A stretch of DNA of 64,000 bases from an uncultured Pelagibacteraceae bacterium (GTDB lineage: Bacteria; Pseudomonadota; Alphaproteobacteria; Pelagibacterales; Pelagibacteraceae). The DNA lies in the NCBI GenBank assembly GCA_902524955.1, contig CABZEY010000001.1, positions 124,001 through 188,000 of the forward strand. Direction: 5' to 3'. The notes beneath the pieces are model-generated. The model saw only the letters and a list, made by a program, of their open reading frames with translations. It was not told the DNA's origin and did no database searches. The translations under genes were made by a program, and so were the position numbers. Positions 1 through 64,000 of this stretch are shown in pieces (within the stretch, counting starts at the first letter, position 1; every line of letters starts with the position of its first letter).

Positions 1-644
1 TGTGGCTGTAATTCATTTTCTAATTGTTTCAACTCCATCATCATTTGTTGATCAATTTGATTTCTTCCTGCAGTATCAAAAATTACAACGTCTTCGCCAC
101 TTAAAGAAACTGCATTTAACGCTCTTTTAGATATTTCAAGTGGTAACTGACCTTCTATAATTGGTAGTGTCTTAATTTGATTATCATTTCCTAAAATTTC
201 TAATTGTTTTTGAGCAGCTGGACGATAAATATCCAAACTTGTCATCAAAACTTTTTTTGACAATTTTTTTTGAAGATAATAGCCAAGCTTTGCTGTGGTT
301 GTAGTTTTACCAGAGCCCTGTAATCCAACTACTAAAATTTTTACAGGTGGAACGTTACTTAAATTTAAATCAGATTTCTTGCTACCCAAGACTTTAATTA
401 ATTCATCGTTAACTATTTTGATAATCATTTGTCCAGGGGTGACAGATTTTAAAACTTCTTGACCAATTATTTTTGGCCTTACATCTTCAATAAATTTTTT
501 TGTTACAGAGAGAGCAACATCAGACTCTAATAGAGCTTGTCTAATTTTTCTTAAACCTTCATCAGCTTGTTTTTCATCTAGCCTAGTAATCTTATTAAAA
601 AACGAGAAGGCTGACTCAATTTTATCTGTTAAATTTTCAAACAT
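1..644 (-). CDS. ffh: Signal recognition particle protein Ffh (partial)
   Basis: This is the N-terminal part of the SRP GTPase, which binds SRP RNA and signal sequences and docks with FtsY at the inner membrane. The reverse strand starts ATG at 644 and reads MFENLTDKIESAF, the usual start of Ffh, after an AAAGGAAAT ribosome site. The NG domain follows, with the P-loop GLQGSGKTTT encoded near 300-330, the DTAGR motif near 70-90, and a helical N domain. The window edge removes the rest of the G domain and the M domain. Its receptor gene ftsY lies about 2.2 kb away on the other strand. An unusually structured stretch precedes the start codon. Confidence 0.95.
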   Translation of the reverse strand, partial: MFENLTDKIESAFSFFNKITRLDEKQADEGLRKIRQALLESDVALSVTKKFIEDVRPKIIGQEVLKSVTPGQMIIKIVNDELIKVLGSKKSDLNLSNVPPVKILVVGLQGSGKTTTTAKLGYYLQKKLSKKVLMTSLDIYRPAAQKQLEILGNDNQIKTLPIIEGQLPLEISKRALNAVSLSGEDVVIFDTAGRNQIDQQMMMELKQLENELQP

Positions 645-659
645 ATTTCCTTTTTTTAC

Positions 660-757
660 TCCCAGCAGCAATCGCACTAGTGGGCGAAACCTCGCTGACT
701 AGTGTTGATCTCTCTTATTAAGAGACACCAGAAAAAGACTACCTTTTCCTTGGAAGT
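660..757 (-). ncRNA. Structured leader or small RNA candidate upstream of ffh
   Basis: The gap between ffh and dapF holds two strong hairpins. At 675-704 the arms CACTAGT and ACTAGTG enclose an inner stem GCGA/TCGC with an AACC loop (plus-strand reading). At 711-725 TCTCTT and AAGAGA pair around ATT. The local GC content is clearly higher than in other gaps here. The strand is not certain. The minus strand is preferred because of a possible promoter at 764-792 and because it leads straight into the ffh ribosome site. I do not recognise an Rfam family: the SRP RNA tip (GGAAG-AAGCAG) is not convincingly present. Confidence 0.35.
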
Positions 758-763
758 AAGAAG

Positions 764-792
764 AAACTACATAGATATGTTTATAAAGTCAA
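764..792 (-). promoter_or_regulatory. Candidate sigma70 promoter for the ffh leader
   Basis: On the minus strand a TTGACT (-35) at 792-787 is followed, after 17 bases, by TAGTTT (-10) at 769-764, which keeps the best conserved TA...T positions. Transcription would begin near 757 and give a leader of about 110 bases before ffh. This is motif reading only. Such AT-rich DNA gives many chance matches. Confidence 0.3.
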
Positions 793-817
793 GAAAAGGG
801 TCTAAAACGAAATAATT

Positions 818-1636
818 ATGAATTTTAAAGCATTAAAAATGGACGGGTTAGGAAATGATTTTTTGATCATTGATAACCGAGATCAAAAAATATATCTAAA
901 TCAAGATCAAATTTTAAAGCTATCAGATAAAAAAAATAACATCGGATTTGACCAATTAATTTACATTGAAAATTCAAATGATGCTGATGCTGAACTTAAA
1001 TATTTTAATTCAGATGGAAGAAGGGCTGATGCATGTGGAAACGGTAATCGATGTGTTGCAGACATTCTAATTAAGGAAAAGAAAAAAGATAGAGTGATAT
1101 TTAAGGTTGGCAAATTCTTACATTATGGAAAGATTAATCAGGATAATCTGGTAAGCATTTTAATGCCCAAACCTACAAATAAACTGTCCGACATACCAGT
1201 GAGTGATGAGGTAAAAGATAATCCTTTAAAACTTAAAGTTAAAGAAAATTTATTTGAGGGACATTTATTAAATGTTGGAAACCCACATATTGTTTTTTTT
1301 AAAAAGATTTCAGATAATGATTTAACGCAGATTGGACCAATTATAGAAAATCATAAATATTTTCCAGATAGAGTAAATGTTACTTTTGCGGATATCCAAG
1401 ATAAAAAAAATATTAAAGTGAATGTTTGGGAAAGAGGCGCAGGTAATACATTGGCTTGTGGAACAGCTGCATGTGCTACTGCATTTATAGCATCGCAAAC
1501 TGGGAAAGTTGAAAATCCAGTGAACATTCATTTTAAAAGAGGATATTTAATAATAGAAATACAATCTGATAAAAATATATTGATGACAGGGCCTGTTTCA
1601 AAACCAAAAAAGATAGAAGTAAATTTAGATGACTAA
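818..1636 (+). CDS. dapF: Diaminopimelate epimerase
   Basis: DapF interconverts LL- and meso-diaminopimelate, the last step before lysine and the peptidoglycan cross-link precursor. It works in the cytoplasm without a cofactor, using two cysteines as acid and base. Both are present: Cys73 in ADACGNGNRC and Cys214 in ERGAGNTLACGTAA. The 272 residues match the usual family length, and the N-terminus (MNFKALKMDGLGNDF) is typical. The stop overlaps the start of mtaB by 8 bases, and dapF-mtaB-ftsY-csaA run as one tight unit. Confidence 0.97.
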   Translation: MNFKALKMDGLGNDFLIIDNRDQKIYLNQDQILKLSDKKNNIGFDQLIYIENSNDADAELKYFNSDGRRADACGNGNRCVADILIKEKKKDRVIFKVGKFLHYGKINQDNLVSILMPKPTNKLSDIPVSDEVKDNPLKLKVKENLFEGHLLNVGNPHIVFFKKISDNDLTQIGPIIENHKYFPDRVNVTFADIQDKKNIKVNVWERGAGNTLACGTAACATAFIASQTGKVENPVNIHFKRGYLIIEIQSDKNILMTGPVSKPKKIEVNLDD

Positions 1637-2882
1637 CAAAGATATAATTACTTATGGATGCAGACTAAATATCTATGAGTCTGAAGTGATTCAGAAACAC
1701 ATGGACGAAGCTGGATTAAAAAATTATATTTTATTTAACAGTTGCTCTGTAACAAACGAAGCTAAAAAAAAAGTTATAAATGATATTAAAAAAGCTAAAA
1801 AAATTTCTCCTCAAAAGAAAATAATTGTTACGGGTTGTGCTTCTCAAATTGATAGTGAGTTTTTCACTAATATGACAGAGGTTGATCATGTTATCGGCAA
1901 TAAAGAAAAGATGGAATTGAATACATATTTAAGTCTTAAAAACTCACAATTAAAAAATAAAATTTCTGATATAATGCAGTTAAAATCAATAGCCCCACAA
2001 TTTATTGAAAGTTATAACAATCATTCGAGGGCATTTATTCAAATTCAAAATGGGTGTGACCATCGCTGCACTTTTTGTACTATTCCTTTTGGCAGAGGAA
2101 ATTCAAGAAGTCTACCAATAGAAAAAATTATAGAACAAATTAATATTCTTAATGAAAAGGGTTTTAACGAAATAATTTTAACAGGTGTTGATTTAACATC
2201 TTATGGACCTGACATTGGAAAAAATATTAATTTAGGAGTATTAGTCCAAAATATTTTAAAAAAAAATAAAAACCTCAAAAGACTCAGACTTTCATCAATT
2301 GACTCAATTGAGATTGATGACTTGTTATTTGATATTATTTCTTCAGAGAAAAAAATAATGCCTCATTTTCATTTATCTATGCAATCTGGTGATAATATGA
2401 TTTTAAAAAGAATGAAAAGACGTCACCAGAGAGAACATGCGATAGATTTTTGTAGTAAGTTAAAAAGAATTCGACCTGAAGTAATTTTTGGAGCAGATTT
2501 GATAGCTGGTTTTCCTACAGAGACAGAAGAAATGTTTCACAATACACTTAAAATAATAGATGAATGTGATTTAACATTACTGCATGTTTTTCCTTTTTCG
2601 CCTATGCAAAAAACCCCTGCATCAAAGATGCCACAAGTTCCACTAAATATTATTAAAGAGAGAGCAAAAATATTGAGGGAAAAAGGACAATTAAAAATTA
2701 TAAATAAGTTTAAAGATACGATCGGTCAAAAATTAAATGTTCTTACCGAAAAAAATTCTTTTGGTTACTCAGAAAATTATTTAAAAGTAAAAATTACTGG
2801 AAATCAAAAAGTTGATGAAGGCCAAATTATTCCTGTTTATATTACAGGCTATGGTTCAAGTTATCTTAAAGCTACAATCTAA
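1629..2882 (+). CDS. mtaB: tRNA methylthiotransferase MtaB (MiaB-like)
   Basis: This radical-SAM enzyme family adds a methylthio group to t6A37 of ANN-decoding tRNAs. The N-terminal UPF0004 domain supplies three cluster ligands, Cys11, Cys39 and Cys70. The radical-SAM motif is CDHRCTFC with Cys143, Cys147 and Cys150. A short TRAM-like domain ends the 417 residues. The absence of the MiaB-type N-terminal extension and the compact length favour MtaB over MiaB or RimO. It overlaps dapF, and ftsY starts 4 bases after its stop, which is a common alphaproteobacterial order. Confidence 0.9.
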   Translation: MTNKDIITYGCRLNIYESEVIQKHMDEAGLKNYILFNSCSVTNEAKKKVINDIKKAKKISPQKKIIVTGCASQIDSEFFTNMTEVDHVIGNKEKMELNTYLSLKNSQLKNKISDIMQLKSIAPQFIESYNNHSRAFIQIQNGCDHRCTFCTIPFGRGNSRSLPIEKIIEQINILNEKGFNEIILTGVDLTSYGPDIGKNINLGVLVQNILKKNKNLKRLRLSSIDSIEIDDLLFDIISSEKKIMPHFHLSMQSGDNMILKRMKRRHQREHAIDFCSKLKRIRPEVIFGADLIAGFPTETEEMFHNTLKIIDECDLTLLHVFPFSPMQKTPASKMPQVPLNIIKERAKILREKGQLKIINKFKDTIGQKLNVLTEKNSFGYSENYLKVKITGNQKVDEGQIIPVYITGYGSSYLKATI

Positions 2883-2886
2883 TTAA

Positions 2887-3798
2887 ATGGATTTTTTAAA
2901 AAAAATATCAGGTGGACTCAAAAAGACCTCAGAAAATTTTAGCTCTGGTTTAGAGAATATATTTAATAAATCTAAACCAGCTCAAAATGTTATTCAAGAA
3001 CTTGAGGATTTTATGATTTCATCAGATATAAGCCTCTCTTTGACCGAGAAAATAATTAATAACATCAAAAATAAAAAATATGCCTCGAATGAACTAACAA
3101 AATCAAATTTTCTACAGGTTCTGAAAGAAGAAATGTTATCCATTCTTAAACCTGTAGAAAGCAATATTTTTGAAAAGACAAAATCACTACAAACTATTTT
3201 AATGTGTGGCGTTAATGGAACCGGTAAAACTACAACTATCGGTAAGCTGTGTAAAATTTTAAAAAACAATAATAACAAAGTTATTGTTGGAGCAGCTGAT
3301 ACATTCAGAGCCGCAGCAATTGAGCAACTAGAAAAATGGTGTTCAAAAAATTCAATCGATATTGAAAAGTCTGAACCTGGATCAGATCCAGCTTCGGTAG
3401 CATTTAAAGCTTTAGAAAAAGCAAAAAAAAATAATTACAATTTTTGTATTATCGATACAGCTGGAAGACTACATAACAAAAAAAATCTTATGGATGAATT
3501 TTTAAAAATAATAAGAGTAATGAAAAAAATTGATGAAACAGCTCCACAAAAAATTATTATTGTTTTAGATGCCACTACAGGACAAAATGCACTAAATCAA
3601 ATTGAAGAATTTAATAAAATTTGTGAGTTGTCTGGAATGATTGTTACAAAATTAGATGGTACAGCCAAGGGAGGTGTTATATTACCGATTGCACACAAGT
3701 ATAAACTTCCTATATTTGCGATAGGTGTTGGCGAACAAGACGATGATCTTCAGCCGTTTGATGCCGAAAACTTTACAAATGCTTTTTTAAAAAAATGA
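2887..3798 (+). CDS. ftsY: Signal recognition particle receptor FtsY
   Basis: FtsY is the membrane-associated GTPase receptor that pairs with Ffh and hands ribosomes to the Sec translocon. The 303-residue protein has a helical N domain (about 1-95), a P-loop GVNGTGKT at 108-115, DTAGR at 190-194, TKLD at 254-257 and the closing GVGEQDDDLQPFDA region. It lacks the long acidic A domain of the E. coli protein, as in many alphaproteobacteria. Its stop overlaps the csaA start by 4 bases. Confidence 0.97.
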   Translation: MDFLKKISGGLKKTSENFSSGLENIFNKSKPAQNVIQELEDFMISSDISLSLTEKIINNIKNKKYASNELTKSNFLQVLKEEMLSILKPVESNIFEKTKSLQTILMCGVNGTGKTTTIGKLCKILKNNNNKVIVGAADTFRAAAIEQLEKWCSKNSIDIEKSEPGSDPASVAFKALEKAKKNNYNFCIIDTAGRLHNKKNLMDEFLKIIRVMKKIDETAPQKIIIVLDATTGQNALNQIEEFNKICELSGMIVTKLDGTAKGGVILPIAHKYKLPIFAIGVGEQDDDLQPFDAENFTNAFLKK

Positions 3799-4136
3799 AA
3801 AAACAAATTACATATTTAGATTATGATAAAGTTCAAATTTGCACTGGCACAATTTTAGAGGCATCCGTCAATGAAAAGGCAAAAAAACCTGCTTATGTCT
3901 TAAAAATTGATTTTGGAGAAAAAGTAGGGATAAAAACTTCCTCTGCACAAATTACGAGTTACTATAAAATAAATGAATTAATCAATAAACAGGTTATAGC
4001 AGTATGTAACTTTCCACCAAAAAACATAGCAGGAATTAATTCGGAAGTTTTAGTTTTAGGCGCAATTGAAGAGGATGGAAAAGTAGTACTATTACATCCA
4101 TCGCAAAAAGTAAAAAATGGCTTAAATATTGCCTAA
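3795..4136 (+). CDS. csaA: CsaA-type tRNA-binding domain protein
   Basis: This is a single-domain 113-residue protein of the EMAP/Trbp111 OB-fold family. CsaA proteins are described as export-related chaperones that also bind tRNA. The recognisable parts are the start (YLDYDKVQICTGTIL), the central KTSSAQIT strand, and FPPKNIAGINSEVLVLGA near residues 73-90, all typical of CsaA. The start ATG lies in the ftsY stop region, so the two are probably translated together. Its position after ftsY fits an export-linked role, but that is inference. Confidence 0.88.
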   Translation: MKKQITYLDYDKVQICTGTILEASVNEKAKKPAYVLKIDFGEKVGIKTSSAQITSYYKINELINKQVIAVCNFPPKNIAGINSEVLVLGAIEEDGKVVLLHPSQKVKNGLNIA

Positions 4137-4214
4137 TCAATCTAAAGAAAATTGATTTAATGTTATTTTTAAAATAATATTGAATAACTAATTACCATTT
4201 ATTTAGAACTAAAA

Positions 4215-5036
4215 ATGAAATTCAATCGTAGAAACTTTATAAAATCAACTGCAATATGTGGTTGTTCTTTGTTAATTCCGAGTTGTTCAACAGTTCCAGT
4301 CACTGGAAGAAAACAGCTTAATTGGGTTCCTGAAAGAATGATTAAATATATTAGTGACAGTTACTATTATGATTTTTTGGATGAAAATTATCTTAGAATT
4401 GAAAAGGATGAAAAATATATGAAGAGAATTCAAGATATTGGTTACAACATAGAAAAAGGTATAAAAAAATATTTTGAATTTCAAAATGAAGATTTTCGAA
4501 AGTTTAAATTTGATTATGAAATAAATGTGATTAAAGACAAAAGAACATTAAACGCTTTTGCAATGGCCAATGCTAAAATAGTTCTGTATTCCAGAATAAT
4601 TGATTTTGCAGAATCCGATGATGGCATTGCAGTGATTCTTGGTCACGAAATGGGTCATGTGATAGCTAGGCATGTACAAGAAAGAATTAGTCAAAGAGTT
4701 ACATTAGATATTTTAACTTTAGGTATTGCTGAATTGGTTACTGAGATAGGTTTTTTTTTACCGTGGAGCAGGAAACAAGAATCTGAGGCTGATTATCTTG
4801 GCATTAATTTCATGTATTTAGCTGGATATAACCCAGATGCAGCATCGAAGTTCTGGAAAAAATTAGATGATTATATCAATGAGGTAAAAAAATATAAAAT
4901 AGATGGAGACATCATTACGGCAATAAACAGGAGAATGCCTCAATGGGCTAAGACACACCCATCAGCCAAGCAAAGATATAAAAATCTAAACAAATGGTCG
5001 GATGAGGTAAAAGAAAAATATAAAAATTTTATTTAA
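4215..5036 (+). CDS. M48 family metalloprotease, putative lipoprotein
   Basis: This is a zinc-dependent peptidase of the M48 (Oma1/BepA-like) family, probably acting on envelope proteins. The zinc motif HEMGH is at 144-148, and the third ligand is probably Glu191 in ESEADYLG. The N-terminus shows a twin-arginine-like NRRNFIKS followed by a hydrophobic stretch and a lipobox ending at Cys24 (LIPSC), so it is likely an exported lipoprotein in the periplasm. Unlike BepA it has no TPR tail, as its 273 residues end soon after the protease domain. It lies 78 bases after csaA and converges with the SHOCT lipoprotein, overlapping it by 8 bases. Confidence 0.88.
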   Translation: MKFNRRNFIKSTAICGCSLLIPSCSTVPVTGRKQLNWVPERMIKYISDSYYYDFLDENYLRIEKDEKYMKRIQDIGYNIEKGIKKYFEFQNEDFRKFKFDYEINVIKDKRTLNAFAMANAKIVLYSRIIDFAESDDGIAVILGHEMGHVIARHVQERISQRVTLDILTLGIAELVTEIGFFLPWSRKQESEADYLGINFMYLAGYNPDAASKFWKKLDDYINEVKKYKIDGDIITAINRRMPQWAKTHPSAKQRYKNLNKWSDEVKEKYKNFI

Positions 5037-5499
5037 GAAGTTCTTTTTTTGCTTTTTCGTACTCTTTTTTAGTTAAATCACCTCTTTTATACATCTCAGT
5101 AAGTTTATTTAACTCTGATACAATACTCGAACTTTTTGCTTTAATGGTGGCTTGATTAGCTTGTCCTCTGTCACATCCTTTTTTATCTTTAATACTCTCA
5201 AGATTTTCAATTCTTCGGTCTGCGGCTTGTAAAGCATTTTTATAATTCTGCTGCTTAGCAATTAAATTAAACGGGAACCATAAAATTCCATCTACCCAAT
5301 CAGCACCACTTACGTCGTTTTTGTCTTGGTTTACACCATCAATAATAACTTGAGCTTTAACTATTTCAGCATCTAACTGTTTACACGATTTATCTCTGTC
5401 ACCTGATTGATTTGCGCTCACTACCTTGTGCTGAGCGCTTCCAGCACATCCATAAACCAAAACTAAAGCTACTAAAATAGTAAAAATTTTTTTAAACAC
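5029..5499 (-). CDS. SHOCT-domain lipoprotein
   Basis: This is a 156-residue putative lipoprotein: a short hydrophobic signal ends in VYGC, giving a lipidated Cys18. The middle (about 40-120) has paired cysteines and a short apolar stretch around DWVDGILWFPFNLI. The C-terminal 27 residues (LTEMYKRGDLTKKEYEKAKKELL) form a SHOCT-type short helical module. The function is unknown. It is divergent from the S1C protease at 5570, whose N-terminus carries a similar module. Confidence 0.75.
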   Translation of the reverse strand: MFKKIFTILVALVLVYGCAGSAQHKVVSANQSGDRDKSCKQLDAEIVKAQVIIDGVNQDKNDVSGADWVDGILWFPFNLIAKQQNYKNALQAADRRIENLESIKDKKGCDRGQANQATIKAKSSSIVSELNKLTEMYKRGDLTKKEYEKAKKELLK

Positions 5500-5569
5500 A
5501 ATTTTTTATATATATAAAATGGGAATTATTTACAATAGAAAAAAAAAAAACAAGTGTTAAATTATAAAT

Positions 5570-6394
5570 ATGAAAACATTATTAATTCTAACAATTTTTT
5601 TGTTACAATTTACATTCTTTACAAATAACTCATTAGCATCAAAGAAAGATATCACCAGGATCAACTCTATGTATGATGAAGGTTTATTAACTAGGTCGGA
5701 GTGTATAGCTGCAAAAAAGAAAATATTAGGATCAAATAGTAAGCCTAACTGCAGAAAGACCAGCACAATTAATCAAGAAGAGCACAATTATGCTTCGCAA
5801 GGCACTGCTTTTTTTGTTTCTGAAAGAGGACATTTTATAACTAATAATCATGTTATTAATAAATGCGATAATAATGCTAAAATAAAATATAAGACAAAAG
5901 AATATACAGCTAGAGTAATTGCACGAGATAGATTTTTAGATTTAGCTTTGTTAGAAGCTAAAGGTGTCGGAAGAACAGAGTATTTAAAATTTAGCAACAA
6001 TCCACCCGAAAAATTACAAAACGTCATAGCTGTTGGCTTCCCATTTGGAAAATATGTAAGCGATGACCTTAAATTTACATCTGGTATAATCAGTTCAATT
6101 AAGGGCCCTGGAGATGATAGTACCAGAATACAAATTGACGCTTCTATAAATCCAGGAAATAGTGGTGGGCCAATTGTTAATAATGGAAATGGTGAGGTAG
6201 TAGGAATTGCAGTTTCAAAATTAGACCCTAGCGTTTCAGAAGGCACAAATTTCGCAATTAAAGCTTCTTCTGTTAAAAATTTTTTAGTAGCAAATTCGTT
6301 AAAGCCTAAGGTGTCACTGATGTCCTTTAACAAATCAAGATCATCTTTACTTAAACTGTTAGAGCAAACTACAGTTTTTACTTATTGTGAGTAA
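5570..6394 (+). CDS. Secreted trypsin-like serine protease (S1C, DegP-like domain)
   Basis: The protein has a signal peptide (about 1-23), a SHOCT-like helix pair at 26-54 (INSMYDEGLLTRSECIAAKKKIL), then a trypsin-like domain. The triad is His94 (TNNHVI), Asp124 (DRFLDLALLEA) and Ser198 (NPGNSGGPI), so the domain should be active in the periplasm. No PDZ domain follows, since only about 45 residues remain after the protease fold, which sets it apart from DegP/DegS. The last residues (EQTTVFTYCE) are not part of any domain I know. It is monocistronic by context. Confidence 0.88.
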   Translation: MKTLLILTIFLLQFTFFTNNSLASKKDITRINSMYDEGLLTRSECIAAKKKILGSNSKPNCRKTSTINQEEHNYASQGTAFFVSERGHFITNNHVINKCDNNAKIKYKTKEYTARVIARDRFLDLALLEAKGVGRTEYLKFSNNPPEKLQNVIAVGFPFGKYVSDDLKFTSGIISSIKGPGDDSTRIQIDASINPGNSGGPIVNNGNGEVVGIAVSKLDPSVSEGTNFAIKASSVKNFLVANSLKPKVSLMSFNKSRSSLLKLLEQTTVFTYCE

Positions 6395-6435
6395 AAAAAT
6401 TAATATTTTGTTTTATTAATTTTTCCTCTACTATT

Positions 6436-6449
6436 TTCCTGCGCAGGAA
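6436..6449. terminator. Palindrome between convergent genes, possible terminator
   Basis: TTCCTGCGCAGGAA is a perfect 14-base palindrome in the gap between the convergent protease and hydrolase genes. It is the most GC-rich spot of that gap and is followed on the plus strand by GTGGTTTTAAAT. The position fits termination, but the U-run is weak and the loop would be tight. Confidence 0.4.
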
Positions 6450-6478
6450 GTGGTTTTAAATAATATTGGTAAATTTTA

Positions 6479-7285
6479 TTAGTTTGATGAAATTTTTTCG
6501 ACGAAATCTGAAATTACATTCATCATATTTTTATCATATGTCATCATGTGATTATCAAAGTCTGGAAAATAGTAGTACTTGGGTTCATTAGCAGCATCAT
6601 AGATTTTTTTACCCATGTAAAATGGAACTAGTGTATCAGATTTACCATGTAAGACCAATATTGGCGATTTAATAATGCTCAATTTTTTTAAGGAGTTATA
6701 TTTATCTTTTTGCAAAACGCTTATTGGTAAAAATGGATAAAATCTTTTTCCCATATCTATCATAGATGTATAAGGCGACTCTAAAATGATACCAGAATAT
6801 TCATTTTTAGTTGCTAGCTCAATAGCGATACCTGTTCCTAACGACTCTCCATAAAGAATAATATCTTTTTTATTTATTCCTTTTTTCTCAAGCCATTCAA
6901 CTGCTTTTTGAGCATCTTTATACAAACCCTGCTCCGTTGGTTTTCCATTATTACCACTAAATCCACGCCAAGATATAATAAGAAAATTTAAATCCAGATC
7001 ATTAAATTTATTTAATTTATAGGCCCTAGCACCTAACTCTCCTGCATTACCATGGAAAAATAATATAGTTTTTTTATTTGGATTTAAATAAGAGTACCAG
7101 GATTTAAGTTTAATATCTTTTTCTGACTCAATATAAACTTCTTTATATTTAAATTGAACAGTGGTTGGGTCTGTATTTTTAACGTTTGGATGATACATAA
7201 ATGTTCTTTGAAAGATGTACATAAATAATAAGATTAAAAGATAAAATATAAGACTTAAAAAAATAAAATATTTTAACATTTTCAT
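6479..7285 (-). CDS. Alpha/beta hydrolase, BEM46/ABHD13-like, membrane-anchored
   Basis: A 268-residue alpha/beta hydrolase with one N-terminal membrane segment (about 5-25). The oxyanion region is FFHGNAG near 77-82, the nucleophile is Ser148 in GESLGTG, the acid is in HGKSDTLVPF, and the histidine is in FDNHMMTYD. This layout matches the BEM46/ABHD13 group, whose substrates are mostly unknown (serine esterase or thioesterase). It overlaps the DMT transporter gene upstream by 4 bases, suggesting co-translation. Confidence 0.85.
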   Translation of the reverse strand: MKMLKYFIFLSLIFYLLILLFMYIFQRTFMYHPNVKNTDPTTVQFKYKEVYIESEKDIKLKSWYSYLNPNKKTILFFHGNAGELGARAYKLNKFNDLDLNFLIISWRGFSGNNGKPTEQGLYKDAQKAVEWLEKKGINKKDIILYGESLGTGIAIELATKNEYSGIILESPYTSMIDMGKRFYPFLPISVLQKDKYNSLKKLSIIKSPILVLHGKSDTLVPFYMGKKIYDAANEPKYYYFPDFDNHMMTYDKNMMNVISDFVEKISSN

Positions 7286-8187
7286 TTATATTTTTTTCTT
7301 GCTAGAAATATTCCTATAACAACGAATGTTGCACCATACAAATGGTAAGCTGCTAATTTTTCTGAAAAAAGAAATATACCGTAAATAGCTCCATAAATTG
7401 GCATTAAATATACCGTTAGTCCAGCTATGGATGCACCAACAACTTGTTGCAGTTTTGTATACATTAAAAATGCTATTATTCCTGGAAATATTGCAGCCAT
7501 AAAAGTAAATTTGAAATAATTAAAATCAAAGTTTGTTGGTAAAAATAAAAAATGCTCAATTAAGGAAAAGGGAATTAATATAAGCGAACCTAGTAAACTC
7601 ATTAATGTAAACCTCTCAATAATATTAAATTTACTCTTCCAGTTAATTAAAAAAATTGAAAATAACGACCAGCATATTGCAGCTCCAAATATCCAAACGT
7701 CACCAATACTAAAATTCAAATTAAAAAAATTAGTTAACTCTCCTTTAAAAATAATAAAAAATACTCCGAACAAGCTCAATAATACTGCGCAATATTGTAA
7801 ATATTTTAAACGCTCCTTATAAATATATGCAGATAACAAAACAATAAAAATTGGAGATAACGCATAAATTATCGACATATTTGTCACTGTTGTTGTTAAT
7901 CCAGAAACATAAGGTAGAGCTCCACATCCAGCATATCCAGTTGCACTCAAAAAAAATAGCTTCCAAAACTCATTTTTAAAAACTTTTTTTTTCTTTTGAA
8001 TAGTTTGATAAACAAATGGAAAGAAAATTAAAAATACAATTAACCATCTAGAACAAGCTAGAGTTACAGGTGGAATATTACCTAAAGCTCCTCTTGCGAT
8101 AGCCAAATTACTTGTCATAAATATTGGTTGAATAAATAAGAGTGAAAACTGAAAAAAAGAAGATGACTGTGTACTTTTTATCTTCAA
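7282..8187 (-). CDS. EamA/DMT-family transporter
   Basis: A 301-residue integral membrane protein with ten predicted helices arranged as two EamA repeats. The first ends with the conserved SAYIYKERLKYLQYCAVLLSLFGVFFI region, and the second ends in LFSEKLAAYHLYGATFVVIGIFLA. DMT family members export or import small metabolites, often amino acids or nucleobases. The sequence does not tell the substrate. It overlaps the downstream hydrolase gene and lies 8 bases after the small membrane protein gene. Confidence 0.88.
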   Translation of the reverse strand: MKIKSTQSSSFFQFSLLFIQPIFMTSNLAIARGALGNIPPVTLACSRWLIVFLIFFPFVYQTIQKKKKVFKNEFWKLFFLSATGYAGCGALPYVSGLTTTVTNMSIIYALSPIFIVLLSAYIYKERLKYLQYCAVLLSLFGVFFIIFKGELTNFFNLNFSIGDVWIFGAAICWSLFSIFLINWKSKFNIIERFTLMSLLGSLILIPFSLIEHFLFLPTNFDFNYFKFTFMAAIFPGIIAFLMYTKLQQVVGASIAGLTVYLMPIYGAIYGIFLFSEKLAAYHLYGATFVVIGIFLARKKYK

Positions 8188-8195
8188 TAGCTAAG

Positions 8196-8378
8196 TTATT
8201 TTTTTAAATTTTCAAAAGTTTCAATTAACATCATAATAATGGCAAGACCCATAATTAAATAAACAGGAAGAATATCTAAAAAACCAATCATGGGCGATTT
8301 TGTCAATGTTGTTGCTAAACCTACTAAAAACAATATTGATAAACTGGTACCTAAGATTGTAATTGTTTTTTTATTCAT
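8196..8378 (-). CDS. Small two-helix membrane protein, unknown function
   Basis: A 60-residue protein with two hydrophobic segments (about 6-25 and 33-52) joined by a short loop containing proline, and a charged end (ETFENLKK). I do not recognise a family. It overlaps the amidase gene upstream by 8 bases and is followed 8 bases later by the DMT transporter, so it is probably translated within this operon. Confidence 0.6.
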   Translation of the reverse strand: MNKKTITILGTSLSILFLVGLATTLTKSPMIGFLDILPVYLIMGLAIIMMLIETFENLKK

Positions 8379-9708
8379 CGCTCATCTCTTGTTCTAACCA
8401 TTTAGCATATTTTAAAAATCTTAAATCGTCAAACTTATTGCCTATAATTTGTAAACCTAGCGGTAAGTTGTTTTCACCACTCAAAACCGGTAAATTTAAA
8501 GTTGGCAAACCCATATAGGTCCAAATAGTTGATAACTCTGGACTACCTGTTGATGCTAATCCTTTATCAGCGACCCCTAAAGATGACGGGGTAATAACAC
8601 CATAATAGTCATCAAAAACTTCCTTATATGACTCATAAGCGCGAGATCTAAAATCAATTGCTTCGCCATATTCATACGCAGAATATTTTTTCCCTCTTTC
8701 AATGGCTTTGATCAAATTTTTTCCTAGGGATTTTTTACTTAACCTATAATAATCGCTAAAACTTCTAGCCATATCAGTCTCATGAATTATTTTATGATAC
8801 TTAAAGATATCTTTGAAATACGAAGGCTCATCGAATACTTCAACATTTTTTTTAAATGACTTAATAAAATAATTAAATATTTCTTGATTTTTTTTACTAA
8901 TTTTTTTCCAACTTTCAGTTTTATAAAAAATGAATTTTGGTTCAAATTCCAATTCTTTTTCTAATTCGTCCATCATATTATCTGCTGAATAATGAACAGT
9001 GTCACAATCATATAAATCCTTTTTAATTAATACTTTAGAAAAATATGCAGCATCTTCAACGGTGCGAGAAAAAACTCCAACTTGATCGAGAAACGATGAT
9101 TGTTTTAGAATTCCTGTTCGTGAAATTAACCCAAAAGAGGGTTTATAACCAACTACACCACAATAAGATGCCGGTCTTATTACAGATCCATTTGTTTGTG
9201 TACCAACCGCAAGGGGAGTCATATATGAAGCGACTGCTGCTGCAGATCCACTAGATGAACCGCCTGGTGTCCTAGTATAATCATGAGGATTCTTGGTTTT
9301 TCCGGGATCAAAATAGGCTAATTCAGTTGTCACTGTTTTCCCCATTAATATTGCACCGGAATTTTTTATTAAGTTTGAAACTTCTGAGTCTTGGCTTAAA
9401 CTTTTACCTTTCCTTAATTTAGTGCCGCACTCAGTTGGCATATCATAAGTTCCAATAATATCTTTTAATGCAACTGGTATACCATGAAGTGGTCCTAAGG
9501 GTTTACCCGAAGATCTATATGTATCTGCTTCTTCGGCCTTCTCTAAAAGTTTCTTTTTATCAAAAAAAGCCCAGGCACAAACTTTTTTTTCAAACTTTTC
9601 AATTCTATTAATGTAAACTTCACACAGCTCTTTAGAGGTAACTTCTCCGCTCTTTATTTTGTCAACGAGTTCAATAATTTTAAAATTAATTATATCTTCT
9701 GAAATCAT
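8371..9708 (-). CDS. Amidase-signature family enzyme
   Basis: Amidase-signature hydrolases cleave carboxamides with a Lys-cisSer-Ser triad. Here these are Lys82 (ALKDIIGT), a serine at 151/152 in the GGSSSGSAAAVA loop, and Ser175 in GTQTNGSVIRPA. The 445 residues match free-standing amidases. There are no gatC or gatB neighbours, so this is unlikely to be the Glu-tRNA amidotransferase subunit. It begins 6 bases after the TRAP permease DctM, which suggests that it acts on an imported amide or ester, but that is inference from position. Confidence 0.87.
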   Translation of the reverse strand: MISEDIINFKIIELVDKIKSGEVTSKELCEVYINRIEKFEKKVCAWAFFDKKKLLEKAEEADTYRSSGKPLGPLHGIPVALKDIIGTYDMPTECGTKLRKGKSLSQDSEVSNLIKNSGAILMGKTVTTELAYFDPGKTKNPHDYTRTPGGSSSGSAAAVASYMTPLAVGTQTNGSVIRPASYCGVVGYKPSFGLISRTGILKQSSFLDQVGVFSRTVEDAAYFSKVLIKKDLYDCDTVHYSADNMMDELEKELEFEPKFIFYKTESWKKISKKNQEIFNYFIKSFKKNVEVFDEPSYFKDIFKYHKIIHETDMARSFSDYYRLSKKSLGKNLIKAIERGKKYSAYEYGEAIDFRSRAYESYKEVFDDYYGVITPSSLGVADKGLASTGSPELSTIWTYMGLPTLNLPVLSGENNLPLGLQIIGNKFDDLRFLKYAKWLEQEMSDE

Positions 9709-9714
9709 TTATTG

Positions 9715-11079
9715 TTAGTTCGCAAACAAAGTTTCTGGTAACCATAGTGCAATACCTGGAAACAAATACATTAATACCATTGCAAAAATTACTATTCCTA
9801 AGAATGGACCAATTCCCTTAAATATTTCCAATAGTTCCACATTCTTGGATTGCACGCCTTTAAGATAATAGGCTGACATGGCCATAGGTGGAGTTAAAAA
9901 AGAAGTCTGCAAATTTAATGCTATTAACATAGCAAAGAAATATGGATTAACATTATAAACTTCTAATAATGGTAAAAAAATTGGAACAAATATAATTAGT
10001 ATCTCTGTCCATTCAAGCGGCCAACCTAGTAAAAAAATTATTATTTGTGTGATTACAAGAAATTGCCATGGTTTTAAATCCATTGACGTAAAAAAATGTT
10101 CAAAAACTTCATGACCACCTAAATAAGAAAATACTGATGCAAAAGTCCAAGAACCAACGAAAAGCCACATTATCATTGCTGATGTTTTAGCTGTGAGAAA
10201 AACTGAGTCTTTAAAATTCTTCCACTTTAATGACTTGTAAATTAATGAAAGAAAAATAGATCCTAGGGCACCGATCGCTGCAGCCTCTGCAGGTGTTGCG
10301 AGTCCAGCGAGAATAGTTCCAAGAACTAACATTATTAAAGTAAATAATGGAACAAATGAAATTAGGATTTCTTTCACTATTTCAAAAGTTGGGGGAATTT
10401 CCTCCGCTGGTGGTTTTGGCGCTACTTTAGGATTAAAATAAGCTAACGTTATCGAATAAATAATATATAAAAATGCTAATAGTAAGCCTGGGAAAATAGC
10501 GGCAGCAAATAATCTAAGTGGTGATAGTTGAGCAATTACTGAATAAACAATAAGCATTATGCTTGGTGGTATTAAAATTCCAAGGCATCCTCCTGCGCAA
10601 ATGACTCCAGATGCAAACTTTTTGTCATATCCAGCTTTAATCATAGCTGGCCAAGCCAATAAGCCCATTAAAGTCACTACCGCTCCAATTATTCCTGTTG
10701 CTGTAGAAAATAAAGCACATGTTACTAAAGCTGCGACTGCCATTGAACCAGGTAACTTATGAGAAGCCAACCTGATCGCAAAAAATAATCTAGATACAAT
10801 TCCTGCCCGTTCTACCAGATAACCCATGAATAAAAATAAAGGTACAGCAGTTAAAACATTATTGTCCATTACAGTGTAAGTATTCTGAACAAATAGACCA
10901 AAAATTCTATTATCCAAAATATGGTCCATGATTGCCCAATCAAAGTAGGCGTAGTAACCAAAAATAATTCCCATTGCCATTAAAGTGAAAGCAATAGGAA
11001 AACCTAACAGGACACATCCTAAAAAAACTACCATCATTATGATAGCTATCGTTGGGTTAGGTATATAGTATCCAAACAT
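9715..11079 (-). CDS. dctM: TRAP transporter large permease (DctM family)
   Basis: This is the 454-residue large membrane subunit of a tripartite ATP-independent periplasmic transporter, which drives uptake of organic acids and related solutes with a sodium gradient. It is hydrophobic throughout, with about 12 helices and the typical GxxLGIPIAFxL start (FLGCVLLGFPIAFTL) and GILIPPSIMLIVYS. It lies 4 bases after DctQ. The extended C-terminal helices are consistent with the larger DctM type. The substrate is not evident. Confidence 0.93.
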   Translation of the reverse strand: MFGYYIPNPTIAIIMMVVFLGCVLLGFPIAFTLMAMGIIFGYYAYFDWAIMDHILDNRIFGLFVQNTYTVMDNNVLTAVPLFLFMGYLVERAGIVSRLFFAIRLASHKLPGSMAVAALVTCALFSTATGIIGAVVTLMGLLAWPAMIKAGYDKKFASGVICAGGCLGILIPPSIMLIVYSVIAQLSPLRLFAAAIFPGLLLAFLYIIYSITLAYFNPKVAPKPPAEEIPPTFEIVKEILISFVPLFTLIMLVLGTILAGLATPAEAAAIGALGSIFLSLIYKSLKWKNFKDSVFLTAKTSAMIMWLFVGSWTFASVFSYLGGHEVFEHFFTSMDLKPWQFLVITQIIIFLLGWPLEWTEILIIFVPIFLPLLEVYNVNPYFFAMLIALNLQTSFLTPPMAMSAYYLKGVQSKNVELLEIFKGIGPFLGIVIFAMVLMYLFPGIALWLPETLFAN

Positions 11080-11083
11080 TTTG

Positions 11084-11671
11084 TTATTCTTTATTAAATT
11101 CTGTATGGGAAGTTCTCATTAATATTTTTTCAGTCTCTTCTGAATCTATCTCTCTTGAAGCCCAATTACCGGTTTTGATACAAACTATGCATCTTAAAAC
11201 TTCAGCTACACCTTGTAATGTCAATAATAAACCTGACAATGGTATAAGCGACTTAGCCATATATATTTGAATTTGAGCAGGACTGTTCCAACTAGTTTCT
11301 TTCACTTTCCATGCCATACCAGCGTAATCTATGCCTGCAAATGTTAATGCTAAAACACCTGGGAAAAAAAATATAAAATATAGCCATAAATCTAACTTGG
11401 CCTGTTTCACTGGTTTCATTAAACGATACAAAACATCTCCTCTAACATGTGCTTCTGTAGCTAACGTATAAGCTCCTGCCATCATGAAGATTGCTCCATA
11501 CATCTGTAGACTGAAATCAAAATTCCATAAAGTTGGCTTATTAAAAACATAAGCCATTATAACTTCATAACATGTTCCCAAACACAAAATTACGATACAC
11601 CAGGAAAAAGCTTTCCCCACCGATATACTTAATGTGTCGGCAAATTTTATGTAAGTGTTATATTTTTCCAT
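11084..11671 (-). CDS. dctQ: TRAP transporter small permease (DctQ family)
   Basis: A 195-residue small subunit with four hydrophobic segments. The pattern WNFDFSLQMYGAIFMMAGAYTLATEAHVRGDVLYR is typical of DctQ proteins. It sits between the receptor and the large permease, and a stable hairpin separates it from dctP, so the receptor can be made in excess of the membrane parts. Confidence 0.9.
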   Translation of the reverse strand: MEKYNTYIKFADTLSISVGKAFSWCIVILCLGTCYEVIMAYVFNKPTLWNFDFSLQMYGAIFMMAGAYTLATEAHVRGDVLYRLMKPVKQAKLDLWLYFIFFFPGVLALTFAGIDYAGMAWKVKETSWNSPAQIQIYMAKSLIPLSGLLLTLQGVAEVLRCIVCIKTGNWASREIDSEETEKILMRTSHTEFNKE

Positions 11672-11700
11672 GAAAGATCTATATTCTTTTTTAAGTTATA

Positions 11701-11730
11701 AAAAAAGGGGGATTTTAATCCCCCTTTTTT
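11701..11730 (-). terminator. Strong hairpin between dctP and dctQ (attenuator or mRNA stabiliser)
   Basis: Arms AAAAAAGGGGGATT and AATCCCCCTTTTTT form an almost perfect stem with a very short loop, ending in a U-run on both strands. It lies 14 bases after the dctP stop and 30 bases before the dctQ start, inside the operon. It would act as a partial terminator or 3-prime end stabiliser that leaves more dctP than dctQM transcript. The structure is seen directly, and the role is inferred. Confidence 0.85.
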
Positions 11731-11743
11731 AGATTTTAAAACA

Positions 11744-12910
11744 TTAGATTTTTACACTTGCTATCGGACCAAACTCATTCTCATAAGCCAATCTGTAATT
11801 TGGTTGATTCATGAGTAAGTATTTCATCACTTTTTTAGCATAAGCTTTTTGAGAGTTGATAATTTTTGCAAAGAATGGATCTTTAGCAGAAAATTCTTTT
11901 ACAACTTTATCCCAACCTTTTAACTGTTCAGCTAAAATTTCATCTGATGTTTGATAAACATTTACACCGCTCTCATTCATTAGTTTTGCTAAATCATTTG
12001 AGTATCTTACAAGTGCTTTAAAATAGTTATCACTGTTTGCACTGTAAGCAGCATATTTAAGAATTGCTTGATGTTTAGGCGATAAACTATTGTATCTTTT
12101 TTTGTTTATCGGAATTTCAAACATCTCTTGTGATTGGTGAAATGACCCTAAATGGTAATGCTTAGACACATCCTGCATACCAAACTGAGAGTCTGATGTA
12201 GGGTTGTTAAATTCCGCTGCATCAATTAATCCAGTTTTCATAGCTGGCTGAATTTCTCCACCTGGAAGTTGTCTAACTACCATTCCCATTGCAGTAAGAA
12301 CGTTCGTTGCTAATCCAACAGTACGATATTTCATACCTTTAACATCGGCAACTTTAGTTACATTCTTTTTAAACCAACCGAAAGGTTGTGCTGGCATTGG
12401 CATATGAAAGAAACCAACGTAATCGTATCCTACTTTACTTAATGTTTCTTCATATAATGCTCTACCTCCACCATATTCCATCCATCCCATAACTTCTTGA
12501 GATGATAATCCGTATGACGGTCCTGTACCAAATAAAGATGCAGCAGGATTTTTTCCGTACCAGTATGCTGTCACCCAATGCCCCATATCTAAGGCACCAG
12601 AGCTAACTGCTTGTCCGATTTCAGAAGTTTTTACAACTGCTCCAACTGGCTGCAAATCAATTTTTAATTCTCCACCTGACATTTCCTCTACCATTCTTGT
12701 GTAGTCTTTTGCCATTTCGAAGAAAATATTTGCTCCACTTGGCCATGCAGCTTGCATTTTTAAAGTGACAGTTTTTCCACCGCCGCCACCGCCGCTCTCT
12801 TTAGGCTTACAAGCAGCGAGTAGACCAGCTGTAGCTAAAGCTCCAGTTGCGGCTGCTTTTTTTAAGAAACGACGTCTTTTACTTGTAGTCGTTTTTGTTT
12901 TTTGTGACAT
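11744..12910 (-). CDS. dctP: TRAP transporter solute-binding protein (DctP family)
   Basis: This is the periplasmic receptor that captures solute for DctQM. The 388 residues open with SKRRRFLKK, a twin-arginine-like signal, and a hydrophobic stretch ending LLAACK, so it may be lipidated at Cys34. A glycine-rich linker follows. The DctP core includes QAAWPSG, GALDMGHW, the central MKYRTVGLATNVLTAMG with the family's binding arginine, and GLIDAAEFNNP. This resembles the DctP group for 2-oxo acids and lactate-type solutes more than C4-dicarboxylate DctP, but the substrate is not proven. GGGAGAAAAAC precedes the start. Confidence 0.93.
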   Translation of the reverse strand: MSQKTKTTTSKRRRFLKKAAATGALATAGLLAACKPKESGGGGGGKTVTLKMQAAWPSGANIFFEMAKDYTRMVEEMSGGELKIDLQPVGAVVKTSEIGQAVSSGALDMGHWVTAYWYGKNPAASLFGTGPSYGLSSQEVMGWMEYGGGRALYEETLSKVGYDYVGFFHMPMPAQPFGWFKKNVTKVADVKGMKYRTVGLATNVLTAMGMVVRQLPGGEIQPAMKTGLIDAAEFNNPTSDSQFGMQDVSKHYHLGSFHQSQEMFEIPINKKRYNSLSPKHQAILKYAAYSANSDNYFKALVRYSNDLAKLMNESGVNVYQTSDEILAEQLKGWDKVVKEFSAKDPFFAKIINSQKAYAKKVMKYLLMNQPNYRLAYENEFGPIASVKI

Positions 12911-12926
12911 GTTTTTCTCCCATGTT

Positions 12927-12940
12927 AGTTAAATTTAACT
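12927..12940. promoter_or_regulatory. Perfect palindrome upstream of dctP, candidate operator
   Basis: AGTTAAATTTAACT is a perfect 14-base palindrome 16 bases upstream of the dctP start codon. The size fits a dimeric regulator binding site, but in such AT-rich DNA it may be a chance event. The remaining gap to 13080 (140 bases) shows no gene that I can see, and must hold the dctP promoter. Confidence 0.35.
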
Positions 12941-13080
12941 CATAGATTTTAACCCAATAAATCGTAAGCTGTCTATTGAAATAATTTTTTTAAAACGAAG
13001 AATTCTAAAAATTCATGGAAATCGTGATAAAAATCATTAAGCAATTTAACTTAATTTACAAAAAGCAACTTTAGGTTGAA

Positions 13081-14037
13081 CTAGTTTACACGATCTTTTG
13101 GGGCAATTTTTTTATTTAAAAAACTATCCAAATTGTCAATTGCTCTATTACCCATTGCTATTCTAGTACTTGATGTAGCGCTACCTAAGTGAGGCAATAA
13201 AAATAAATTATTTAATTCTAAATACTTTTTATTAATAGTTGGTTCTCCACGATAAACATCTAAACCTAAAGCAAAAACTTTACCATTTTTCATCGCTTTA
13301 ATCATTGTCTCATCTTCAATAACTTCACCTCTTGCAGCATTAGCAATTACAACACCGTCCGGAAAATTTTTAATAGATTCTTCGTTAATTAAATTTTCGG
13401 TATCCTTTGATCCTGGACAATTAATAGACAAAAATTCACTATTTTGAAACAAACTGTTTACTTCTTCATGATAAATAGCTCCATTTTCTAAATCAGGATT
13501 CAGTCGCTTTCTGTTATGATAATGTATTTCCATATCAAATCCTCTGGCTCTTTTAGCTACAGCTCTTCCAATTCTACCCATTCCTAAAATTCCTAATTTT
13601 TTTCCAGTCATTTGTTTTCCTATGAGATAGTCTGCAGACCATTTCCAATTTTCAGTTTCTGCCGCTTTACGACCCTCATAGGCTCTTCTTGATGCACCAA
13701 GAAGTAACAAAATAGAAATATCTGCTGTAGCATCGGTTAAAACATCAGGTGTATTTGTAACGATGATTCCTTTATTAGCTGCAGTATCAACGTCAATATT
13801 TCCAAAACCTACTGCATAGTTAGAAATAATTTTTACACTTTCAGGTAATTTCAAAATTAAATCTTTACTTAATATTGTATCCGGGAACGTTAAAATACCA
13901 TTACAATCCTTTGCATATTTTAATATTTCTTTTGGAGAAAGTAATTTATCGTCATTATTTAACCTAACATCAAAAATATTAGAAATCCTCTCAGAGTTTT
14001 CACTTAATAATCTTCTAGTAACAAGAATTTTTTTCAT
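13081..14037 (-). CDS. D-2-hydroxyacid dehydrogenase (glyoxylate/hydroxypyruvate reductase type)
   Basis: A 318-residue NAD(P)-dependent D-isomer 2-hydroxyacid dehydrogenase. The Rossmann motif is GMGRIG at 152-157. The catalytic set is Arg236 (NAARGE), Glu265 and His283 (PHLGSAT). The pattern resembles GyaR/GhrB, which reduces glyoxylate or hydroxypyruvate. It is the last gene of the GlcDEF block and overlaps glcF by 4 bases, so interconversion of glyoxylate and glycolate, or of hydroxypyruvate and glycerate, is a reasonable role. Confidence 0.88.
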   Translation of the reverse strand: MKKILVTRRLLSENSERISNIFDVRLNNDDKLLSPKEILKYAKDCNGILTFPDTILSKDLILKLPESVKIISNYAVGFGNIDVDTAANKGIIVTNTPDVLTDATADISILLLLGASRRAYEGRKAAETENWKWSADYLIGKQMTGKKLGILGMGRIGRAVAKRARGFDMEIHYHNRKRLNPDLENGAIYHEEVNSLFQNSEFLSINCPGSKDTENLINEESIKNFPDGVVIANAARGEVIEDETMIKAMKNGKVFALGLDVYRGEPTINKKYLELNNLFLLPHLGSATSSTRIAMGNRAIDNLDSFLNKKIAPKDRVN

Positions 14038-15338
14038 AATTTGTGTAATCCAACTGGTTTTTTTCCACCAGTGAACCAGTCTATAAGTTCTATCGTGTGA
14101 ACAATCGGCGTCTCAGTTCCATTAGATATTTGTGTTATACAACCGACATTTCCTGCAGCTATTATATCAGGTTTAATTTTTTTTATATTTTCACATTTTC
14201 TTTTTAATAATTCAGAGGCAATGTTATCATGCAATAAATTATATGTACCTGCAGAACCGCAACACAAGTGTCCATCTGGCACTTCTAAAATGTTATTTCC
14301 AGTTTTCTTTAGTAGCTCGATAGGTTGATCATGAACTTTTTGTCCATGTTGCATTGAACATGCGGAGTGATAAGCAATGTTATACCTTTTGGAATGATTT
14401 GTTCTTGTAAAATCTAATTTAATTGACTGTTCTAAATACTCAGTAATATCAAGTGCAATATCACTTATGACCTTGGCTTTTTTTCTCAGTAATTTGTCTG
14501 AGTGATTTTTAAAAATAAAACTATAATCTTTAATCGTAGTGCCACAACCTGATGTATTTACTAAAATTGCATCAATATTTTCTTTTTCATATAAATCATA
14601 CCAAGCATTAATATTTTGTGTAAAATATTTATGTGAAATCTCCTCTTTTCCTAAATGGTGAGTTAAAGATCCACAACATTTGATTTCTTTCAAAATATGT
14701 ACCTCAATGCCATGTCTCAAAAGAACATTGATTGAAGCGTCATTAATATTTGGCGATATAGCCTTCTGAACGCAGCCAGTTAATAATGCAACTTTAGAAA
14801 TACATTTTTTGCTTGGCTTGAAAACAACATTTTCAGGAAATTCTGAATCTAAAAATACTTTCGGCATATAAGATATCATATGCTTTATTTTTTTTGGCAA
14901 CAGAAAGTGTAGTGGTTTCGATAACGCTGAAATCTTAGCTAAAAATTTAAACATTTTTGGCTTTGGTAAAATATAGGCCAACATAATTCTGATTAATCTT
15001 TCAAAAATTGGTCTCCTATATGTCCTCTCGACGTGATTCCTGCCATGATCAATTAAGTGCATATAATCTACACCTGATGGACAAGTAGTTAAACAAGCGT
15101 AACAAGAAAGGCATCTATCGATATGCTTAACAACTTTCTTACTAGGTGGCTTATTGTTTTCCAGCATATCTTTAATCATATAAATTCTTCCTCTTGGACC
15201 ATCTAGTTCGTCACCTAAAATTTGATAAGTTGGACAGGTTGCATTACACATCCCGCAGTGCACACACTTCCTAAAAATTTTCTCTGAGTTTTCTATTTCA
15301 GGATCTTGTAACTGATTTTTTTTAAAATTTGTTTGCAT
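14034..15338 (-). CDS. glcF: Glycolate oxidase iron-sulfur subunit GlcF
   Basis: GlcF carries electrons from the flavin subunits to the respiratory chain during glycolate oxidation. Two 4Fe-4S motifs are visible: Cys25, 28, 31, 35 and Cys76, 79, 82, 86. The C-terminal half has two CCG-type domains (KCCGSLTHHLG and LCCGSAGTYN) typical of GlcF/LutA-like proteins. At 434 residues it is of standard length. It starts on the stop of glcE and belongs to the glcD-glcE-glcF block, in that order. Confidence 0.94.
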   Translation of the reverse strand: MQTNFKKNQLQDPEIENSEKIFRKCVHCGMCNATCPTYQILGDELDGPRGRIYMIKDMLENNKPPSKKVVKHIDRCLSCYACLTTCPSGVDYMHLIDHGRNHVERTYRRPIFERLIRIMLAYILPKPKMFKFLAKISALSKPLHFLLPKKIKHMISYMPKVFLDSEFPENVVFKPSKKCISKVALLTGCVQKAISPNINDASINVLLRHGIEVHILKEIKCCGSLTHHLGKEEISHKYFTQNINAWYDLYEKENIDAILVNTSGCGTTIKDYSFIFKNHSDKLLRKKAKVISDIALDITEYLEQSIKLDFTRTNHSKRYNIAYHSACSMQHGQKVHDQPIELLKKTGNNILEVPDGHLCCGSAGTYNLLHDNIASELLKRKCENIKKIKPDIIAAGNVGCITQISNGTETPIVHTIELIDWFTGGKKPVGLHKL

Positions 15339-16540
15339 TATATACCTGAATACATTTTATTTGGATTTAATATACCCTTAGGATCAAAACTTTCCTTCAA
15401 TTTTTTTGATAATATTCTTAAACTTGAGTTTGAATAAGTTAAAAACTCCTCACTCTTTCGAAAATTATCATCTGCTCTTAAAACAGTTAAATGTCCGTCG
15501 TGCTTTAAACAGAAAATTCTCATCTGATCAAGATCCTGTTGGTTTGATAATGAACACCAGGCGACATTACCACCCCAGTCTAAAAAATATTTATATTTTA
15601 CGTTCTCAAAATATTTTATAAAATTTCTCATATTTGTAATTGGTAAGGAAATTTTACAAATACTATCATCTGTATTGGCATAACCTTCTAAATTTTTAAC
15701 TTCTCTCCAAAAGATAGATGTTTGATACACGTCTAAAATTATAACTGATTTATCTTTAAAAATTTTTTTTAAAGATTGAATTCTCTCAATTACTGAAGTT
15801 TTTGGTCCCTGTATCCGTAGACCTAATGCTGATGTATCTTTTTTAACATCATTTAATGTTAAGAATGAAACATTATCGTGTGGAAAAAAACATGCTCCAG
15901 ATATTTCTAAAGAGGAGTCTAATGCAATTTGAAATATCTCAAGAGCTTGGATGTAATCAATATTATTTATTAAAAAAGTTTCTTCATGTTCAGGTATTGG
16001 AGATACTTTTAAGTTAATTTCAGTGACTGCACATAATGTTCCGTAAGAACCACTTATCACTTTGCTTAAATCATAACCTGTCACATTCTTCACTACTGTT
16101 CCACCAGATTTAATTTTAGCACCTGAACCATTTACAGCTTTAAACCCCAAAACATGATCTCTCAATGCTCCATTTTTATATCTACCTGGTCCGGATAAAT
16201 TACATGAAACTACTCCACCAATTGAACCTGGATTAGATTTACCAGAATATATGTACCCTAAATCATTAGGTTCAAATCCTAAAAATTGATTTTTTTTTCG
16301 CAATTCTGACTCGATTTCTTCTATGGACGTACCCGGCAAAACTTTAATGTATAGTTCTTCTGGGAAATACTCTAAAATCCCAGACATTGATCCTAGACTT
16401 AGAGTTTGTGATGATTGAATAATTCTACCGATTTTTTTTGAATTATACCCAACAATTTCTAATGGGCTGCTCTTATTAAAATTTTCAAATATAAAATCTG
16501 ATACTTCTTGTTCAGATTTCGCGGAGTAAAATCCAGACAT
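15338..16540 (-). CDS. glcE: Glycolate oxidase FAD-binding subunit GlcE
   Basis: GlcE is the smaller of the two FAD-binding subunits of bacterial glycolate dehydrogenase. The 400 residues show the PCMH-type FAD-binding fold: a diverged pyrophosphate loop (EIVGYNSKK) near 31-40, then GSIGGVVSCNLSGPGR near 112-125 and GGTVVKNVTGYDLSKVISGSYGTLC near 146-170. It ends with LNPNKMYSG, like other GlcE and GlcD subunits. The junctions with glcD and glcF are one-base overlaps, so the three are translationally coupled. Confidence 0.92.
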   Translation of the reverse strand: MSGFYSAKSEQEVSDFIFENFNKSSPLEIVGYNSKKIGRIIQSSQTLSLGSMSGILEYFPEELYIKVLPGTSIEEIESELRKKNQFLGFEPNDLGYIYSGKSNPGSIGGVVSCNLSGPGRYKNGALRDHVLGFKAVNGSGAKIKSGGTVVKNVTGYDLSKVISGSYGTLCAVTEINLKVSPIPEHEETFLINNIDYIQALEIFQIALDSSLEISGACFFPHDNVSFLTLNDVKKDTSALGLRIQGPKTSVIERIQSLKKIFKDKSVIILDVYQTSIFWREVKNLEGYANTDDSICKISLPITNMRNFIKYFENVKYKYFLDWGGNVAWCSLSNQQDLDQMRIFCLKHDGHLTVLRADDNFRKSEEFLTYSNSSLRILSKKLKESFDPKGILNPNKMYSGI

Positions 16541-18027
16541 TAGAATCTTGGTAAATTAGGAAATTTATCTTTACCTTTATGTATGTGCATTCTACCACCC
16601 TCAGCGCAGCGATGTAAAATAGGAAAAACCTTTCCTGGATTCAGAAGATTATTTTTATCGAATGCATTTTTAATATTTAATTGTTGTTGAATATCGTTAT
16701 CATTGAACATTTCACACATAAGTTCTCTTTTCTCAACACCAATACCATGTTCGCCGGATAGTACTCCTCCAACTTTAACACAATATTTTAAAATATCTGC
16801 TCCAAAGTCCTCAGCTTTCTTCATCTCAGCTGGATTATTAGAATCAAACATAATCAAGGGATGCAAGTTTCCATCTCCTGCATGAAAACAGTTTGCTACA
16901 TTAAGCTTATATTTTTTTGAAAGCTTATTTATATGACCTAGAACGTCTGCTAACTTGTTTCTAGGTATTGAACCATCCATACAAATATAATCTGGTGCCA
17001 ATACTCCGCACGCTGTAAAAGCAGCTTTACGTCCTTTCCAAAATCTTAGTCGTTCTGCATCGCTATTACTTGCGCGATTATATGAAGCCTTGTTCATCTT
17101 TGCTATATCTAAAACTTTATCTATTAATGTATCAACCTCACTTGATGTACCATCAAGCTCAACAATCAATAAAGCCTCTACATCTCTTGGATAACCAGCT
17201 TTTGCATAATTATCTGTTGCAATAATTAACGGTTTATCCATTATTTCCATTCCTGCAGGAACTATGCCTTTAGCAATTATATCAGCAACACAATTTCCAG
17301 AGTCCTCGATAGTATCAAAACCAATTAATACAGCTCTTACAGATTCTGGTTTCTTTAAAATTCTAACTGTAACCTCAGTTACAACGCCTAATAGACCTTC
17401 TGAACCAGTGATTAAGCCCAGTAAGTCATAACCCTCAGAATCTAAATGTTTTCCTCCAATTTTTAATACAGTTCCATCCATTAAAACTATTTCCGCACCC
17501 ATTAAATTATTAGTAGTTGTCCCGTATTTTAATGAATGAACACCTCCAGAATTCTCTGCAACATTCCCACCAATAGAACAGGCTAATTGGCTAGAGGGGT
17601 CAGGAGCGTAATAATAGTTTTTATGTTGAACGGACTCAGTAATTGCTAAATTGGTAACACAAGGTTGTGCAACTACACAACGGTTATCAAAATCTGTTTC
17701 AAGAATTTTGTTAAATTTACCCATACCTAATAAAATACAATCTGCCAAAGGTATCGAACCACCGGACAATCCAGTTCCAGCTCCTCTTGGAACAACTTTT
17801 ATTTTATTTTCATGGCAATATCTAAGTATCTGAGAAACTTCTTCAGTTGTTTCAGGTAAAATAACTGCAATTGGTTTTTGCCTATAAACAGATAGTCCAT
17901 CTGTTTCATAAGGTCTTATTTCGTCATCTGTATGAATTATATTTGAACTGATCTTATTAAGATCATAAATAATTTGTTTTTTATTCTCTATAACATTTGT
18001 ATCGGGCTCTGGTAATCTTAAAGGCAT
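16540..18027 (-). CDS. glcD: Glycolate oxidase FAD-binding subunit GlcD
   Basis: GlcD is the catalytic FAD subunit that oxidises glycolate (and often D-lactate) to glyoxylate or pyruvate. The FAD pyrophosphate loop PRGAGTGLSGGS is at 80-91. GNVAENSGGVHSLKYGTT and TGSEGLLGVVTEVTVRI complete the binding domain, and CFHAGDGNLHP and SGEHGIGVEKR are the C-terminal active-site motifs. The 495 residues match E. coli GlcD. The gene lies 12 bases after the aminotransferase, so glyoxylate made here has a nearby amination enzyme. Confidence 0.95.
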   Translation of the reverse strand: MPLRLPEPDTNVIENKKQIIYDLNKISSNIIHTDDEIRPYETDGLSVYRQKPIAVILPETTEEVSQILRYCHENKIKVVPRGAGTGLSGGSIPLADCILLGMGKFNKILETDFDNRCVVAQPCVTNLAITESVQHKNYYYAPDPSSQLACSIGGNVAENSGGVHSLKYGTTTNNLMGAEIVLMDGTVLKIGGKHLDSEGYDLLGLITGSEGLLGVVTEVTVRILKKPESVRAVLIGFDTIEDSGNCVADIIAKGIVPAGMEIMDKPLIIATDNYAKAGYPRDVEALLIVELDGTSSEVDTLIDKVLDIAKMNKASYNRASNSDAERLRFWKGRKAAFTACGVLAPDYICMDGSIPRNKLADVLGHINKLSKKYKLNVANCFHAGDGNLHPLIMFDSNNPAEMKKAEDFGADILKYCVKVGGVLSGEHGIGVEKRELMCEMFNDNDIQQQLNIKNAFDKNNLLNPGKVFPILHRCAEGGRMHIHKGKDKFPNLPRF

Positions 18028-18039
18028 AATCTTAGTATA

Positions 18040-19200
18040 TTAAATAATTTTTCTAATTTTCTCCAATGCTTTTTCTATATTGTCATAAGAATTTGCAAAA
18101 CTAAATCTTACATAATCTGAGCAAGATTGACCAAAACTAGTGCCTGGAACAATTGCCACACCAGCGTCAAATAAACATTTTTCGGCAAAAATTTCCCCGG
18201 TCATGCCAGTTTCGCTTATATTTGGGAATGCATAGAATGCTCCTCCAGGTTTATTACATTTGATACCTGTTATTGTATTTAGGCCATCTACTATAAGATT
18301 TCTTCGCTTATCAAACTTTTTCATCATATCATCTATAAATTCATGAGACCCCTCTAAAGCAGCTAGAGCAGCAACTTGATTAGCAGCTGAAACACAGGAA
18401 TAACTATTGATTGCCATTTTAGTCACATTTTCGATTAAACTTTTTGGCCAAACACTCCAGCCAAGTCTCCAACCCGTCATGGCATATGTCTTACTCCAAC
18501 CATCCATGACTATTAATCTGTCATATAATTCAGGATAATAAAAGAAAGATGGCATACTTTTACCATCATAAATTTGTCTAGAATAAATTTCATCACTAAA
18601 AACTGCAACATCGGGAAATTCTTTCAAGCCTTTCACTAATTTATCAATTTCACTTTTTTCTATTAATCCTCCAGTTGGGTTTTGAGGGTTATTGACAATT
18701 AACAATCTTGTTTTTTCATTAATTAAATTTAAGACTTCATCTGCATTAAACGAAAAGTTTTTTTCTTCAGAAAGATACATTGGAACAGCTTTGGCTCCAC
18801 TGTAATTTATAACAGACTCATAAATTGGAAATCCAGGTTCAGGATAGATGATTTCTACACCAGGTTGGCCGAACATCATAATCGCAAAAAACATTGATGG
18901 TTTACCACCTGGAGCAATAAATACTCTTTCAGAGTCTATTTCTGCCCCATACATTTTTTTAATATGTCTGCTCACGCCTGCACGTAATTCTATTGTACCA
19001 TTTGCTGGGGTGTATCCATGATGACCGTCATCCAAAGCTTTTTTTGCGGCATCTACAATATGCTTAGGTGTTAAAAAATCTGGTTGTCCAATACCCAAAT
19101 TTATAATTTCTTTTCCTTGACTCTCTAATTTTTTAGCTTTTGATAAAATAATAAAAGCATTTTCTGTTCCTAATCTAAAATAACTTTCTGCGATTTTCAT
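18040..19200 (-). CDS. Class I/II PLP-dependent aminotransferase
   Basis: A 386-residue fold-type I aminotransferase of the AspC/AlaA/ArAT group. The PLP lysine is Lys237 in GWSKTYAMTGWRLGW, the ring-stacking motif is NPQNPTGG at 171-178, and SDEIYSRQIYDG carries the PLP-contacting Asp and Tyr. Position between a FMN hydroxyacid oxidase and glcD suggests that it aminates a 2-oxo acid made by those enzymes (glyoxylate to glycine, or pyruvate to alanine), but aspartate or aromatic substrates are equally possible from sequence. Confidence 0.85.
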   Translation of the reverse strand: MKIAESYFRLGTENAFIILSKAKKLESQGKEIINLGIGQPDFLTPKHIVDAAKKALDDGHHGYTPANGTIELRAGVSRHIKKMYGAEIDSERVFIAPGGKPSMFFAIMMFGQPGVEIIYPEPGFPIYESVINYSGAKAVPMYLSEEKNFSFNADEVLNLINEKTRLLIVNNPQNPTGGLIEKSEIDKLVKGLKEFPDVAVFSDEIYSRQIYDGKSMPSFFYYPELYDRLIVMDGWSKTYAMTGWRLGWSVWPKSLIENVTKMAINSYSCVSAANQVAALAALEGSHEFIDDMMKKFDKRRNLIVDGLNTITGIKCNKPGGAFYAFPNISETGMTGEIFAEKCLFDAGVAIVPGTSFGQSCSDYVRFSFANSYDNIEKALEKIRKII

Positions 19201-20349
19201 TTATCGGTAAGCGATTTTATCTTTGGTTAACTCATCGATACTTCTTGTTCCCATTAAAGTCATTCCACGTGTAATTTCATCTTTCATTTTTTGAAGTACT
19301 CTCTCTACACCTGGTTGTCCACCAGCACCTAATGCATATAAATATGCTTTTCCCATTGAGCATGCTTTTGCACCTAATGCTAAAGCTTTAAGAACATGTG
19401 TTCCTCTCCTAATCCCTCCATCTAAAATAATTTCAATCTTATCTCCAACAGCATCAACTAAATTTTCAAGTTGATCAAATGGGGCACGTGATCCATCTAA
19501 CTGTCTACCTCCATGGTTTGAAACCATGATAGCAGTAGCGCCAATATCAATGGCTTTTTTTGCGTCATCTACGGACATAACTCCTTTAAGTGCAAAAGGA
19601 CCATTCCATTTCTTTGCCGCGTACTCAGCATGTTTCCAATTCATTGTAGTATCAAACTGAGAGTTAATATATTCCATCACTGAACTTTCTATACTTGAAC
19701 CTTTTTTTGTAAGATGAGAGATATTAGCTAAATTAAATTTAGGACCCATTAAATAATTTAAACTCCACGTAGGATGCATAAAAAAACTTAATAAGCTTTG
19801 AAAAGTAAGTTTTGGTGGTGTAGAAAATCCAGTTCTGTGATCCCTCTCTCGATTCCCTGCAACAATGGTATCAACTGTAAGACACATTGCTTTAAATCCA
19901 GAGCGCTGACATCTCTCTATTAAATTATCAGTTAGGCCTTGATCTTTATGAATGTAAAGTTGAAATAGTTTTGGACCACCTGATATATTTGAGATTTCTT
20001 CAATACTTTTGGTACCCATTGTAGACAAACTAAAAAAAGTACCAAATTTTTCTGCTGCTCTAGCTGGAGCTTTCTCACCATCATGATGATAAAGTTGATG
20101 CATAGCTGTTGGAGACAAAAATAACGGAAAATCTATTTTTTGACCCAATACAGTTGTAGATGTATCAACACTACTTACATCTGTAAGGACGTTTGGTATT
20201 AAATCACATTTATTAAACGACTCTGTGTTTCTTTTTAATGTCGTTTCATCGTCAGCACCTCCGTCGATATAATGAAAAATTGGTGATGGTAGTTTTTTTT
20301 TTGCAAGTTTACGAAAATCATCAATATTATGACAGTCGTTTAAATTCAT
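19201..20349 (-). CDS. FMN-dependent alpha-hydroxy acid oxidase/dehydrogenase (LldD family)
   Basis: This is a member of the glycolate oxidase / L-lactate dehydrogenase family, which oxidises L-2-hydroxyacids with FMN. The family signature SNHGGRQLDGSRAP gives the catalytic His279. Lys255 (FALKGV) and Asp307-type residues (ILDGGIRRG) bind FMN. The 382 residues match LldD or GOX. It is a different structural class from GlcDEF, so this operon has two unrelated hydroxyacid-oxidising systems. It begins the run of tightly packed genes ending at 13081. Confidence 0.9.
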   Translation of the reverse strand: MNLNDCHNIDDFRKLAKKKLPSPIFHYIDGGADDETTLKRNTESFNKCDLIPNVLTDVSSVDTSTTVLGQKIDFPLFLSPTAMHQLYHHDGEKAPARAAEKFGTFFSLSTMGTKSIEEISNISGGPKLFQLYIHKDQGLTDNLIERCQRSGFKAMCLTVDTIVAGNRERDHRTGFSTPPKLTFQSLLSFFMHPTWSLNYLMGPKFNLANISHLTKKGSSIESSVMEYINSQFDTTMNWKHAEYAAKKWNGPFALKGVMSVDDAKKAIDIGATAIMVSNHGGRQLDGSRAPFDQLENLVDAVGDKIEIILDGGIRRGTHVLKALALGAKACSMGKAYLYALGAGGQPGVERVLQKMKDEITRGMTLMGTRSIDELTKDKIAYR

Positions 20350-20358
20350 TTCTAAGGA

Positions 20359-20838
20359 TTAATACTTTTTTAGAAAGGTAAAGGCTATGTTGTTAGCTCC
20401 TGGATTTTTATCTCCCAAATCTGCATTTGATATATGACTGTAAGATATCCCTAAATTAGATTTATCTCCTAATTGCCATCCAAAATTAATTTGTGACTTA
20501 AATTCCAAAAAAGATCCCAGATCTTTACCATTTCCCATATCGTAATACCCAGGTGCAAAACTTGGACTAACAAAAAAATTACCTAATGTAAAATTGCCTT
20601 TTACGCCAGCGTATAACATAGTTGCATCTTCTTGAGTAACCATTGCACCAGTAATAGGAGCAAATTTCCCAATAAATCCATGATTGTTTTCATTAGCAAA
20701 AACGAAAGTTGCCTCTACAAACCCTGATCTTTTTTGATCATCGCTATAGTCCAGTATACCTGAGCTCATAGTCAAACCTCGAGAATAACAAGTTGAGGCT
20801 AATGAAGTAAAAATAAATGCAAGGATTATCTTTTTCAT
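20359..20838 (-). CDS. PagL-like lipid A deacylase family outer-membrane protein
   Basis: This 159-residue protein has a signal peptide (about 1-19) and a beta-rich body with alternating aromatic residues ending in FTFLKKY, a typical outer-membrane C-terminus. The motif SYSHISNADLGDKNPGANN keeps the His-x-Ser-Asn pair of the PagL / acyloxyacyl hydrolase family (His135, Ser137). The position that is Glu140 in Pseudomonas PagL, 14 residues after the His, is Asn here, as far as I can align. Activity is therefore uncertain. It lies 9 bases before the hydroxyacid oxidase gene. Confidence 0.65.
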   Translation of the reverse strand: MKKIILAFIFTSLASTCYSRGLTMSSGILDYSDDQKRSGFVEATFVFANENNHGFIGKFAPITGAMVTQEDATMLYAGVKGNFTLGNFFVSPSFAPGYYDMGNGKDLGSFLEFKSQINFGWQLGDKSNLGISYSHISNADLGDKNPGANNIAFTFLKKY

Positions 20839-20876
20839 AAAAGTTAAATATAATAATAAGTCATAATTTGAAAGTA

Positions 20877-21398
20877 TTAATCTTTATTGAATATATGAAA
20901 AATTGGTAAGTTTTTGGGCAATTTTCCCATTTTCTTTAAAGCATAAGTGACACTAGGGAAAGCTAATGATTTCCATGGAATATCCTTAAATTCAAAATAT
21001 TTAGCCTCTAAAGTTTCAATTCCTGGCTTAAAGGTTTTATTTATATGCTTAGCCAAAAAAACAAATTGAATTAAATTTTTTTTTCTTACAGTAAATATTA
21101 TTAATAACTTAAGTAGTTTGATCTTTATATTTACTTCTTCTCTTGCTTCTCTTACAGCTCCTTCTTCTGGTGTTTCACCCTTGTCTAAATATCCAGACGG
21201 AAACGTCCACTTTCCGTAACTAGGCGAAATTGCTCTTTTGCATAATAAAACTTTTTTATTTTTTATTACTAAAGAGCCAGTAACTATTTTAGGATTTTTA
21301 TAATCTATATAACCACATTTTTTACATATCTTCCTTCTTTTTTGCTCTAGGTCAACTTTTTTGTAATCAAATTTATGACAACAATTACTTTGGGGCAC
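20877..21398 (-). CDS. NUDIX hydrolase with N-terminal zinc ribbon
   Basis: A 173-residue pyrophosphohydrolase. The NUDIX box runs from Gly69 to about 91 (GYLDKGETPEEG then REAREEV). The N-terminus has Cys6, Cys7, Cys25 and Cys28, likely a small zinc ribbon like that of the NudC or zf-NADH-PPase group, followed by YKNPK. It probably hydrolyses a nucleoside diphosphate derivative. It overlaps ccmH by 14 bases. Confidence 0.88.
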   Translation of the reverse strand: MPQSNCCHKFDYKKVDLEQKRRKICKKCGYIDYKNPKIVTGSLVIKNKKVLLCKRAISPSYGKWTFPSGYLDKGETPEEGAVREAREEVNIKIKLLKLLIIFTVRKKNLIQFVFLAKHINKTFKPGIETLEAKYFEFKDIPWKSLAFPSVTYALKKMGKLPKNLPIFHIFNKD

Positions 21399-21738
21399 CT
21401 AACCTCCTGAAAATAATATAAGCTCCTAATAAAAAAAATATAGCTGGCGTTAGCCACAACATAATATTTTTAATCGAAAAAGGAGGGTTAAAGATAATTG
21501 ATTGGCCGTATTTAGATATTAAAAAATCATAGATTTCTTTATCCGATTTATTATTCATTATTTCTTTTTTTACATAATTTTTAATATCTCTAGCAAAGTC
21601 TGAGTTAGACTCATAAACAGACTGTCCATCACAAACTAAGCAGCGGATATTTTTTGAAATGGCATTTGCTCTTGTATCGACTTCGTCAGCATTTGAAAAA
21701 CTTAATAATAATAAATAAATTACAAAAAAAAATCTCAT
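21385..21738 (-). CDS. ccmH: Cytochrome c maturation protein CcmH
   Basis: CcmH keeps the apocytochrome c CXXCH motif reduced and hands it to the heme-ligation complex. The signal peptide (about 1-17) is followed by RCLVCDGQSVYESN with Cys33 and Cys36, then a C-terminal membrane anchor at about 93-110. The 117 residues lack the TPR region that is fused in E. coli CcmH, so a separate CcmI would be expected elsewhere. It overlaps ccmG by 4 bases. Confidence 0.93.
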   Translation of the reverse strand: MRFFFVIYLLLLSFSNADEVDTRANAISKNIRCLVCDGQSVYESNSDFARDIKNYVKKEIMNNKSDKEIYDFLISKYGQSIIFNPPFSIKNIMLWLTPAIFFLLGAYIIFRRLGAPK

Positions 21739-22253
21739 TTTGAACTTAACACTTTGTTTACAAATTGATTGTTTATAGGTCCAATATGTTTATCAATAAT
21801 TTTAAAATTTTTATCTACCAAATATGTTTCTGGCACTCCATACGCACCAAGATTAATAGATAATTCACCCTTATTATCCAACAAAACGTCTTGATAAGGA
21901 TTACCATATTTTTTTAAAAATGTTTTTGCGTTCTTTTTATTATCTTTATAATTAATTCCGATAATTGAAATTTTTTTTTTCTTTAATTGCATTAAAAAAG
22001 GATGTTCTACTTTACATGGTGCACACCACGAGGCAAAAATATTTATAAGAAATAAATTATTATTTGCGATTTTTTTAATATTTATATCTTGATTATAAAA
22101 TAAGCTTTTGGAAGATAAATTAGGTAATTGTTTACCAATCATTACTCTTGGCTCAAAATCTTTTTTTTTAAAAAGAGAACTATAGAATAAGGAAAATAGC
22201 AACCCAAAGAAAATTAATAAAACGAATATTTTAAATTCTTTTTTTAAATACAC
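21735..22253 (-). CDS. ccmG: Thiol:disulfide oxidoreductase CcmG/DsbE
   Basis: CcmG is a membrane-anchored thioredoxin-like protein that reduces apocytochrome thiols in the periplasm. After one N-terminal helix (about 8-26) comes a thioredoxin fold with WCAPC (Cys77, Cys80), the GVPETYLVD cis-proline loop near 140, and the acidic/PNLSS strand of the DsbE family. It overlaps ccmF by 23 bases and ccmH by 4, so it is coupled to both. Confidence 0.93.
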   Translation of the reverse strand: MYLKKEFKIFVLLIFFGLLFSLFYSSLFKKKDFEPRVMIGKQLPNLSSKSLFYNQDINIKKIANNNLFLINIFASWCAPCKVEHPFLMQLKKKKISIIGINYKDNKKNAKTFLKKYGNPYQDVLLDNKGELSINLGAYGVPETYLVDKNFKIIDKHIGPINNQFVNKVLSSK

Positions 22254-24087
22254 TTAAAATTCCTCCAAAAATAATTAATATTAAACCAAACCAAATTCCA
22301 TGGATAAAAAAATTATAATAATATCTTGCTCCTATCACCTTACTATTTAAATCAGGGAAGTTAATTACCAGATAATGATTTGATAACAATGTTGGTTTTA
22401 TACTTGTCTCTGATGTAATTTGGTCTGGTTGGAAATATCTTCTTATAGATGGGTTGAGTGTAAATATTTTATTGTTTTCCATGAACTCAAAATCTGTTCT
22501 CATTTCTAAATAATTATTTATTTTAAAAATATTTTGATTAGTTAAATATATAGCAACATTGTCAAATTTTTTTGTCTCTCCAATTTGGATCTCAAAATCT
22601 TTTGTTTTTGAAAAATAAGAATTCAAAAATACCGCTAAAATAAAAATACCAACCCCTAAATGAGAAAACAGCCTGGATAAATTGATAGCATTAATTTTAT
22701 ACCTAATCTTGTATACCTCAAATAAAATAGTAAATATCAAAACTAAAGAGGAAACTAGACCCAAGTAAAGTATTAATTCATTTTGTTTAGAGAAAATTAT
22801 TATTAATAAAGATAATACTAAGGCTACAAAAAAAACAATTAGCAAAAAGTAGGTATCTTTTAATCTTATATTCTGTGACCATTTTAAGATTGGACCAATA
22901 GACATTGCTATTAAAAAAATAAAGGCAAATGGTGCTAGTATTGTATTATAATAATCTGGACCAATTGAAATTGACTCATTTAAGGCTGATAAAATTATTG
23001 GGTAAATAGTACCTAATAAAATTATAAAAAGAAAAAATAATAAAAATAAATTATTAATATTTAAAAAATTTTCTTTTGAAAAAAAAGAAATTTTATAGTT
23101 TGTCGTATTAGAAGAGTAAAATGTATGTATTAATAAAGATATAGTAGTTATTAAAAATATAATTACTAATATAAATATTCCTCGATCTGGATCATTTGCA
23201 AATGCATGTACCGAATTTAATATACCAGATCTAACTAAAAAAGTTCCTAACAAACTTAAAGAGAAGGTCAAAATAGCAAGTAGGGCTGTCCAATTCTGCA
23301 TTCTATTTTTTATTTTTAAAACAAGTAATGAATGAATTAATGCAGTACCAGCCAGCCAGGGCATCAATGATGCGTTTTCTACAGGGTCCCAAAACCAGTA
23401 TCCTCCCCAACCTAATTCATAATAAGCCCAAACAGAACCCAAGGTTATTCCAATTGTTAAAAAAACCCATGATGACATGACCCATGGCCAAGAAACTTTA
23501 GCCCAAGTACTATCAAGTTGTTTGGTAACTAGAGCAGCCAGAACCAAACTTAGAGTTAAAGAAAAGCCTACATATCCTAAATATAAAAATGGAGGGTGAA
23601 GAACTAATAAAGGATCTTGCAAAATAGGATTTAAGCCTAGTCCTTCTTCTGGTGTTGGAATAATAAGATCAAAAGGATTTGATTTTACGATTAAAAAAAT
23701 TAAGAAAATTAAATAAATATTATTTTGAAAAAAAACCACCCACGATTTGAATGTAATATTTTTGTTATAAAATAACGTAAATAAAGTACCGTATAATCCA
23801 ACGATTAAAATAAATAATAATAAACTTCCTTCATGATTACCCCAGGTACCTGAGAGCTTATAAAAAAAGGGCTTTAAAGTATGAGAATTTTCATAAACAG
23901 CTGAAATACTAAAATTTGAAGAGGAAAAATAAAATATTAATAATAAAAAAGATGTGAAAGTAAAAATTGATGACCAATTAAATGTATTAATAGACAATTT
24001 TATTTTTTTTTTAAAAAAAAACAAATTACTTAAAAATGAAAAAAAAATGCTTAAAATTAATATGATATTTGCTACGTTACTTGCCAT
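22231..24087 (-). CDS. ccmF: Heme lyase subunit CcmF
   Basis: CcmF accepts heme from CcmE and attaches it to apocytochrome c with CcmH. The 618-residue polytopic protein has the tryptophan-rich WWD heme-handling motif GWGGYWFWDPVENASLMPW at 226-244, the early GTWGNHEGS, and a periplasmic C-terminal domain before the last helix (about 595-612). Its length is near the bacterial average. It overlaps ccmE by 11 bases. Confidence 0.95.
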   Translation of the reverse strand: MASNVANIILILSIFFSFLSNLFFFKKKIKLSINTFNWSSIFTFTSFLLLIFYFSSSNFSISAVYENSHTLKPFFYKLSGTWGNHEGSLLLFILIVGLYGTLFTLFYNKNITFKSWVVFFQNNIYLIFLIFLIVKSNPFDLIIPTPEEGLGLNPILQDPLLVLHPPFLYLGYVGFSLTLSLVLAALVTKQLDSTWAKVSWPWVMSSWVFLTIGITLGSVWAYYELGWGGYWFWDPVENASLMPWLAGTALIHSLLVLKIKNRMQNWTALLAILTFSLSLLGTFLVRSGILNSVHAFANDPDRGIFILVIIFLITTISLLIHTFYSSNTTNYKISFFSKENFLNINNLFLLFFLFIILLGTIYPIILSALNESISIGPDYYNTILAPFAFIFLIAMSIGPILKWSQNIRLKDTYFLLIVFFVALVLSLLIIIFSKQNELILYLGLVSSLVLIFTILFEVYKIRYKINAINLSRLFSHLGVGIFILAVFLNSYFSKTKDFEIQIGETKKFDNVAIYLTNQNIFKINNYLEMRTDFEFMENNKIFTLNPSIRRYFQPDQITSETSIKPTLLSNHYLVINFPDLNSKVIGARYYYNFFIHGIWFGLILIIFGGILSVFKKRI

Positions 24088-24520
24088 AATTTTTTTTCCA
24101 ATCTCCCGTTTTTTTTAAAGCATCCGCAACCTCTTTGGGCATGTAATTTTCATCGTGTTTTGCTAAAATTTTTGTAGCCACCAAATTAGTTCTTGTATTA
24201 AGTCTGCCTTCAACTACTGCACCCTGTCCCTCTTCAAATAAATTTGGTTTAATACCGCTGTAATTTACTAAGATATCATTTTTAAAATCTGTAACTATAA
24301 ATGAATATTGGTTACCCTTTTTTTTTAATGACTTAATTTTAACCATACCACCTATACGAATTATCCCATTAGGAATTTCTGTTATATTTTTTAAATCAGT
24401 AGGAGAAAAAAAATATACAGAATTTACTTTTAGCGAGTCAAAAATAAACTTTCCTATTATCAGTGCTGTAATAATAGAAACTAAAAAAAAGTATAACCTC
24501 TTTTTAACGTTATTGTTCAT
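24077..24520 (-). CDS. ccmE: Heme chaperone CcmE
   Basis: CcmE carries heme in the periplasm, bound covalently to a histidine. This is His122 in ILAKHDENYMPKE, with Tyr126 next to it. One N-terminal membrane anchor (about 10-27) precedes an OB-fold domain. The 147 residues match the family. It overlaps ccmC by 4 bases, leaving no room for ccmD between them. Confidence 0.94.
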   Translation of the reverse strand: MNNNVKKRLYFFLVSIITALIIGKFIFDSLKVNSVYFFSPTDLKNITEIPNGIIRIGGMVKIKSLKKKGNQYSFIVTDFKNDILVNYSGIKPNLFEEGQGAVVEGRLNTRTNLVATKILAKHDENYMPKEVADALKKTGDWKKNYGK

Positions 24521-25218
24521 CTTTTTGAATTAATTTTTAAATTTAAACTCTCTAGTTTGAATCTAATCAAAAAAATTATTATTGAAAAGCTTAAAAAAGC
24601 GATGAACATTATTAATAAAGGGGTGAGCATAGTTGGATGTATAGAGGAATTTTCTGTTAACTTAATTGTAGCAGGTTGATGGAGTGTATTCCACCATTCT
24701 ACAGAAAACTTAATTATGGGTAAATTTGCTAATCCAATAAGAGATATTATCGATGTTAATTTTTCGGCTAAGTTAAATTTTGGAATAATTTTCCAAATAA
24801 TTATATAAATAATATAAAATATTACTAAAACTAGCATTGATGTGAGCCTCGCATCCCATGTCCAGAAAGTTCCCCAAGTAGGTTGACCCCATATCGAACC
24901 TGTAAAAAGAGATATCAAAGAAAAAGTAAAACCAATTGGTGCTATGCTTTTAGCTATTAAAGTAAATATTCTTGTTTTGAAAATCAAAGTTATAAAGCCA
25001 CAAATACTCATTACTGCAAAAATTTGTAAAGCTAGCCATGATGCTGGTACATGAACATACATAATTCTAACAGTGTCTCCCTGTAAGTAATCTGCAGGTG
25101 AAATAAATAAAGAAATAATCAACCCAAAAATTACAAGGGTAAGAAAAAAAATTTTTATCCAAAAAAGATAATCATCGTGAAAATCTTTTAAATTTTTTGA
25201 ATTAAATAAATATAACAT
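24517..25218 (-). CDS. ccmC: Heme export/delivery protein CcmC
   Basis: CcmC loads heme onto CcmE. The 233 residues have six helices and the WWD motif WGQPTWGTFWTWDARLT at 110-126, with flanking heme-ligand histidines in VHVPASW (near 56) and the NTLHQP loop. It is the first gene of this ccm run. The upstream gap of 157 bases to hspQ carries a long hairpin. Confidence 0.94.
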   Translation of the reverse strand: MLYLFNSKNLKDFHDDYLFWIKIFFLTLVIFGLIISLFISPADYLQGDTVRIMYVHVPASWLALQIFAVMSICGFITLIFKTRIFTLIAKSIAPIGFTFSLISLFTGSIWGQPTWGTFWTWDARLTSMLVLVIFYIIYIIIWKIIPKFNLAEKLTSIISLIGLANLPIIKFSVEWWNTLHQPATIKLTENSSIHPTMLTPLLIMFIAFLSFSIIIFLIRFKLESLNLKINSKR

Positions 25219-25264
25219 TCTGCGGAAATTAATTGAAATTTTCAGATTTGGTATGTGTTAGTCT

Positions 25265-25307
25265 GTCCAGTTTGAAGAGGGAGAATGGGAAAAACTTCAA
25301 ACTGGAC
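25265..25307 (-). repeat. 13-base inverted repeat between hspQ and ccmC
   Basis: GTCCAGTTTGAAG at 25265-25277 and CTTCAAACTGGAC at 25295-25307 pair perfectly around a 17-base purine-rich loop (AGGGAGAATGG core on the plus strand). Weak outer pairing AGTCT/AGACT at 25260 and 25323 may extend it. Neither strand has a U-run after it, so it is not a normal intrinsic terminator. It is transcribed on the minus strand either as the hspQ 3-prime end or the ccmC leader. I do not know a family for it. Confidence 0.8.
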
Positions 25308-25375
25308 TATGATAAATTAATTAGACTTAAAAATTGTCCTATTACTGAATAAAAAGTGTTTTAATTTAGGCGAGG

Positions 25376-25708
25376 CTAGTTTGTTGACCTTAAATACAAG
25401 CCATCTTTACCTTGTCCACTGAATATTTCATTAACTAGTGGATGACTTACTGGCTCATTTCTATCGTCAAATACTAAATTTTGCTCAGAAACGTAGGCTT
25501 CATAAGTTATCTCATCATTTTCGGCTAAGATATGATAAAAAGGTTGATCTTTTCTAGGTCTCACATCTTTTGGTATAGATTGATACCACTCTTCTGAATT
25601 ATTAAATTCAAAATCAACATCATAGATAATACCCCTAAATTCAAATAGTCTATGTCTAACAACTTCCCCTATTGAAAATTTAGCTTTTTTAGGTTTTTCG
25701 ATTTTCAT
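25376..25708 (-). CDS. hspQ: Heat shock protein HspQ
   Basis: HspQ (hemimethylated-DNA-binding YccV family) promotes degradation of DnaA and Lon substrates in enterobacteria. The 110 residues contain the family core: KFSIGEVVRHRLFEFRGIIYDVDFEF, the WYQSIP segment, KDQPFYHILAEN and YEAYVSEQNL. The N-terminal MKIEKPKKA is variable. It lies in a short operon after the DUF3108 gene region but with its own spacing of 35 bases. Confidence 0.9.
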   Translation of the reverse strand: MKIEKPKKAKFSIGEVVRHRLFEFRGIIYDVDFEFNNSEEWYQSIPKDVRPRKDQPFYHILAENDEITYEAYVSEQNLVFDDRNEPVSHPLVNEIFSGQGKDGLYLRSTN

Positions 25709-25743
25709 TAATTATCTAATAGTTAATGATCCTTGAATATAAA

Positions 25744-26478
25744 TCAAGGGGTTAAAATTGTTGATAAATACATTTTTAAGGGGATCAACTTCGCTTTAGT
25801 TTCAAAATAAACAGGAATTATATCGCCAGAAATTTTTGAAAAATAAATATCTAAGTATAGTGAATTTAGTTTTTTTTCTCTATTTAATTTATGCCCAGAT
25901 ATCGCTTTATAATTTAATCTACAAGAAAAACTAATTTTATAATTTTGATTTTCATATTTAATGAAAGGATAATTTATTTTATTTTTAGTAAGTGAGACTA
26001 AATATACATCATCCCCATCAAAAATTTTTTGTTTATTTTCACATTTTGAATTTAAACTGTTATCAAATAAAATTATTTCAATTGCTGTCAAAGGGTCGAG
26101 GGTATTTGAAAGATCATCTCTATTTATTTTTTTATAATTTTCTCCTTTGTTTAATTTAATTTTATCTAAATCAATTATATTATTAATCTTTTTATAATGA
26201 TAAGTTTTTTCTTCGTTTTTTCTCAGGGAATTAAAATAATAACTTAAATTATTATTTTCTTTATCTAAAGTTGTTTGAACAACACTTTGAGATTTTATAA
26301 AATAGCCTACTAAACCTTTGCTATTAATTACCGAATAAAATTTATTGTCGCTAATATTAAATTTAATATTCAAAAAATTTAAATTTAATCCATAAACCTT
26401 GTAATTAAATTCTCTTGAATATAAGTGGGAACTCTGAAAAAATAGAACGATAAGTAATAATAATATTTTTTTAAACAT
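25744..26478 (-). CDS. DUF3108-type secreted protein
   Basis: The 244-residue protein has a signal peptide (about 1-20) and a beta-rich body that ends in DIYFSKISGDIIPVYFETKAKLIPLKMYLSTI, which is typical of DUF3108 periplasmic proteins of unknown function. Its ATG overlaps that of the divergent yciB gene by two bases, so each promoter must lie inside the neighbour or be absent. Confidence 0.72.
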   Translation of the reverse strand: MFKKILLLLIVLFFQSSHLYSREFNYKVYGLNLNFLNIKFNISDNKFYSVINSKGLVGYFIKSQSVVQTTLDKENNNLSYYFNSLRKNEEKTYHYKKINNIIDLDKIKLNKGENYKKINRDDLSNTLDPLTAIEIILFDNSLNSKCENKQKIFDGDDVYLVSLTKNKINYPFIKYENQNYKISFSCRLNYKAISGHKLNREKKLNSLYLDIYFSKISGDIIPVYFETKAKLIPLKMYLSTILTP

Positions 26479-27022
26479 GAATAAATCTTTTATTAAATTT
26501 ATAGCAGACTTTGGTCCTTTATTAATTTTTTTTTATTTTTATAAAAAATACGGAATGAATGAGGCTATTCTACCGCTGATTATAGCGACATTGATTGCAA
26601 CAGGAATTTTATATTTTTTTGAAAAAAAAATACCTAAAGTTCCAATAATTGGTGCAACATTAGTTGCAGTTTTTGGCGGATTAACTTTATATTTTAATGA
26701 TAAAACTTTTTTTTATATGAAACCAACTATTGTAAACATTTTATTTGCGGCAATATTATTTATTGGAAGTTTTTTTCTTAAGAAAAACTTACTTAAGTCA
26801 TTGTTAGAAACTTCAATTAAATTAGAAGAAAGAGGCTGGGAGCTTCTAAATCAACGTTGGATTTTATTTTTTATTTTCCTTGCAATATTAAATGAGGTTG
26901 TTTGGAGAACGCAATCAGAAGATTTTTGGGTAAAGTTTAAAGTTTTTGGAATCATACCAATAACATTAATTTTTACTATGTTTCAGATCGGTTTAATAAA
27001 TAAGTATAAAAAAGATGTTTAA
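26477..27022 (+). CDS. yciB: Inner-membrane septation protein YciB (IspZ)
   Basis: YciB family proteins are five-helix inner-membrane proteins linked to cell-envelope synthesis and septation. The 181 residues show the family start (FIKFIADFGPLLIFFYFYKKYGMNEAILPLI), the KPTIVNILFAAILFIGSFFLKKNLLKSL core at about 75-105, and LNEVVWRTQSEDFWVKFKVFG near 135-156. It overlaps the DUF2794 gene by 8 bases. Confidence 0.9.
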   Translation: MNKSFIKFIADFGPLLIFFYFYKKYGMNEAILPLIIATLIATGILYFFEKKIPKVPIIGATLVAVFGGLTLYFNDKTFFYMKPTIVNILFAAILFIGSFFLKKNLLKSLLETSIKLEERGWELLNQRWILFFIFLAILNEVVWRTQSEDFWVKFKVFGIIPITLIFTMFQIGLINKYKKDV

Positions 27023-27344
27023 TATAATTAAAAATAAAAATTATAAAGAAGAAATTTTTTTTAATAGGAAAGAATTAGGTGAGATCCTTAATATATACGG
27101 ATCAATGGTTGCAAAAGGTGAATGGAAAGATTATGCAATTTTTATAAATAAAAATGTAGTTGGTTTTGACATTTATAGAAAAGCGACAGAAAAGCCATTA
27201 TTTCAAATTATTAAAAATTTAAAAAGTAAATTTGGTCAAAAGTATTGTCTTAAAGATCAACATGGAAAAATTGTAAAATATTCCAGTGAATTAAAATACA
27301 TTATTTCTTTACTACATAAAAAAAATCTGCGTCTAATTAAGTGA
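27015..27344 (+). CDS. DUF2794 family protein
   Basis: A 109-residue alphaproteobacterial protein of unknown function. The family traits are FNRKELGEILNIYGSMVAKGEWKDYAI near 21-47, the FDIYRKATEKPLFQI strand, and a lysine-rich end. It is cytoplasmic with no signal or membrane segment. Both neighbours overlap it (yciB by 8 bases, the DUF2256 gene by 4). Confidence 0.8.
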   Translation: MFNIIKNKNYKEEIFFNRKELGEILNIYGSMVAKGEWKDYAIFINKNVVGFDIYRKATEKPLFQIIKNLKSKFGQKYCLKDQHGKIVKYSSELKYIISLLHKKNLRLIK

Positions 27345-27475
27345 TAAAAAAACAGTTTCTGCCTAAAAAAATTTGTAGGACTTGTGGAAGAGAATTTGCT
27401 TGGAGAAAAAAATGGGAAAAAAATTGGGAATTGGTGAAATATTGTTCAAAGAAATGTTCTAATAAAAAACCCTAG
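27341..27475 (+). CDS. DUF2256 zinc-ribbon protein (44 aa)
   Basis: This short gene starts with GTG overlapping the TGA of the DUF2794 gene (GTGA at 27341-27344). It encodes 44 residues: MIKKQFLPKKICRTCGREF, then AWRKKWEKNWELVKYC, then SKKCSNKKP. Cys12, Cys15, Cys35 and Cys39 form a likely zinc ribbon, and WRKKW...W is the DUF2256 signature. Function unknown. Its TAG lies inside the arm of the terminator hairpin at 27468-27496. Confidence 0.85.
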   Translation: MIKKQFLPKKICRTCGREFAWRKKWEKNWELVKYCSKKCSNKKP

Positions 27476-27496
27476 TCCAAATATATTAGACTAGGG
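27468..27496 (-). terminator. Intrinsic terminator for the Bax-inhibitor gene
   Basis: AACCCTAGTC (27468-27477) and GACTAGGGTT (27487-27496) form a perfect 10-bp stem with a 9-base loop. On the minus strand it is followed by TTTTTTATT, a good U-run for the gene ending at 27510. On the plus strand it overlaps the stop codon of the DUF2256 gene and has only a weak U-run. Confidence 0.85.
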
Positions 27497-27509
27497 TTAT
27501 AAAAATTTA

Positions 27510-28268
27510 TTATCGTCTTTGACCAAAAAGTCTTAACAACATTATAAAAAGATTAATAAAGTCTAGGTATAATGTTAATGCACCCATTACAGCTTTCTTC
27601 GAAGAAACTTCTGAAGAGTCGCTCTCAAAATACATATTTTTGATTTTTTGAGTATCGTATGCAGTCAAACCTACAAAAATTAAAACACCTAATACCGATA
27701 CCACCCAATAAACTGCTGGAGACTTTAAGAAAATGTTTACTAAAGAAGCAATTAGGATTCCTATTAAACCCATTAATAAAAAAGAACCCCATCCTGTTAA
27801 ATCTCTTTTTGTTGTATAGCCATATAAACTCATTGCACCAAATGTTCCTGCAGTAATAAAAAATACTCTTGAAATACTTGCTCCAGTGTATTGTAAGAAA
27901 ATGGAAGATAAAGAAGCTCCCATTAATGCAGCAAATATCCAAAAAACTGTTTGTGCCCTTGCCGCACTCATTTTATTAATTCCGAAGCTCATGTAAAAAA
28001 CTATTCCAAGAGGTGCTAGAGCAATTACCCACATTAATGCGGATGTATAAATTGCACTTCCAAGTGATGTTAAACCTGTAATGTTTCCTGATTGATCTGT
28101 AATTACAGAAAATTTAAATAAACCCAAAGCTATAAAGCCTGTAAGTAAAATTCCTGATGCCATAAAGTTATAAACTTTAAGCATGTAACTTCTTAGTCCT
28201 TGATCAATACTTTCCCCAGCTACTGCTGATGTTGATTGAACTTTTGCTATTCTATCCTTTAAACTCAT
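27510..28268 (-). CDS. Bax inhibitor-1 / YccA family membrane protein
   Basis: A 252-residue protein with seven predicted helices (first at about 31-52). The BI-1 family signature is the MASGILLTGFIALGLF region and the closing GLTAYDTQKIKNMY segment with a conserved aspartate, followed by ALTLYLDFINLFIMLLRLFG. These proteins are calcium-leak or protease-modulating membrane proteins (YccA binds FtsH in E. coli), but the role here is not known. AGGAGA precedes the start. Confidence 0.9.
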   Translation of the reverse strand: MSLKDRIAKVQSTSAVAGESIDQGLRSYMLKVYNFMASGILLTGFIALGLFKFSVITDQSGNITGLTSLGSAIYTSALMWVIALAPLGIVFYMSFGINKMSAARAQTVFWIFAALMGASLSSIFLQYTGASISRVFFITAGTFGAMSLYGYTTKRDLTGWGSFLLMGLIGILIASLVNIFLKSPAVYWVVSVLGVLIFVGLTAYDTQKIKNMYFESDSSEVSSKKAVMGALTLYLDFINLFIMLLRLFGQRR

Positions 28269-28298
28269 AATCTCCTTTATTTATTTCGTTTATTATAC

Positions 28299-28329
28299 AT
28301 TATATTGTAAATTTTTGTGGAAATTTCAA
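28299..28329 (-). promoter_or_regulatory. Candidate promoter of the Bax-inhibitor gene
   Basis: On the minus strand TTGAAA (28329-28324) and TATAAT (28304-28299) lie upstream of the ATG at 28268, with a 19-base spacer, a little longer than ideal. A second TATAAT is at 28297-28292. Sequence reading only. Confidence 0.4.
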
Positions 28330-28345
28330 GGTCTCTAAAACTTAA

Positions 28346-28921
28346 TTAAATCAATATTTTTAGATCAGAATAAATTAATTCTAGTGCGACATATAGAATT
28401 GCAAGTAAACCTAGCCATGCAATCCATCCATACTTTGAAATCATTTTTGATACTGCATTTGCCATTGTTGCCATAATAATTATGGATAAAACTAATCCAA
28501 ATACCAAAAGATCATAATGTTGTTTTGCTGCTCCTGCAACACCAAGTACGTTATCAAGACTCAAACTAACATCTGCTAACGCAATGGTAAATATGGCACT
28601 AATCAACCCTTTGTTTTTTGGATTAAAATTAATTTTTTTATTATCACCCTTTTTAATTACATCCTTATAAAGTTTGTAGACAACCCATAATAAAATAAGT
28701 CCTCCTAATAATTTTAATCCTTCAATTTGAAGCAGGTATGCTGTTAGAAAAGTAAATATTATTCTTAATATTACAGCAGCTGATATTCCCCAAAAAAATA
28801 TTTTTTTTCTTATTTTAGGATCAAATTTTGATGCAAGCATCCCTATTATGATTGCATTGTCAGCAGCTAAAACTAGGTCTATTAGAATAATTTGTATTAA
28901 AATAATAATTTGTTCAGACAT
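28346..28921 (-). CDS. TerC family integral membrane protein
   Basis: A 191-residue protein with six to seven helices. The TerC family is marked by LIDLVLAADNAIIIGMLASKF near 14-34 and IALADVSLSLDNVLGVAGAA near 115-134, both with conserved acidic pairs in membrane helices. Members have been linked to manganese efflux and tellurite resistance. The exact ion here is unknown. It is divergent from the aldo/keto reductase gene with a 46-base gap. Confidence 0.9.
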   Translation of the reverse strand: MSEQIIILIQIILIDLVLAADNAIIIGMLASKFDPKIRKKIFFWGISAAVILRIIFTFLTAYLLQIEGLKLLGGLILLWVVYKLYKDVIKKGDNKKINFNPKNKGLISAIFTIALADVSLSLDNVLGVAGAAKQHYDLLVFGLVLSIIIMATMANAVSKMISKYGWIAWLGLLAILYVALELIYSDLKILI

Positions 28922-28967
28922 TAGAATTTTTATTTATAATTGTTCGATCATGGGGTAAACATTTTTT

Positions 28968-30014
28968 ATGATTTATAAAAACTTAGGCCATTCTAATATT
29001 AAAGTAAGTACAATTTGCCTTGGGACAATGACTTGGGGAGAACAAAATACCGAAAATGAAGCATTTCAACAAATGGATATGGCCTTTGATTATGGAGTCA
29101 ATTTTTTTGATACTGCTGAACTCTATCCAATTCCGCCTAGTGAAAAAACTCAAGGAGAAACTAGCCGTATTATATCAAGATGGATTAGATCTAAAAATAA
29201 TAGAGATAAAATAATTATAGCGGACAAAATTGTTGGTAGATCTAAAATGGATTGGTTTAGAGATGATGCTGATGAAACAAGATTAAATAAGAAACAAATT
29301 AAATTTGCACTAGATCGTTCTTTAAAAAATTTAAACACAGATTATATTGACTTATATCAACTTCACTGGCCTGACCGTCCACTAAATGTTTTCTCTGGGC
29401 TTGAATATCGTCACAAAGAGATAAATGATGTTATTCCAATTTTAGAAACTTTAAATTGTTTAACTGATCTAATAAAAGAAGGAAAAATACGATCGTTTGG
29501 TATTTCAAATGAAACAGCCTGGGGTACATGTGAATTTGTTAAAACAGCAGAAGCAAAAAATTTAGAAAAAGTGGTTTCAATTCAAAATCCATATAATTTA
29601 TTAAATCGAAGTTTTGAAGTTGGGTTATCAGAAGTTTCGATCAGGGAAAATGTTGGGCTACTTGCATATTCACCGTTAGCAAGTGGAACACTTAGCGGTA
29701 AATATTTAGATGGCAAGCTACCAGAGGGATCAAGGTTAAAACTTTTTGGAGACAGGTATCCAAGGTATAGAACAGAAAATGCTGAACCTGCAGTCAAAGA
29801 ATATGTAAAAATTGCAAAAAAAGCTAATCTAGATGTATGTCAAATGGCTATTAAATTTTGTGAAATGCAGTCTTTTGTTACTTCTGTCATAATTGGAGCC
29901 ACAAATACCGATCAATTAAAAAAGAATCTACAAAGTCATGAAATCAAACTTGATGACGAAACGATTACGGCTATAAATGAAATACAATTAAAATATTCAA
30001 ATCCATGTCCTTAA
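28968..30014 (+). CDS. Aldo/keto reductase (Tas-like)
   Basis: A 348-residue NADPH-dependent TIM-barrel reductase. Asp48 and Tyr53 (NFFDTAELY) and the histidine in YQLHWPDRP match the catalytic tetrad of the family. SFGISNETAWG and the C-terminal SVIIGATNTDQLKKNL bind the cofactor. Its long N-terminal half with the AELYPIPPSEKTQGETS segment matches the Tas/YghZ type. The physiological substrate is not evident. It overlaps the IalB gene by 10 bases. Confidence 0.9.
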   Translation: MIYKNLGHSNIKVSTICLGTMTWGEQNTENEAFQQMDMAFDYGVNFFDTAELYPIPPSEKTQGETSRIISRWIRSKNNRDKIIIADKIVGRSKMDWFRDDADETRLNKKQIKFALDRSLKNLNTDYIDLYQLHWPDRPLNVFSGLEYRHKEINDVIPILETLNCLTDLIKEGKIRSFGISNETAWGTCEFVKTAEAKNLEKVVSIQNPYNLLNRSFEVGLSEVSIRENVGLLAYSPLASGTLSGKYLDGKLPEGSRLKLFGDRYPRYRTENAEPAVKEYVKIAKKANLDVCQMAIKFCEMQSFVTSVIIGATNTDQLKKNLQSHEIKLDDETITAINEIQLKYSNPCP

Positions 30015-30511
30015 AAAAAATAATTTATACTTTCTGTGTTTCAATATTTGTGTGTAGCTATTCAGTGGCACAAATTAAAATAGAAAAAAAATATAAAATG
30101 TGGGAAAGCCAATTTGTTGATGAGGGCAAAAGTAAAATTTGTTTTGCTGTTTCAATGCCAACAAGAATGTCACCAAAAAATTTAAACCGAGCAGAATCTA
30201 GAATTTTTGTTACATTTAGACCGGGGGATGGGGTATCTAATGAAATAAGTATAACAAATGGATATCCGTTTAGTAAAAAGAGTAATGTAAATGTAAATGT
30301 TGGAAATGCACAATTTAAATTTGAAACTAAGGGTAAGTTTGCTTGGATGACCGGACTCGATGACGAATTAAGAATGATTAGAGCTATGAAAAAAGCAAAT
30401 AAAGCACAAGTTATCGGAAAATCATCAAGAGGTAATAAAACTAAAGACACATACTCACTGATGGGTTTTACTGACGCTTACAATTCTGCGAGAAAAAATT
30501 GTAAAAATTAA
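30005..30511 (+). CDS. Invasion-associated locus B (IalB) family protein
   Basis: A 168-residue exported protein with a signal peptide (about 1-22). The IalB fold is recognisable by WESQFVDEGKSKICFAVSMPTRMSPKN, the FVTFRPGDGVSNEISITNGYPF stretch and the conserved KFAWMTGLDDELRMIRAMKKANKAQVIG segment. IalB proteins are widespread in alphaproteobacteria, and most have no known role outside Bartonella. The start lies within the aldo/keto reductase stop region. Confidence 0.85.
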   Translation: MSLKKIIYTFCVSIFVCSYSVAQIKIEKKYKMWESQFVDEGKSKICFAVSMPTRMSPKNLNRAESRIFVTFRPGDGVSNEISITNGYPFSKKSNVNVNVGNAQFKFETKGKFAWMTGLDDELRMIRAMKKANKAQVIGKSSRGNKTKDTYSLMGFTDAYNSARKNCKN

Positions 30512-30514
30512 TAA

Positions 30515-31702
30515 ATGAAAAAAAAAATGAAAGTTGTCCTAGCCTATTCAGGAGGACTTGATACCTCGGTAATCCTTAAGTGGCTTCAAGATAAATATAA
30601 TGCTGAAGTAATTTGTTATACATCAGATTTAGGTCAAGAGATTGATAGAAAAGCAATTTATAAAAATGCAAAAAGACTTGGTGTAAAAAATATAATTATT
30701 GAAGATTTAAAAGAAACTTTCGTAAAAGATTATGTGTTTCCAATGATTAGAGGTAATGCCTTATACGAAGGCATTTATTTGCTGGGAACTTCTATTGCAA
30801 GACCTTTAATTGCTAAACGTCAAATTGAAATTGCAAAAAAGTTTGGTGCGAATGCTGTCTCACACGGCGCAACAGGCAAAGGTAACGATCAAGTAAGATT
30901 CGAACTTGGTTATTATTATTTTGGTCCAAAAATGAAAGTCATTGCACCGTGGAGGGAATGGAGTCTCAATTCAAGAAATTCTCTTATTCAATACGCAAAA
31001 AAAAATGGTATTATCATACCGAAAGACAAAAAGGGAGCACCTCCATTTTCAGTTGATGACAATTTACTTCATACATCTACTGAAGGAAAAATATTAGAGG
31101 ATCCAAAAAAAGAAGCTCCAGAATATATTTTTCAAAGAACTATTTCTCCAGAAAAAGCTCCGAATAAACCAACTTACATAACTTTAGAATATAAGAACGG
31201 TGATCCAGTAAGCCTTAACAATAAAAGACTTTCACCAGCAAAACTTCTTGGTAAATTAAATATAATCGCTGGAAAAAATGGAATCGGTAGAGCGGATCTA
31301 GTTGAAAACAGGTTTATTGGAATTAAATCTCGTGGGGTTTATGAAACACCGGGTGGCACTGTGTTATTATTTGCAAATAGAGCAATACAGTCAGTAACTT
31401 TGGATAAACAAACTATGCATAAAAACGATGAGCTCATGCCAAGATACGCAGAGCTAATTTATAACGGATACTGGTTCTCAAAAGAGAGGCTAAAAATACA
31501 AAAAATAATCGATAAGAAGAAAAATAAGATAAGAGGAAAAGTTAAAGTAAAATTATATAAAGGTAACATATCCATCGTATCTAGATCCTCGAACAGCTCT
31601 GTTTATTCAATAAAAAAAGTATCGTTTGAAGAAAATAAAACTTTTAACAAAAAAAATGTAGAGAATTTTATTAAAAAACACTGTAAGCTATTAAAAAGAT
31701 AA
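30515..31702 (+). CDS. argG: Argininosuccinate synthase
   Basis: ArgG joins citrulline and aspartate, with ATP, in arginine synthesis. The PP-motif SGGLDTS is at 12-18 (AYSGGLDTS). [21 protein letters not shown] and [16 protein letters not shown] are the citrulline and ATP contact regions. The 395 residues match the short type. An internal ATG at 30527 is an alternative start. The gene follows IalB by 3 bases and the PsiE gene begins directly after its stop. Confidence 0.96.
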
Positions 31703-32086
31703 ATGAAAAATATAATTAGATTAACCCAACTTGTAGGCGCGGCAATAGTCCTTGTTGCAACTACAATAGCTTTTTGCCTTGAAATATTAAAAATGGCTAA
31801 TGTTCAAAGTATTGAATTGGCTGATCTTTTGTTACTTTTCATTTATTTAGAGGTAATGGGAATGGTTGGTAACTATTGGAGCAATCAATCTATAAGACTA
31901 ACTTATCCATTATTTATTGCTATTACAGCATTATCACGACTTATTATTCTTCAAAAAAAAGATACTGATGCTTCATTTTTAATTTATGAGTCAGGAGCAA
32001 TTCTTTTATTAGCAATTGCGATTGTAGTTTTAAAACTTAGAAAAAGCAAAATACTTAAAATAGATCTCTCCCGAGGAGATATATAG
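31703..32086 (+). CDS. PsiE-family phosphate-starvation-type membrane protein
   Basis: A 127-residue protein with four hydrophobic segments. The pattern DLLLLFIYLEVMGMVGNYWSNQSIRLTYPLFIAITALSRLIIL resembles the PsiE family, inner-membrane proteins induced on phosphate starvation in E. coli. Function unknown. It begins immediately after argG and converges with folD. Confidence 0.78.
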   Translation: MKNIIRLTQLVGAAIVLVATTIAFCLEILKMANVQSIELADLLLLFIYLEVMGMVGNYWSNQSIRLTYPLFIAITALSRLIILQKKDTDASFLIYESGAILLLAIAIVVLKLRKSKILKIDLSRGDI

Positions 32087-32094
32087 TAAAATTA

Positions 32095-32949
32095 TTAAAT
32101 CCTTTTAGAAATTTTTTTATAGGCTTTTAAGGTGTTTTCTAATAAACAGGCAATCGTCATTGGTCCAACTCCACCTGGAACTGGACTTATACCTTTTACT
32201 TTATCTTGAATGTCGTCAAAATCGACGTCTCCGACAATTTTATTTTTACCATTAATTTCTATCCTATTTATTCCTACATCAATAATTATTGCTGTATCTT
32301 TTACCCAGTCGCTTTTAACCATCTTGGCCTTTCCAACAGCTGCTATGACAATGTCTCCATTTTTACAAATTTCTTCAATATTTTTGGTTTTGGAATGGAC
32401 TATTGTGACTGTGCAATTTTCTTTCAATAAAAGTTGAGCCATTGGTTTTCCATTAATGTTTGATCTTCCAATAACTACAGCATTTAAACCAGATAAATTT
32501 GGTATCACTTTCTTGATAAGATAATAACATCCTAATGGTGTGCAAGGAACCATAGCATCATTACCAGAAGACAAGTTTCCAACATTTATTGGATGGAATC
32601 CATCGACATCTTTAACAGGATCTATAGTTTGAATTATATCTTTTTGATTAATATGTTTTGGCAGTGGGAGTTGAACCAATATTCCATGTACATTCGAATC
32701 ATTATTTAATTTTTTAATCTCGTTTTTTAAATCTTCTTCAGAAATACTTTCATCAAACCTTAAAACAATTGAATTTATTCCTACTTCATTGGCAAACTTT
32801 TCTTTGTTTCTTACATATATTTGACTTGCTGGATGTTCTCCAATTAAAATAACTGTTAGTCCAGGTTTGTTGTTATTGGGTAATTTTTTTATGTCACTCT
32901 TTATTTTATCTCGTAATTCCCCTGCAATTTTTTTCCCATCTATAATCAC
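32095..32949 (-). CDS. folD: Methylene-THF dehydrogenase / methenyl-THF cyclohydrolase
   Basis: FolD interconverts methylene-, methenyl- and formyl-tetrahydrofolate. The active region QIYVRNKEKFANEVGI holds Tyr45 and Lys49. The QLPLPKHIN loop, GRSNINGKPMAQLLL cofactor motif and SPVPGGVGPMT signature are all present. The 284 residues match the bifunctional enzyme. It overlaps the YggT gene by 4 bases. Confidence 0.96.
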   Translation of the reverse strand: MIIDGKKIAGELRDKIKSDIKKLPNNNKPGLTVILIGEHPASQIYVRNKEKFANEVGINSIVLRFDESISEEDLKNEIKKLNNDSNVHGILVQLPLPKHINQKDIIQTIDPVKDVDGFHPINVGNLSSGNDAMVPCTPLGCYYLIKKVIPNLSGLNAVVIGRSNINGKPMAQLLLKENCTVTIVHSKTKNIEEICKNGDIVIAAVGKAKMVKSDWVKDTAIIIDVGINRIEINGKNKIVGDVDFDDIQDKVKGISPVPGGVGPMTIACLLENTLKAYKKISKRI

Positions 32950-33233
32950 AATAAACCAAGCCCATATTCTCTAAGTAAATTTCTCAAAAAACCTAAAATT
33001 AAAAATAAGATGATAGGCGAAAAGTCTAAACCAGCAATATTTGGTAAAAATCGTCTTATTGGATTTAATAACGGATCAGTAAGTTTAAACGTGACGTCAA
33101 GCACCGTATACACAAACCTATTGCTCGTATTAATTACATTAAAAGCAGCAAGCCATGAGAGGATAATGTTTATTATTAAAACCAATGAAAAAAGGTAAAT
33201 AATATTATCAATTAAGATTAATAAGGAATTCAT
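32946..33233 (-). CDS. YggT family membrane protein
   Basis: A 95-residue protein with two membrane segments (about 7-32 and 70-90). FKLTDPLLNPIRRFLPNIAGLDFSPIILFLIL is the YggT core. Role unknown; relatives sit near cell-division and osmotic genes. It overlaps the MscS gene by 4 bases and the folD gene by 4, forming mscS-yggT-folD. Confidence 0.9.
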   Translation of the reverse strand: MNSLLILIDNIIYLFSLVLIINIILSWLAAFNVINTSNRFVYTVLDVTFKLTDPLLNPIRRFLPNIAGLDFSPIILFLILGFLRNLLREYGLGLL

Positions 33234-34327
33234 TTTTCAAACTTTTCAACATAAATAGACTGCGATGGAAACGCGAACGAGGCATCTGCGCTCTCAACAA
33301 TTTGTTTAATCTTTATAATAAATTTATCTTTAACTTTTAACCATTCATAATAACTATTTGTTTTGGTATAGCATCTTATTAAGATATCTATTGAACTTGC
33401 TGAAAACTGATTTAAGTTCACAGCACAAGGTGTGCTAGCTGATATAATAAAATCTTCATCGTTTTTAATAAACTCTAGTATTTCATTTCTAATTCGTTCT
33501 AATTTTTGGGATGTTGTTTTATATTCAAGGCCAATAACCCACTCAATTCTTCTATTTGAAGTTTCTGATTGATTAACTACTGCCTTTTCCGCAAATTGGA
33601 AGTTTGGGATTGTGGCTAAAGACTTATCAAATTTTCTTACTACCGTTGAACGAAAGCCAATGTCTTCAACAACTCCTTCTATTACACCGTCAACAAAAAT
33701 CCAATCACCAACTTTAAATCTTTTTTCTACTAGAACTAAAATTCCAGAAATAAGATTTTTAAACAAATCCTGAGCACCAAGAGCAACCGCCACACCGAAA
33801 AGACCAAGACCAGCAATGATAGGGCCAATTTTAATACCCCAAATTTCAAGTGTCGCAGCAAAACCTAAAATAATAATTAAAACCTTTAATGCACGTATTA
33901 TCCAATTTAATAAATCTCTGGATAAAATTTGTTCTATACTTTTTATTAGAAGTGCTGCTGGCTGAATTAACTGATGAATAAACCAAAAAATTAAAATAGT
34001 AACAAGTGATCTATTTAAATGATCAATAAAGATTGAAGATTTGCCATCAAATTCTAAAAAGCTGGAAGCAACAAAAAATCCAAAAACAATTGGAAAAAAT
34101 TTTACAGGACCTTCGAGGGAAGTTGTCAAACTATTGTCAAAATTATTAGTACTTTTTGAAACATAGGTTTCAATTCTTTTGACGATAAATCTAGAAACTA
34201 CACTTCTTAAAAGTAAAAATACAAAAAATACCGCAAGTGCAGTAACTATATCTGTAAAGCTTGCGCCTGATATCCCGTCCTTCCAAACATCACTCAATAA
34301 TGAGAAAAAATTATTAAATACATCCAT
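33230..34327 (-). CDS. MscS-type mechanosensitive channel family protein
   Basis: A 365-residue protein with about four helices (22-42, 77-96, 105-125, 145-165) before the pore helix region GLGLFGVAVALGAQDLFKNLISGILVLVEKRFKVGDWI. That segment is the MscS core and turns into the soluble beta domain. Longer than E. coli MscS because of extra N-terminal helices. It should open on hypo-osmotic shock. The next gene upstream is divergent (tsaD, 67-base gap). Confidence 0.9.
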   Translation of the reverse strand: MDVFNNFFSLLSDVWKDGISGASFTDIVTALAVFFVFLLLRSVVSRFIVKRIETYVSKSTNNFDNSLTTSLEGPVKFFPIVFGFFVASSFLEFDGKSSIFIDHLNRSLVTILIFWFIHQLIQPAALLIKSIEQILSRDLLNWIIRALKVLIIILGFAATLEIWGIKIGPIIAGLGLFGVAVALGAQDLFKNLISGILVLVEKRFKVGDWIFVDGVIEGVVEDIGFRSTVVRKFDKSLATIPNFQFAEKAVVNQSETSNRRIEWVIGLEYKTTSQKLERIRNEILEFIKNDEDFIISASTPCAVNLNQFSASSIDILIRCYTKTNSYYEWLKVKDKFIIKIKQIVESADASFAFPSQSIYVEKFEK

Positions 34328-34394
34328 ATTAATTTTGAAATATACGTGTAAATTGTTCTAATCAAGACAAAATTCAATTAAACTCAATTAGTCT

Positions 34395-35471
34395 ATGAAA
34401 AAAGATTTAATTTTTTTAGGTATTGAAACCAGCTGTGATGAGACGGCTGCTGCTGTTATTAAAAAAACTAAATCTGGAAAGGTAAAAATTTTATCCAACA
34501 TAGTTTCTAGCCAGGAAAAAATTCACAAAAAATTTGGTGGGGTGGTACCAGAATTGGCTGCAAGAACTCACGCTGAAAAGATCAACCATATAATTAAAAG
34601 AGCTATTTCAAAAAGTAAATGCTCTTTTGAGCAACTCGATGGTATTGCTACAACTGCTGGTCCAGGTCTATTAGTTTGTTTAATGATTGGTATGACAGCT
34701 GGGAAAACGATTGCAAATTTTTATAACAAACCTTTTTACGGAATTAATCATCTTGAGGGCCATGCGCTAACTATGGGATTAATAAAGCCCATAAAGTTTC
34801 CATATCTTCTACTATTAATTTCAGGAGGACATTCACAATTTTTATCTGTCAATGGTATTGGGAAATACAAAAGACTTGGAACAACAATTGATGATGCCCT
34901 AGGTGAGGCATTCGATAAAACTGCAAAAATTTTAGGTATTAAATTCCCTGGGGGGCCGATGATTGAAGTGTATGCAAAAAAAGGAGATCCTCAGGCCTAT
35001 AATTTACCAAAACCAATTCTGAACAGATCAGGTTGTAACTTATCATTCGCTGGACTTAAAACAGCAGTTTTAAACTGTTCAAAAAAAATAAAAACTAAAA
35101 AAGACAAATATAATCTAGCGTCATCATTTCAAAATACAATAAATGAAATTCTAAAAGTTAAATGTCAAAAAGCTTTTGAAATGTTTTTAAAAGATCAAAA
35201 AAACTTAAAAGATTTAAATTTTATAGTTTCTGGAGGTGTTGCATCAAATCAATCTATAAGAAAAAATTTAAAAAAAATATCCTTAGAAACGAAATTTAAT
35301 ATAAACTTTCCACCTGTAGGCCTTTGTACCGATAATGCTGCAATGATAGCTTTAGCAGGCATCTTAAACTACCAAGCCGGTAAAAAATCAAATATTGATA
35401 TATCATCACAACCTCGTTGGCCGTTAGATGAAAAGGCGCCATTTATGAAAGGAGCTGGTTTGATTTTATGA
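34395..35471 (+). CDS. tsaD: tRNA N6-adenosine threonylcarbamoyltransferase TsaD
   Basis: TsaD transfers the threonylcarbamoyl group to A37 of ANN-decoding tRNAs. The ASKHA fold begins GIETSCDETAAAV. Metal ligands are His119 and His123 in NHLEGHA. LISGGHSQF, FPGGPMIE and SGGVASN are also present. The 358 residues are slightly longer than average. It overlaps the EVE gene by 4 bases. mtaB near 1.6 kb modifies the same nucleotide. Confidence 0.96.
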   Translation: MKKDLIFLGIETSCDETAAAVIKKTKSGKVKILSNIVSSQEKIHKKFGGVVPELAARTHAEKINHIIKRAISKSKCSFEQLDGIATTAGPGLLVCLMIGMTAGKTIANFYNKPFYGINHLEGHALTMGLIKPIKFPYLLLLISGGHSQFLSVNGIGKYKRLGTTIDDALGEAFDKTAKILGIKFPGGPMIEVYAKKGDPQAYNLPKPILNRSGCNLSFAGLKTAVLNCSKKIKTKKDKYNLASSFQNTINEILKVKCQKAFEMFLKDQKNLKDLNFIVSGGVASNQSIRKNLKKISLETKFNINFPPVGLCTDNAAMIALAGILNYQAGKKSNIDISSQPRWPLDEKAPFMKGAGLIL

Positions 35472-35884
35472 AAAAGTATTGGCTAGTTAAATCTGAACCC
35501 AACGTATGGTCCATAGATCAACAGAAAAGAGCTGGTGTAAAAGGAGCTTTATGGGATGGAGTGAGAAATTATCAAGCTGCTAATAATCTTAAAGCTATGA
35601 AAAAAGGAGATCTTTGTTTTTTTTACCATTCTAACATCGGAAAAGAGATTGTTGGTATTGTAGAAGTTATTAAAGAATATTTTATTGATCCAACTGACAA
35701 AGACAGAAAGTTTGTTGCGGTGCAATTAAAATTTAAAAAAATGTTTAAAAATTTTGTAAAATTAGAAATTATTAAGCAAAATAAAGAGCTTTCGCAACTT
35801 GCTCTAATTAAGCAAAGTAGGCTTTCTGTAATGCCAATTGATTCTAAAAGCTGGAAATTGATATGTAAGTTAGGTAAAATTTAA
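35468..35884 (+). CDS. EVE domain protein
   Basis: A 138-residue single EVE-domain protein, related to thymocyte nuclear protein 1 and to PUA-like domains that bind modified bases. The signature is [54 protein letters not shown]. The ligand may be a modified nucleotide, but this is from family knowledge. It is coupled to tsaD by a 4-base overlap. Confidence 0.9.
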
Positions 35885-35907
35885 CTTATTATATTAAAGG
35901 GGGGATT

Positions 35908-38103
35908 GTGGCAAAAAAAAAGAGAGGTAAAGTATCTAAAAAAAAGAAGACTGTAAGAAAAGCCAAAAAGAAAAAAGTGTCTAAAAAAAAGAAGACTGTA
36001 AGAAAAGCCAGAAAGAAAAAAGTATATAAAAAAAAGAAGACTGTAAGAAAAGCCAGAAAGAAAAAAGTATATAAAAAAAAGAAGACTGTAAGAAAAGCCA
36101 AAAAGCTAAAATCTGTAAAACAAAGAAAAAAGAAAAAAACAAATTTAAAAAAGCAAAATACAAATAACAATAATAAAATTTTCAAAGTACAACCTGAATG
36201 GGGAAAAAAAGCATATATCGACAAAATAGGTTATGAAAAAAAATATTCTCAATCTATTAATGATAATGACGCTTTTTGGGCTGAGGAAGGTAAGCGAATT
36301 GATTGGATAAAACCCTACACAAAAATAAAAGATGTTACATACAGTAAAGAAAATGTAGATATAAAATGGTTTTATGATGGAACTCTTAATGTTTCATACA
36401 ATTGTATAGATCGACATCTTCCGCGAAAAGCAAATGATACTGCCATAATTTTTGAGGGTGATGATCCAACAGTTGACGAAAAAATAACTTATCAAGAACT
36501 TAAAAATGAGGTTTGTAAATTAGCTAATGGTCTAAAAGAAATAGGTGTTCAAAAAGGTGATAGGGTTACAATTTACATGCCTATGGTTCCACAAGCCGTT
36601 TATTCAATGTTAGCTTGTGCTAGAATTGGCGCAGTGCATTCAGTTGTCTTTGGTGGTTTCTCAGCTGACTCACTTGCAGGAAGAATTATAGATTGTAAAT
36701 CTGAATTCGTAATTACAGCAGATCAAGGTGTGAGGGGGGCAAAAGTTATTCCATTAAAAAATACAACTGACGAAGCTCTTGAAAAATGTCCTGATGTAAA
36801 AAAATGTGTTGTTTTAAAACATACTGGTGCGGATATTAATATGAATGAGGGAAAAGACGTCTGGTATCATGATATAACTGAACATGCATCAATAGAATGC
36901 GAACCAGAAGAAATGAATGCTGAAGATCCATTATTTATACTTTATACTTCAGGATCAACAGGAAAACCAAAGGGTGTTCTTCATACAAGTGGTGGTTACA
37001 TAACTTATGCTTCAATGACACATCAATATATCTTTAATTATAAAGAAGGTGATATTTATTGGTGTACAGCAGATGTGGGTTGGGTAACTGGGCATAGTTA
37101 TATAGTGTACGGTCCTTTATCAAATGGAGCTACAACACTTGTTTTTGAAGGTGTCCCAACGTACCCGGATGCAGGACGTTTTTGGGATGTTTGTGATAAA
37201 CATCAAGTAAATATTTTTTATACCGCTCCTACTGCTTTAAGAGCACTGATGAGAGAAGGAGATGCTCTAGTTAAAAGATCAAGTCGAAAATCTATTAAAA
37301 TTTTAGGAACAGTTGGGGAACCAATAAATCCTGAAGCATGGTTGTGGTATCACAAGGTTGTAGGTGACTCTAGATGTCCGATTGTTGATACATGGTGGCA
37401 AACTGAAACTGGTGGTATCTTAATTTCTGCTCAACCTGGAGCTATTGATTTAAAACCAGGCTCAGCAACAAAACCTTTTTATGGTATCCAGCCAGCAATT
37501 GTTGATGATAATGGAAAAGAGTTAAATGGAGCTTGTGAGGGCAGACTATGTATGAAAGCATCGTGGCCTGGTCAGATGCGATCTGTTTATGGTGATCATC
37601 AAAGATTTATTGATACTTATTTTTCAACGGTTGACGGGATGTATTTTACCGGTGACGGATGTAGAAGAGATAAAGATGGTTATTATTGGATCACTGGTCG
37701 TGTGGACGATGTCATTATTGTATCTGGACATAATCTTGGGACAGCAGAAATTGAAAGTGCATTTGTATCTCATCCAAAAGTAGCAGAGGCCGCAGTGGTA
37801 GGTTATCCGCATGATATCAAAGGTAATGGATTATATTGTTATGTAACTCTTAATGCTGGAGAAGAAGGCTCTGAAGATCTAACTAAGGAATTAAAACAAT
37901 GGGTGAGAAAAAATATAGGACCTTTAGCTACACCTGATTTAATACATTTTACCCCAGGGTTACCAAAAACACGTTCTGGAAAAATTATGAGAAGAATTTT
38001 ACGAAAAGTTGCTGAAAATGATTATAGTAATTTAGGAGACACATCTACTTTAGCTGATCCAACTGTAGTTCAAAGTTTAGTAGATAATCGTTTAAATAAA
38101 TAA
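35908..38103 (+). CDS. acs: Acetyl-CoA synthetase with lysine-rich repeat tail
   Basis: Acs makes acetyl-CoA from acetate and ATP. The 731 residues are about 80 longer than normal because residues 1-90 form a tail of four 15-residue units ([15 protein letters not shown] type) plus [16 protein letters not shown]. The enzyme starts near 94 (VQPEWG), with [11 protein letters not shown] at 346-356, WWQTETGG, and Lys692 in [10 protein letters not shown], the usual acetylation site. A GTG start at 35908 with a run AAAGGGGGG upstream is the only good start, and there is no methionine between the tail and the enzyme. The tail may bind DNA, RNA or acidic surfaces. Confidence 0.93.
35932..36111 (+). 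repeat. Four tandem 45-base units encoding the Lys-rich tail of Acs
   Basis: The 45-base unit starts GTATCTAAAAAAAAGAAGAC and is repeated four times with small changes (S to Y in units 3 and 4, K to R at unit position 12, and KKLK at the end of the last copy). The units are in frame. Copy number may change by slippage or recombination. Confidence 0.9.
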
Positions 38104-38271
38104 CTAGAAATCGTAAACGATACCTTTTTTTTCCCAGTCACCGTACCTGGTTGGTTCTGGACCTTCTGGTCCATTTATTTCTTTAGTTTTTTTTATATTT
38201 TTTTTATTTTTTTGTCGCACTCTAGCTTCAGCAAGTGCTTCCTCAGCAATTTTTTTTATATTTTTTTTCAT
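38104..38271 (-). CDS. SDHAF4-like (DUF1674) protein
   Basis: The C-terminus EINGPEGPEPTRYGDWEKKGIVYDF is the SDHAF4/DUF1674 signature, a small protein that helps the flavinated SdhA subunit assemble in mitochondria and alphaproteobacteria. The best start is the ATG at 38271 (MKKNIKKIAEEALAEARVR, 55 residues). A longer frame to 38322 would add a hydrophobic stretch unlike the family and run into the divergent gene. It ends one base after acs. Confidence 0.82.
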   Translation of the reverse strand: MKKNIKKIAEEALAEARVRQKNKKNIKKTKEINGPEGPEPTRYGDWEKKGIVYDF

Positions 38272-38304
38272 TACAATTATTAAATATATTATTATAATAA
38301 TTTT

Positions 38305-38817
38305 GTGAAAGATTTTATTCAAACAATGATTAAGCCTGATTGGGATGATAATCCCAAAAAGGAAGAAATTTTGTTTGCTGCAAACTTATTAGAAATTGGA
38401 GAATTTCAACTTTTACAATTAGCTTACAAAGATTGGTATAATGAAGAATTACCTGAAAGATTAATTCATAGTATTTTTAGGGATTACACCATTAGAAGTA
38501 TTATTCCCGGCTGGGCAAGACACTATGCAAGAACAATTGCTCATCTTGATAGAACAAATCAATTAAATCCGCTTGATCCAAAATACCATGTATATGATAG
38601 AGAGTTTGGGAAACCAATTGGTGGGAAGGGTTTAGAGAGATTTGTGCTTGTCAGTTTAAGTATCACTACTTTTTTTTTATTTGCTTTTTATATCGCGATT
38701 ATTACAGTCGACGAACCAACTGATTTGCTACCACCATATTTTGAAAAAAAGAATATTTTTCCAGAACACTACAAACAACTGCCTAAACCTTTAGAAAAAA
38801 ATAAGAAAGAAATTTAA
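38305..38817 (+). CDS. Uncharacterised single-span membrane protein
   Basis: A 170-residue protein starting with GTG (VKDFIQTMIKPDWDDN). The first 105 residues are soluble and charged, with LLEIGEFQLLQLAYKDWYNEELPERLIHSIFRDYTIRSIIPGWARHYARTI. One membrane helix lies at about 112-130 and a proline-rich tail follows. I do not recognise a family. It lies 33 bases from the divergent SDHAF4-like gene and directly before the next small membrane gene. Confidence 0.65.
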   Translation: MKDFIQTMIKPDWDDNPKKEEILFAANLLEIGEFQLLQLAYKDWYNEELPERLIHSIFRDYTIRSIIPGWARHYARTIAHLDRTNQLNPLDPKYHVYDREFGKPIGGKGLERFVLVSLSITTFFLFAFYIAIITVDEPTDLLPPYFEKKNIFPEHYKQLPKPLEKNKKEI

Positions 38818-38818
38818 A

Positions 38819-39019
38819 ATGATTGATGTTCCTCAAGAATATGAAGGTCTAGTAAATATTATTTTTTTAATCGTAACGGCATTTATTGCCTATCATGGAC
38901 TAACCTACAGAAATAAAGACGGTGAAAGTAATTGGGTACATTTACTTTTCGGGTGTATTGCGGCGGTTTATTTCTTTCTTGTCTTATTTCAAGACGTTTT
39001 TAAAGTAATTTCTTTTTAA
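38819..39019 (+). CDS. Small membrane protein, unknown
   Basis: A 66-residue protein with two hydrophobic segments (about 11-28 and 42-64) and a short charged loop (YRNKDGESNWVH). The start is one base after the preceding stop. No family recognised. It converges with the TPR gene, overlapping by 4 bases. Confidence 0.6.
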   Translation: MIDVPQEYEGLVNIIFLIVTAFIAYHGLTYRNKDGESNWVHLLFGCIAAVYFFLVLFQDVFKVISF

Positions 39020-39636
39020 AGCTTACCCGGTTTATGCATTCTTTGTTCTGCATCTGCTTCAGGGAGTTTTAGAAGTCTTTTTTCCGGGGGCAACTGAAGT
39101 TGCTCATGAATATATTGTGCGCGATCTCTAACGGATGAAGGTTTGTTGATCATGTAAATAATTTTATGACCCAAGCCTGGACCAGCAACAGCCTCATGAT
39201 CAACCTCTAAGGCCTTAATATAATCCTTTAAAGCCTCCTCATATTGTTCTTTTCTATCTTTTATAATTCCTCTGTTTGCATAAGCAGCTGCTAAAGTACC
39301 TTTGCCTGTAAGATCATCGTCTTGTAACGTTTTATTTAAAAATTCTATTAACGCCGTTAGCTCTTTTGTTGCATCCACATATTCTTTTTTATTTATAAAG
39401 ACCAAAGCTCTACACATCATTGCTCCTCTATGCTTTGGATTTTTTTCTAAAGCAATATTTGCTTGCTCTATTGCTTCATCCCAGAGTTTATCTTTTAATC
39501 TTTGATCGCATATTTGTGTTTCATAATCTCCAGGAGGTCTGTCCCTAAAAGATTTAATTAACATCCACACAGTAAACATAACAAATGTTGATATTCCACA
39601 AATGATAACAAATCTTTTTAAAACTCTAGGATTCAT
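39016..39636 (-). CDS. TPR-repeat protein with N-terminal membrane anchor
   Basis: A 206-residue protein with one membrane helix (about 9-27) followed by two or three TPR-like helix pairs, including LWDEAIEQANIALEKNPKHRGAMMCRALVFINKKEYVDATKEL and EQYEEALKDYIKALEVD. It should be anchored in the inner membrane with the repeats on one side, probably binding partner proteins. Downstream of a small membrane protein gene (39639) with a 2-base gap. Partner not known. Confidence 0.78.
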   Translation of the reverse strand: MNPRVLKRFVIICGISTFVMFTVWMLIKSFRDRPPGDYETQICDQRLKDKLWDEAIEQANIALEKNPKHRGAMMCRALVFINKKEYVDATKELTALIEFLNKTLQDDDLTGKGTLAAAYANRGIIKDRKEQYEEALKDYIKALEVDHEAVAGPGLGHKIIYMINKPSSVRDRAQYIHEQLQLPPEKRLLKLPEADAEQRMHKPGKL

Positions 39637-39638
39637 TT

Positions 39639-39881
39639 TTAATAAAATACATTTTGTACGTACAAGTAACTAAATACAAATGATAATAAAATAGATGTAA
39701 ATCTAGCACGTTTATTTAATTTATTCTTAATTTCTTGATCTAATTCTTTTTTATCGGGATTATCTTTAAAAAATTTTTTCATGTAAAGCTGATATAAAAT
39801 TTTTTTTATTGGGAAATACAATGCAATAAATAATGCTATTGTCCAAATTGGCTGATGAAAGGTTTTATATAGTTCAAGCAT
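39639..39881 (-). CDS. Small membrane protein, unknown
   Basis: An 80-residue protein with hydrophobic stretches at about 11-30 and 61-78, and a basic, asparagine- and lysine-rich middle (YMKKFFKDNPDKKELDQEIKNKLNKRARF). No family recognised. It lies directly upstream of the TPR gene, so both may act together at the membrane. Confidence 0.6.
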   Translation of the reverse strand: MLELYKTFHQPIWTIALFIALYFPIKKILYQLYMKKFFKDNPDKKELDQEIKNKLNKRARFTSILLSFVFSYLYVQNVFY

Positions 39882-40032
39882 ACAACCCTAGGTATCACCT
39901 TAAAGTTTTTTTTTAAAATATAAAAAACCGCTAAAACCGCAGATATTTTTATTTGCAATGCAACAGCAAAGGCCCAATATCAGCAAGTTAGGTCTTAATT
40001 ATCAGGCTAAAATATTATAAATTTCCTGGATT

Positions 40033-40057
40033 GTTGCTGATTAGTTTAATTAGCAAC
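40033..40057 (+). promoter_or_regulatory. Hairpin in the symporter leader
   Basis: GTTGCT and AGCAAC pair at the ends of 40033-40057 with further ATT/AAT pairing inside, giving a 9-10 bp stem. It is followed at once by a second symmetric element. Both lie 25-60 bases upstream of the symporter start. The rest of the 39882-40094 gap (213 bases) holds no gene that I can see. Confidence 0.5.
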
Positions 40058-40069
40058 GTTACATGTAAC
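40058..40069. promoter_or_regulatory. Perfect 12-base palindrome in the symporter leader
   Basis: GTTACATGTAAC lies 25 bases upstream of the start codon and next to the hairpin. Its size suits a dimeric repressor or activator, but it may equally be part of an RNA structure. Not a known operator to me. Confidence 0.45.
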
Positions 40070-40094
40070 AAAAAACTAAACAAAGGGGGAAACC

Positions 40095-42038
40095 TTGTCA
40101 GCAAAAGTACAATGGTTATTGGCATTTGTCGTATTGTATTGGGTCTACTGTATTTATTGGGGATTCAAATCAGCGCAAATGGCCAAAAGTGCTACCGATT
40201 ACTTCGTAGCTGGTCGTAGACTAGGACTATGGGTATTCGTATTAGCAGCCACGGCAACATCGTTCTCTGGATGGACCTTTATGGGTCACCCAGGTTTGAT
40301 TTACCGTGATGGTTTCCAATATGCTTATGCCTCATTCTATGCAATCACAATTCCTTTTACGGGTGTGATGTTCTTGAAAAGGCAATGGATATTAGGAAAA
40401 CGATTTGGTTATGTGACACCAGGTGAAATGCTTGCAGATTACTTTAAAGGTGATGGTGTAAGATATTTAACAGTGGTGATTGCATTGTGTTTCTCAATTC
40501 CTTACTTAGGTCTACAGTTGGCAGCATCTGGAAAACTATTTAACGTTTTATCAGACGGTCTAGTAACTGTAACTGCAGGTACATGGATCTTATCAGCAGT
40601 GGTGCTAATTTATGTGGCATCTGGCGGATTAAGAGCTGTGGCGTACGTTGATACACTTCAGTGTATTCTTCTTGCGTTCGGAATTGTAGCAGTAGGTTTT
40701 ATCGCATACGATCTAGTTGGCGGTTGGACTGCACTTAACCAAGGATTAGCGAAAGTAGCTTTAGTTAAAGGCACTAAGTGGGGCGTGACTCCAGGTGACG
40801 GATACTCAGCATATCTAGCTATTCCTGGCGTAATTCAATTTACAGCAGGTTTGGGTAAAGAAACTCCTGTTGGTGGATTATGGACAGGCGTAATGGTGTT
40901 AACTTATATGTTTGCTCTTATGGGTATTCATTCAGCACCAGCGTTTTCTATGTGGTCTTTCAGTAACAAAGATCCAAGACCTTTTGCACCACAACAAGTT
41001 TGGGCATCGTCATTTGGAATTGGAGCAATCCTTTTCTTCTTTACGGCAGCTCAAGGTATGGGAGCTCACTTACTAGGAGCGGACCCTGTTGTGAATGCAG
41101 CTGGCGTGAACATTTCAAACGTTCTACCGGAATCAATTGGTAAAGGTGGTCAAGGAAACTTAGTTCCTTTCTACATCAATACTCTTGGTGATACGGCGCC
41201 ATGGTTTGTTGGTCTTTTAGCTGTATGTGCCTTAGCTGCTATGCAGTCTACAGGTGCAGCATACATGTCAACAGCTGGCGGTATGTTAACTAGAGACTTA
41301 TACAAAAAACTAATTAATCCTAGAGCTTCTAACGAAACTCAAAAATTCTTTGGAAGATTAGGGGTAGCGTTTATCGTGCTATCAGCTTTATTAGTTGCAA
41401 CATACTCAAGAGATGCACTAGTTCTATTAGGTGGATTAGCAGTTGCTTTTGGTTTCCAAATGTGGATGCCATTAATGTCAGTCTGTTATTTTCCATGGTT
41501 TACTAGACAAGGTGTAACTATGGGTATGGCAGCTGGTATCGTTGCAGTAATGTTGACTGAAAGTATTGGTCAAAAATTATTCGGTGCAGCTTTACCATGG
41601 GGAAGATGGCCTTTAACAATGCACTCTGCATTCTGGGGTATGTTCTTTAACCTAGGTATTGCAACAATCGTTTCAGCGATGACGCAAAATGCAAGTGATA
41701 GAGCGCACAGACAAAAATATCATGACTTCTTAGCTCAGCATGCTGGTCTTCCAGCTTCTAAGCAAGGTCTAAAACCAGTAGCTTGGGCAATTACTCTGGC
41801 TTGGTTGTTCTTCGGAATTGGACCTGGAGCTGTGATTGGAAATGATATCTTTGGTGCACCAAATGACTATGCTTCATGGACATTTGGAATACCTTCTATC
41901 TGGGCATGGCAGATTCTATTCTGGGCATTAGGAGTCGGAATGATGTGGTTCCTAGCGTACAAGATGGAAATGTCTACTATTCCAGATAAGGAAATCGTTG
42001 CATTAACAGACGATATTGGAAATACACAAAGAGCATAA
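40095..42038 (+). CDS. Sodium:solute symporter (SSS/SLC5 family)
   Basis: A 647-residue symporter with 13 or more helices, using the sodium gradient to import a small organic solute. The SSS traits are ATDYFVAGRRLGLWVFVLAATATSFSGWTFMGHPGLIYRDGF near 32-75 and VYVASGGLRAVAYVDTLQ near 175-195. It is the only clearly GC-richer, biased-codon gene in this part, so it is probably very highly expressed. Start is TTG at 40095 with strong AAAGGGGGAAACC before it. The substrate is unknown; acetate is a guess from the nearby acs. Confidence 0.9.
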   Translation: MSAKVQWLLAFVVLYWVYCIYWGFKSAQMAKSATDYFVAGRRLGLWVFVLAATATSFSGWTFMGHPGLIYRDGFQYAYASFYAITIPFTGVMFLKRQWILGKRFGYVTPGEMLADYFKGDGVRYLTVVIALCFSIPYLGLQLAASGKLFNVLSDGLVTVTAGTWILSAVVLIYVASGGLRAVAYVDTLQCILLAFGIVAVGFIAYDLVGGWTALNQGLAKVALVKGTKWGVTPGDGYSAYLAIPGVIQFTAGLGKETPVGGLWTGVMVLTYMFALMGIHSAPAFSMWSFSNKDPRPFAPQQVWASSFGIGAILFFFTAAQGMGAHLLGADPVVNAAGVNISNVLPESIGKGGQGNLVPFYINTLGDTAPWFVGLLAVCALAAMQSTGAAYMSTAGGMLTRDLYKKLINPRASNETQKFFGRLGVAFIVLSALLVATYSRDALVLLGGLAVAFGFQMWMPLMSVCYFPWFTRQGVTMGMAAGIVAVMLTESIGQKLFGAALPWGRWPLTMHSAFWGMFFNLGIATIVSAMTQNASDRAHRQKYHDFLAQHAGLPASKQGLKPVAWAITLAWLFFGIGPGAVIGNDIFGAPNDYASWTFGIPSIWAWQILFWALGVGMMWFLAYKMEMSTIPDKEIVALTDDIGNTQRA

Positions 42039-42058
42039 GCTTTTTGATATTTATCAAG

Positions 42059-42090
42059 AAAGGGCGGATCTTTATCCGCCCTTTTTTTTT
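42059..42090 (+). terminator. Intrinsic terminator of the symporter gene
   Basis: AAAGGGCGGAT (42059-42069) and ATCCGCCCTTT (42074-42084) form an 11-bp GC-rich stem with a CTTT loop, followed by a long T-run. It is the clearest terminator in the window and makes the symporter a single-gene transcript. Confidence 0.95.
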
Positions 42091-42131
42091 GTCTTTTAAA
42101 ATATAAAGATTATAAAAAACTATAATTATAA

Positions 42132-42794
42132 ATGAAAAACCAAGTAAAAATCTCACCTTCTATTTTATCTGCAGATTTTAGTAAATTGAGTGAAGAGATT
42201 CTTTCTTTAGAGAAAGGTGGTGCTGATATGATACATGTGGATGTTATGGATGGCCATTTTGTTCCAAATCTTACTTTTGGTCCGCCTGTAATAAAAAAAA
42301 TTAGAAAGTGTACAAAGCTGCCATTTGATGTTCATTTAATGATAACTCAAGTTGATAAATATATTAAGGACTATGCAGATGCTGGTGCTGATATAATTAC
42401 TATACATCCAGAAGCTACAAATAACTTATCACAATCAATTGATATTATTAAATCATGTAAAAAAAAAGCTGGGGTATCACTTAACCCAGAAACTTCAGTA
42501 GAACTTCTAAAGGATGACCTATTAAAAAAACTAGATTTAATTTTAATCATGAGTGTTAACCCTGGTTTTGCTGGACAAAAATTTATCCCTGAAGTGCTTG
42601 ATAAAGTAAAATTTTTTAGACATAAAATTAATAATAATAAATTAAATATAGACCTTGAGATCGATGGAGGAATAGATTTTAAAACTGCACCGCTTTCAAT
42701 AAAGGCTGGTGCTAATGTTTTAGTTTCTGGGACTACAATTTTTAATAATACAGGTAGTATATCAGAAAATATAAAAAATCTTAGAAAGAGTTAA
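42132..42794 (+). CDS. rpe: Ribulose-phosphate 3-epimerase
   Basis: Rpe interconverts ribulose-5-phosphate and xylulose-5-phosphate. The TIM-barrel features are SPSILSADFSKL at 8-19, HVDVMDGHFVPNLTFGP with metal-binding His and Asp, DVHLMI, SVNPGFAGQKFIP and EIDGGID. The 220 residues match the family. The stop is directly followed by the heparinase gene start. Confidence 0.96.
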   Translation: MKNQVKISPSILSADFSKLSEEILSLEKGGADMIHVDVMDGHFVPNLTFGPPVIKKIRKCTKLPFDVHLMITQVDKYIKDYADAGADIITIHPEATNNLSQSIDIIKSCKKKAGVSLNPETSVELLKDDLLKKLDLILIMSVNPGFAGQKFIPEVLDKVKFFRHKINNNKLNIDLEIDGGIDFKTAPLSIKAGANVLVSGTTIFNNTGSISENIKNLRKS

Positions 42795-44435
42795 ATGGGC
42801 CTAAGATTTATCAGGCTGTTCATTTATTCTGTTATCAGTTTTATCTTAGAAAAAATTAAAAAAATTTATTTCACAACCAAATACTACAACAATAGTTTAA
42901 GAGTTTCCCCACCTTCTAGAAGCTATGATATGAATAATGTTCCACTGCTTTTGGAACTTGAGGATAAAAATGAAAAAAGATTAGAATTATTAAATCGTTT
43001 TCATCAAAATATTTGGAAACTAGATAATATAGGTAAAAAACATCTAATAGAATTAAACAAATTTAATTGGTTGTCACAACTAGATATTAAAAATCAAAAA
43101 AATCTTGTTAAAAATATAATTCTAGCTTGGTTAAAAAAAAATCAAAATTACAACGAGAAATATTGGCATCATACGATTACTGCTAATCGTATAATATTCT
43201 TGATTTGTTGTTCTCATTTTACAATCAGACATGATGATATGGTCTATAGAGCAGCAATAACAAATAATATCGTAAAACAAGCGTTACATTTAAACAAAAA
43301 TTTAGCTTTTATTAATAATAAGCTTGATAAAATATTTATTTTAACTGCTTTAATTCTTGTGAGTGTAACATTTGAGGGTAACCAAAAACTTTTTCAAACT
43401 TCAATAAAAAATCTATCGAACGAGATAAAAGGAATTGTTGATCGTAATGGTTTCGTAGAAAGTAAAAATCCTGAGGACCAATTTTGGTTGACGCATCATT
43501 TAGTTTTAATAAGAGAATTTTTAATTTTTTCTCAAAACACAGTTCCAGAATTTTTAGATCATAGTATTCAAAAAATTGGTTCAAGTTATAAAGGATTGCT
43601 TTTTTCAAATAATTTTTTACCTTTGTTTAATGGTTGTAAAGATAGAGATACATCAGAATTTAATAAATTTCTTAAAGCAAAAAATTATAAATTTGACAAA
43701 AAAACTAAAGCTCATTCTTATTTAATTGCTAAAGTAAAAAAGTTTGAAATTGCACTAGATGCCAATAACCCTCCTTCCGATTTAAACTCGCAAAATTATC
43801 AAGCTGGTTGTTTATCTTTTGAATTTTTATACGGCGGGAAGAAAATTATATCTAATTGTGGATCTGCAAACAATTTTGGCGGAGAATTACCTTATCTTAG
43901 TCAAACTACTGCTGCTCATTCTACTTTAACTATTAATGATACATCATCGTGTTTATTTCAGAAAAATTCTTTAATAAGATCATATTATGGAAACTCTTTG
44001 ATACAAAAGCTCAAAGTTTATAAAAAGGATTTAAATACAGATAAAGACACCATTTCAATAATAGCTGGACACAATGGGTACCAAAAAAATTATAATACGA
44101 TGTACGAACGAAAAATAGTTGTTCAAGAAAATGAGGGTAAATTAGCTGGTAATGAATTAATAATTGTTGCAAAGAAAGATTTAACCTTTCTTAATTTTGC
44201 CCTTAGATTTCACGTATTACCTGATAACAAATTGATACAAACGCAAGGTGGAGACATACTTTTGAGTGTTAATAACCAGGGATGGAAATTCAAATCCTCA
44301 CATACAATCAAAATAGAAGATAGCCTCTATTTTGCACATCAGGATAAAATTAGTGAGTCTAAATGTATTTTAGTCGAAGGAACTCTAAAAGATAAAGTGA
44401 ATAATATAAACTGGACTTTGGAAAAAAGTAATTAA
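42795..44435 (+). CDS. Heparinase II/III-like protein
   Basis: A 546-residue protein with an N-terminal alpha/alpha-barrel region and a C-terminal beta-sandwich of the heparinase II/III superfamily. The clearest part is YQAGCLSFEFLYGGKKIISNCGSANNF and the later AAHSTLTINDTSSC, both typical of the family core. In alphaproteobacteria this type often lies next to purH, so a cell-envelope role is more likely than degradation of imported polysaccharide. It has no obvious signal peptide. Confidence 0.82.
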   Translation: MGLRFIRLFIYSVISFILEKIKKIYFTTKYYNNSLRVSPPSRSYDMNNVPLLLELEDKNEKRLELLNRFHQNIWKLDNIGKKHLIELNKFNWLSQLDIKNQKNLVKNIILAWLKKNQNYNEKYWHHTITANRIIFLICCSHFTIRHDDMVYRAAITNNIVKQALHLNKNLAFINNKLDKIFILTALILVSVTFEGNQKLFQTSIKNLSNEIKGIVDRNGFVESKNPEDQFWLTHHLVLIREFLIFSQNTVPEFLDHSIQKIGSSYKGLLFSNNFLPLFNGCKDRDTSEFNKFLKAKNYKFDKKTKAHSYLIAKVKKFEIALDANNPPSDLNSQNYQAGCLSFEFLYGGKKIISNCGSANNFGGELPYLSQTTAAHSTLTINDTSSCLFQKNSLIRSYYGNSLIQKLKVYKKDLNTDKDTISIIAGHNGYQKNYNTMYERKIVVQENEGKLAGNELIIVAKKDLTFLNFALRFHVLPDNKLIQTQGGDILLSVNNQGWKFKSSHTIKIEDSLYFAHQDKISESKCILVEGTLKDKVNNINWTLEKSN

Positions 44436-44458
44436 TCGTTTATAAAGCTAGTGTCATT

Positions 44459-46012
44459 ATGAAAATATCAAAAGCTCTTATTTCAGTTTCAAATAAAAAA
44501 GGTCTAAATCTGATATTAAAGAAATTAAAAGATTTAAAAATAGAAATTATAAGCACGGGTGGAACCTTTAATTATATTAGAGATAATGGTTATGAGTGTA
44601 CTGAAATTTCAAAATATACAGAGTTCCCAGAAATTTTAGACGGTAGAGTTAAAACATTACACCCAAAAATTCATGGTGGTTTACTTGCAGATACAGATAA
44701 AGAAAGCCATAAGAACCAAATTATAGAAAACAATATTGACCCAATTAATTTGGTAATTGTAAACTTATATCCTTTTGAAAATAAGCTTCTTGAAAAAAAT
44801 ATATCATTCGATGAAATGATAGAAAACATTGATATCGGTGGCCCCTCAATGTTGAGATCAGCTTCAAAAAATTTTAAACACGTGACAGTCATTCCATCAC
44901 CTGAATATTATGAAGAATTCTTAACTGAAATTAATAAAAACAAAGGATCAACAACATTGGAATTTAGAAAAAAAATGTCAGCCGTAACATTTAGTGAAAC
45001 CGCTTACTATGATAGCTTAATTTCAAATTGGATGACTGAAGAAAGTAATATTAAATATTTAAATAAAATAACCATACCTGGGAAACTTAAACAAAAATTG
45101 AGATATGGTGAAAATCCTCACCAGGAAAGCCGTGTTTTTGAAATTATTAATAATAAAAATGGATTTTCAAATTTATCACAACTTCAAGGAAAAAAGTTAA
45201 GTCATAATAATTATTTAGATATTTTTAATGCATATTCACTCGTTAATGATTTTGAAAAAACTTCAAAAATCTGCGCAATTATAAAACACAATAATCCGTG
45301 CGGATGTGCATCGAATCAAGATGGCTTGGTATCCTATTTAAATGCTTTGAAAGGCGATCCATTAAGTGCTTTTGGAGGAGTGATTGCTTTAAATTATAAA
45401 TTATCTTCAGAAATTGCTAAAGAAATTATTAAAACTTTCTATGAGGTAATTTTAACACCGGAAATTGATAATGAAGCTAAAAAAATATTAGCTACAAAAA
45501 AAAATTTAAGAGTAATTATTTATAATCCTAAAAAACATGTGAAAAATCTTTCACCGACTTTTATGCAGAAAACGTTTCTGCTTCAAGATGAAAATCTTTC
45601 TTCGTTGTCAAAAGAAGATTTAAAAATCGTTACAAAAGTTAAACCAACAGAGAATGAAATAAATAATCTTTTATTTGCAAACCAAGTTTGTAAACATGTA
45701 AGATCAAATGCTATTGTGATTTCTAATAATAAAAAAACACTTGGTATTGGAGGAGGTCAAACAAGCCGTGTAGGGTCATCAGAAATTGCTTGTAAAAACG
45801 CAAATAAGTTTTTTCCTAACGAAATTGTAGGGTCAGCGGCTGCTTCAGATGCTTTTTTTCCTTTTGCTGATGGTTTAGAATATTTAATTAGCTCAGGAGT
45901 TAAATCTATTATCCAACCTGGTGGATCAATTCGTGATCAAGAGGTAATCGATGCTGCTGATAAATCTGGTATTGCAATGGTGTTTACTGGAATAAGAAAC
46001 TTTAAACACTAA
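44459..46012 (+). CDS. purH: Bifunctional AICAR transformylase / IMP cyclohydrolase
   Basis: PurH does the last two steps of IMP synthesis. The N-terminal IMP cyclohydrolase domain starts ALISVSNKKGLNLI and has TGGTFNYIRDNG and GRVKTLHPKIHGG. The C-terminal transformylase has KHNNPCG and SAFGGVIALN, plus the SDAFFPFADG and QPGGSIRD motifs. The 517 residues match the family. It converges with phhB with an 11-base overlap. Confidence 0.97.
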   Translation: MKISKALISVSNKKGLNLILKKLKDLKIEIISTGGTFNYIRDNGYECTEISKYTEFPEILDGRVKTLHPKIHGGLLADTDKESHKNQIIENNIDPINLVIVNLYPFENKLLEKNISFDEMIENIDIGGPSMLRSASKNFKHVTVIPSPEYYEEFLTEINKNKGSTTLEFRKKMSAVTFSETAYYDSLISNWMTEESNIKYLNKITIPGKLKQKLRYGENPHQESRVFEIINNKNGFSNLSQLQGKKLSHNNYLDIFNAYSLVNDFEKTSKICAIIKHNNPCGCASNQDGLVSYLNALKGDPLSAFGGVIALNYKLSSEIAKEIIKTFYEVILTPEIDNEAKKILATKKNLRVIIYNPKKHVKNLSPTFMQKTFLLQDENLSSLSKEDLKIVTKVKPTENEINNLLFANQVCKHVRSNAIVISNNKKTLGIGGGQTSRVGSSEIACKNANKFFPNEIVGSAAASDAFFPFADGLEYLISSGVKSIIQPGGSIRDQEVIDAADKSGIAMVFTGIRNFKH

Positions 46013-46343
46013 CATCGTCAATTTTAGCTGCTAACACAAAATCACTCTCAGCTAACCCGTTTATAGCATGCGTTGATATAATAATGTTTGCATAACCCCA
46101 GCCAAATTTTAAATCCGGATGATGATTTTCATCCTCTGCGATTTGAGAAACTTGATTGATAAAATTTAAACTCTTTTCAAAATTTTCAAACTTAAAATCT
46201 TTGGATAAATAGAAATGACCCTGGTCATTTTTTTTACATTTCCAATCCTTAATCTTGGTTAAAAAATTTTTTATTTGTTCTTCCGTAAACGGCGGAATAT
46301 CACCTGAACACGGAATACATTTTTTTTTTGACAGTTCACCCAT
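46002..46343 (-). CDS. phhB: Pterin-4a-carbinolamine dehydratase
   Basis: This small enzyme dehydrates 4a-hydroxytetrahydrobiopterin. The motif DENHHPDLKFGWGYANIIISTHAINGLAESDF contains the catalytic histidines. The N-terminal 40 residues (KKKCIPCSGDIPPFTEEQIKNFL) form the family's helix. Length 113. Many such proteins occur without phenylalanine hydroxylase, so the physiological role here is open. It abuts the dehalogenase-like gene. Confidence 0.9.
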   Translation of the reverse strand: MGELSKKKCIPCSGDIPPFTEEQIKNFLTKIKDWKCKKNDQGHFYLSKDFKFENFEKSLNFINQVSQIAEDENHHPDLKFGWGYANIIISTHAINGLAESDFVLAAKIDDVSV

Positions 46344-47236
46344 TATAAAAATTTATTTAACCAGATTAAAACTTTTTCAGGTTGCTCCTCTTGTAAATAG
46401 TGACCACAATCTAATCCTTCTCCTATTACTTTCTGTTCACTATATTGTTGCCAAGTATTTAATACATCTCCCCATACTTTACCAGTATCACTTTTTTGTC
46501 CCCATAATACCAATATTGGACACTTAATTTTATTATTACTATCAAAATCCTTATTGTCGTGATCTAAATCACATGATACAGCCGCCCTATAGTCCTCGCA
46601 AGATGCTCTTATAGTTTTATAATTAAAGCACTTTACATATTCATCAAAAGTTTCACGGCAAAATTCTAAAGTTGCTCCTCTTTTAGATAATTTTTTTTCC
46701 ATATAATACTTAGCTGGAACTGAAGATAATAATTTTTCTGGCAAATCATAGGGCTGCATCATTAATAACCAGTGCCATTTAGTCATTGACCAGTTTTTTT
46801 TTTGTACAGTCCATATATGCCTATTAGGTAAAATATCAAAAATGCCAACTTTAATAACTTTTTCTGGAAAATCTAAGCACATTCTATGCGAGGTTCTTGC
46901 ACCTCTGTCATGCCCTACAACTCTAAATTTATCAAAACCTAAACTTTTCATTAGTGAAACCTGATCATTTGCCATTGCTCTAAAGGAATAGTGTATATGA
47001 TTATCGCCTCCATCCTTTGGTCCAACACTTTCTCCATAGCCTCTTAAATCTGATGCTACGACATAAAATTTTTCTTTAAGACTATCTACAACTTTATGCC
47101 ATGTGATGTGTGACATAGGATTTCCATGTAGTAATAGTAATGGTTCGCCTTTACCGCCGTGTCTAAAAGTTATATCAGCTTTACCAAAACCAGAGTTGTC
47201 AACGCTAAATTTTTCTTTCTTGAAATTCAAAAACAT
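46343..47236 (-). CDS. Alpha/beta hydrolase, haloacetate dehalogenase-like
   Basis: A 297-residue hydrolase resembling fluoroacetate dehalogenases. The nucleophile Asp110 (VGHDRGART) is followed by Arg111 and Arg114, which in known enzymes bind the carboxylate. The acid is Asp134 (IFDILP), the base His279 (LDCGHYLQEE), and the halide pocket is His155-Trp156 (KWHWLL) plus Tyr216 (CEDYRAA). All key residues are kept in the places known from Rhodopseudomonas RPA1163. Epoxide hydrolase relatives share the fold but lack this pocket. Gene start ATG at 47236. Confidence 0.85.
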   Translation of the reverse strand: MFLNFKKEKFSVDNSGFGKADITFRHGGKGEPLLLLHGNPMSHITWHKVVDSLKEKFYVVASDLRGYGESVGPKDGGDNHIHYSFRAMANDQVSLMKSLGFDKFRVVGHDRGARTSHRMCLDFPEKVIKVGIFDILPNRHIWTVQKKNWSMTKWHWLLMMQPYDLPEKLLSSVPAKYYMEKKLSKRGATLEFCRETFDEYVKCFNYKTIRASCEDYRAAVSCDLDHDNKDFDSNNKIKCPILVLWGQKSDTGKVWGDVLNTWQQYSEQKVIGEGLDCGHYLQEEQPEKVLIWLNKFL

Positions 47237-47284
47237 GAGATACTTTTAGTTCATTATAAATAATTTTAAACAAATAAAAAAGTT

Positions 47285-47722
47285 ATGGAATATTTTATAA
47301 TTTTAGCTCTTGGGATTATCACTAGAATTATATTAGGATTTGTAAACTATACTAAAAGCCTCGGCTTAGAATTATCAAATGAGAGAGATGGCACAGGATA
47401 CCAAAATGCTATCACACCTCCCTTGTTTCCAATAATAGCCTCGGTAATTTATGGTTTAAGTTTATTTGTTATTATCTCAGGCTTTTTTGATAGTTCTTTT
47501 ACGACTGGCTTTATATATCTTGGCCTATATTTATTAACGCTTATTGTAATTGGAGCCACATTATTTAAACCAAATTCATTATCCCCGCTGGCAAAACCTT
47601 TTTATCACATTGTACTTAATTCAATGATTAATAGATATTCAAATTATAAGAAAAACAACGATCAGGTTAGAGCTCAGGCAATTGAAATAGTGCTAGAAAG
47701 ATTTAAAGAAGCTTACAAATAA
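47285..47722 (+). CDS. Uncharacterised membrane protein
   Basis: A 145-residue protein with three hydrophobic segments (about 3-20, 48-70 and 74-93), a short N-terminal out-in start, and a basic C-terminal helix (NSMINRYSNYKKNNDQVRAQAIEIVLERFKEAYK). I recognise no family. It is divergent from the dehalogenase gene by 48 bases and is followed by tRNA-Gly on the other strand. Confidence 0.65.
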   Translation: MEYFIILALGIITRIILGFVNYTKSLGLELSNERDGTGYQNAITPPLFPIIASVIYGLSLFVIISGFFDSSFTTGFIYLGLYLLTLIVIGATLFKPNSLSPLAKPFYHIVLNSMINRYSNYKKNNDQVRAQAIEIVLERFKEAYK

Positions 47723-47726
47723 TTTT

Positions 47727-47801
47727 TGGAGCGGGTGAAGGGAATTGAACCCACGACCTAAACGTTGGCAACGTTTCGCTCTACCACTGAGCTACACCCG
47801 C
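47727..47801 (-). tRNA. tRNA-Gly (GCC)
   Basis: The reverse strand reads a complete cloverleaf of 75 bases including encoded CCA: acceptor GCGGGTG/CACCCGC, D arm GCTC/GAGC with a 7-base loop, anticodon stem AAACG/CGTTT around TTGCCAA (anticodon GCC), and T loop TTCAATT. The T stem GTGGG/CCCTT has a T-T mismatch at its second pair and a G-T first pair. The anticodon is clear. Confidence 0.96.
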
Positions 47802-47855
47802 TTTTATAATTTTTTTAAATTAATATTTATGGTAATATTTTTCAATATTTAATTT

Positions 47856-48509
47856 ATGAAAAAAAAATATAATAAAACTGATTTACCTCATGAATTACCA
47901 GTATTTCCACTAAGTAATGCGATTTTTTTTCCCAAAACTCTTTTACCACTAAATATTTTTGAACCACGATATAAACAAATGACCGAGCATGCTGTAAATG
48001 GAAATAAGTTAATCGGTATGGTTCAATCAAATCAAAATACTAATAGAAAGGGAGATACTGAAGTTTATAGTGTAGGATGTGTTGGATATATAGAGTTTCA
48101 CTCTAAGACACCTGATGGAAGATATTTAATAAATCTTAAAGGTATATCTCGTTTTAAAATTAAAAAAGAAATTAATACAGATAATTTATATAGAAAATTC
48201 TCAGTAGATTATAGTGACTATTCATCAGATTTTAGTGAACAGAAAACAAAGGGAATAAATACAATTGAATTAATAAAAAAGACAAAAAAATTATTTGAAC
48301 AGTATCAACTATCTACTGATTGGAAAATCGTCGAAAGAGTTGAGCCGGAACAATTAATTAATTCATTATCTATGATATGCCCTTTTACAATTAGTGAAAA
48401 ACAAAGGCTGCTGGAAACTAAAGATATAGTCGATAGGAATGAAGTTTTAAACAAAATCATAAATTTTTATGTCTTAGGTAACAACGAAAATAACAGAAAT
48501 ATCCATTAA
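47856..48509 (+). CDS. LON substrate-binding domain protein
   Basis: The 217 residues consist of the N-terminal domain of Lon proteases only, with no ATPase or protease part. The start DLPHELPVFPLSNAIFFPKTLLPLNIFEPRYKQM and IGMVQSNQN are diagnostic. Such stand-alone proteins are common next to Trm112-like genes in alphaproteobacteria, and the role is unknown. Its stop overlaps the next start. Confidence 0.9.
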   Translation: MKKKYNKTDLPHELPVFPLSNAIFFPKTLLPLNIFEPRYKQMTEHAVNGNKLIGMVQSNQNTNRKGDTEVYSVGCVGYIEFHSKTPDGRYLINLKGISRFKIKKEINTDNLYRKFSVDYSDYSSDFSEQKTKGINTIELIKKTKKLFEQYQLSTDWKIVERVEPEQLINSLSMICPFTISEKQRLLETKDIVDRNEVLNKIINFYVLGNNENNRNIH

Positions 48510-48679
48510 TGAAATTTAATAAGAAATTGTTAGAAATAATTGTGTGTCCTCTGTCCAAAGAAAAATTAATTTATGATGAAAAAAAAAACTGTTTAATCGC
48601 AAAAAAATCAAATCTTGCATACCCGATTAAAGATGGAATTCCCATAATGATCGCAGAAGAAGCAGAAAAAATTGATTAA
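48509..48679 (+). CDS. Trm112-family small protein (56 aa)
   Basis: A short gene starting ATG at 48509 within the stop of the LON gene. It encodes 56 residues beginning [20 protein letters not shown] and ending with [15 protein letters not shown]. The VCPLSKE core and PIKDGIPIM segment match the UPF0434/Trm112 family, which includes methyltransferase partners, though here only one Cys of the usual zinc set (Cys13; Cys28 is a second Cys) is clear. It overlaps rho by 4 bases. Confidence 0.85.
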
Positions 48680-49944
48680 CTTTTATTCATAGAGTCAAAA
48701 AATTCAGGGTTATTTTTTGTTTCTCTAAGTTTACCGATTAAGAACTCAATTGCATCCATAGATCCCATGGGGTTTATTATTCTCCGAAGAACATTCATTT
48801 TTGATAGCTCATCTTTAGCAAATAGAAGCTCCTCTTTTCTTGTACCCGACTTAGCAACATCAATAGCTGGATAGATTCTTTTATCAGCGACTTTTCTATC
48901 TAATACCACCTCCGAGTTTCCTGTACCTTTAAATTCCTCAAATATAACTTCATCCATTCTTGAGCCAGTTTCAATTAATGCAGTAGAAATTATAGTTAAT
49001 GAACCCCCTTCTTCAATATTTCTCGCCGCACCAAAAAATCTCTTTGGTCTTTGTAAAGCATTGGCATCTACACCTCCAGTAAGTACTTTTCCAGAACTTG
49101 GGACAACGGCATTATAAGCTCTACCTAATCTTGTTATAGAATCCAATAAAATTACAACGTCTTTTTTATGTTCACAAAGTCTTTTTGCTTTTTCAATTAC
49201 CATTTCTGCCACTTGAACATGCCTTTGTGCTGGTTCATCGAATGTTGAGCTAACCACCTCCCCTTTTACAGTTCTTTGCATATCAGTAACTTCTTCAGGT
49301 CTTTCATCTATAAGCAATACAATTAAATAAATTTCGGGGTGATTAGCTGTTATTGAATTTGCAACGTTTTGTAAAATTACTGTTTTTCCTGTCCTTGGTG
49401 GCGCAACTATTAATGATCTTTGTCCTTTACCAATTGGTGCAACTAAGTCGATTACCCTTGCAGTTACATCTGTTTTCTTTTCTACTTTTGTTTTTTCGAT
49501 TTCTAGTTTAACTTTTTCATCTGGATATAAGGGTGTTAGATTATCGAAATTGATTTTATGTTTAGTTTTTTCTGGGTCTTCAAAGTTAATTTTGTTTACT
49601 TTTAGCAAAGCAAAATATCTTTCTTGGTCTTTAGGTGCTCTTATTTCACCTTCGACAGTATCACCTTTTCTTAAACCAAATCTTCTAATTTGACTCGGGC
49701 TGACATATATATCATCAGGTCCTGGTAAATAATTTGACTCCATTGCTCTTAAAAAGCCAAAACCATCTTGCAATGTTTCTAAAACTCCTGTTGCTGTTAT
49801 TTGTTCACCTTTTTCCGCGAGTTTTTTTAAAATAGCAAATAATATTTCTTGTTTTCTTAAAGTGCTTGGATTCTCAATTCCTAGCTTTTCAGCTTCAGAT
49901 ATAAGATCTGCTGGTGATTTATCTTTTAATTCTTGTAAATTCAT
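48676..49944 (-). CDS. rho: Transcription termination factor Rho
   Basis: Rho is the hexameric RNA helicase that ends transcription. The N-terminal RNA-binding cold-shock domain includes [14 protein letters not shown] near 53-66 and [18 protein letters not shown]. The ATPase has APPRTGKT at 181-188, [21 protein letters not shown] and [20 protein letters not shown]. The 422 residues match E. coli. It is transcribed away from the long gap at 49945-50292. Confidence 0.97.
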
Positions 49945-49980
49945 ATTGGAAAATTTTATGATGGAATGAAACGTATAACT

Positions 49981-50070
49981 AATTTTATTAAAATAATCAA
50001 TACTGATTATTACTTTTTATTATCATAAATAATATATATTATAGTATTATATTAGTATTATTTAGTAGAG
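49981..50070. other. AT-rich candidate DNA-unwinding element
   Basis: Nearly all bases from 49981 to 50070 are A or T, with repeated TATTA/ATTAT words (such as ATAGTATTATATTAGTATTA). That is the sequence type used for initial strand opening at bacterial origins. The whole genome is AT-rich, so this contrast is modest but visible. Confidence 0.5.
49992..50011. repeat. Inverted repeat AATAATCA-ATAC-TGATTATT
   Basis: Eight-base arms pair perfectly around ATAC. It may be a protein-binding site (such as a repressor or an initiator) or chance. It lies 48 bases upstream of the rho start. Confidence 0.5.
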
Positions 50071-50110
50071 TTAATATTGGGGTTAAAATTAGATAAGATT
50101 TTATACAACT

Positions 50111-50119
50111 TTATAAACA
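50111..50119 (+). promoter_or_regulatory. DnaA-box-like word TTATAAACA
   Basis: Fits TTATNNACA, differing from TTATCCACA at positions 5 and 6. One of three such words in the same orientation in and next to the candidate origin. Confidence 0.4.
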
Positions 50120-50278
50120 AGAAACGCAAGTCTACGGTTAATTTTTTGAATTTATTAACGTACTTCAAGCCAAGTGAATAAAGTTATTAGATTGAATAAA
50201 AACTTTATAAAAAGAGGAGTAAATATTAGTATCTGTATTTTTTTAATAACCTTATGGATATATAATTGTTATAAATCT

Positions 50279-50287
50279 TTATAAACA
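50279..50287 (+). promoter_or_regulatory. DnaA-box-like word TTATAAACA
   Basis: Identical to the word at 50111 and in the same orientation, 6 bases upstream of the ppsR start codon, where an origin box or ppsR regulation could both apply. Confidence 0.4.
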
Positions 50288-50290
50288 AAC

Positions 50291-50299
50291 TTATGAACA
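50291..50299 (+). promoter_or_regulatory. DnaA-box-like word TTATGAACA at the ppsR start
   Basis: TTATGAACA includes the ATG of ppsR (50293-50295). It is only 3 bases after the 50279 word. Being partly coding, its significance is limited, but the two boxes are spaced 12 bases apart. Confidence 0.35.
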
Positions 50300-51117
50300 A
50301 GACGTTTAATTTTTTTTTAGTCTCCGACTCAACTGGCGAGACGTTAGATAGGATTTATTTGGCACTTAAAGCCCAGTTTCCAAAAAATGATTATAAAATT
50401 CATCATTTTGCTTTTATGAGAACCACTACACAAACAGCGACTCTTATCGAAGCATGCAAGAAAGCAGAAAATCCAATTATATTATATACATTAGTCGAGA
50501 AACAGACAACAAATCATATAATAAATGAGTGCAAAACTTATAACATACCTTGCTTTGGTTTGCTTGATTATTTAATTCCACAATTTGAGAAAATTTTTAG
50601 TCAGAAGGCAACATTAAAACCCAGCGGGCAACATCAATTAAATAAAGAGTACTATAAAAAAATTGAAGCAATGCAATTTACATTACAGCATGATGATGGA
50701 CAAAGATTAGATACAGCCACTAATGCAGATATTATAATTTTAGGAGTAAGTAGAACCAGTAAGACACCAACTTCTATCTATTTAGGTGAACGTGGCTATA
50801 AAGTTTCAAATATTCCACTCGTTGCACACCAAACTTTACCGGACGATGTTTTTAAATCAGAAGCTATAAAAGTTGGATTAGTTATTGATCCAAATAGACT
50901 GTCTGATGTAAGAAAAGCTAGAATAAATATTTTAAATGACAAACAATCGTCGACATACGTTAATATAGATAAAATCCAGACAGAGCTTGACGCGTCTAAA
51001 AAAATTTTTAATATTAATAAAATTCCAGTAATTGATGTAACACGCAAATCTGTTGAAGAAACAGCTGCATCAATTATAAAAATTGTAGAAATTCAAAAAC
51101 AAAAACAAGATGATTAA
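50293..51117 (+). CDS. ppsR: PPSR / PDRP-type regulatory protein (DUF299)
   Basis: This bifunctional kinase and pyrophosphorylase controls phosphoenolpyruvate synthase or pyruvate phosphate dikinase by reversible phosphorylation of a threonine. The family start FNFFLVSDSTGETLDRIYLALKAQFP is at about 5-30, and the P-loop-like GVSRTSKTPTSIYL at 151-164 binds the nucleotide. The 274 residues match the family. Start ATG at 50293. The gene is the RP001-type gene next to alphaproteobacterial origins, and it overlaps maf by 8 bases. Confidence 0.92.
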   Translation: MNKTFNFFLVSDSTGETLDRIYLALKAQFPKNDYKIHHFAFMRTTTQTATLIEACKKAENPIILYTLVEKQTTNHIINECKTYNIPCFGLLDYLIPQFEKIFSQKATLKPSGQHQLNKEYYKKIEAMQFTLQHDDGQRLDTATNADIIILGVSRTSKTPTSIYLGERGYKVSNIPLVAHQTLPDDVFKSEAIKVGLVIDPNRLSDVRKARINILNDKQSSTYVNIDKIQTELDASKKIFNINKIPVIDVTRKSVEETAASIIKIVEIQKQKQDD

Positions 51118-51697
51118 CGAAGTTATTTTAGCTTCAAGCAGCGGTATAAGGTTGAAAATCCTACAAGATAACAAATTTAAGGTTAAACAAATTTCACCCG
51201 GTATTGATGAAGATGAAGTTAAAGTATCTTTAATAAATAGTGGCGCTACGTGTCTTCAAATAGCAAAAAATTTGGCAGAATTAAAAGCCAATAGAATAAG
51301 TGCAAAATACCCAGGTGAAGTAGTAATTGGGGCTGATCAAGTAATGGATTTTGAAGGTAAAAATTATAGTAAACCTAACAATAAAGATGAAGCAAGATCA
51401 ATTTTAAAATTGTTAAATAATAATAAGCATTTTTTACATTCAGCTGTTTGTGTTTCACGGGGTGGAAGCATGATTACAAATTTTCATGAAAGCTGCCCCT
51501 TAAAAGTCAGGAATTTAAGAGATAAAGAAATTGATGAATATATTGCAAGATTAGACGAAGAAAAAATGTTAAAATATGGTGTTTATCAAATTGAAGCTGG
51601 TGGACTTGAATTGTTCGATGAAATACATGATGACATGGAGGCTATTATGGGCTTACCTATGAAGCAACTAAAGATATACTTAAATAATTTAAAATGA
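51110..51697 (+). CDS. maf: Maf-like nucleotide pyrophosphatase
   Basis: Maf proteins hydrolyse non-canonical or modified nucleoside triphosphates and influence septum formation. The 195 residues begin NEVILASSSGIRLKIL and have the KANRISAKYPGEVVIGADQV segment with the catalytic aspartate, SAVCVSRGG and the closing YGVYQIEAGGLELF. It overlaps the small lipoprotein gene by 4 bases. Confidence 0.93.
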   Translation: MINEVILASSSGIRLKILQDNKFKVKQISPGIDEDEVKVSLINSGATCLQIAKNLAELKANRISAKYPGEVVIGADQVMDFEGKNYSKPNNKDEARSILKLLNNNKHFLHSAVCVSRGGSMITNFHESCPLKVRNLRDKEIDEYIARLDEEKMLKYGVYQIEAGGLELFDEIHDDMEAIMGLPMKQLKIYLNNLK

Positions 51698-52026
51698 AAA
51701 ATCTGGGATTTCTTTTTATTTTTATTTTTATTACATCATGTTTTCATGAGGAAATTTATTCTTGTAGTGCGCCAAAACAAACTGATATCTTTATCGAAAT
51801 TAAAAATAAAAAATTTTATTTTAAATACTCTGGTAATCCTAAGTTTCAAACTTATCCAATTTTAATTAATAATAAAATGGAAATTGTGGCAGTTAAAAAA
51901 TTCAAATACACTGGATCCGCATTTACATATAAATTAAACAAAATTGAAAACAAATTAAACGTTAAATTAAAAAATAAGCAGGGAAGAATTAGTAATAATT
52001 GGAACTTTAAATGTACCAAGAAATAA
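51694..52026 (+). CDS. Small putative lipoprotein, unknown function
   Basis: A 110-residue protein with a short hydrophobic signal ending in ITSC, giving Cys16 as the probable lipidated residue. The rest is beta-rich and basic (KYSGNPKFQTYPILINNKMEIVAVKKFKYTGSAF). It is inserted between maf and aroE, which are adjacent in many relatives, so it may be lineage-specific. No family recognised. It overlaps maf and precedes aroE by 4 bases. Confidence 0.65.
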   Translation: MKNLGFLFIFIFITSCFHEEIYSCSAPKQTDIFIEIKNKKFYFKYSGNPKFQTYPILINNKMEIVAVKKFKYTGSAFTYKLNKIENKLNVKLKNKQGRISNNWNFKCTKK

Positions 52027-52030
52027 AAAT

Positions 52031-52810
52031 ATGAAAAGATTTTCAGTAATTGGTAATCCAATTGAACATTCTTTATCGCCAAAATTACATAATTATTGGT
52101 TAGATAAAAATAAAATCGATGGAAATTATGATAAAAAATTATTGACTGAAGAAAAAGTTGGTGAATTTTTCAAATCAAATCAAAATATTTCAGGTATCAA
52201 CGTTACTGTCCCTTTTAAAAAAACTGTTCTTAATTACTGTACAGAATTAAGTAAGTTGGCTTTAAACTCACAATCGGTAAATACTATCACTCTCTTTGAT
52301 GAAAAAATTATTGGTGATAACACTGATATTTATGGTTTTGAGCAATCACTAAAAGATTTAAATTTTGATGGCACAAATAAAACTGCCTTTATTCTTGGTG
52401 CGGGCGGTGTTGTCTCTTCAGTAGTTATTGCTTTAAATAATTTAGGAGTAAAAAACATTTTTATAAGTAACAGAACAAAAAATAAAGCTGAAGCTCTAGC
52501 TAAAGATTATAATCTAGTCGTACTAGACTGGGGTAAAATTGTAGATTTTAATATTGTTATTAATTGTACAAGTATCGGGCTTAAACCAAATGATAACTTA
52601 GGTTTAGATTTTTCAAATATTAAAAACAAAATTTTTTATGATATAATTTATAAACCAAAGACTAAATTTTTAATTGATGCTGAAGGTTCAGGTAATCAAA
52701 TCATTGACGGTAAAATGATGTTTTTATACCAGGCTCAAAAATCTTTCGAGATATGGCATGGCATTAAACCTGAAATAAACGAGGAAGTGACAGATTTGTT
52801 AAATGATTAG
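52031..52810 (+). CDS. aroE: Shikimate dehydrogenase
   Basis: AroE reduces 3-dehydroshikimate with NADPH in aromatic amino acid synthesis. The N-terminal FSVIGNPIEHSLSPKLHNYW and GINVTVPFKK (with the catalytic lysine), then GAGGVVSSVVIALNNLG and SNRTKNKAE for NADP, are present. Length 259. It overlaps coaE by 8 bases. Confidence 0.95.
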   Translation: MKRFSVIGNPIEHSLSPKLHNYWLDKNKIDGNYDKKLLTEEKVGEFFKSNQNISGINVTVPFKKTVLNYCTELSKLALNSQSVNTITLFDEKIIGDNTDIYGFEQSLKDLNFDGTNKTAFILGAGGVVSSVVIALNNLGVKNIFISNRTKNKAEALAKDYNLVVLDWGKIVDFNIVINCTSIGLKPNDNLGLDFSNIKNKIFYDIIYKPKTKFLIDAEGSGNQIIDGKMMFLYQAQKSFEIWHGIKPEINEEVTDLLND

Positions 52811-53375
52811 GATCGCAGTAATTGGTGATATTGGATCTGGCAAATCCTTCTTTGCAAAACAACTGCATATTCCATTGTTTTGCGCAGATGAAGTTGTTCA
52901 AAGCTTATATAGTAACAGTAAATCTTTATTCACTAAATTTAAAAAAGTTTTTCCGAAAAATTTAGAAAAGTTCCCAATTAAAAAATCTGAATTAATTAAT
53001 ATTATTAGTAAAAACACAAAAAATTTAAAGAAAATTATTAAAATTGTTCACCCTATTGTTAGAAAAGAGATGAAATTATTTTTAAGAAAAAATAAAAATA
53101 AAAAAGCTATCGTTTTAGATATTCCATTGTTTCTTGAGAGTAAGCTTGATCTTGAGACAGATATTTTAGTCTTTATCGATGCAGATCAGAAAAAAATATT
53201 TTCTAAATTAAAAAAAAGAAAGAATTTTAATTTGAAAATTTTTAAATTTCTTAAGTCTTTACAAATACCTGTTCATATAAAAAAAGAAAAAGCAGATTTT
53301 GTGGTTAAAAATAATTTTAATAGTGCAAAGATGAAAAAAGAAGCTAAAATTTTAATTGATAAAATTGTTTTATGA
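52803..53375 (+). CDS. coaE: Dephospho-CoA kinase
   Basis: CoaE does the final phosphorylation of CoA synthesis. The P-loop GDIGSGKSFFAK is at about 8-19, and CADEVVQ and VLDIPLFLESKLD correspond to the acceptor-binding and lid parts. The 190 residues are slightly short. It overlaps dnaQ by 4 bases. Confidence 0.92.
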   Translation: MIRIAVIGDIGSGKSFFAKQLHIPLFCADEVVQSLYSNSKSLFTKFKKVFPKNLEKFPIKKSELINIISKNTKNLKKIIKIVHPIVRKEMKLFLRKNKNKKAIVLDIPLFLESKLDLETDILVFIDADQKKIFSKLKKRKNFNLKIFKFLKSLQIPVHIKKEKADFVVKNNFNSAKMKKEAKILIDKIVL

Positions 53376-54043
53376 AAGAAGTTTTATTAGATACAGAAAC
53401 AACTGGACTATCATCGGTTAAGGATAAAATTATTGAAATAGCTTGTATTGAAATTGATGATCATATTCCTACAGGAGAGAAATTTCATGTTTTTTTAAAT
53501 CCTGAAATGGAAATATCCCAGGGGGCTTACGAAACCCACGGTATAACAAGAGAGTTTTTGAATGACAAACCAAAATTTAAAGATATTGCAAAAGAATTTC
53601 AAGAATTCATTAAAGAAAAAAAGTTAGTCATACATAATGCAGATTTTGATTTAGGTTTTTTAAATAAAGAATTGAAAGAAGCTGGGCTGTCAATAATTCA
53701 GGACATAAATGTTATTGACACATTAAACGTTGCAAGAGAAAAATTCCCTGGTGCTCAAAATAGCTTGGACGCGTTATGTAAAAGATTTAAAATTGATAAT
53801 TCTAGAAGGCAAAAACACTCCGCGTTGCTCGACTGTGAATTATTAGCTAAAGTTTATATTGAGCTTTTTGAAAAAAAAGAGCCCTCCCTGGAATTAAATA
53901 TTGATAATGATGAGCCTCATGTTCAGAATGTAAAAACTTTAAAAAATAGAAAGCATTTAATTCAAGAAATAACTTCTGAAGAAAAAGAATTACATAAAAA
54001 ATTTTTAAAAAAAGATTTGCCTAAATCTTCAATGCTTAATTAG
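53372..54043 (+). CDS. dnaQ: DNA polymerase III epsilon subunit
   Basis: DnaQ is the 3-prime to 5-prime proofreading exonuclease of the replicase. DEDDh motifs are DTETTGL at 7-13, the ahis-type HNADFDLGFL near 91-100 and the later HSALLDCELLAKVY. The 223 residues are near the family average, with a variable C-terminus for polymerase binding. It converges with secB and overlaps it by 8 bases. Confidence 0.95.
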   Translation: MKEVLLDTETTGLSSVKDKIIEIACIEIDDHIPTGEKFHVFLNPEMEISQGAYETHGITREFLNDKPKFKDIAKEFQEFIKEKKLVIHNADFDLGFLNKELKEAGLSIIQDINVIDTLNVAREKFPGAQNSLDALCKRFKIDNSRRQKHSALLDCELLAKVYIELFEKKEPSLELNIDNDEPHVQNVKTLKNRKHLIQEITSEEKELHKKFLKKDLPKSSMLN

Positions 54044-54479
54044 CAAATTGCTGTTTGTATAATTCCTCAAAATCTACAGGTTTATTAAAATTAAAACTTT
54101 TGAATCCAGATTTTTGAAACAAAGAGGTGACAATATCTTTCATATACTCAAAGTTTTCACTTGGTATTGAGACTAAAATAGTTTTCTTTACTTCATCAGG
54201 CGTCATTTTTGGATCAGTTAATTTAAATACAATAGAAATACATACTTCGGCATGTATTTTATTTTCTAGATTTTCGGGAGCTTCAAGAAGAAATTTGCAA
54301 TTTAGTTCTGCTAAATTATTTTTAAATGGTTTACTAGCAAGATCTAATTTTGTTGAATAAGAACCAAGATTTTCTGCTGCACTTACAAAGCAATCTGGAG
54401 ATGGTATTTCAAAAGATATATCTTTTATATATTTAGCTATAATTTGATATTTTTTATTAGTATTTATCTCGTTCATCAA
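54036..54479 (-). CDS. secB: Protein-export chaperone SecB
   Basis: SecB keeps preproteins unfolded and passes them to SecA. The 147 residues include YIKDISFEIPSPDCF at 17-31, HAEVCISIVFKL in the core, and the C-terminal FEELYKQQFA. It overlaps fxsA by 23 bases, a usual neighbour. Confidence 0.92.
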   Translation of the reverse strand: MMNEINTNKKYQIIAKYIKDISFEIPSPDCFVSAAENLGSYSTKLDLASKPFKNNLAELNCKFLLEAPENLENKIHAEVCISIVFKLTDPKMTPDEVKKTILVSIPSENFEYMKDIVTSLFQKSGFKSFNFNKPVDFEELYKQQFAN

Positions 54480-54885
54480 TTTCCTCTGCTTGAATTTCTA
54501 TTGTATTAGAGTCATTTTGAGTTTGTTTTTTTGAATTATGGATATCACTTCCAAAAATTTTTAATATAATATTTCTTGAAAAAGGAATTAAGAGCAATAC
54601 TCCAACAGAGTCGGTGAAAAAACCAGGAATGATCAAAAAAATAGCAGCGATCATTAAACAAAATCCATTTAAAATCTCTTTAAGTGGCTCTTCATTATTA
54701 CGAATAGTATTAGCTGCAGAATATAAAGTTGAGATTCCTTGTAATCTTACGAAATAAAGTCCTACTGCCGCAGTTAATAAAGTTGCCATTATGGTATTGA
54801 AAGCACCAATAAAAGTACCTATTTTAATCATAAAATATATTTCAATTAATGGAATAAATATTAAAAATAGTATTGTAAATTGCAT
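54457..54885 (-). CDS. fxsA: FxsA family membrane protein
   Basis: A 142-residue cytoplasmic-membrane protein with four hydrophobic segments. PLIEIYFMIKIGTFIGAFNTIMATLLTAAVGLYFVRLQG is the FxsA start, and IPGFFTDSVGVLLLIPFSRNII follows. In E. coli FxsA suppresses F-plasmid exclusion of phage T7, but the normal role is unknown. Overlaps secB. Confidence 0.88.
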   Translation of the reverse strand: MQFTILFLIFIPLIEIYFMIKIGTFIGAFNTIMATLLTAAVGLYFVRLQGISTLYSAANTIRNNEEPLKEILNGFCLMIAAIFLIIPGFFTDSVGVLLLIPFSRNIILKIFGSDIHNSKKQTQNDSNTIEIQAEEIDERDKY

Positions 54886-54923
54886 CTAATGTTGAAATAA
54901 TTACTTTTATAGAAATTACAAGA

Positions 54924-55538
54924 ATGAGCGAAAACTTTGGATATATAGACATAATTTTACTTGCGATAATGGCGGGTTTTATATTATTGAGATTAAGAAG
55001 CACACTTGGAAAAGGAGCTGATAACATGCCTATGAAGGCAAGATTTACACAATCTCAAAATAATGAAGAATTTGTAAAAACTACTTTACAAGATGAGCCA
55101 AAGCAAGATGAAAGTAAATTTAATGAAAAAACATTTATTAAAGGAGCTGAAGCTGCTTATGAAATGATTATTAATGCTTTTGCAAACGGTGATCGTAAGA
55201 CACTAAAGCCACTTTTAACTAAGGAATTATTTAAAAGTTTCGATGATGTTATTAAAGAAAGATCAGATAAAAAAATTACCTCCCAGATGACTTTTATTGG
55301 AATTAAAGAAACCAGAGTCTTAGATATTGATATTAACGGCTCAGTTCATAATGTGAAAACAAAATTTGTAAGTGAAATCGTTAATTGCATTAAAAATGAA
55401 AAAGGTGAAGTTATTGAAGGCGACCCAGAGCAAATAAAATTAGTTACAGACGTCTGGGTGTTTAAAAAAGATTTAAAAAGTAGCGATCCAACTTGGTATT
55501 TAACAGAGCTATCAAGTGAAGAAGAAACCAAGCATTAA
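54924..55538 (+). CDS. Tim44-like domain protein
   Basis: A 204-residue protein with one N-terminal helix (about 6-24) followed by a variable linker and the Tim44-like domain (about 85-200). This domain folds like Tim44 and the mitochondrial ribosomal Mba1 family and likely binds a membrane surface. FIKGAEAAYEMIINAFANGDRKTLKPLLTKELFKSFDDVI is typical. It often precedes Smr and MltA genes in alphaproteobacteria. It overlaps the Smr gene by 23 bases. Confidence 0.87.
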   Translation: MSENFGYIDIILLAIMAGFILLRLRSTLGKGADNMPMKARFTQSQNNEEFVKTTLQDEPKQDESKFNEKTFIKGAEAAYEMIINAFANGDRKTLKPLLTKELFKSFDDVIKERSDKKITSQMTFIGIKETRVLDIDINGSVHNVKTKFVSEIVNCIKNEKGEVIEGDPEQIKLVTDVWVFKKDLKSSDPTWYLTELSSEEETKH

Positions 55539-55947
55539 GCCCACAGATCAAGACCTTAAAGACTGGAGTTCTTTCATAAACAACATAAGCAATATTGAGG
55601 ATAAAGACGCTCCATACGATAATGTTTTAGATAGTAATCAAGGCCAAAATTTATTTGATATAAGAAAAGATCTTCATGGATTTAAAATGTATGAAGCATT
55701 AGAGGAAGTATCACAAACAATTCTCTATGCAATCAACAATAAACTAAGAAAAATTCTTTTTATAACGGGTAAAGGGTTGCACTCCAACAATGAAAAAGAC
55801 CCCTACGCCTCAAAAGATTTAAGCTTATTACGTTATGCAGTACCAGACCATATTAATAAAAATTTTTCAGAAAATGTAATCAAAATTGAAGAAAGTCCAT
55901 TAAAATTAGGCGGTTCTGGTTCAATAATAGTCCTATTAAAAAAATAA
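55516..55947 (+). CDS. Smr domain protein
   Basis: A 143-residue Smr-domain protein, related to the MutS2 C-terminal nuclease. The motif DLHGFKMYEALEEVSQTI near 54-71 and ILFITGKGLHS near 84-94 define the domain, with the closing LGGSGSIIVLLK. It may nick nucleic acids, but the target is unknown. Start is GTG at 55516 within the Tim44-like gene, and that overlap supports translational coupling. Confidence 0.87.
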   Translation: MKKKPSIKPTDQDLKDWSSFINNISNIEDKDAPYDNVLDSNQGQNLFDIRKDLHGFKMYEALEEVSQTILYAINNKLRKILFITGKGLHSNNEKDPYASKDLSLLRYAVPDHINKNFSENVIKIEESPLKLGGSGSIIVLLKK

Positions 55948-55964
55948 ATATTGTTTAAGATAAA

Positions 55965-56339
55965 ATGGTGAAAATTTTAAAAATAATATTTATTTTTTTC
56001 TTTATAACATTATTTAGTAAAGTATATGCTAAAGATTTAGCTACTTGGGGGATCACAGGAAGTAAGTGCTCTGCGGCTATGTCTTTTGTGCAAAGATTTG
56101 GATCAAATGGAAAATTGGCTTTATCAAGCGGTATTCAAGGGTTTTTGACGGGTTACAACAGTGCAGTTATGTTAAATAATTTACAGGGAAAAAGTAGAGA
56201 AAAAGCAAGAGTTATAAATCGTTCATCATTAGATTCAATTACAAGTTATGTTATTTCCAAATGTAGGCAAAGTCCAACTGAAACAGTTTATATTGTATTG
56301 TTAAAATATTATAAAACCCTACCTTACGCTAAATATTAA
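55965..56339 (+). CDS. Secreted protein with two cysteines, unknown function
   Basis: A 124-residue protein with a signal peptide (about 1-22). The mature part has Cys34 and a later cysteine near 104 (SKCRQSP), with FLTGYNSAV between them, a pattern seen in periplasmic Rap1a/Tai-type proteins. That resemblance is weak. Location after the Smr gene suggests no particular role. No family is assigned with confidence. Confidence 0.65.
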   Translation: MVKILKIIFIFFFITLFSKVYAKDLATWGITGSKCSAAMSFVQRFGSNGKLALSSGIQGFLTGYNSAVMLNNLQGKSREKARVINRSSLDSITSYVISKCRQSPTETVYIVLLKYYKTLPYAKY

Positions 56340-56357
56340 TTTATAAAATTAATTATT

Positions 56358-57059
56358 GTGCAAAGAAATTATTTAAAGGATGCTAAACGAGTTTATGATG
56401 TCCTAAAAAAAGGGGGTATTGCTATTGTTTATATGCGAAATGCATATGCCATCATGAGCGGTACTGATATCGCCCTCAAAAAAGTTTATACAGCAAAAAA
56501 AAGAAGCCTTGATAGACCTAGTGGTCTTGTAGCAAATGCGAGAACCCATGAAAAACTTCATATATTAAGTAAAGAAAAAAAAAATATTATTAAAAAATTT
56601 TCTAAAAAGTACAATTTACCAATATCAATAATAGCTCCTTATAAAAAAAAACATCCTATGATTTCTAAATTTTCTTCTTTTAGCAAAAGGCTTGCAACTA
56701 AAAATAATACTGTGAATTTGCTACTAAATTCAGGACCTCTAAGGGAGCATATTGCGGACATGAGTCTAAATGATAATTTTCCGTTAATTGCTTCATCTGC
56801 AAATCTATCTCAAAAAGGTACGAAATATCAAGTTGGTGATATAGAGGATAGAGTGAAAAACTGTGCTGATATTATTATTAATTATGGACCTTGTGAATTT
56901 TACAAAGAGGGTAAAACAATTGATTATGATGGGCTATCTTTATCTAGTACACAAATAGATTTTAGAGATATGAGTATTGTAAGAAAAGGAGTATGCTTCA
57001 GTGAAATTTATAGTATTTTTAAAGACGAATTTGATATCAATTTAGCTTTAAAATTATAA
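56358..57059 (+). CDS. Divergent Sua5/YrdC-domain protein
   Basis: A 233-residue protein starting with GTG at 56358. It has the YrdC fold ([52 protein letters not shown]), but the normal KxR and TxYGLGxDA motifs are changed. True Sua5 makes threonylcarbamoyl-AMP for t6A; this copy may have another role, and tsaD is encoded elsewhere in the window. It converges with hslU with a 6-base overlap. Confidence 0.65.
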
Positions 57060-58373
57060 AATAAATTTAGATAAATCTTTATCTTTAGCAATATCTCCTA
57101 GATGTTTTTCAACATAAGCTTTGTCAATTTTAATTTTTTCACCACCTTTATCAGGAGCTTCAAAGCTAATCTCATCTAAAATTTTTTCCAAAATAGTGTG
57201 CAACCTTCTCGCACCAATATTTTCTATCGTAGAATTAATATGTGTCGATATTTCTGCAATTGCGTCAATTGCATCATCTGTAAATTCAAGTGTTACATTT
57301 TCTGTCCCAAGAAGAGCAGTATATTGTTTAATTAAACTGTTATCTGGTTCTTTTAAAATTTTTATAAAATCGTTTTTTGAAAGAGCATTTAATTCAACAC
57401 GTATTGGAAGCCTTCCCTGTAGTTCAGGTAATAAATCAGAAGGCTTTGCAAGTTGGAAAGCACCAGATGCAATAAATAAAATATGATCAGTTTTAATTGG
57501 ACCATGTTTTGTATTAACAGTCGTGCCCTCAATTAAAGGCAATAAATCTCGTTGTACTCCTTCTCTTGAGACATCTGCACCTGCTCTTCCATCTGATCTT
57601 GCTGAAACTTTATCAATTTCATCTAAAAAAACTATACCATTATTTTCAGCAGCAAATTTTGCTTCTTTTAATACCTGATCGTCATCCATTAATTTATCCG
57701 ACTCTTCTTGAATAAGATATTCGTATGACTCTTTTACAGTCATTTTTTTCTTTTTCTTTTTTGTTAAACCTTTTCCAAAAATATCACCAATGCTAACCAT
57801 ACCGACATTACCTTGCATTCCAGGAATTTCTAAAGATGGCATTTGAGGACTATCTTGCACAGAGATTTCTATTTCGTTATTATCTAAATCTCCTGCTCTA
57901 AGTCTTTTTCTATAACTTTCCTTTGTTGCTGAGCTTGCATTTTTGCCAACTAATACCTCGAGAACTCTATTTTCAGCAGCTAATTGTGCTTTTGCCAAAA
58001 CTTCTTTTCTTTTTCTTTCTTTAACAAGAGCAATTGAAATTTCTATTAAATCTCTAATGATTTGTTCAACATCTTTACCAACATAACCAACCTCTGTGAA
58101 TTTAGTCGCTTCAACTTTAATAAATGGGGCTTCAGCGAGCTTTGATAAACGTCTTGAAATTTCTGTTTTACCAACTCCAGTTGGTCCAATCATTAAAATA
58201 TTTTTTGGAAGAACTTCTTCTTTTATTTCTTCAGGCAATTCTTGCCTTCTCCATCTATTTCTCAAAGCAATAGCGACTGCTCTTTTTGCTTGCGATTGCC
58301 CGATTACAAAACGATCTAACTCAGAAACTATTTCTCTAGGCGAGAATGAAACAATTTTTTGGTTCTCTTCCAT
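57054..58373 (-). CDS. hslU: ATP-dependent unfoldase HslU
   Basis: HslU is the AAA+ ring that feeds proteins to HslV. The P-loop GPTGVGKT is at 63-70, the I domain covers about 110-240, Walker B is VFLDEIDK near 248-255, and sensor 2 is in [14 protein letters not shown]. The 439 residues match the family. It starts immediately after hslV in the operon (sharing one base). Confidence 0.96.
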
Positions 58374-58921
58374 TAAAGTTTTTCAGTTGTAATATTATGA
58401 TTAGTAAACACACAAATATCCGCTGCAATTTCTATAGATTGTTTTGCAATTTCTTCAGCGGTTTTATCTGAGTTTATCATGGCTCTGGCAGCTGCTAATG
58501 CATAATTTCCACCAGAACCGATTGCTATAATTCCATGTTCTGGTTCTAACACGTCACCATTGCCACTAATAATAAAATTATTATTTTTATCAGCTACTGC
58601 CATCAATGCTTCTAATCTTCTTAAATATTTATCTGTTCGCCAGTCTTTAGCTAATTCCACAGCTGCTCTAGTTAATTGACCGCCATGCTTTTCTAATTTT
58701 GACTCTAGTCTTTCAAACAGTGTGAATGCGTCAGCTGTAGATCCAGCAAAACCAGCTATTACATTTCGTTTTTCAATTTTACGCACTTTTTTTGCTGTAC
58801 TTTTCATAACGGTATTACCGATACTTACTTGACCATCCCCAGCAACAACAACATCTTTGCCTTTTCGTATAAGCACAATTGTAGTTCCATGCCAATCTAA
58901 ACCATCTTTATTTTGCTTCAT
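58373..58921 (-). CDS. hslV: Peptidase subunit HslV
   Basis: HslV is the threonine protease core of HslVU. The 182 residues include the active-site start at TTIVLIR (Thr13 or Thr14) after a 12-residue N-terminal propeptide ([12 protein letters not shown]), then GDGQVS, KVRKI and the [13 protein letters not shown] helix. A propeptide of this size is longer than the usual single Met in enterobacteria. Divergent from hisB with an 80-base gap. Confidence 0.95.
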
Positions 58922-59001
58922 TTTACTAATATTTGGTTATTAATTCTAAATCTTCAAGGTATGAATTTTATAGCGAATGATATAAATAAATTAATTAGGT
59001 A

Positions 59002-59589
59002 ATGAGAAAAGCTTCAATAAATAGGAATACCAAGGAAACTTCTATTAAAGTTGATGTTAACCTTGATGGAACTGGTAAAGCGAACATTAAAACCGGTATT
59101 GGTTTTCTAGATCACATGATGGAGCAAATAGCTAAGCATTCTCTTATCGATATTGATTTAAAAGCTAAAGGTGACCTTCATATAGATTTACACCACACTA
59201 CAGAAGACAGTGGTATTGCCCTTGGAGAAGCTTTAAAGAAAGCATTGGGTGATAAAAAAGGAATTAAAAGATATGCAAGTGCCACGATTCCAATGGATGA
59301 AACATTAAGTAGAGTTTCATTGGATTTATCAAATCGACCTTATTTAGTATGGAATGTAAAACTTGCTGTAGAAAAACTAGGCGAAATGGATACAGAACTT
59401 TTTAAAGAATGGTTTCATGCATTTTGCCAAAGTGCTGGTATTACGTTACACGTTGAGAATATTTATGGTGATAATTCTCACCATAAAATAGAGTCTTGTT
59501 ATAAAGGATTGGCAAGAGCTTTAAGAGAAGCTGTTCAAGTTGATCAAAGAGCTGAAAATATAATACCATCGACAAAAGGTACTATTTAA
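59002..59589 (+). CDS. hisB: Imidazoleglycerol-phosphate dehydratase
   Basis: HisB (monofunctional IGPD) does the sixth step of histidine synthesis. The [17 protein letters not shown] segment and [21 protein letters not shown] hold the manganese-binding histidines, and the closing FFHAF/HxxxHHxxES-like segment ([22 protein letters not shown]) completes the site. The 195 residues match the family. It is the first gene of hisB-H-A-F-E. Confidence 0.96.
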
Positions 59590-59595
59590 GATTTA

Positions 59596-60231
59596 ATGAA
59601 GATTGCGATAATCGACTATGAAACTGGCAATTTGAAGTCAGTTTCTAAAGCATTAGAACTTGCTTCAAATAATGTACTTAAAAGATCTAATATTGAAGTA
59701 ATAAATTCTGCAAAAGCTTTAAATAATTTTGATAAAGTGGTTCTTCCTGGTCAAGGTTCTTTTAAACAATGTTTCCAATCTTTAAATTCTATTCATGGAA
59801 TTTTAGATGAGTTAACTGATTTTGTTATGTTTAAAAAAAAACCGATACTTGGAATATGTGTTGGCATGCAATTATTTGCCACCTTTGGTGACGAGGATGG
59901 TGGTAGCGATGGTTTAGGATGGATTGGAGGAGAAGTTAAAAAAATTAATTTGAAAGATTTATCATTAAAATTACCTCACATGGGTTGGAATAATATTCAA
60001 ATTTCATCAAACTCAAAACTACTCAATGGCATCAATAATGACAGTCATTTTTATTTTGTTCATAGTTATTCTTTTGATGTCGATGAAAAAAAATATATTT
60101 CGGCGACAACAAATTATTCTATTGAAATTGTTTCTGCAATTGAGAAAGAAAATATTTTTGGAACCCAATTTCATCCAGAAAAAAGTCAAGCTAACGGAAT
60201 AAAAATATTAGAAAATTTTATAAAAATATAA
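59596..60231 (+). CDS. hisH: Imidazole glycerol phosphate synthase, glutamine amidotransferase subunit
   Basis: HisH releases ammonia from glutamine for HisF. The nucleophile Cys88 (GICVGMQL) and the His-Glu pair near the end (TQFHPEKSQ) are present, along with the start IAIIDYETGNLKSV. Length 211. Its last base is the first base of hisA. Confidence 0.96.
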   Translation: MKIAIIDYETGNLKSVSKALELASNNVLKRSNIEVINSAKALNNFDKVVLPGQGSFKQCFQSLNSIHGILDELTDFVMFKKKPILGICVGMQLFATFGDEDGGSDGLGWIGGEVKKINLKDLSLKLPHMGWNNIQISSNSKLLNGINNDSHFYFVHSYSFDVDEKKYISATTNYSIEIVSAIEKENIFGTQFHPEKSQANGIKILENFIKI

Positions 60232-60947
60232 TGATTATATACCCAGCAATAGACTTAAAAGACGGAAAGTGCGTAAGACTGACCAAAGGAGATTTTAATC
60301 GAGAAACGATTTATTCAAGATCTCCATTAGAGCAAGCAAAAGTTTTTGAGCAAAAAGGTTTTCAATATTTACATGTAGTAGATTTAGATAGAACAATCGA
60401 TAAGTCTAAATCAAATTTATCAACAATAAAATCTATTATTCAAAATACTAAACTAAAAGTTCAAGTCGGTGGTGGTTTAAGAACAAGACAGACGGTTGAA
60501 GAAGTAATTGATTTAGGTGTTGAAAATATTGTGATGGGAACTGGTGCTGTAAATAATCCTGATCTTTTACTTGAAGTTTCTCAGCAATACCAAAATAAAA
60601 TTTCTGTTGGACTTGACGTTAGAGAAAAAATGATCGCATTAAAAGGATGGAAAGACCAAACAGAAATTTCGTGCTTTGATTTTTTGGAAACAATAAAAAA
60701 CTTACCACTACGTAGTATAATTTTTACTGATATTAACAAAGATGGTATGAAACAAGGCGTTAATATTGAGGATACCTTAAAGATGGCTGAGTGCTCAGAT
60801 ATTCCGGTGACTGCATCCGGGGGAGTTTCTAGCATTGAAGATATAAAATTAATAAAAGAAAAGAAAAAAATTTATGGAGTAGTTGTCGGTAAGGCAATTT
60901 ATGACGGTCTAATTAATTTAAATGATTTGGTAAAACTTAATGCTTAA
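60231..60947 (+). CDS. hisA: ProFAR isomerase HisA
   Basis: HisA isomerises phosphoribosyl-formimino-AICAR-P. The barrel start [19 protein letters not shown] holds the first aspartate, [20 protein letters not shown] and the second aspartate at [10 protein letters not shown] follow. Length 238. Overlaps hisF by 8 bases. Confidence 0.96.
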
Positions 60948-61698
60948 AAAAAGAATAATCCCATGTTTAGATGTTAAAGATGGTCGAGTAGTTAAAGGAA
61001 TAAATTTTGTTGACCTGATTGATGCTGGCGACCCAGTTGAGCAGGCCTCAATTTATAATCAAAATGGTGCTGACGAAATCTGTTTTTTAGATATTACCGC
61101 AAGTAGCGATAAAAGAGATATTTTATTAGATACTGTAAAAAAAACAGCCGAATGTTGTTTTGTACCTCTTACAGTTGGTGGTGGCGTTCGATCAATTCAA
61201 GATATACGAAACCTTTTGTTGGCTGGAGCTGATAAAGTATCAATAAATACTGCAGCAATTAAAAATCCTGAGTTAATAAAAGAAAGCGCTAATAAATTTG
61301 GTTCTCAATGTATCGTGGTTGCAATCGATGCAAAAAAGACAAATGTCAATACATGGGAGATATTTACACACGGAGGTCGTGAGCCTACTCAGTTGAATGC
61401 TTTAGAGTTTGCAAAACTCGCACAAGAAAATGGAGCTGGTGAGATTTTACTTACATCAATGGATAAAGATGGGACCAAAGAGGGATATGATATTGAATTA
61501 ACAAAAAAAATATCAAGTAGTTTAAATATTCCTGTTATTGCATCGGGTGGAGTAGGAAATTTAGAACATTTAAAAGATGGTATAATAAAAGGTGGATCTA
61601 GCGCTGTTCTAGCTGCTTCAATATTTCATTTCGGTGAATACTCTATACAGGAAGCAAAAGAGTATTTAAAAAAAGAGAATGTTGCTGTAAGATTATAA
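60940..61698 (+). CDS. hisF: Imidazole glycerol phosphate synthase cyclase subunit
   Basis: HisF makes imidazole glycerol phosphate and AICAR. Barrel start [34 protein letters not shown], and [12 protein letters not shown], with both catalytic aspartates, are present. Length 252. Followed after one base by hisE. Confidence 0.97.
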
Positions 61699-61699
61699 T

Positions 61700-62005
61700 A
61701 TGTTTAATGTCCTTGAAGAATTAATTAAAACTATTCGAGAAAGAAAAAGCTCATCTGAACATGAGTCTTATACAAAAAAATTGTTAATGGATAATAATCT
61801 TTGCAGAGAAAAGGTTATGGAAGAAATAAATGAATTAATAGATGCTTTAAATAAAAAGAAAAAAGAAGTACATGAAGCAGCTGATGCAATCTACCATCTT
61901 CTAGTTTTATTGGAGGCAAACGATGTTAAAATTGAAGAAGTTTTAGGTGAATTAAAAAACCGTCAAGGCGTATCTGGTTTAGTTGAAAAGGCAAATAGAC
62001 AATGA
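61700..62005 (+). CDS. hisE: Phosphoribosyl-ATP pyrophosphatase
   Basis: HisE is the second enzyme of histidine synthesis. The 101-residue MazG-like protein has SYTKKLLMDNNLCREKVMEEINELIDAL and EAADAIYHLLVLL, with the acidic metal ligands. Overlaps the HIT gene by 4 bases. hisG, hisD, hisC and hisI are not in the window. Confidence 0.95.
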   Translation: MFNVLEELIKTIRERKSSSEHESYTKKLLMDNNLCREKVMEEINELIDALNKKKKEVHEAADAIYHLLVLLEANDVKIEEVLGELKNRQGVSGLVEKANRQ

Positions 62006-62379
62006 TTTACGATAAGAATAATATTTTTGCAAAAATTTTACGAAAAGAAATTCCTTGTAATAAAGTTTATGAAAATGAGCATTCTTTAGCGTTTGATGAT
62101 ATCAATCCTCAGGCAAAGGTACATGTTTTAGTTATTCCAAAAGGACCGTATGTTGACGTTGATGATTTTTCAAAAAATGCCTCAAAAGAAGAAATAGCTT
62201 CTTTAATGCATGCAGTAGCTGAGGTTTGCAAGATTACTAAAGTTTCATTAACCGAAGGAGGTAATGGATTTAGATTAATTGCAAATACCGGACCAGATGG
62301 ATGCCAGGAAGTCCCACATTTTCATTATCATGTTATGGGCGGTGAACCTATGGGCTTAAGAGGCCTTCGAAAGCCCTAA
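62002..62379 (+). CDS. HIT-family nucleotide hydrolase
   Basis: A 125-residue histidine-triad protein, usually a nucleoside phosphoramidase. The triad is in VPHFHYHVMGG near 108-118, and the family start IFAKILRKEIPCNKVYENEHSLAFDDINPQAKVHVLVIPK matches Hint-like proteins. It ends the his operon, a common alphaproteobacterial position. Confidence 0.93.
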   Translation: MIYDKNNIFAKILRKEIPCNKVYENEHSLAFDDINPQAKVHVLVIPKGPYVDVDDFSKNASKEEIASLMHAVAEVCKITKVSLTEGGNGFRLIANTGPDGCQEVPHFHYHVMGGEPMGLRGLRKP

Positions 62380-62388
62380 AATGAAAAA

Positions 62389-62886
62389 ATGAATGTTCAA
62401 AGATATTTTTTAGATATAAATTCAAAAATGGATCTAGTTCCAGCAGAGTGTGGTATAGCTGGTCTTGTCGTTGAAGAAAACGATAAATCAGATCCACAAT
62501 ATTGTAAGTTTCTTTATCAAAAAATTGGTCAGGATTTTCATTGGAAGGACAGGCTAGCTTGGTCAATCGAGCAATGGGGTGATTATTTAAGTCAAAAGCA
62601 TTTAAAATTTTTCATAGCAAAAATTGGTAATGATGTTGCAGGATTTTACGAATATCTCCATCATGACGAAAAAAAGGAAGTAGAATTAACTTACATGGGA
62701 ATTTTCAAAAAATATTTTGGCAAAAAATTAGGTGGATATTTACTTACACATGCTTTGAGATCTGGCTGGTCACATAAGCCAAACAGAATATGGGTTCATA
62801 CTTGTACTCTTGACCATCCTAATGCTTTACGAAACTATATAGCGCGAGGCATGAATATTTTTAAGAAAGAGAACGTTAAAGTTTAG
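62389..62886 (+). CDS. GNAT family N-acetyltransferase
   Basis: A 165-residue GNAT-fold protein. Evidence is the strand-loop-helix pattern VELTYMGIFKKYFGKKLGGYLLTHALRSGW near 103-132, where the acetyl-CoA loop would be KYFGKKLGG, followed by VHTCTLDHPNALRNYIARGMNIF, the usual end of the family. Substrate unknown. It converges with lolA and overlaps it by 4 bases. Confidence 0.85.
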   Translation: MNVQRYFLDINSKMDLVPAECGIAGLVVEENDKSDPQYCKFLYQKIGQDFHWKDRLAWSIEQWGDYLSQKHLKFFIAKIGNDVAGFYEYLHHDEKKEVELTYMGIFKKYFGKKLGGYLLTHALRSGWSHKPNRIWVHTCTLDHPNALRNYIARGMNIFKKENVKV

Positions 62887-63446
62887 TTGCTATAATTTGG
62901 TAAAATGAACTTTTCTTTTAATTCAGAGTTAATTACTGGATTGAAAATATTAAATATTACTGGTTCTTGGTTATAACTTATTGTTTCCCAACCTTTGAGC
63001 ATCTTATTTTTTTTACCAAAAAAAATCTTTACATAGATACCTTCATTTGCTTGAATTTCATAAAAATATTTTGTAGGTGTCTCCTTTATATTAGATTGGT
63101 CAATCATTTTTAAATTTTCTAAAATTTTTTTTTTATTTAAAATGATATTAAAGGCTGAGTTTTTTATAGGATATCGATAAGATTTTTTAAATTTGTGTTT
63201 GATAATATATAAACTTTTATCATTAACTAAAATTTCTTTACCATCATTACTATTATATATACACTTTAACTTTCCTGGAAACACTAACAAACACTTTCCG
63301 TTTTCATTTTGATTACTAGTAATTTGCTCAAATTCAAAAGATATATTATTTGTTTCATCTAATTTTTTAACAATTTCATCGGTAACATTTGCTAATAAAG
63401 TATTAGAATAGAATACAATAATAATAATTTTTATTAATAATTTCAT
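62883..63446 (-). CDS. lolA: Outer-membrane lipoprotein carrier LolA family protein
   Basis: LolA carries lipoproteins across the periplasm to the outer membrane. The 187 residues have a signal peptide (about 1-19), then the LolA start (ISFEFEQITSNQNENGKCLLVFPGKLKCIYNSNDGKEILVNDKSLYIIK), with a later strand set ending in LKEKFILPNY. ftsK upstream is the usual alphaproteobacterial neighbour. Sequence is divergent but the layout fits. Confidence 0.85.
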   Translation of the reverse strand: MKLLIKIIIIVFYSNTLLANVTDEIVKKLDETNNISFEFEQITSNQNENGKCLLVFPGKLKCIYNSNDGKEILVNDKSLYIIKHKFKKSYRYPIKNSAFNIILNKKKILENLKMIDQSNIKETPTKYFYEIQANEGIYVKIFFGKKNKMLKGWETISYNQEPVIFNIFNPVINSELKEKFILPNYSN

Positions 63447-64000
63447 TAGGGGTAAACTTCTCTTTTACCCGTATGATTAGCAGGACTTATGATTTTTGCT
63501 TCTTCCATTTGATCAATTATCCTTGCAGCTCTGTTATATCCTATCTGTAGTTTTCTTTGTAAAAAACTAGTTGAAGCTTTGCCTTCTGCTTTAATTAAAG
63601 TTACTGCTTGATCAAATAATTCATCTTTATCAGATGAATTTAAATTATTAATATTTTCATTATCATTATCTTCAATTTTTGTAATATCATCAATATAAGT
63701 TGGAGATCCTTGAGATCTTAAGAAAGTACTTACTTTTTCTATTTCTGAATCGGAAACAAACGGACCATGTATTCTAACCATTCTGCTTGCAGATGACATA
63801 AATAGCATATCTCCTTTACCAAGAAGTTGTTCCGCCCCTTGCTCACCTAAAATTGTCCGACTATCTATTTTAGATGTTACTTGGAATGAGATTCGAGTAG
63901 GGAAATTTGCTTTAATAGTTCCTGTAATCACATCTACACTCGGTCTTTGTGTTGCCATGATAATATGAATACCTGCTGCTCTGGCCATTTGCGCGAGTCT
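63446..64000 (-). CDS. ftsK: DNA translocase FtsK (partial, C-terminal)
   Basis: FtsK pumps DNA at the septum and helps resolve chromosome dimers. The window contains the end of the RecA-like motor ([65 protein letters not shown]) and the winged-helix gamma domain (about the last 65 residues, [27 protein letters not shown]). The N-terminal membrane part lies beyond 64000. Its stop shares a base with lolA. Confidence 0.96.

Follow-up and report, generated by a model that had tools for sequence, protein, structure and literature searches.

A divergent sodium:solute symporter with codon signs of very high expression and a conserved structured leader at the acetate locus of a SAR11 bacterium

Results

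SSS-A belongs to a four-gene module between acs and rpe

We analysed a window of 64,000 nucleotides, the whole stretch of DNA under study, from a SAR11-type genome of 971 kb that is 85% complete. A sodium:solute symporter gene, SSS-A, lies there between acs and rpe, together with the genes for P170, a TPR protein and P80 (Table 1). An earlier description of this DNA (the original prediction) had called the symporter gene isolated, which was wrong, as SSS-A is part of a conserved four-gene module adjoining acs. In the SAR11 loci examined, acs relatives of 73-94% identity neighbour the corresponding site, and rpe neighbours the symporter slot with either of two symporter types, SSS-A or the VC_2705 type. 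Next to the symporter, P80 relatives are present at six loci of SAR11, one of Rhodospirillaceae and two of Gammaproteobacteria. The 213-base leader ascribed to SSS-A was confirmed as a gap (39882-40094, up to the divergent 80-aa ORF of P80), the transcribed part of which is probably about 70 nt. At the other end of the gene, the terminator predicted to be the best of the window was indeed the longest listed for the window outside 42301-44000, and reading revealed a GC-rich inverted repeat 3' of the symporter gene in 23/23 SAR11 loci reaching beyond the stop.

Table 1. Coordinates of genes and signals at the locus, numbered from the first letter of the window
Feature	Position	Strand	Evidence or remark
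acs, acetate--CoA ligase, lysine-rich N-terminal extension	35908..38103	+	TIGR02188 equivalog, 1014 bits vs cut-off 725
P170, conserved, hydrophobic stretch near C end (by reading)	38305..38817	+	no Pfam/NCBIfam match
TPR protein, N-terminal hydrophobic stretch (by reading)	39016..39636	-	PF00515
P80, 80 aa, putative membrane-bound (by reading)	39639..39881	-	no Pfam match
Putative -10 region TATTATAAAT	40013..40022	+	kept in four g1 leaders (by eye); weak
Leader hairpin 1, 11 pairs	40033..40057	+	conserved fold
12-base perfect palindrome GTTACATGTAAC	40058..40069		conserved in relatives
Ribosome site AAAGGGGGAAACC	40082..40094	+	duplex energy -10.9
SSS-A, 647-aa sodium:solute symporter, TTG start 40095, stop 42038	40095..42038	+	PF00474
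Intrinsic terminator, 14 pairs then T run	42056..42087	+	terminator scan
rpe, ribulose-phosphate 3-epimerase, right border of acs-rpe locus	42132..42794	+	PF00834, 257 bits

BLAST clusters of the TPR protein and of the 170-aa protein were present in 70 and 48 of 80 related loci, respectively. Across 197 SAR11-family genomes, 29 carried the TPR protein, not counting one weak match, and SSS-A accompanied it in 28; P170 was present in 27, of which 26 had SSS-A. The exception was the same genome each time (G099, 64% complete). Among the 31 genomes carrying SSS-A, five were without P170 and three without the TPR protein. In the ten loci fetched, the neighbours of the VC_2705 type and of a further symporter, SSS-B, included neither P80, the TPR protein nor P170.

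SSS-A is a divergent member of its superfamily by profile and predicted fold

We compared the SSS-A protein with family models. It matched PF00474 with 107.4 bits vs 22.8 (residues 36-481), and none of the seven matching NCBIfam models reached its cut-off. The SSS superfamily model TIGR00813 was missed at 113 bits vs 184 (E 1.7e-32), as were TIGR03648 (VC_2705/ActP-type; 77.9 vs 320.75), TIGR02121 (PutP proline symporter; 94.4 vs 515.5) and NF046076 (MctP; 70.9 vs 625). Since no NCBIfam cut-off was reached, the assignment of a substrate to SSS-A rests on its neighbourhood. A Foldseek search with a predicted model of moderate quality (mean pLDDT 69) matched SGLT2, SiaT, CHT1 and SMCT1 with probability 1.00 (SiaT, TMt 0.74 and TMq 0.57; SMCT1, 0.70, target-normalised), which informs the predicted fold and not the substrate. 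By Pfam match and predicted fold, SSS-A is a divergent member of the SSS family (TC 2.A.21). Residues S385-T386 in helix 8 align with the SS of vSGLT and are invariant in 34 SSS-A sequences; we take them to be the Na2-site serine/threonine pair binding sodium.

Among the best 80 of 265 matching stretches, relatives outside SAR11 were 69-77% identical to SSS-A and came from Rhodospirillales, Kiloniellaceae, a few Gammaproteobacteria and SAR324; the best plasmid match was 32%. The listings and passages of one open-access library held no description of the SSS-A symporter or its leader, and neither 'symporter' nor 'acetate' occurs in the passages of PMC2704228 (Meyer 2009).

SSS-A and the VC_2705 type exclude each other in SAR11 genomes

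We scored the 197 genomes for SSS-A (best hit at least 75%, fragments included) and for the VC_2705 type (TIGR03648 over cut-off). SSS-A was present in 31 genomes, the VC_2705 type in 138, both in 0 and neither in 28 (Fisher p 4e-20, uncorrected for relatedness). The independent events behind this pattern are few, because it runs along lineages and incomplete genomes are numerous (the window's own is at 85%). The host genome contained no TIGR03648 match over cut-off and no match to the DUF4212 protein of locus L142, whose module, read in detail, consists of a DUF4212 protein (PF13937) and a 617-aa SSF protein.

In seven of the ten loci fetched (g5 twice, g4, g12, g2 and g1 twice, by genus), acs, a VC_2705-type symporter and rpe occurred together; of the remaining loci, L138 held acs and the symporter with no rpe in reach, and L140 and L141 held only SSS-B. 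SSS-A is flanked by acs and rpe in named SAR11 loci of g1, g3, g8 and g10. Upstream of the SSS-A module, 15 of the 19 named SAR11 loci have acs, while two loci end too early and in L049 and L050 the module adjoins only a 38% acs relative. Genus g1 is split 4 to 4, with SSS-A in the window and three others, and in two of its genomes (G009 and G022) acs and SSS-B are accompanied by the VC_2705 module, next to which lie a CBS/DUF294 protein and an exonuclease. The SAR11 acetate locus has exchanged one symporter type for another at the same position, and SSS-A there has a conserved, structured leader and three companion proteins. We infer that the swap ran from the VC_2705 type to SSS-A.

The codon signature goes with the slot

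The codon sample comprised 276 ORFs (at least 100 aa each), taken from the window plus ten stretches of the host genome and covering 199 kb of its 971 kb. The GC content of SSS-A (0.417) ranked first of the 276, in agreement with the prediction that the gene is GC-richer than its neighbours; its GC3 ranked third, and its codon use was the most divergent among ORFs of at least 300 aa. The share of C-ending Phe, Tyr, Asn and Ile codons, ranked among 265 ORFs, was highest in SSS-A (55/120, 0.458; mean 0.16; binomial p 1.7e-14), followed by DctP, a TRAP binding protein also encoded in the window (0.431). The codon adaptation index of SSS-A against 23 ribosomal protein genes, chosen by reading, was 0.597 (rank 273/276). 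This value is low because the ribosomal protein genes have no C-ending bias here (89/548 = 0.162 vs 0.160 overall). The preferred codons foreseen for this gene were thus found by the C-ending measure and not by the ribosomal-protein index; that index, proposed earlier as a check, came out low but would mislead as a refutation, since its reference genes stand at background.

The four-fold sites of SSS-A are C-poor (0.054 vs a background of 0.091), and ATA, GGG, CCC, AGC and GAG are rare; CTA, GTG and GCG are raised, for which C-ending selection does not account. All 19 named SAR11 orthologues showed C-ending shares of 0.35-0.52 and four-fold C of 0.04-0.09. VC_2705-type genes of three other genomes gave C-ending shares of 0.61, 0.61 and 0.46 with four-fold C of 0.04-0.05, and three SSS-B genes gave 0.15, 0.14 and 0.07. 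The codon signature goes with the slot, under either symporter type, and not with SSS-B.

We read the codon pattern as translational selection rather than a relic of foreign GC, because the excess of C-ending two-fold codons is paired with a shortage of C at four-fold sites. The high GC and odd codons might by themselves be explained by recent acquisition of the gene from a GC-rich source, as the 61 listed relatives outside SAR11 have a CDS GC of 0.49-0.66 at 69-77% protein identity, and the raised CTA, GTG and GCG would fit. We reject this explanation as highly improbable: the opposed behaviour of two-fold and four-fold sites recurs in the 19 orthologues, the VC_2705-type genes share both values, and four-fold sites differ from the window by 52-56% in L038, L043 and L050 and by 43% in L034, four orthologues of other genera, so that a relic would have faded.

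The ribosome site and start codon are conserved

Anti-Shine-Dalgarno pairing was computed with each gene given its best early start codon. SSS-A ranked 5/276 (-10.9) and acs of the same locus ranked third, so the strong G-rich ribosome site of the original prediction was borne out. AAAGGGGGAAACC was found exactly in 17/26 SAR11 leaders and AAAGGGGGAA in 23/26. The TTG start was likewise upheld, being kept in 6/6 leaders of g1 and g8; the other 20 of the 26 leaders have ATG, and a hand count outside SAR11 gave TTG at 30/61 tblastn match starts. With one mismatch allowed, AAAGGGGGAAACC occurred once in the genome, as did its reversed control, and it was ruled out as a signal common to several genes. 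In 25/26 leaders the ribosome site pairs with CCTT(T) in a small hairpin, which is conserved, with both-side changes in just one of its four pairs and in one sequence; we base no conclusion on it.

The leader hairpin keeps its shape across relatives

We compared 26 SAR11 leaders from six genera, four loci having been dropped. The results showed that 24/26 leaders fold with z < -2 against shuffles (exceptions, L002 and L021), and that a hairpin of at least 8 pairs stands at the corresponding place in 25/26 when each is folded singly (L021 has 5). Both the predicted hairpin and the conservation of the leader in relatives, on which the claim of very high and controlled expression had been made to depend, were confirmed. 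Within the host genome alone, the fold of the SSS-A leader (z -2.6, rank 5/67) is good, not unique.

An alignment of 20 leaders (g3, g7, g2 and g10, without g1 and g8) kept L015 and L021 despite their poor stem alignment. Its 12-pair stem was 89.5-90.7% paired, and 7/12 pairs had changed on both sides, a number reached in 0/500 shuffles; five of these seven stem, by reading, from one divergent leader, L022. With the partners slid by +1, 7-8 both-side pairs were obtained, in 11-12 cells vs 8-9 observed. The true register stands out in pairing (90.7% vs at most 55.7) and in covariation score (0.218 vs at most 0.101). Consensus folding of all 26 leaders returned 8 pairs only, because the arms vary between genera and misalign. 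The scan listed no sigma-70-like site in the SSS-A leader. A known riboswitch or leader family was rejected, as an Rfam 15 search of 39880-40140 gave no match over the gathering score (best, SAM-II, 15.7 vs 44).

In 19/26 leaders a T-rich stretch follows the hairpin, and the hairpin of L013, the one relative scanned, was listed as terminator-like (1 found vs 0.0 in shuffles). The hairpin might then be an attenuator or terminator that halts read-through from acs-P170, rather than a stabiliser. We consider this improbable, as the T-rich stretch is absent from all four g1 leaders (the window included), both g8 leaders and g10, and the window's own hairpin was not listed by the terminator scan. 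A single leader function across the relatives is not certain, the window's leader being without the T-rich tail of the 19.

The palindrome is conserved at a fixed position

The predicted palindrome was also confirmed. GTTACATGTAAC is identical in 6/6 leaders of g1 and g8, and GTTTTATAAAAC occupies the same alignment columns in 16 of the other 20 leaders. The palindrome varies less in sequence than the arms of the hairpin do, its symmetry is perfect in two versions, and exact GTTACATGTAAC occurs at a single place in the genome, all of which would suit a DNA operator bound by a dimeric regulator and controlling the SSS-A gene only. We nevertheless find an operator rather unlikely: no regulator was recognised adjoining the gene in SAR11, palindromes upstream of the VC_2705 module differ in sequence or are absent, and the consensus GTTWYATRWAAC was found at 5 places, not above its reversed control (5 and 5 vs 8 and 8). 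That count also rules the palindrome out as a regulon signal.

Among 50 leaders preceding the VC_2705 module, palindromes of similar layout were seen in most g5, the three g1 and part of the g4 leaders, and none of at least 10 bases in g2 or in three of four g6 leaders. We therefore claim no leader common to SSS-A and the VC_2705 type.

Neighbours outside SAR11 point to acetate or close acids

We clustered the neighbours of the symporter at 61 loci outside SAR11 by BLAST. Clusters of CBS/DUF294 proteins were present at 26 loci, histidine kinases with a long membrane part at 19, exonucleases at 17 and ScfRs regulators at 12 (one member of each checked against Pfam), and acs-like genes at 5. According to passages of PMC5715377, the regulon of the SSS-domain kinase CrbS in Pseudomonas fluorescens includes acs, actP together with its DUF485 partner, and a CBS/nucleotidyltransferase protein, and deletion of actP barely changed growth on acetate. 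Together with acs beside SSS-A, the non-SAR11 neighbours and the CrbS regulon point to acetate or close acids, without amounting to proof. Of the solutes named in the original prediction, acetate appears the best supported.

SSS-A may instead have another substrate (e.g. pyruvate, lactate, an amino acid or an osmolyte), the site being tolerant of insertions and the loss of the VC_2705 type a coincidence of lineage. SSS-A scores below the cut-off of every substrate model that it matches, its module is separated from rpe at three loci (two of g7 and one of g2), and SSS-B also occupies the region alongside the VC_2705 type in some genomes. We judge this unlikely, given that no genome of the 197 combines SSS-A with the VC_2705 type, that the codon signature is common to both slot holders and absent from SSS-B, and that neighbours outside SAR11 are of the acetate type.

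Discussion

A probable, very highly expressed importer at the acetate locus

On balance, we favour the reading that SSS-A is a very highly expressed symporter of the Na+/acetate type, which replaced the DUF4212 and VC_2705-type pair in place and carries a structured leader. SSS-A would take up acetate or another short-chain monocarboxylate, presumably coupled to Na+, and the import would supply acetate--CoA ligase, the product of the adjacent acs gene. In some SAR11 bacteria, SSS-A would have taken the place of DUF4212 and the VC_2705 type between acs and rpe, probably having entered together with P80, the TPR protein and P170 as one module. Selected C-ending two-fold codons and a near-optimal ribosome site would give very high output. 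The mRNA would begin with the conserved stem-loop, after which come the palindrome and A-rich sequence. The most likely role of the stem-loop is to shield the 5' end of the mRNA and leave the ribosome site accessible.

Very high expression, as originally predicted, is supported by the codon selection, in which only the window's TRAP binding protein comes near, by the rank of the ribosome site, and by the identical signature of the VC_2705-type slot holder; the protein level itself is deduced from these signs. The further claim that expression is controlled is only suggested, by the conserved leader structure. In the rows shown of a table in PMC5069720, the HTCC7211 gene 'yjcG, Na+/solute symporter, Ssf family' has count columns of 0 and 3677, the second of which we take to be RNA-Seq; 3677 is the largest value there, above groL (2638) and tuf (1508). 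From its name and length, this yjcG is probably the VC_2705 type of the slot. In a passage of PMC4006046, a sodium symporter is listed with the SAR11 genes of highest expression. SSS-A is not named in the passages of either paper.

A broader proposal, which we put forward tentatively and hold to be possible but doubtful, is that SSS-A, P80, the TPR protein and P170 form a new multi-part uptake system for short-chain acids. This system would be spread across Alphaproteobacteria, Gammaproteobacteria and SAR324 and would have displaced DUF4212-ActP in several SAR11 lineages, with the slot holder in SAR11 becoming one of the most heavily translated genes of the cell and its leader being preserved in form and not in sequence.

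The exchange of symporters in a slot whose expression signature stays is a natural experiment on selection in streamlined genomes, and the target of selection here appears to be an acetate-type importer, not the ribosome. When codon adaptation is measured with ribosomal proteins as reference, the gene under the strongest selection in this sample goes unnoticed, which calls for a correction of method. The three companion proteins can be tested as candidate accessory subunits of SSS transporters.

Comparison with known systems

Stem-loops of the ompA type at the 5' end stabilise bacterial mRNAs. The SSS-A leader likewise has a stem-loop near its presumed 5' end, on a message that is presumably highly expressed; its structure is kept while its sequence changes. 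MctP and other monocarboxylate SSS proteins, including human SMCT1, share the SSS fold with SSS-A, and SMCT1 is also a profile match; the NF046076 score lies far below cut-off, and this likeness concerns fold and profile rather than substrate.

SSS-B is a PF00474 member like SSS-A, 39-46% identical to it, and also lies in the acs region (g1 and g2). Unlike SSS-A, it shows no codon selection (0.07-0.15 in three genes), and no SSS-A-like leader was seen by eye in six loci; it is found in genomes that have the VC_2705 type and, in g7, in genomes that have SSS-A. The ActP (YjcG)/VC_2705-type symporters, with their DUF485 or DUF4212 partner, share with SSS-A the superfamily, the acs-linked slot in SAR11, the codon signature and a small protein neighbour. 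The two types are, however, only about 22-25% identical where aligned, and SSS-A has P80, the TPR protein and P170 as neighbours, whereas the VC_2705 type has DUF4212 instead (PF13937 in L142).

Codon use, the acs gene and a second symporter

Among the 265 genes sampled from the window and other stretches of the same genome, the TRAP binding-protein gene had the second-strongest preference for C-ending Phe, Tyr, Asn and Ile codons (0.431), suggesting that the TRAP transporter is probably another top-expressed importer. The ribosome site of acs was the third-best of 276 genes ranked, and its N-terminal extension was also present in relatives (L047, L136, L142). SSS-B, the second SAR11 relative of the window's sodium:solute symporter (39-46% identity), showed background-level codon use; it adjoins the VC_2705 module (DUF4212 plus an ActP-like symporter) in genera g1 and g2, and other genes in g7.

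Features located in the window and in related SAR11 loci
Feature	Location	Strand	Remark
ffh sRNA motif RF01793	window 667-719	minus	52.8 bits
TRAP transporter genes	window 9715-12910	minus	DctM and DctP by Pfam
acs	window 35908-38103		lysine-rich repeated N-terminal extension
SSS-B	L136 5995-7905		
SSS-B	L138 5995-7923		
SSS-B	L141 5863-7929		

Palindromes upstream of DUF4212

No palindrome of at least 10 bases was found in the g2 leaders upstream of DUF4212. Fifteen g5 leaders (L146-L160) carried a perfect 18-base palindrome, ACTTTTTACGTAAAAAGT, shortly 5' of an AGGGGGAAATATG ribosome site and start, and the leaders of g1 and part of g4 carried palindromes differing from that of g5.
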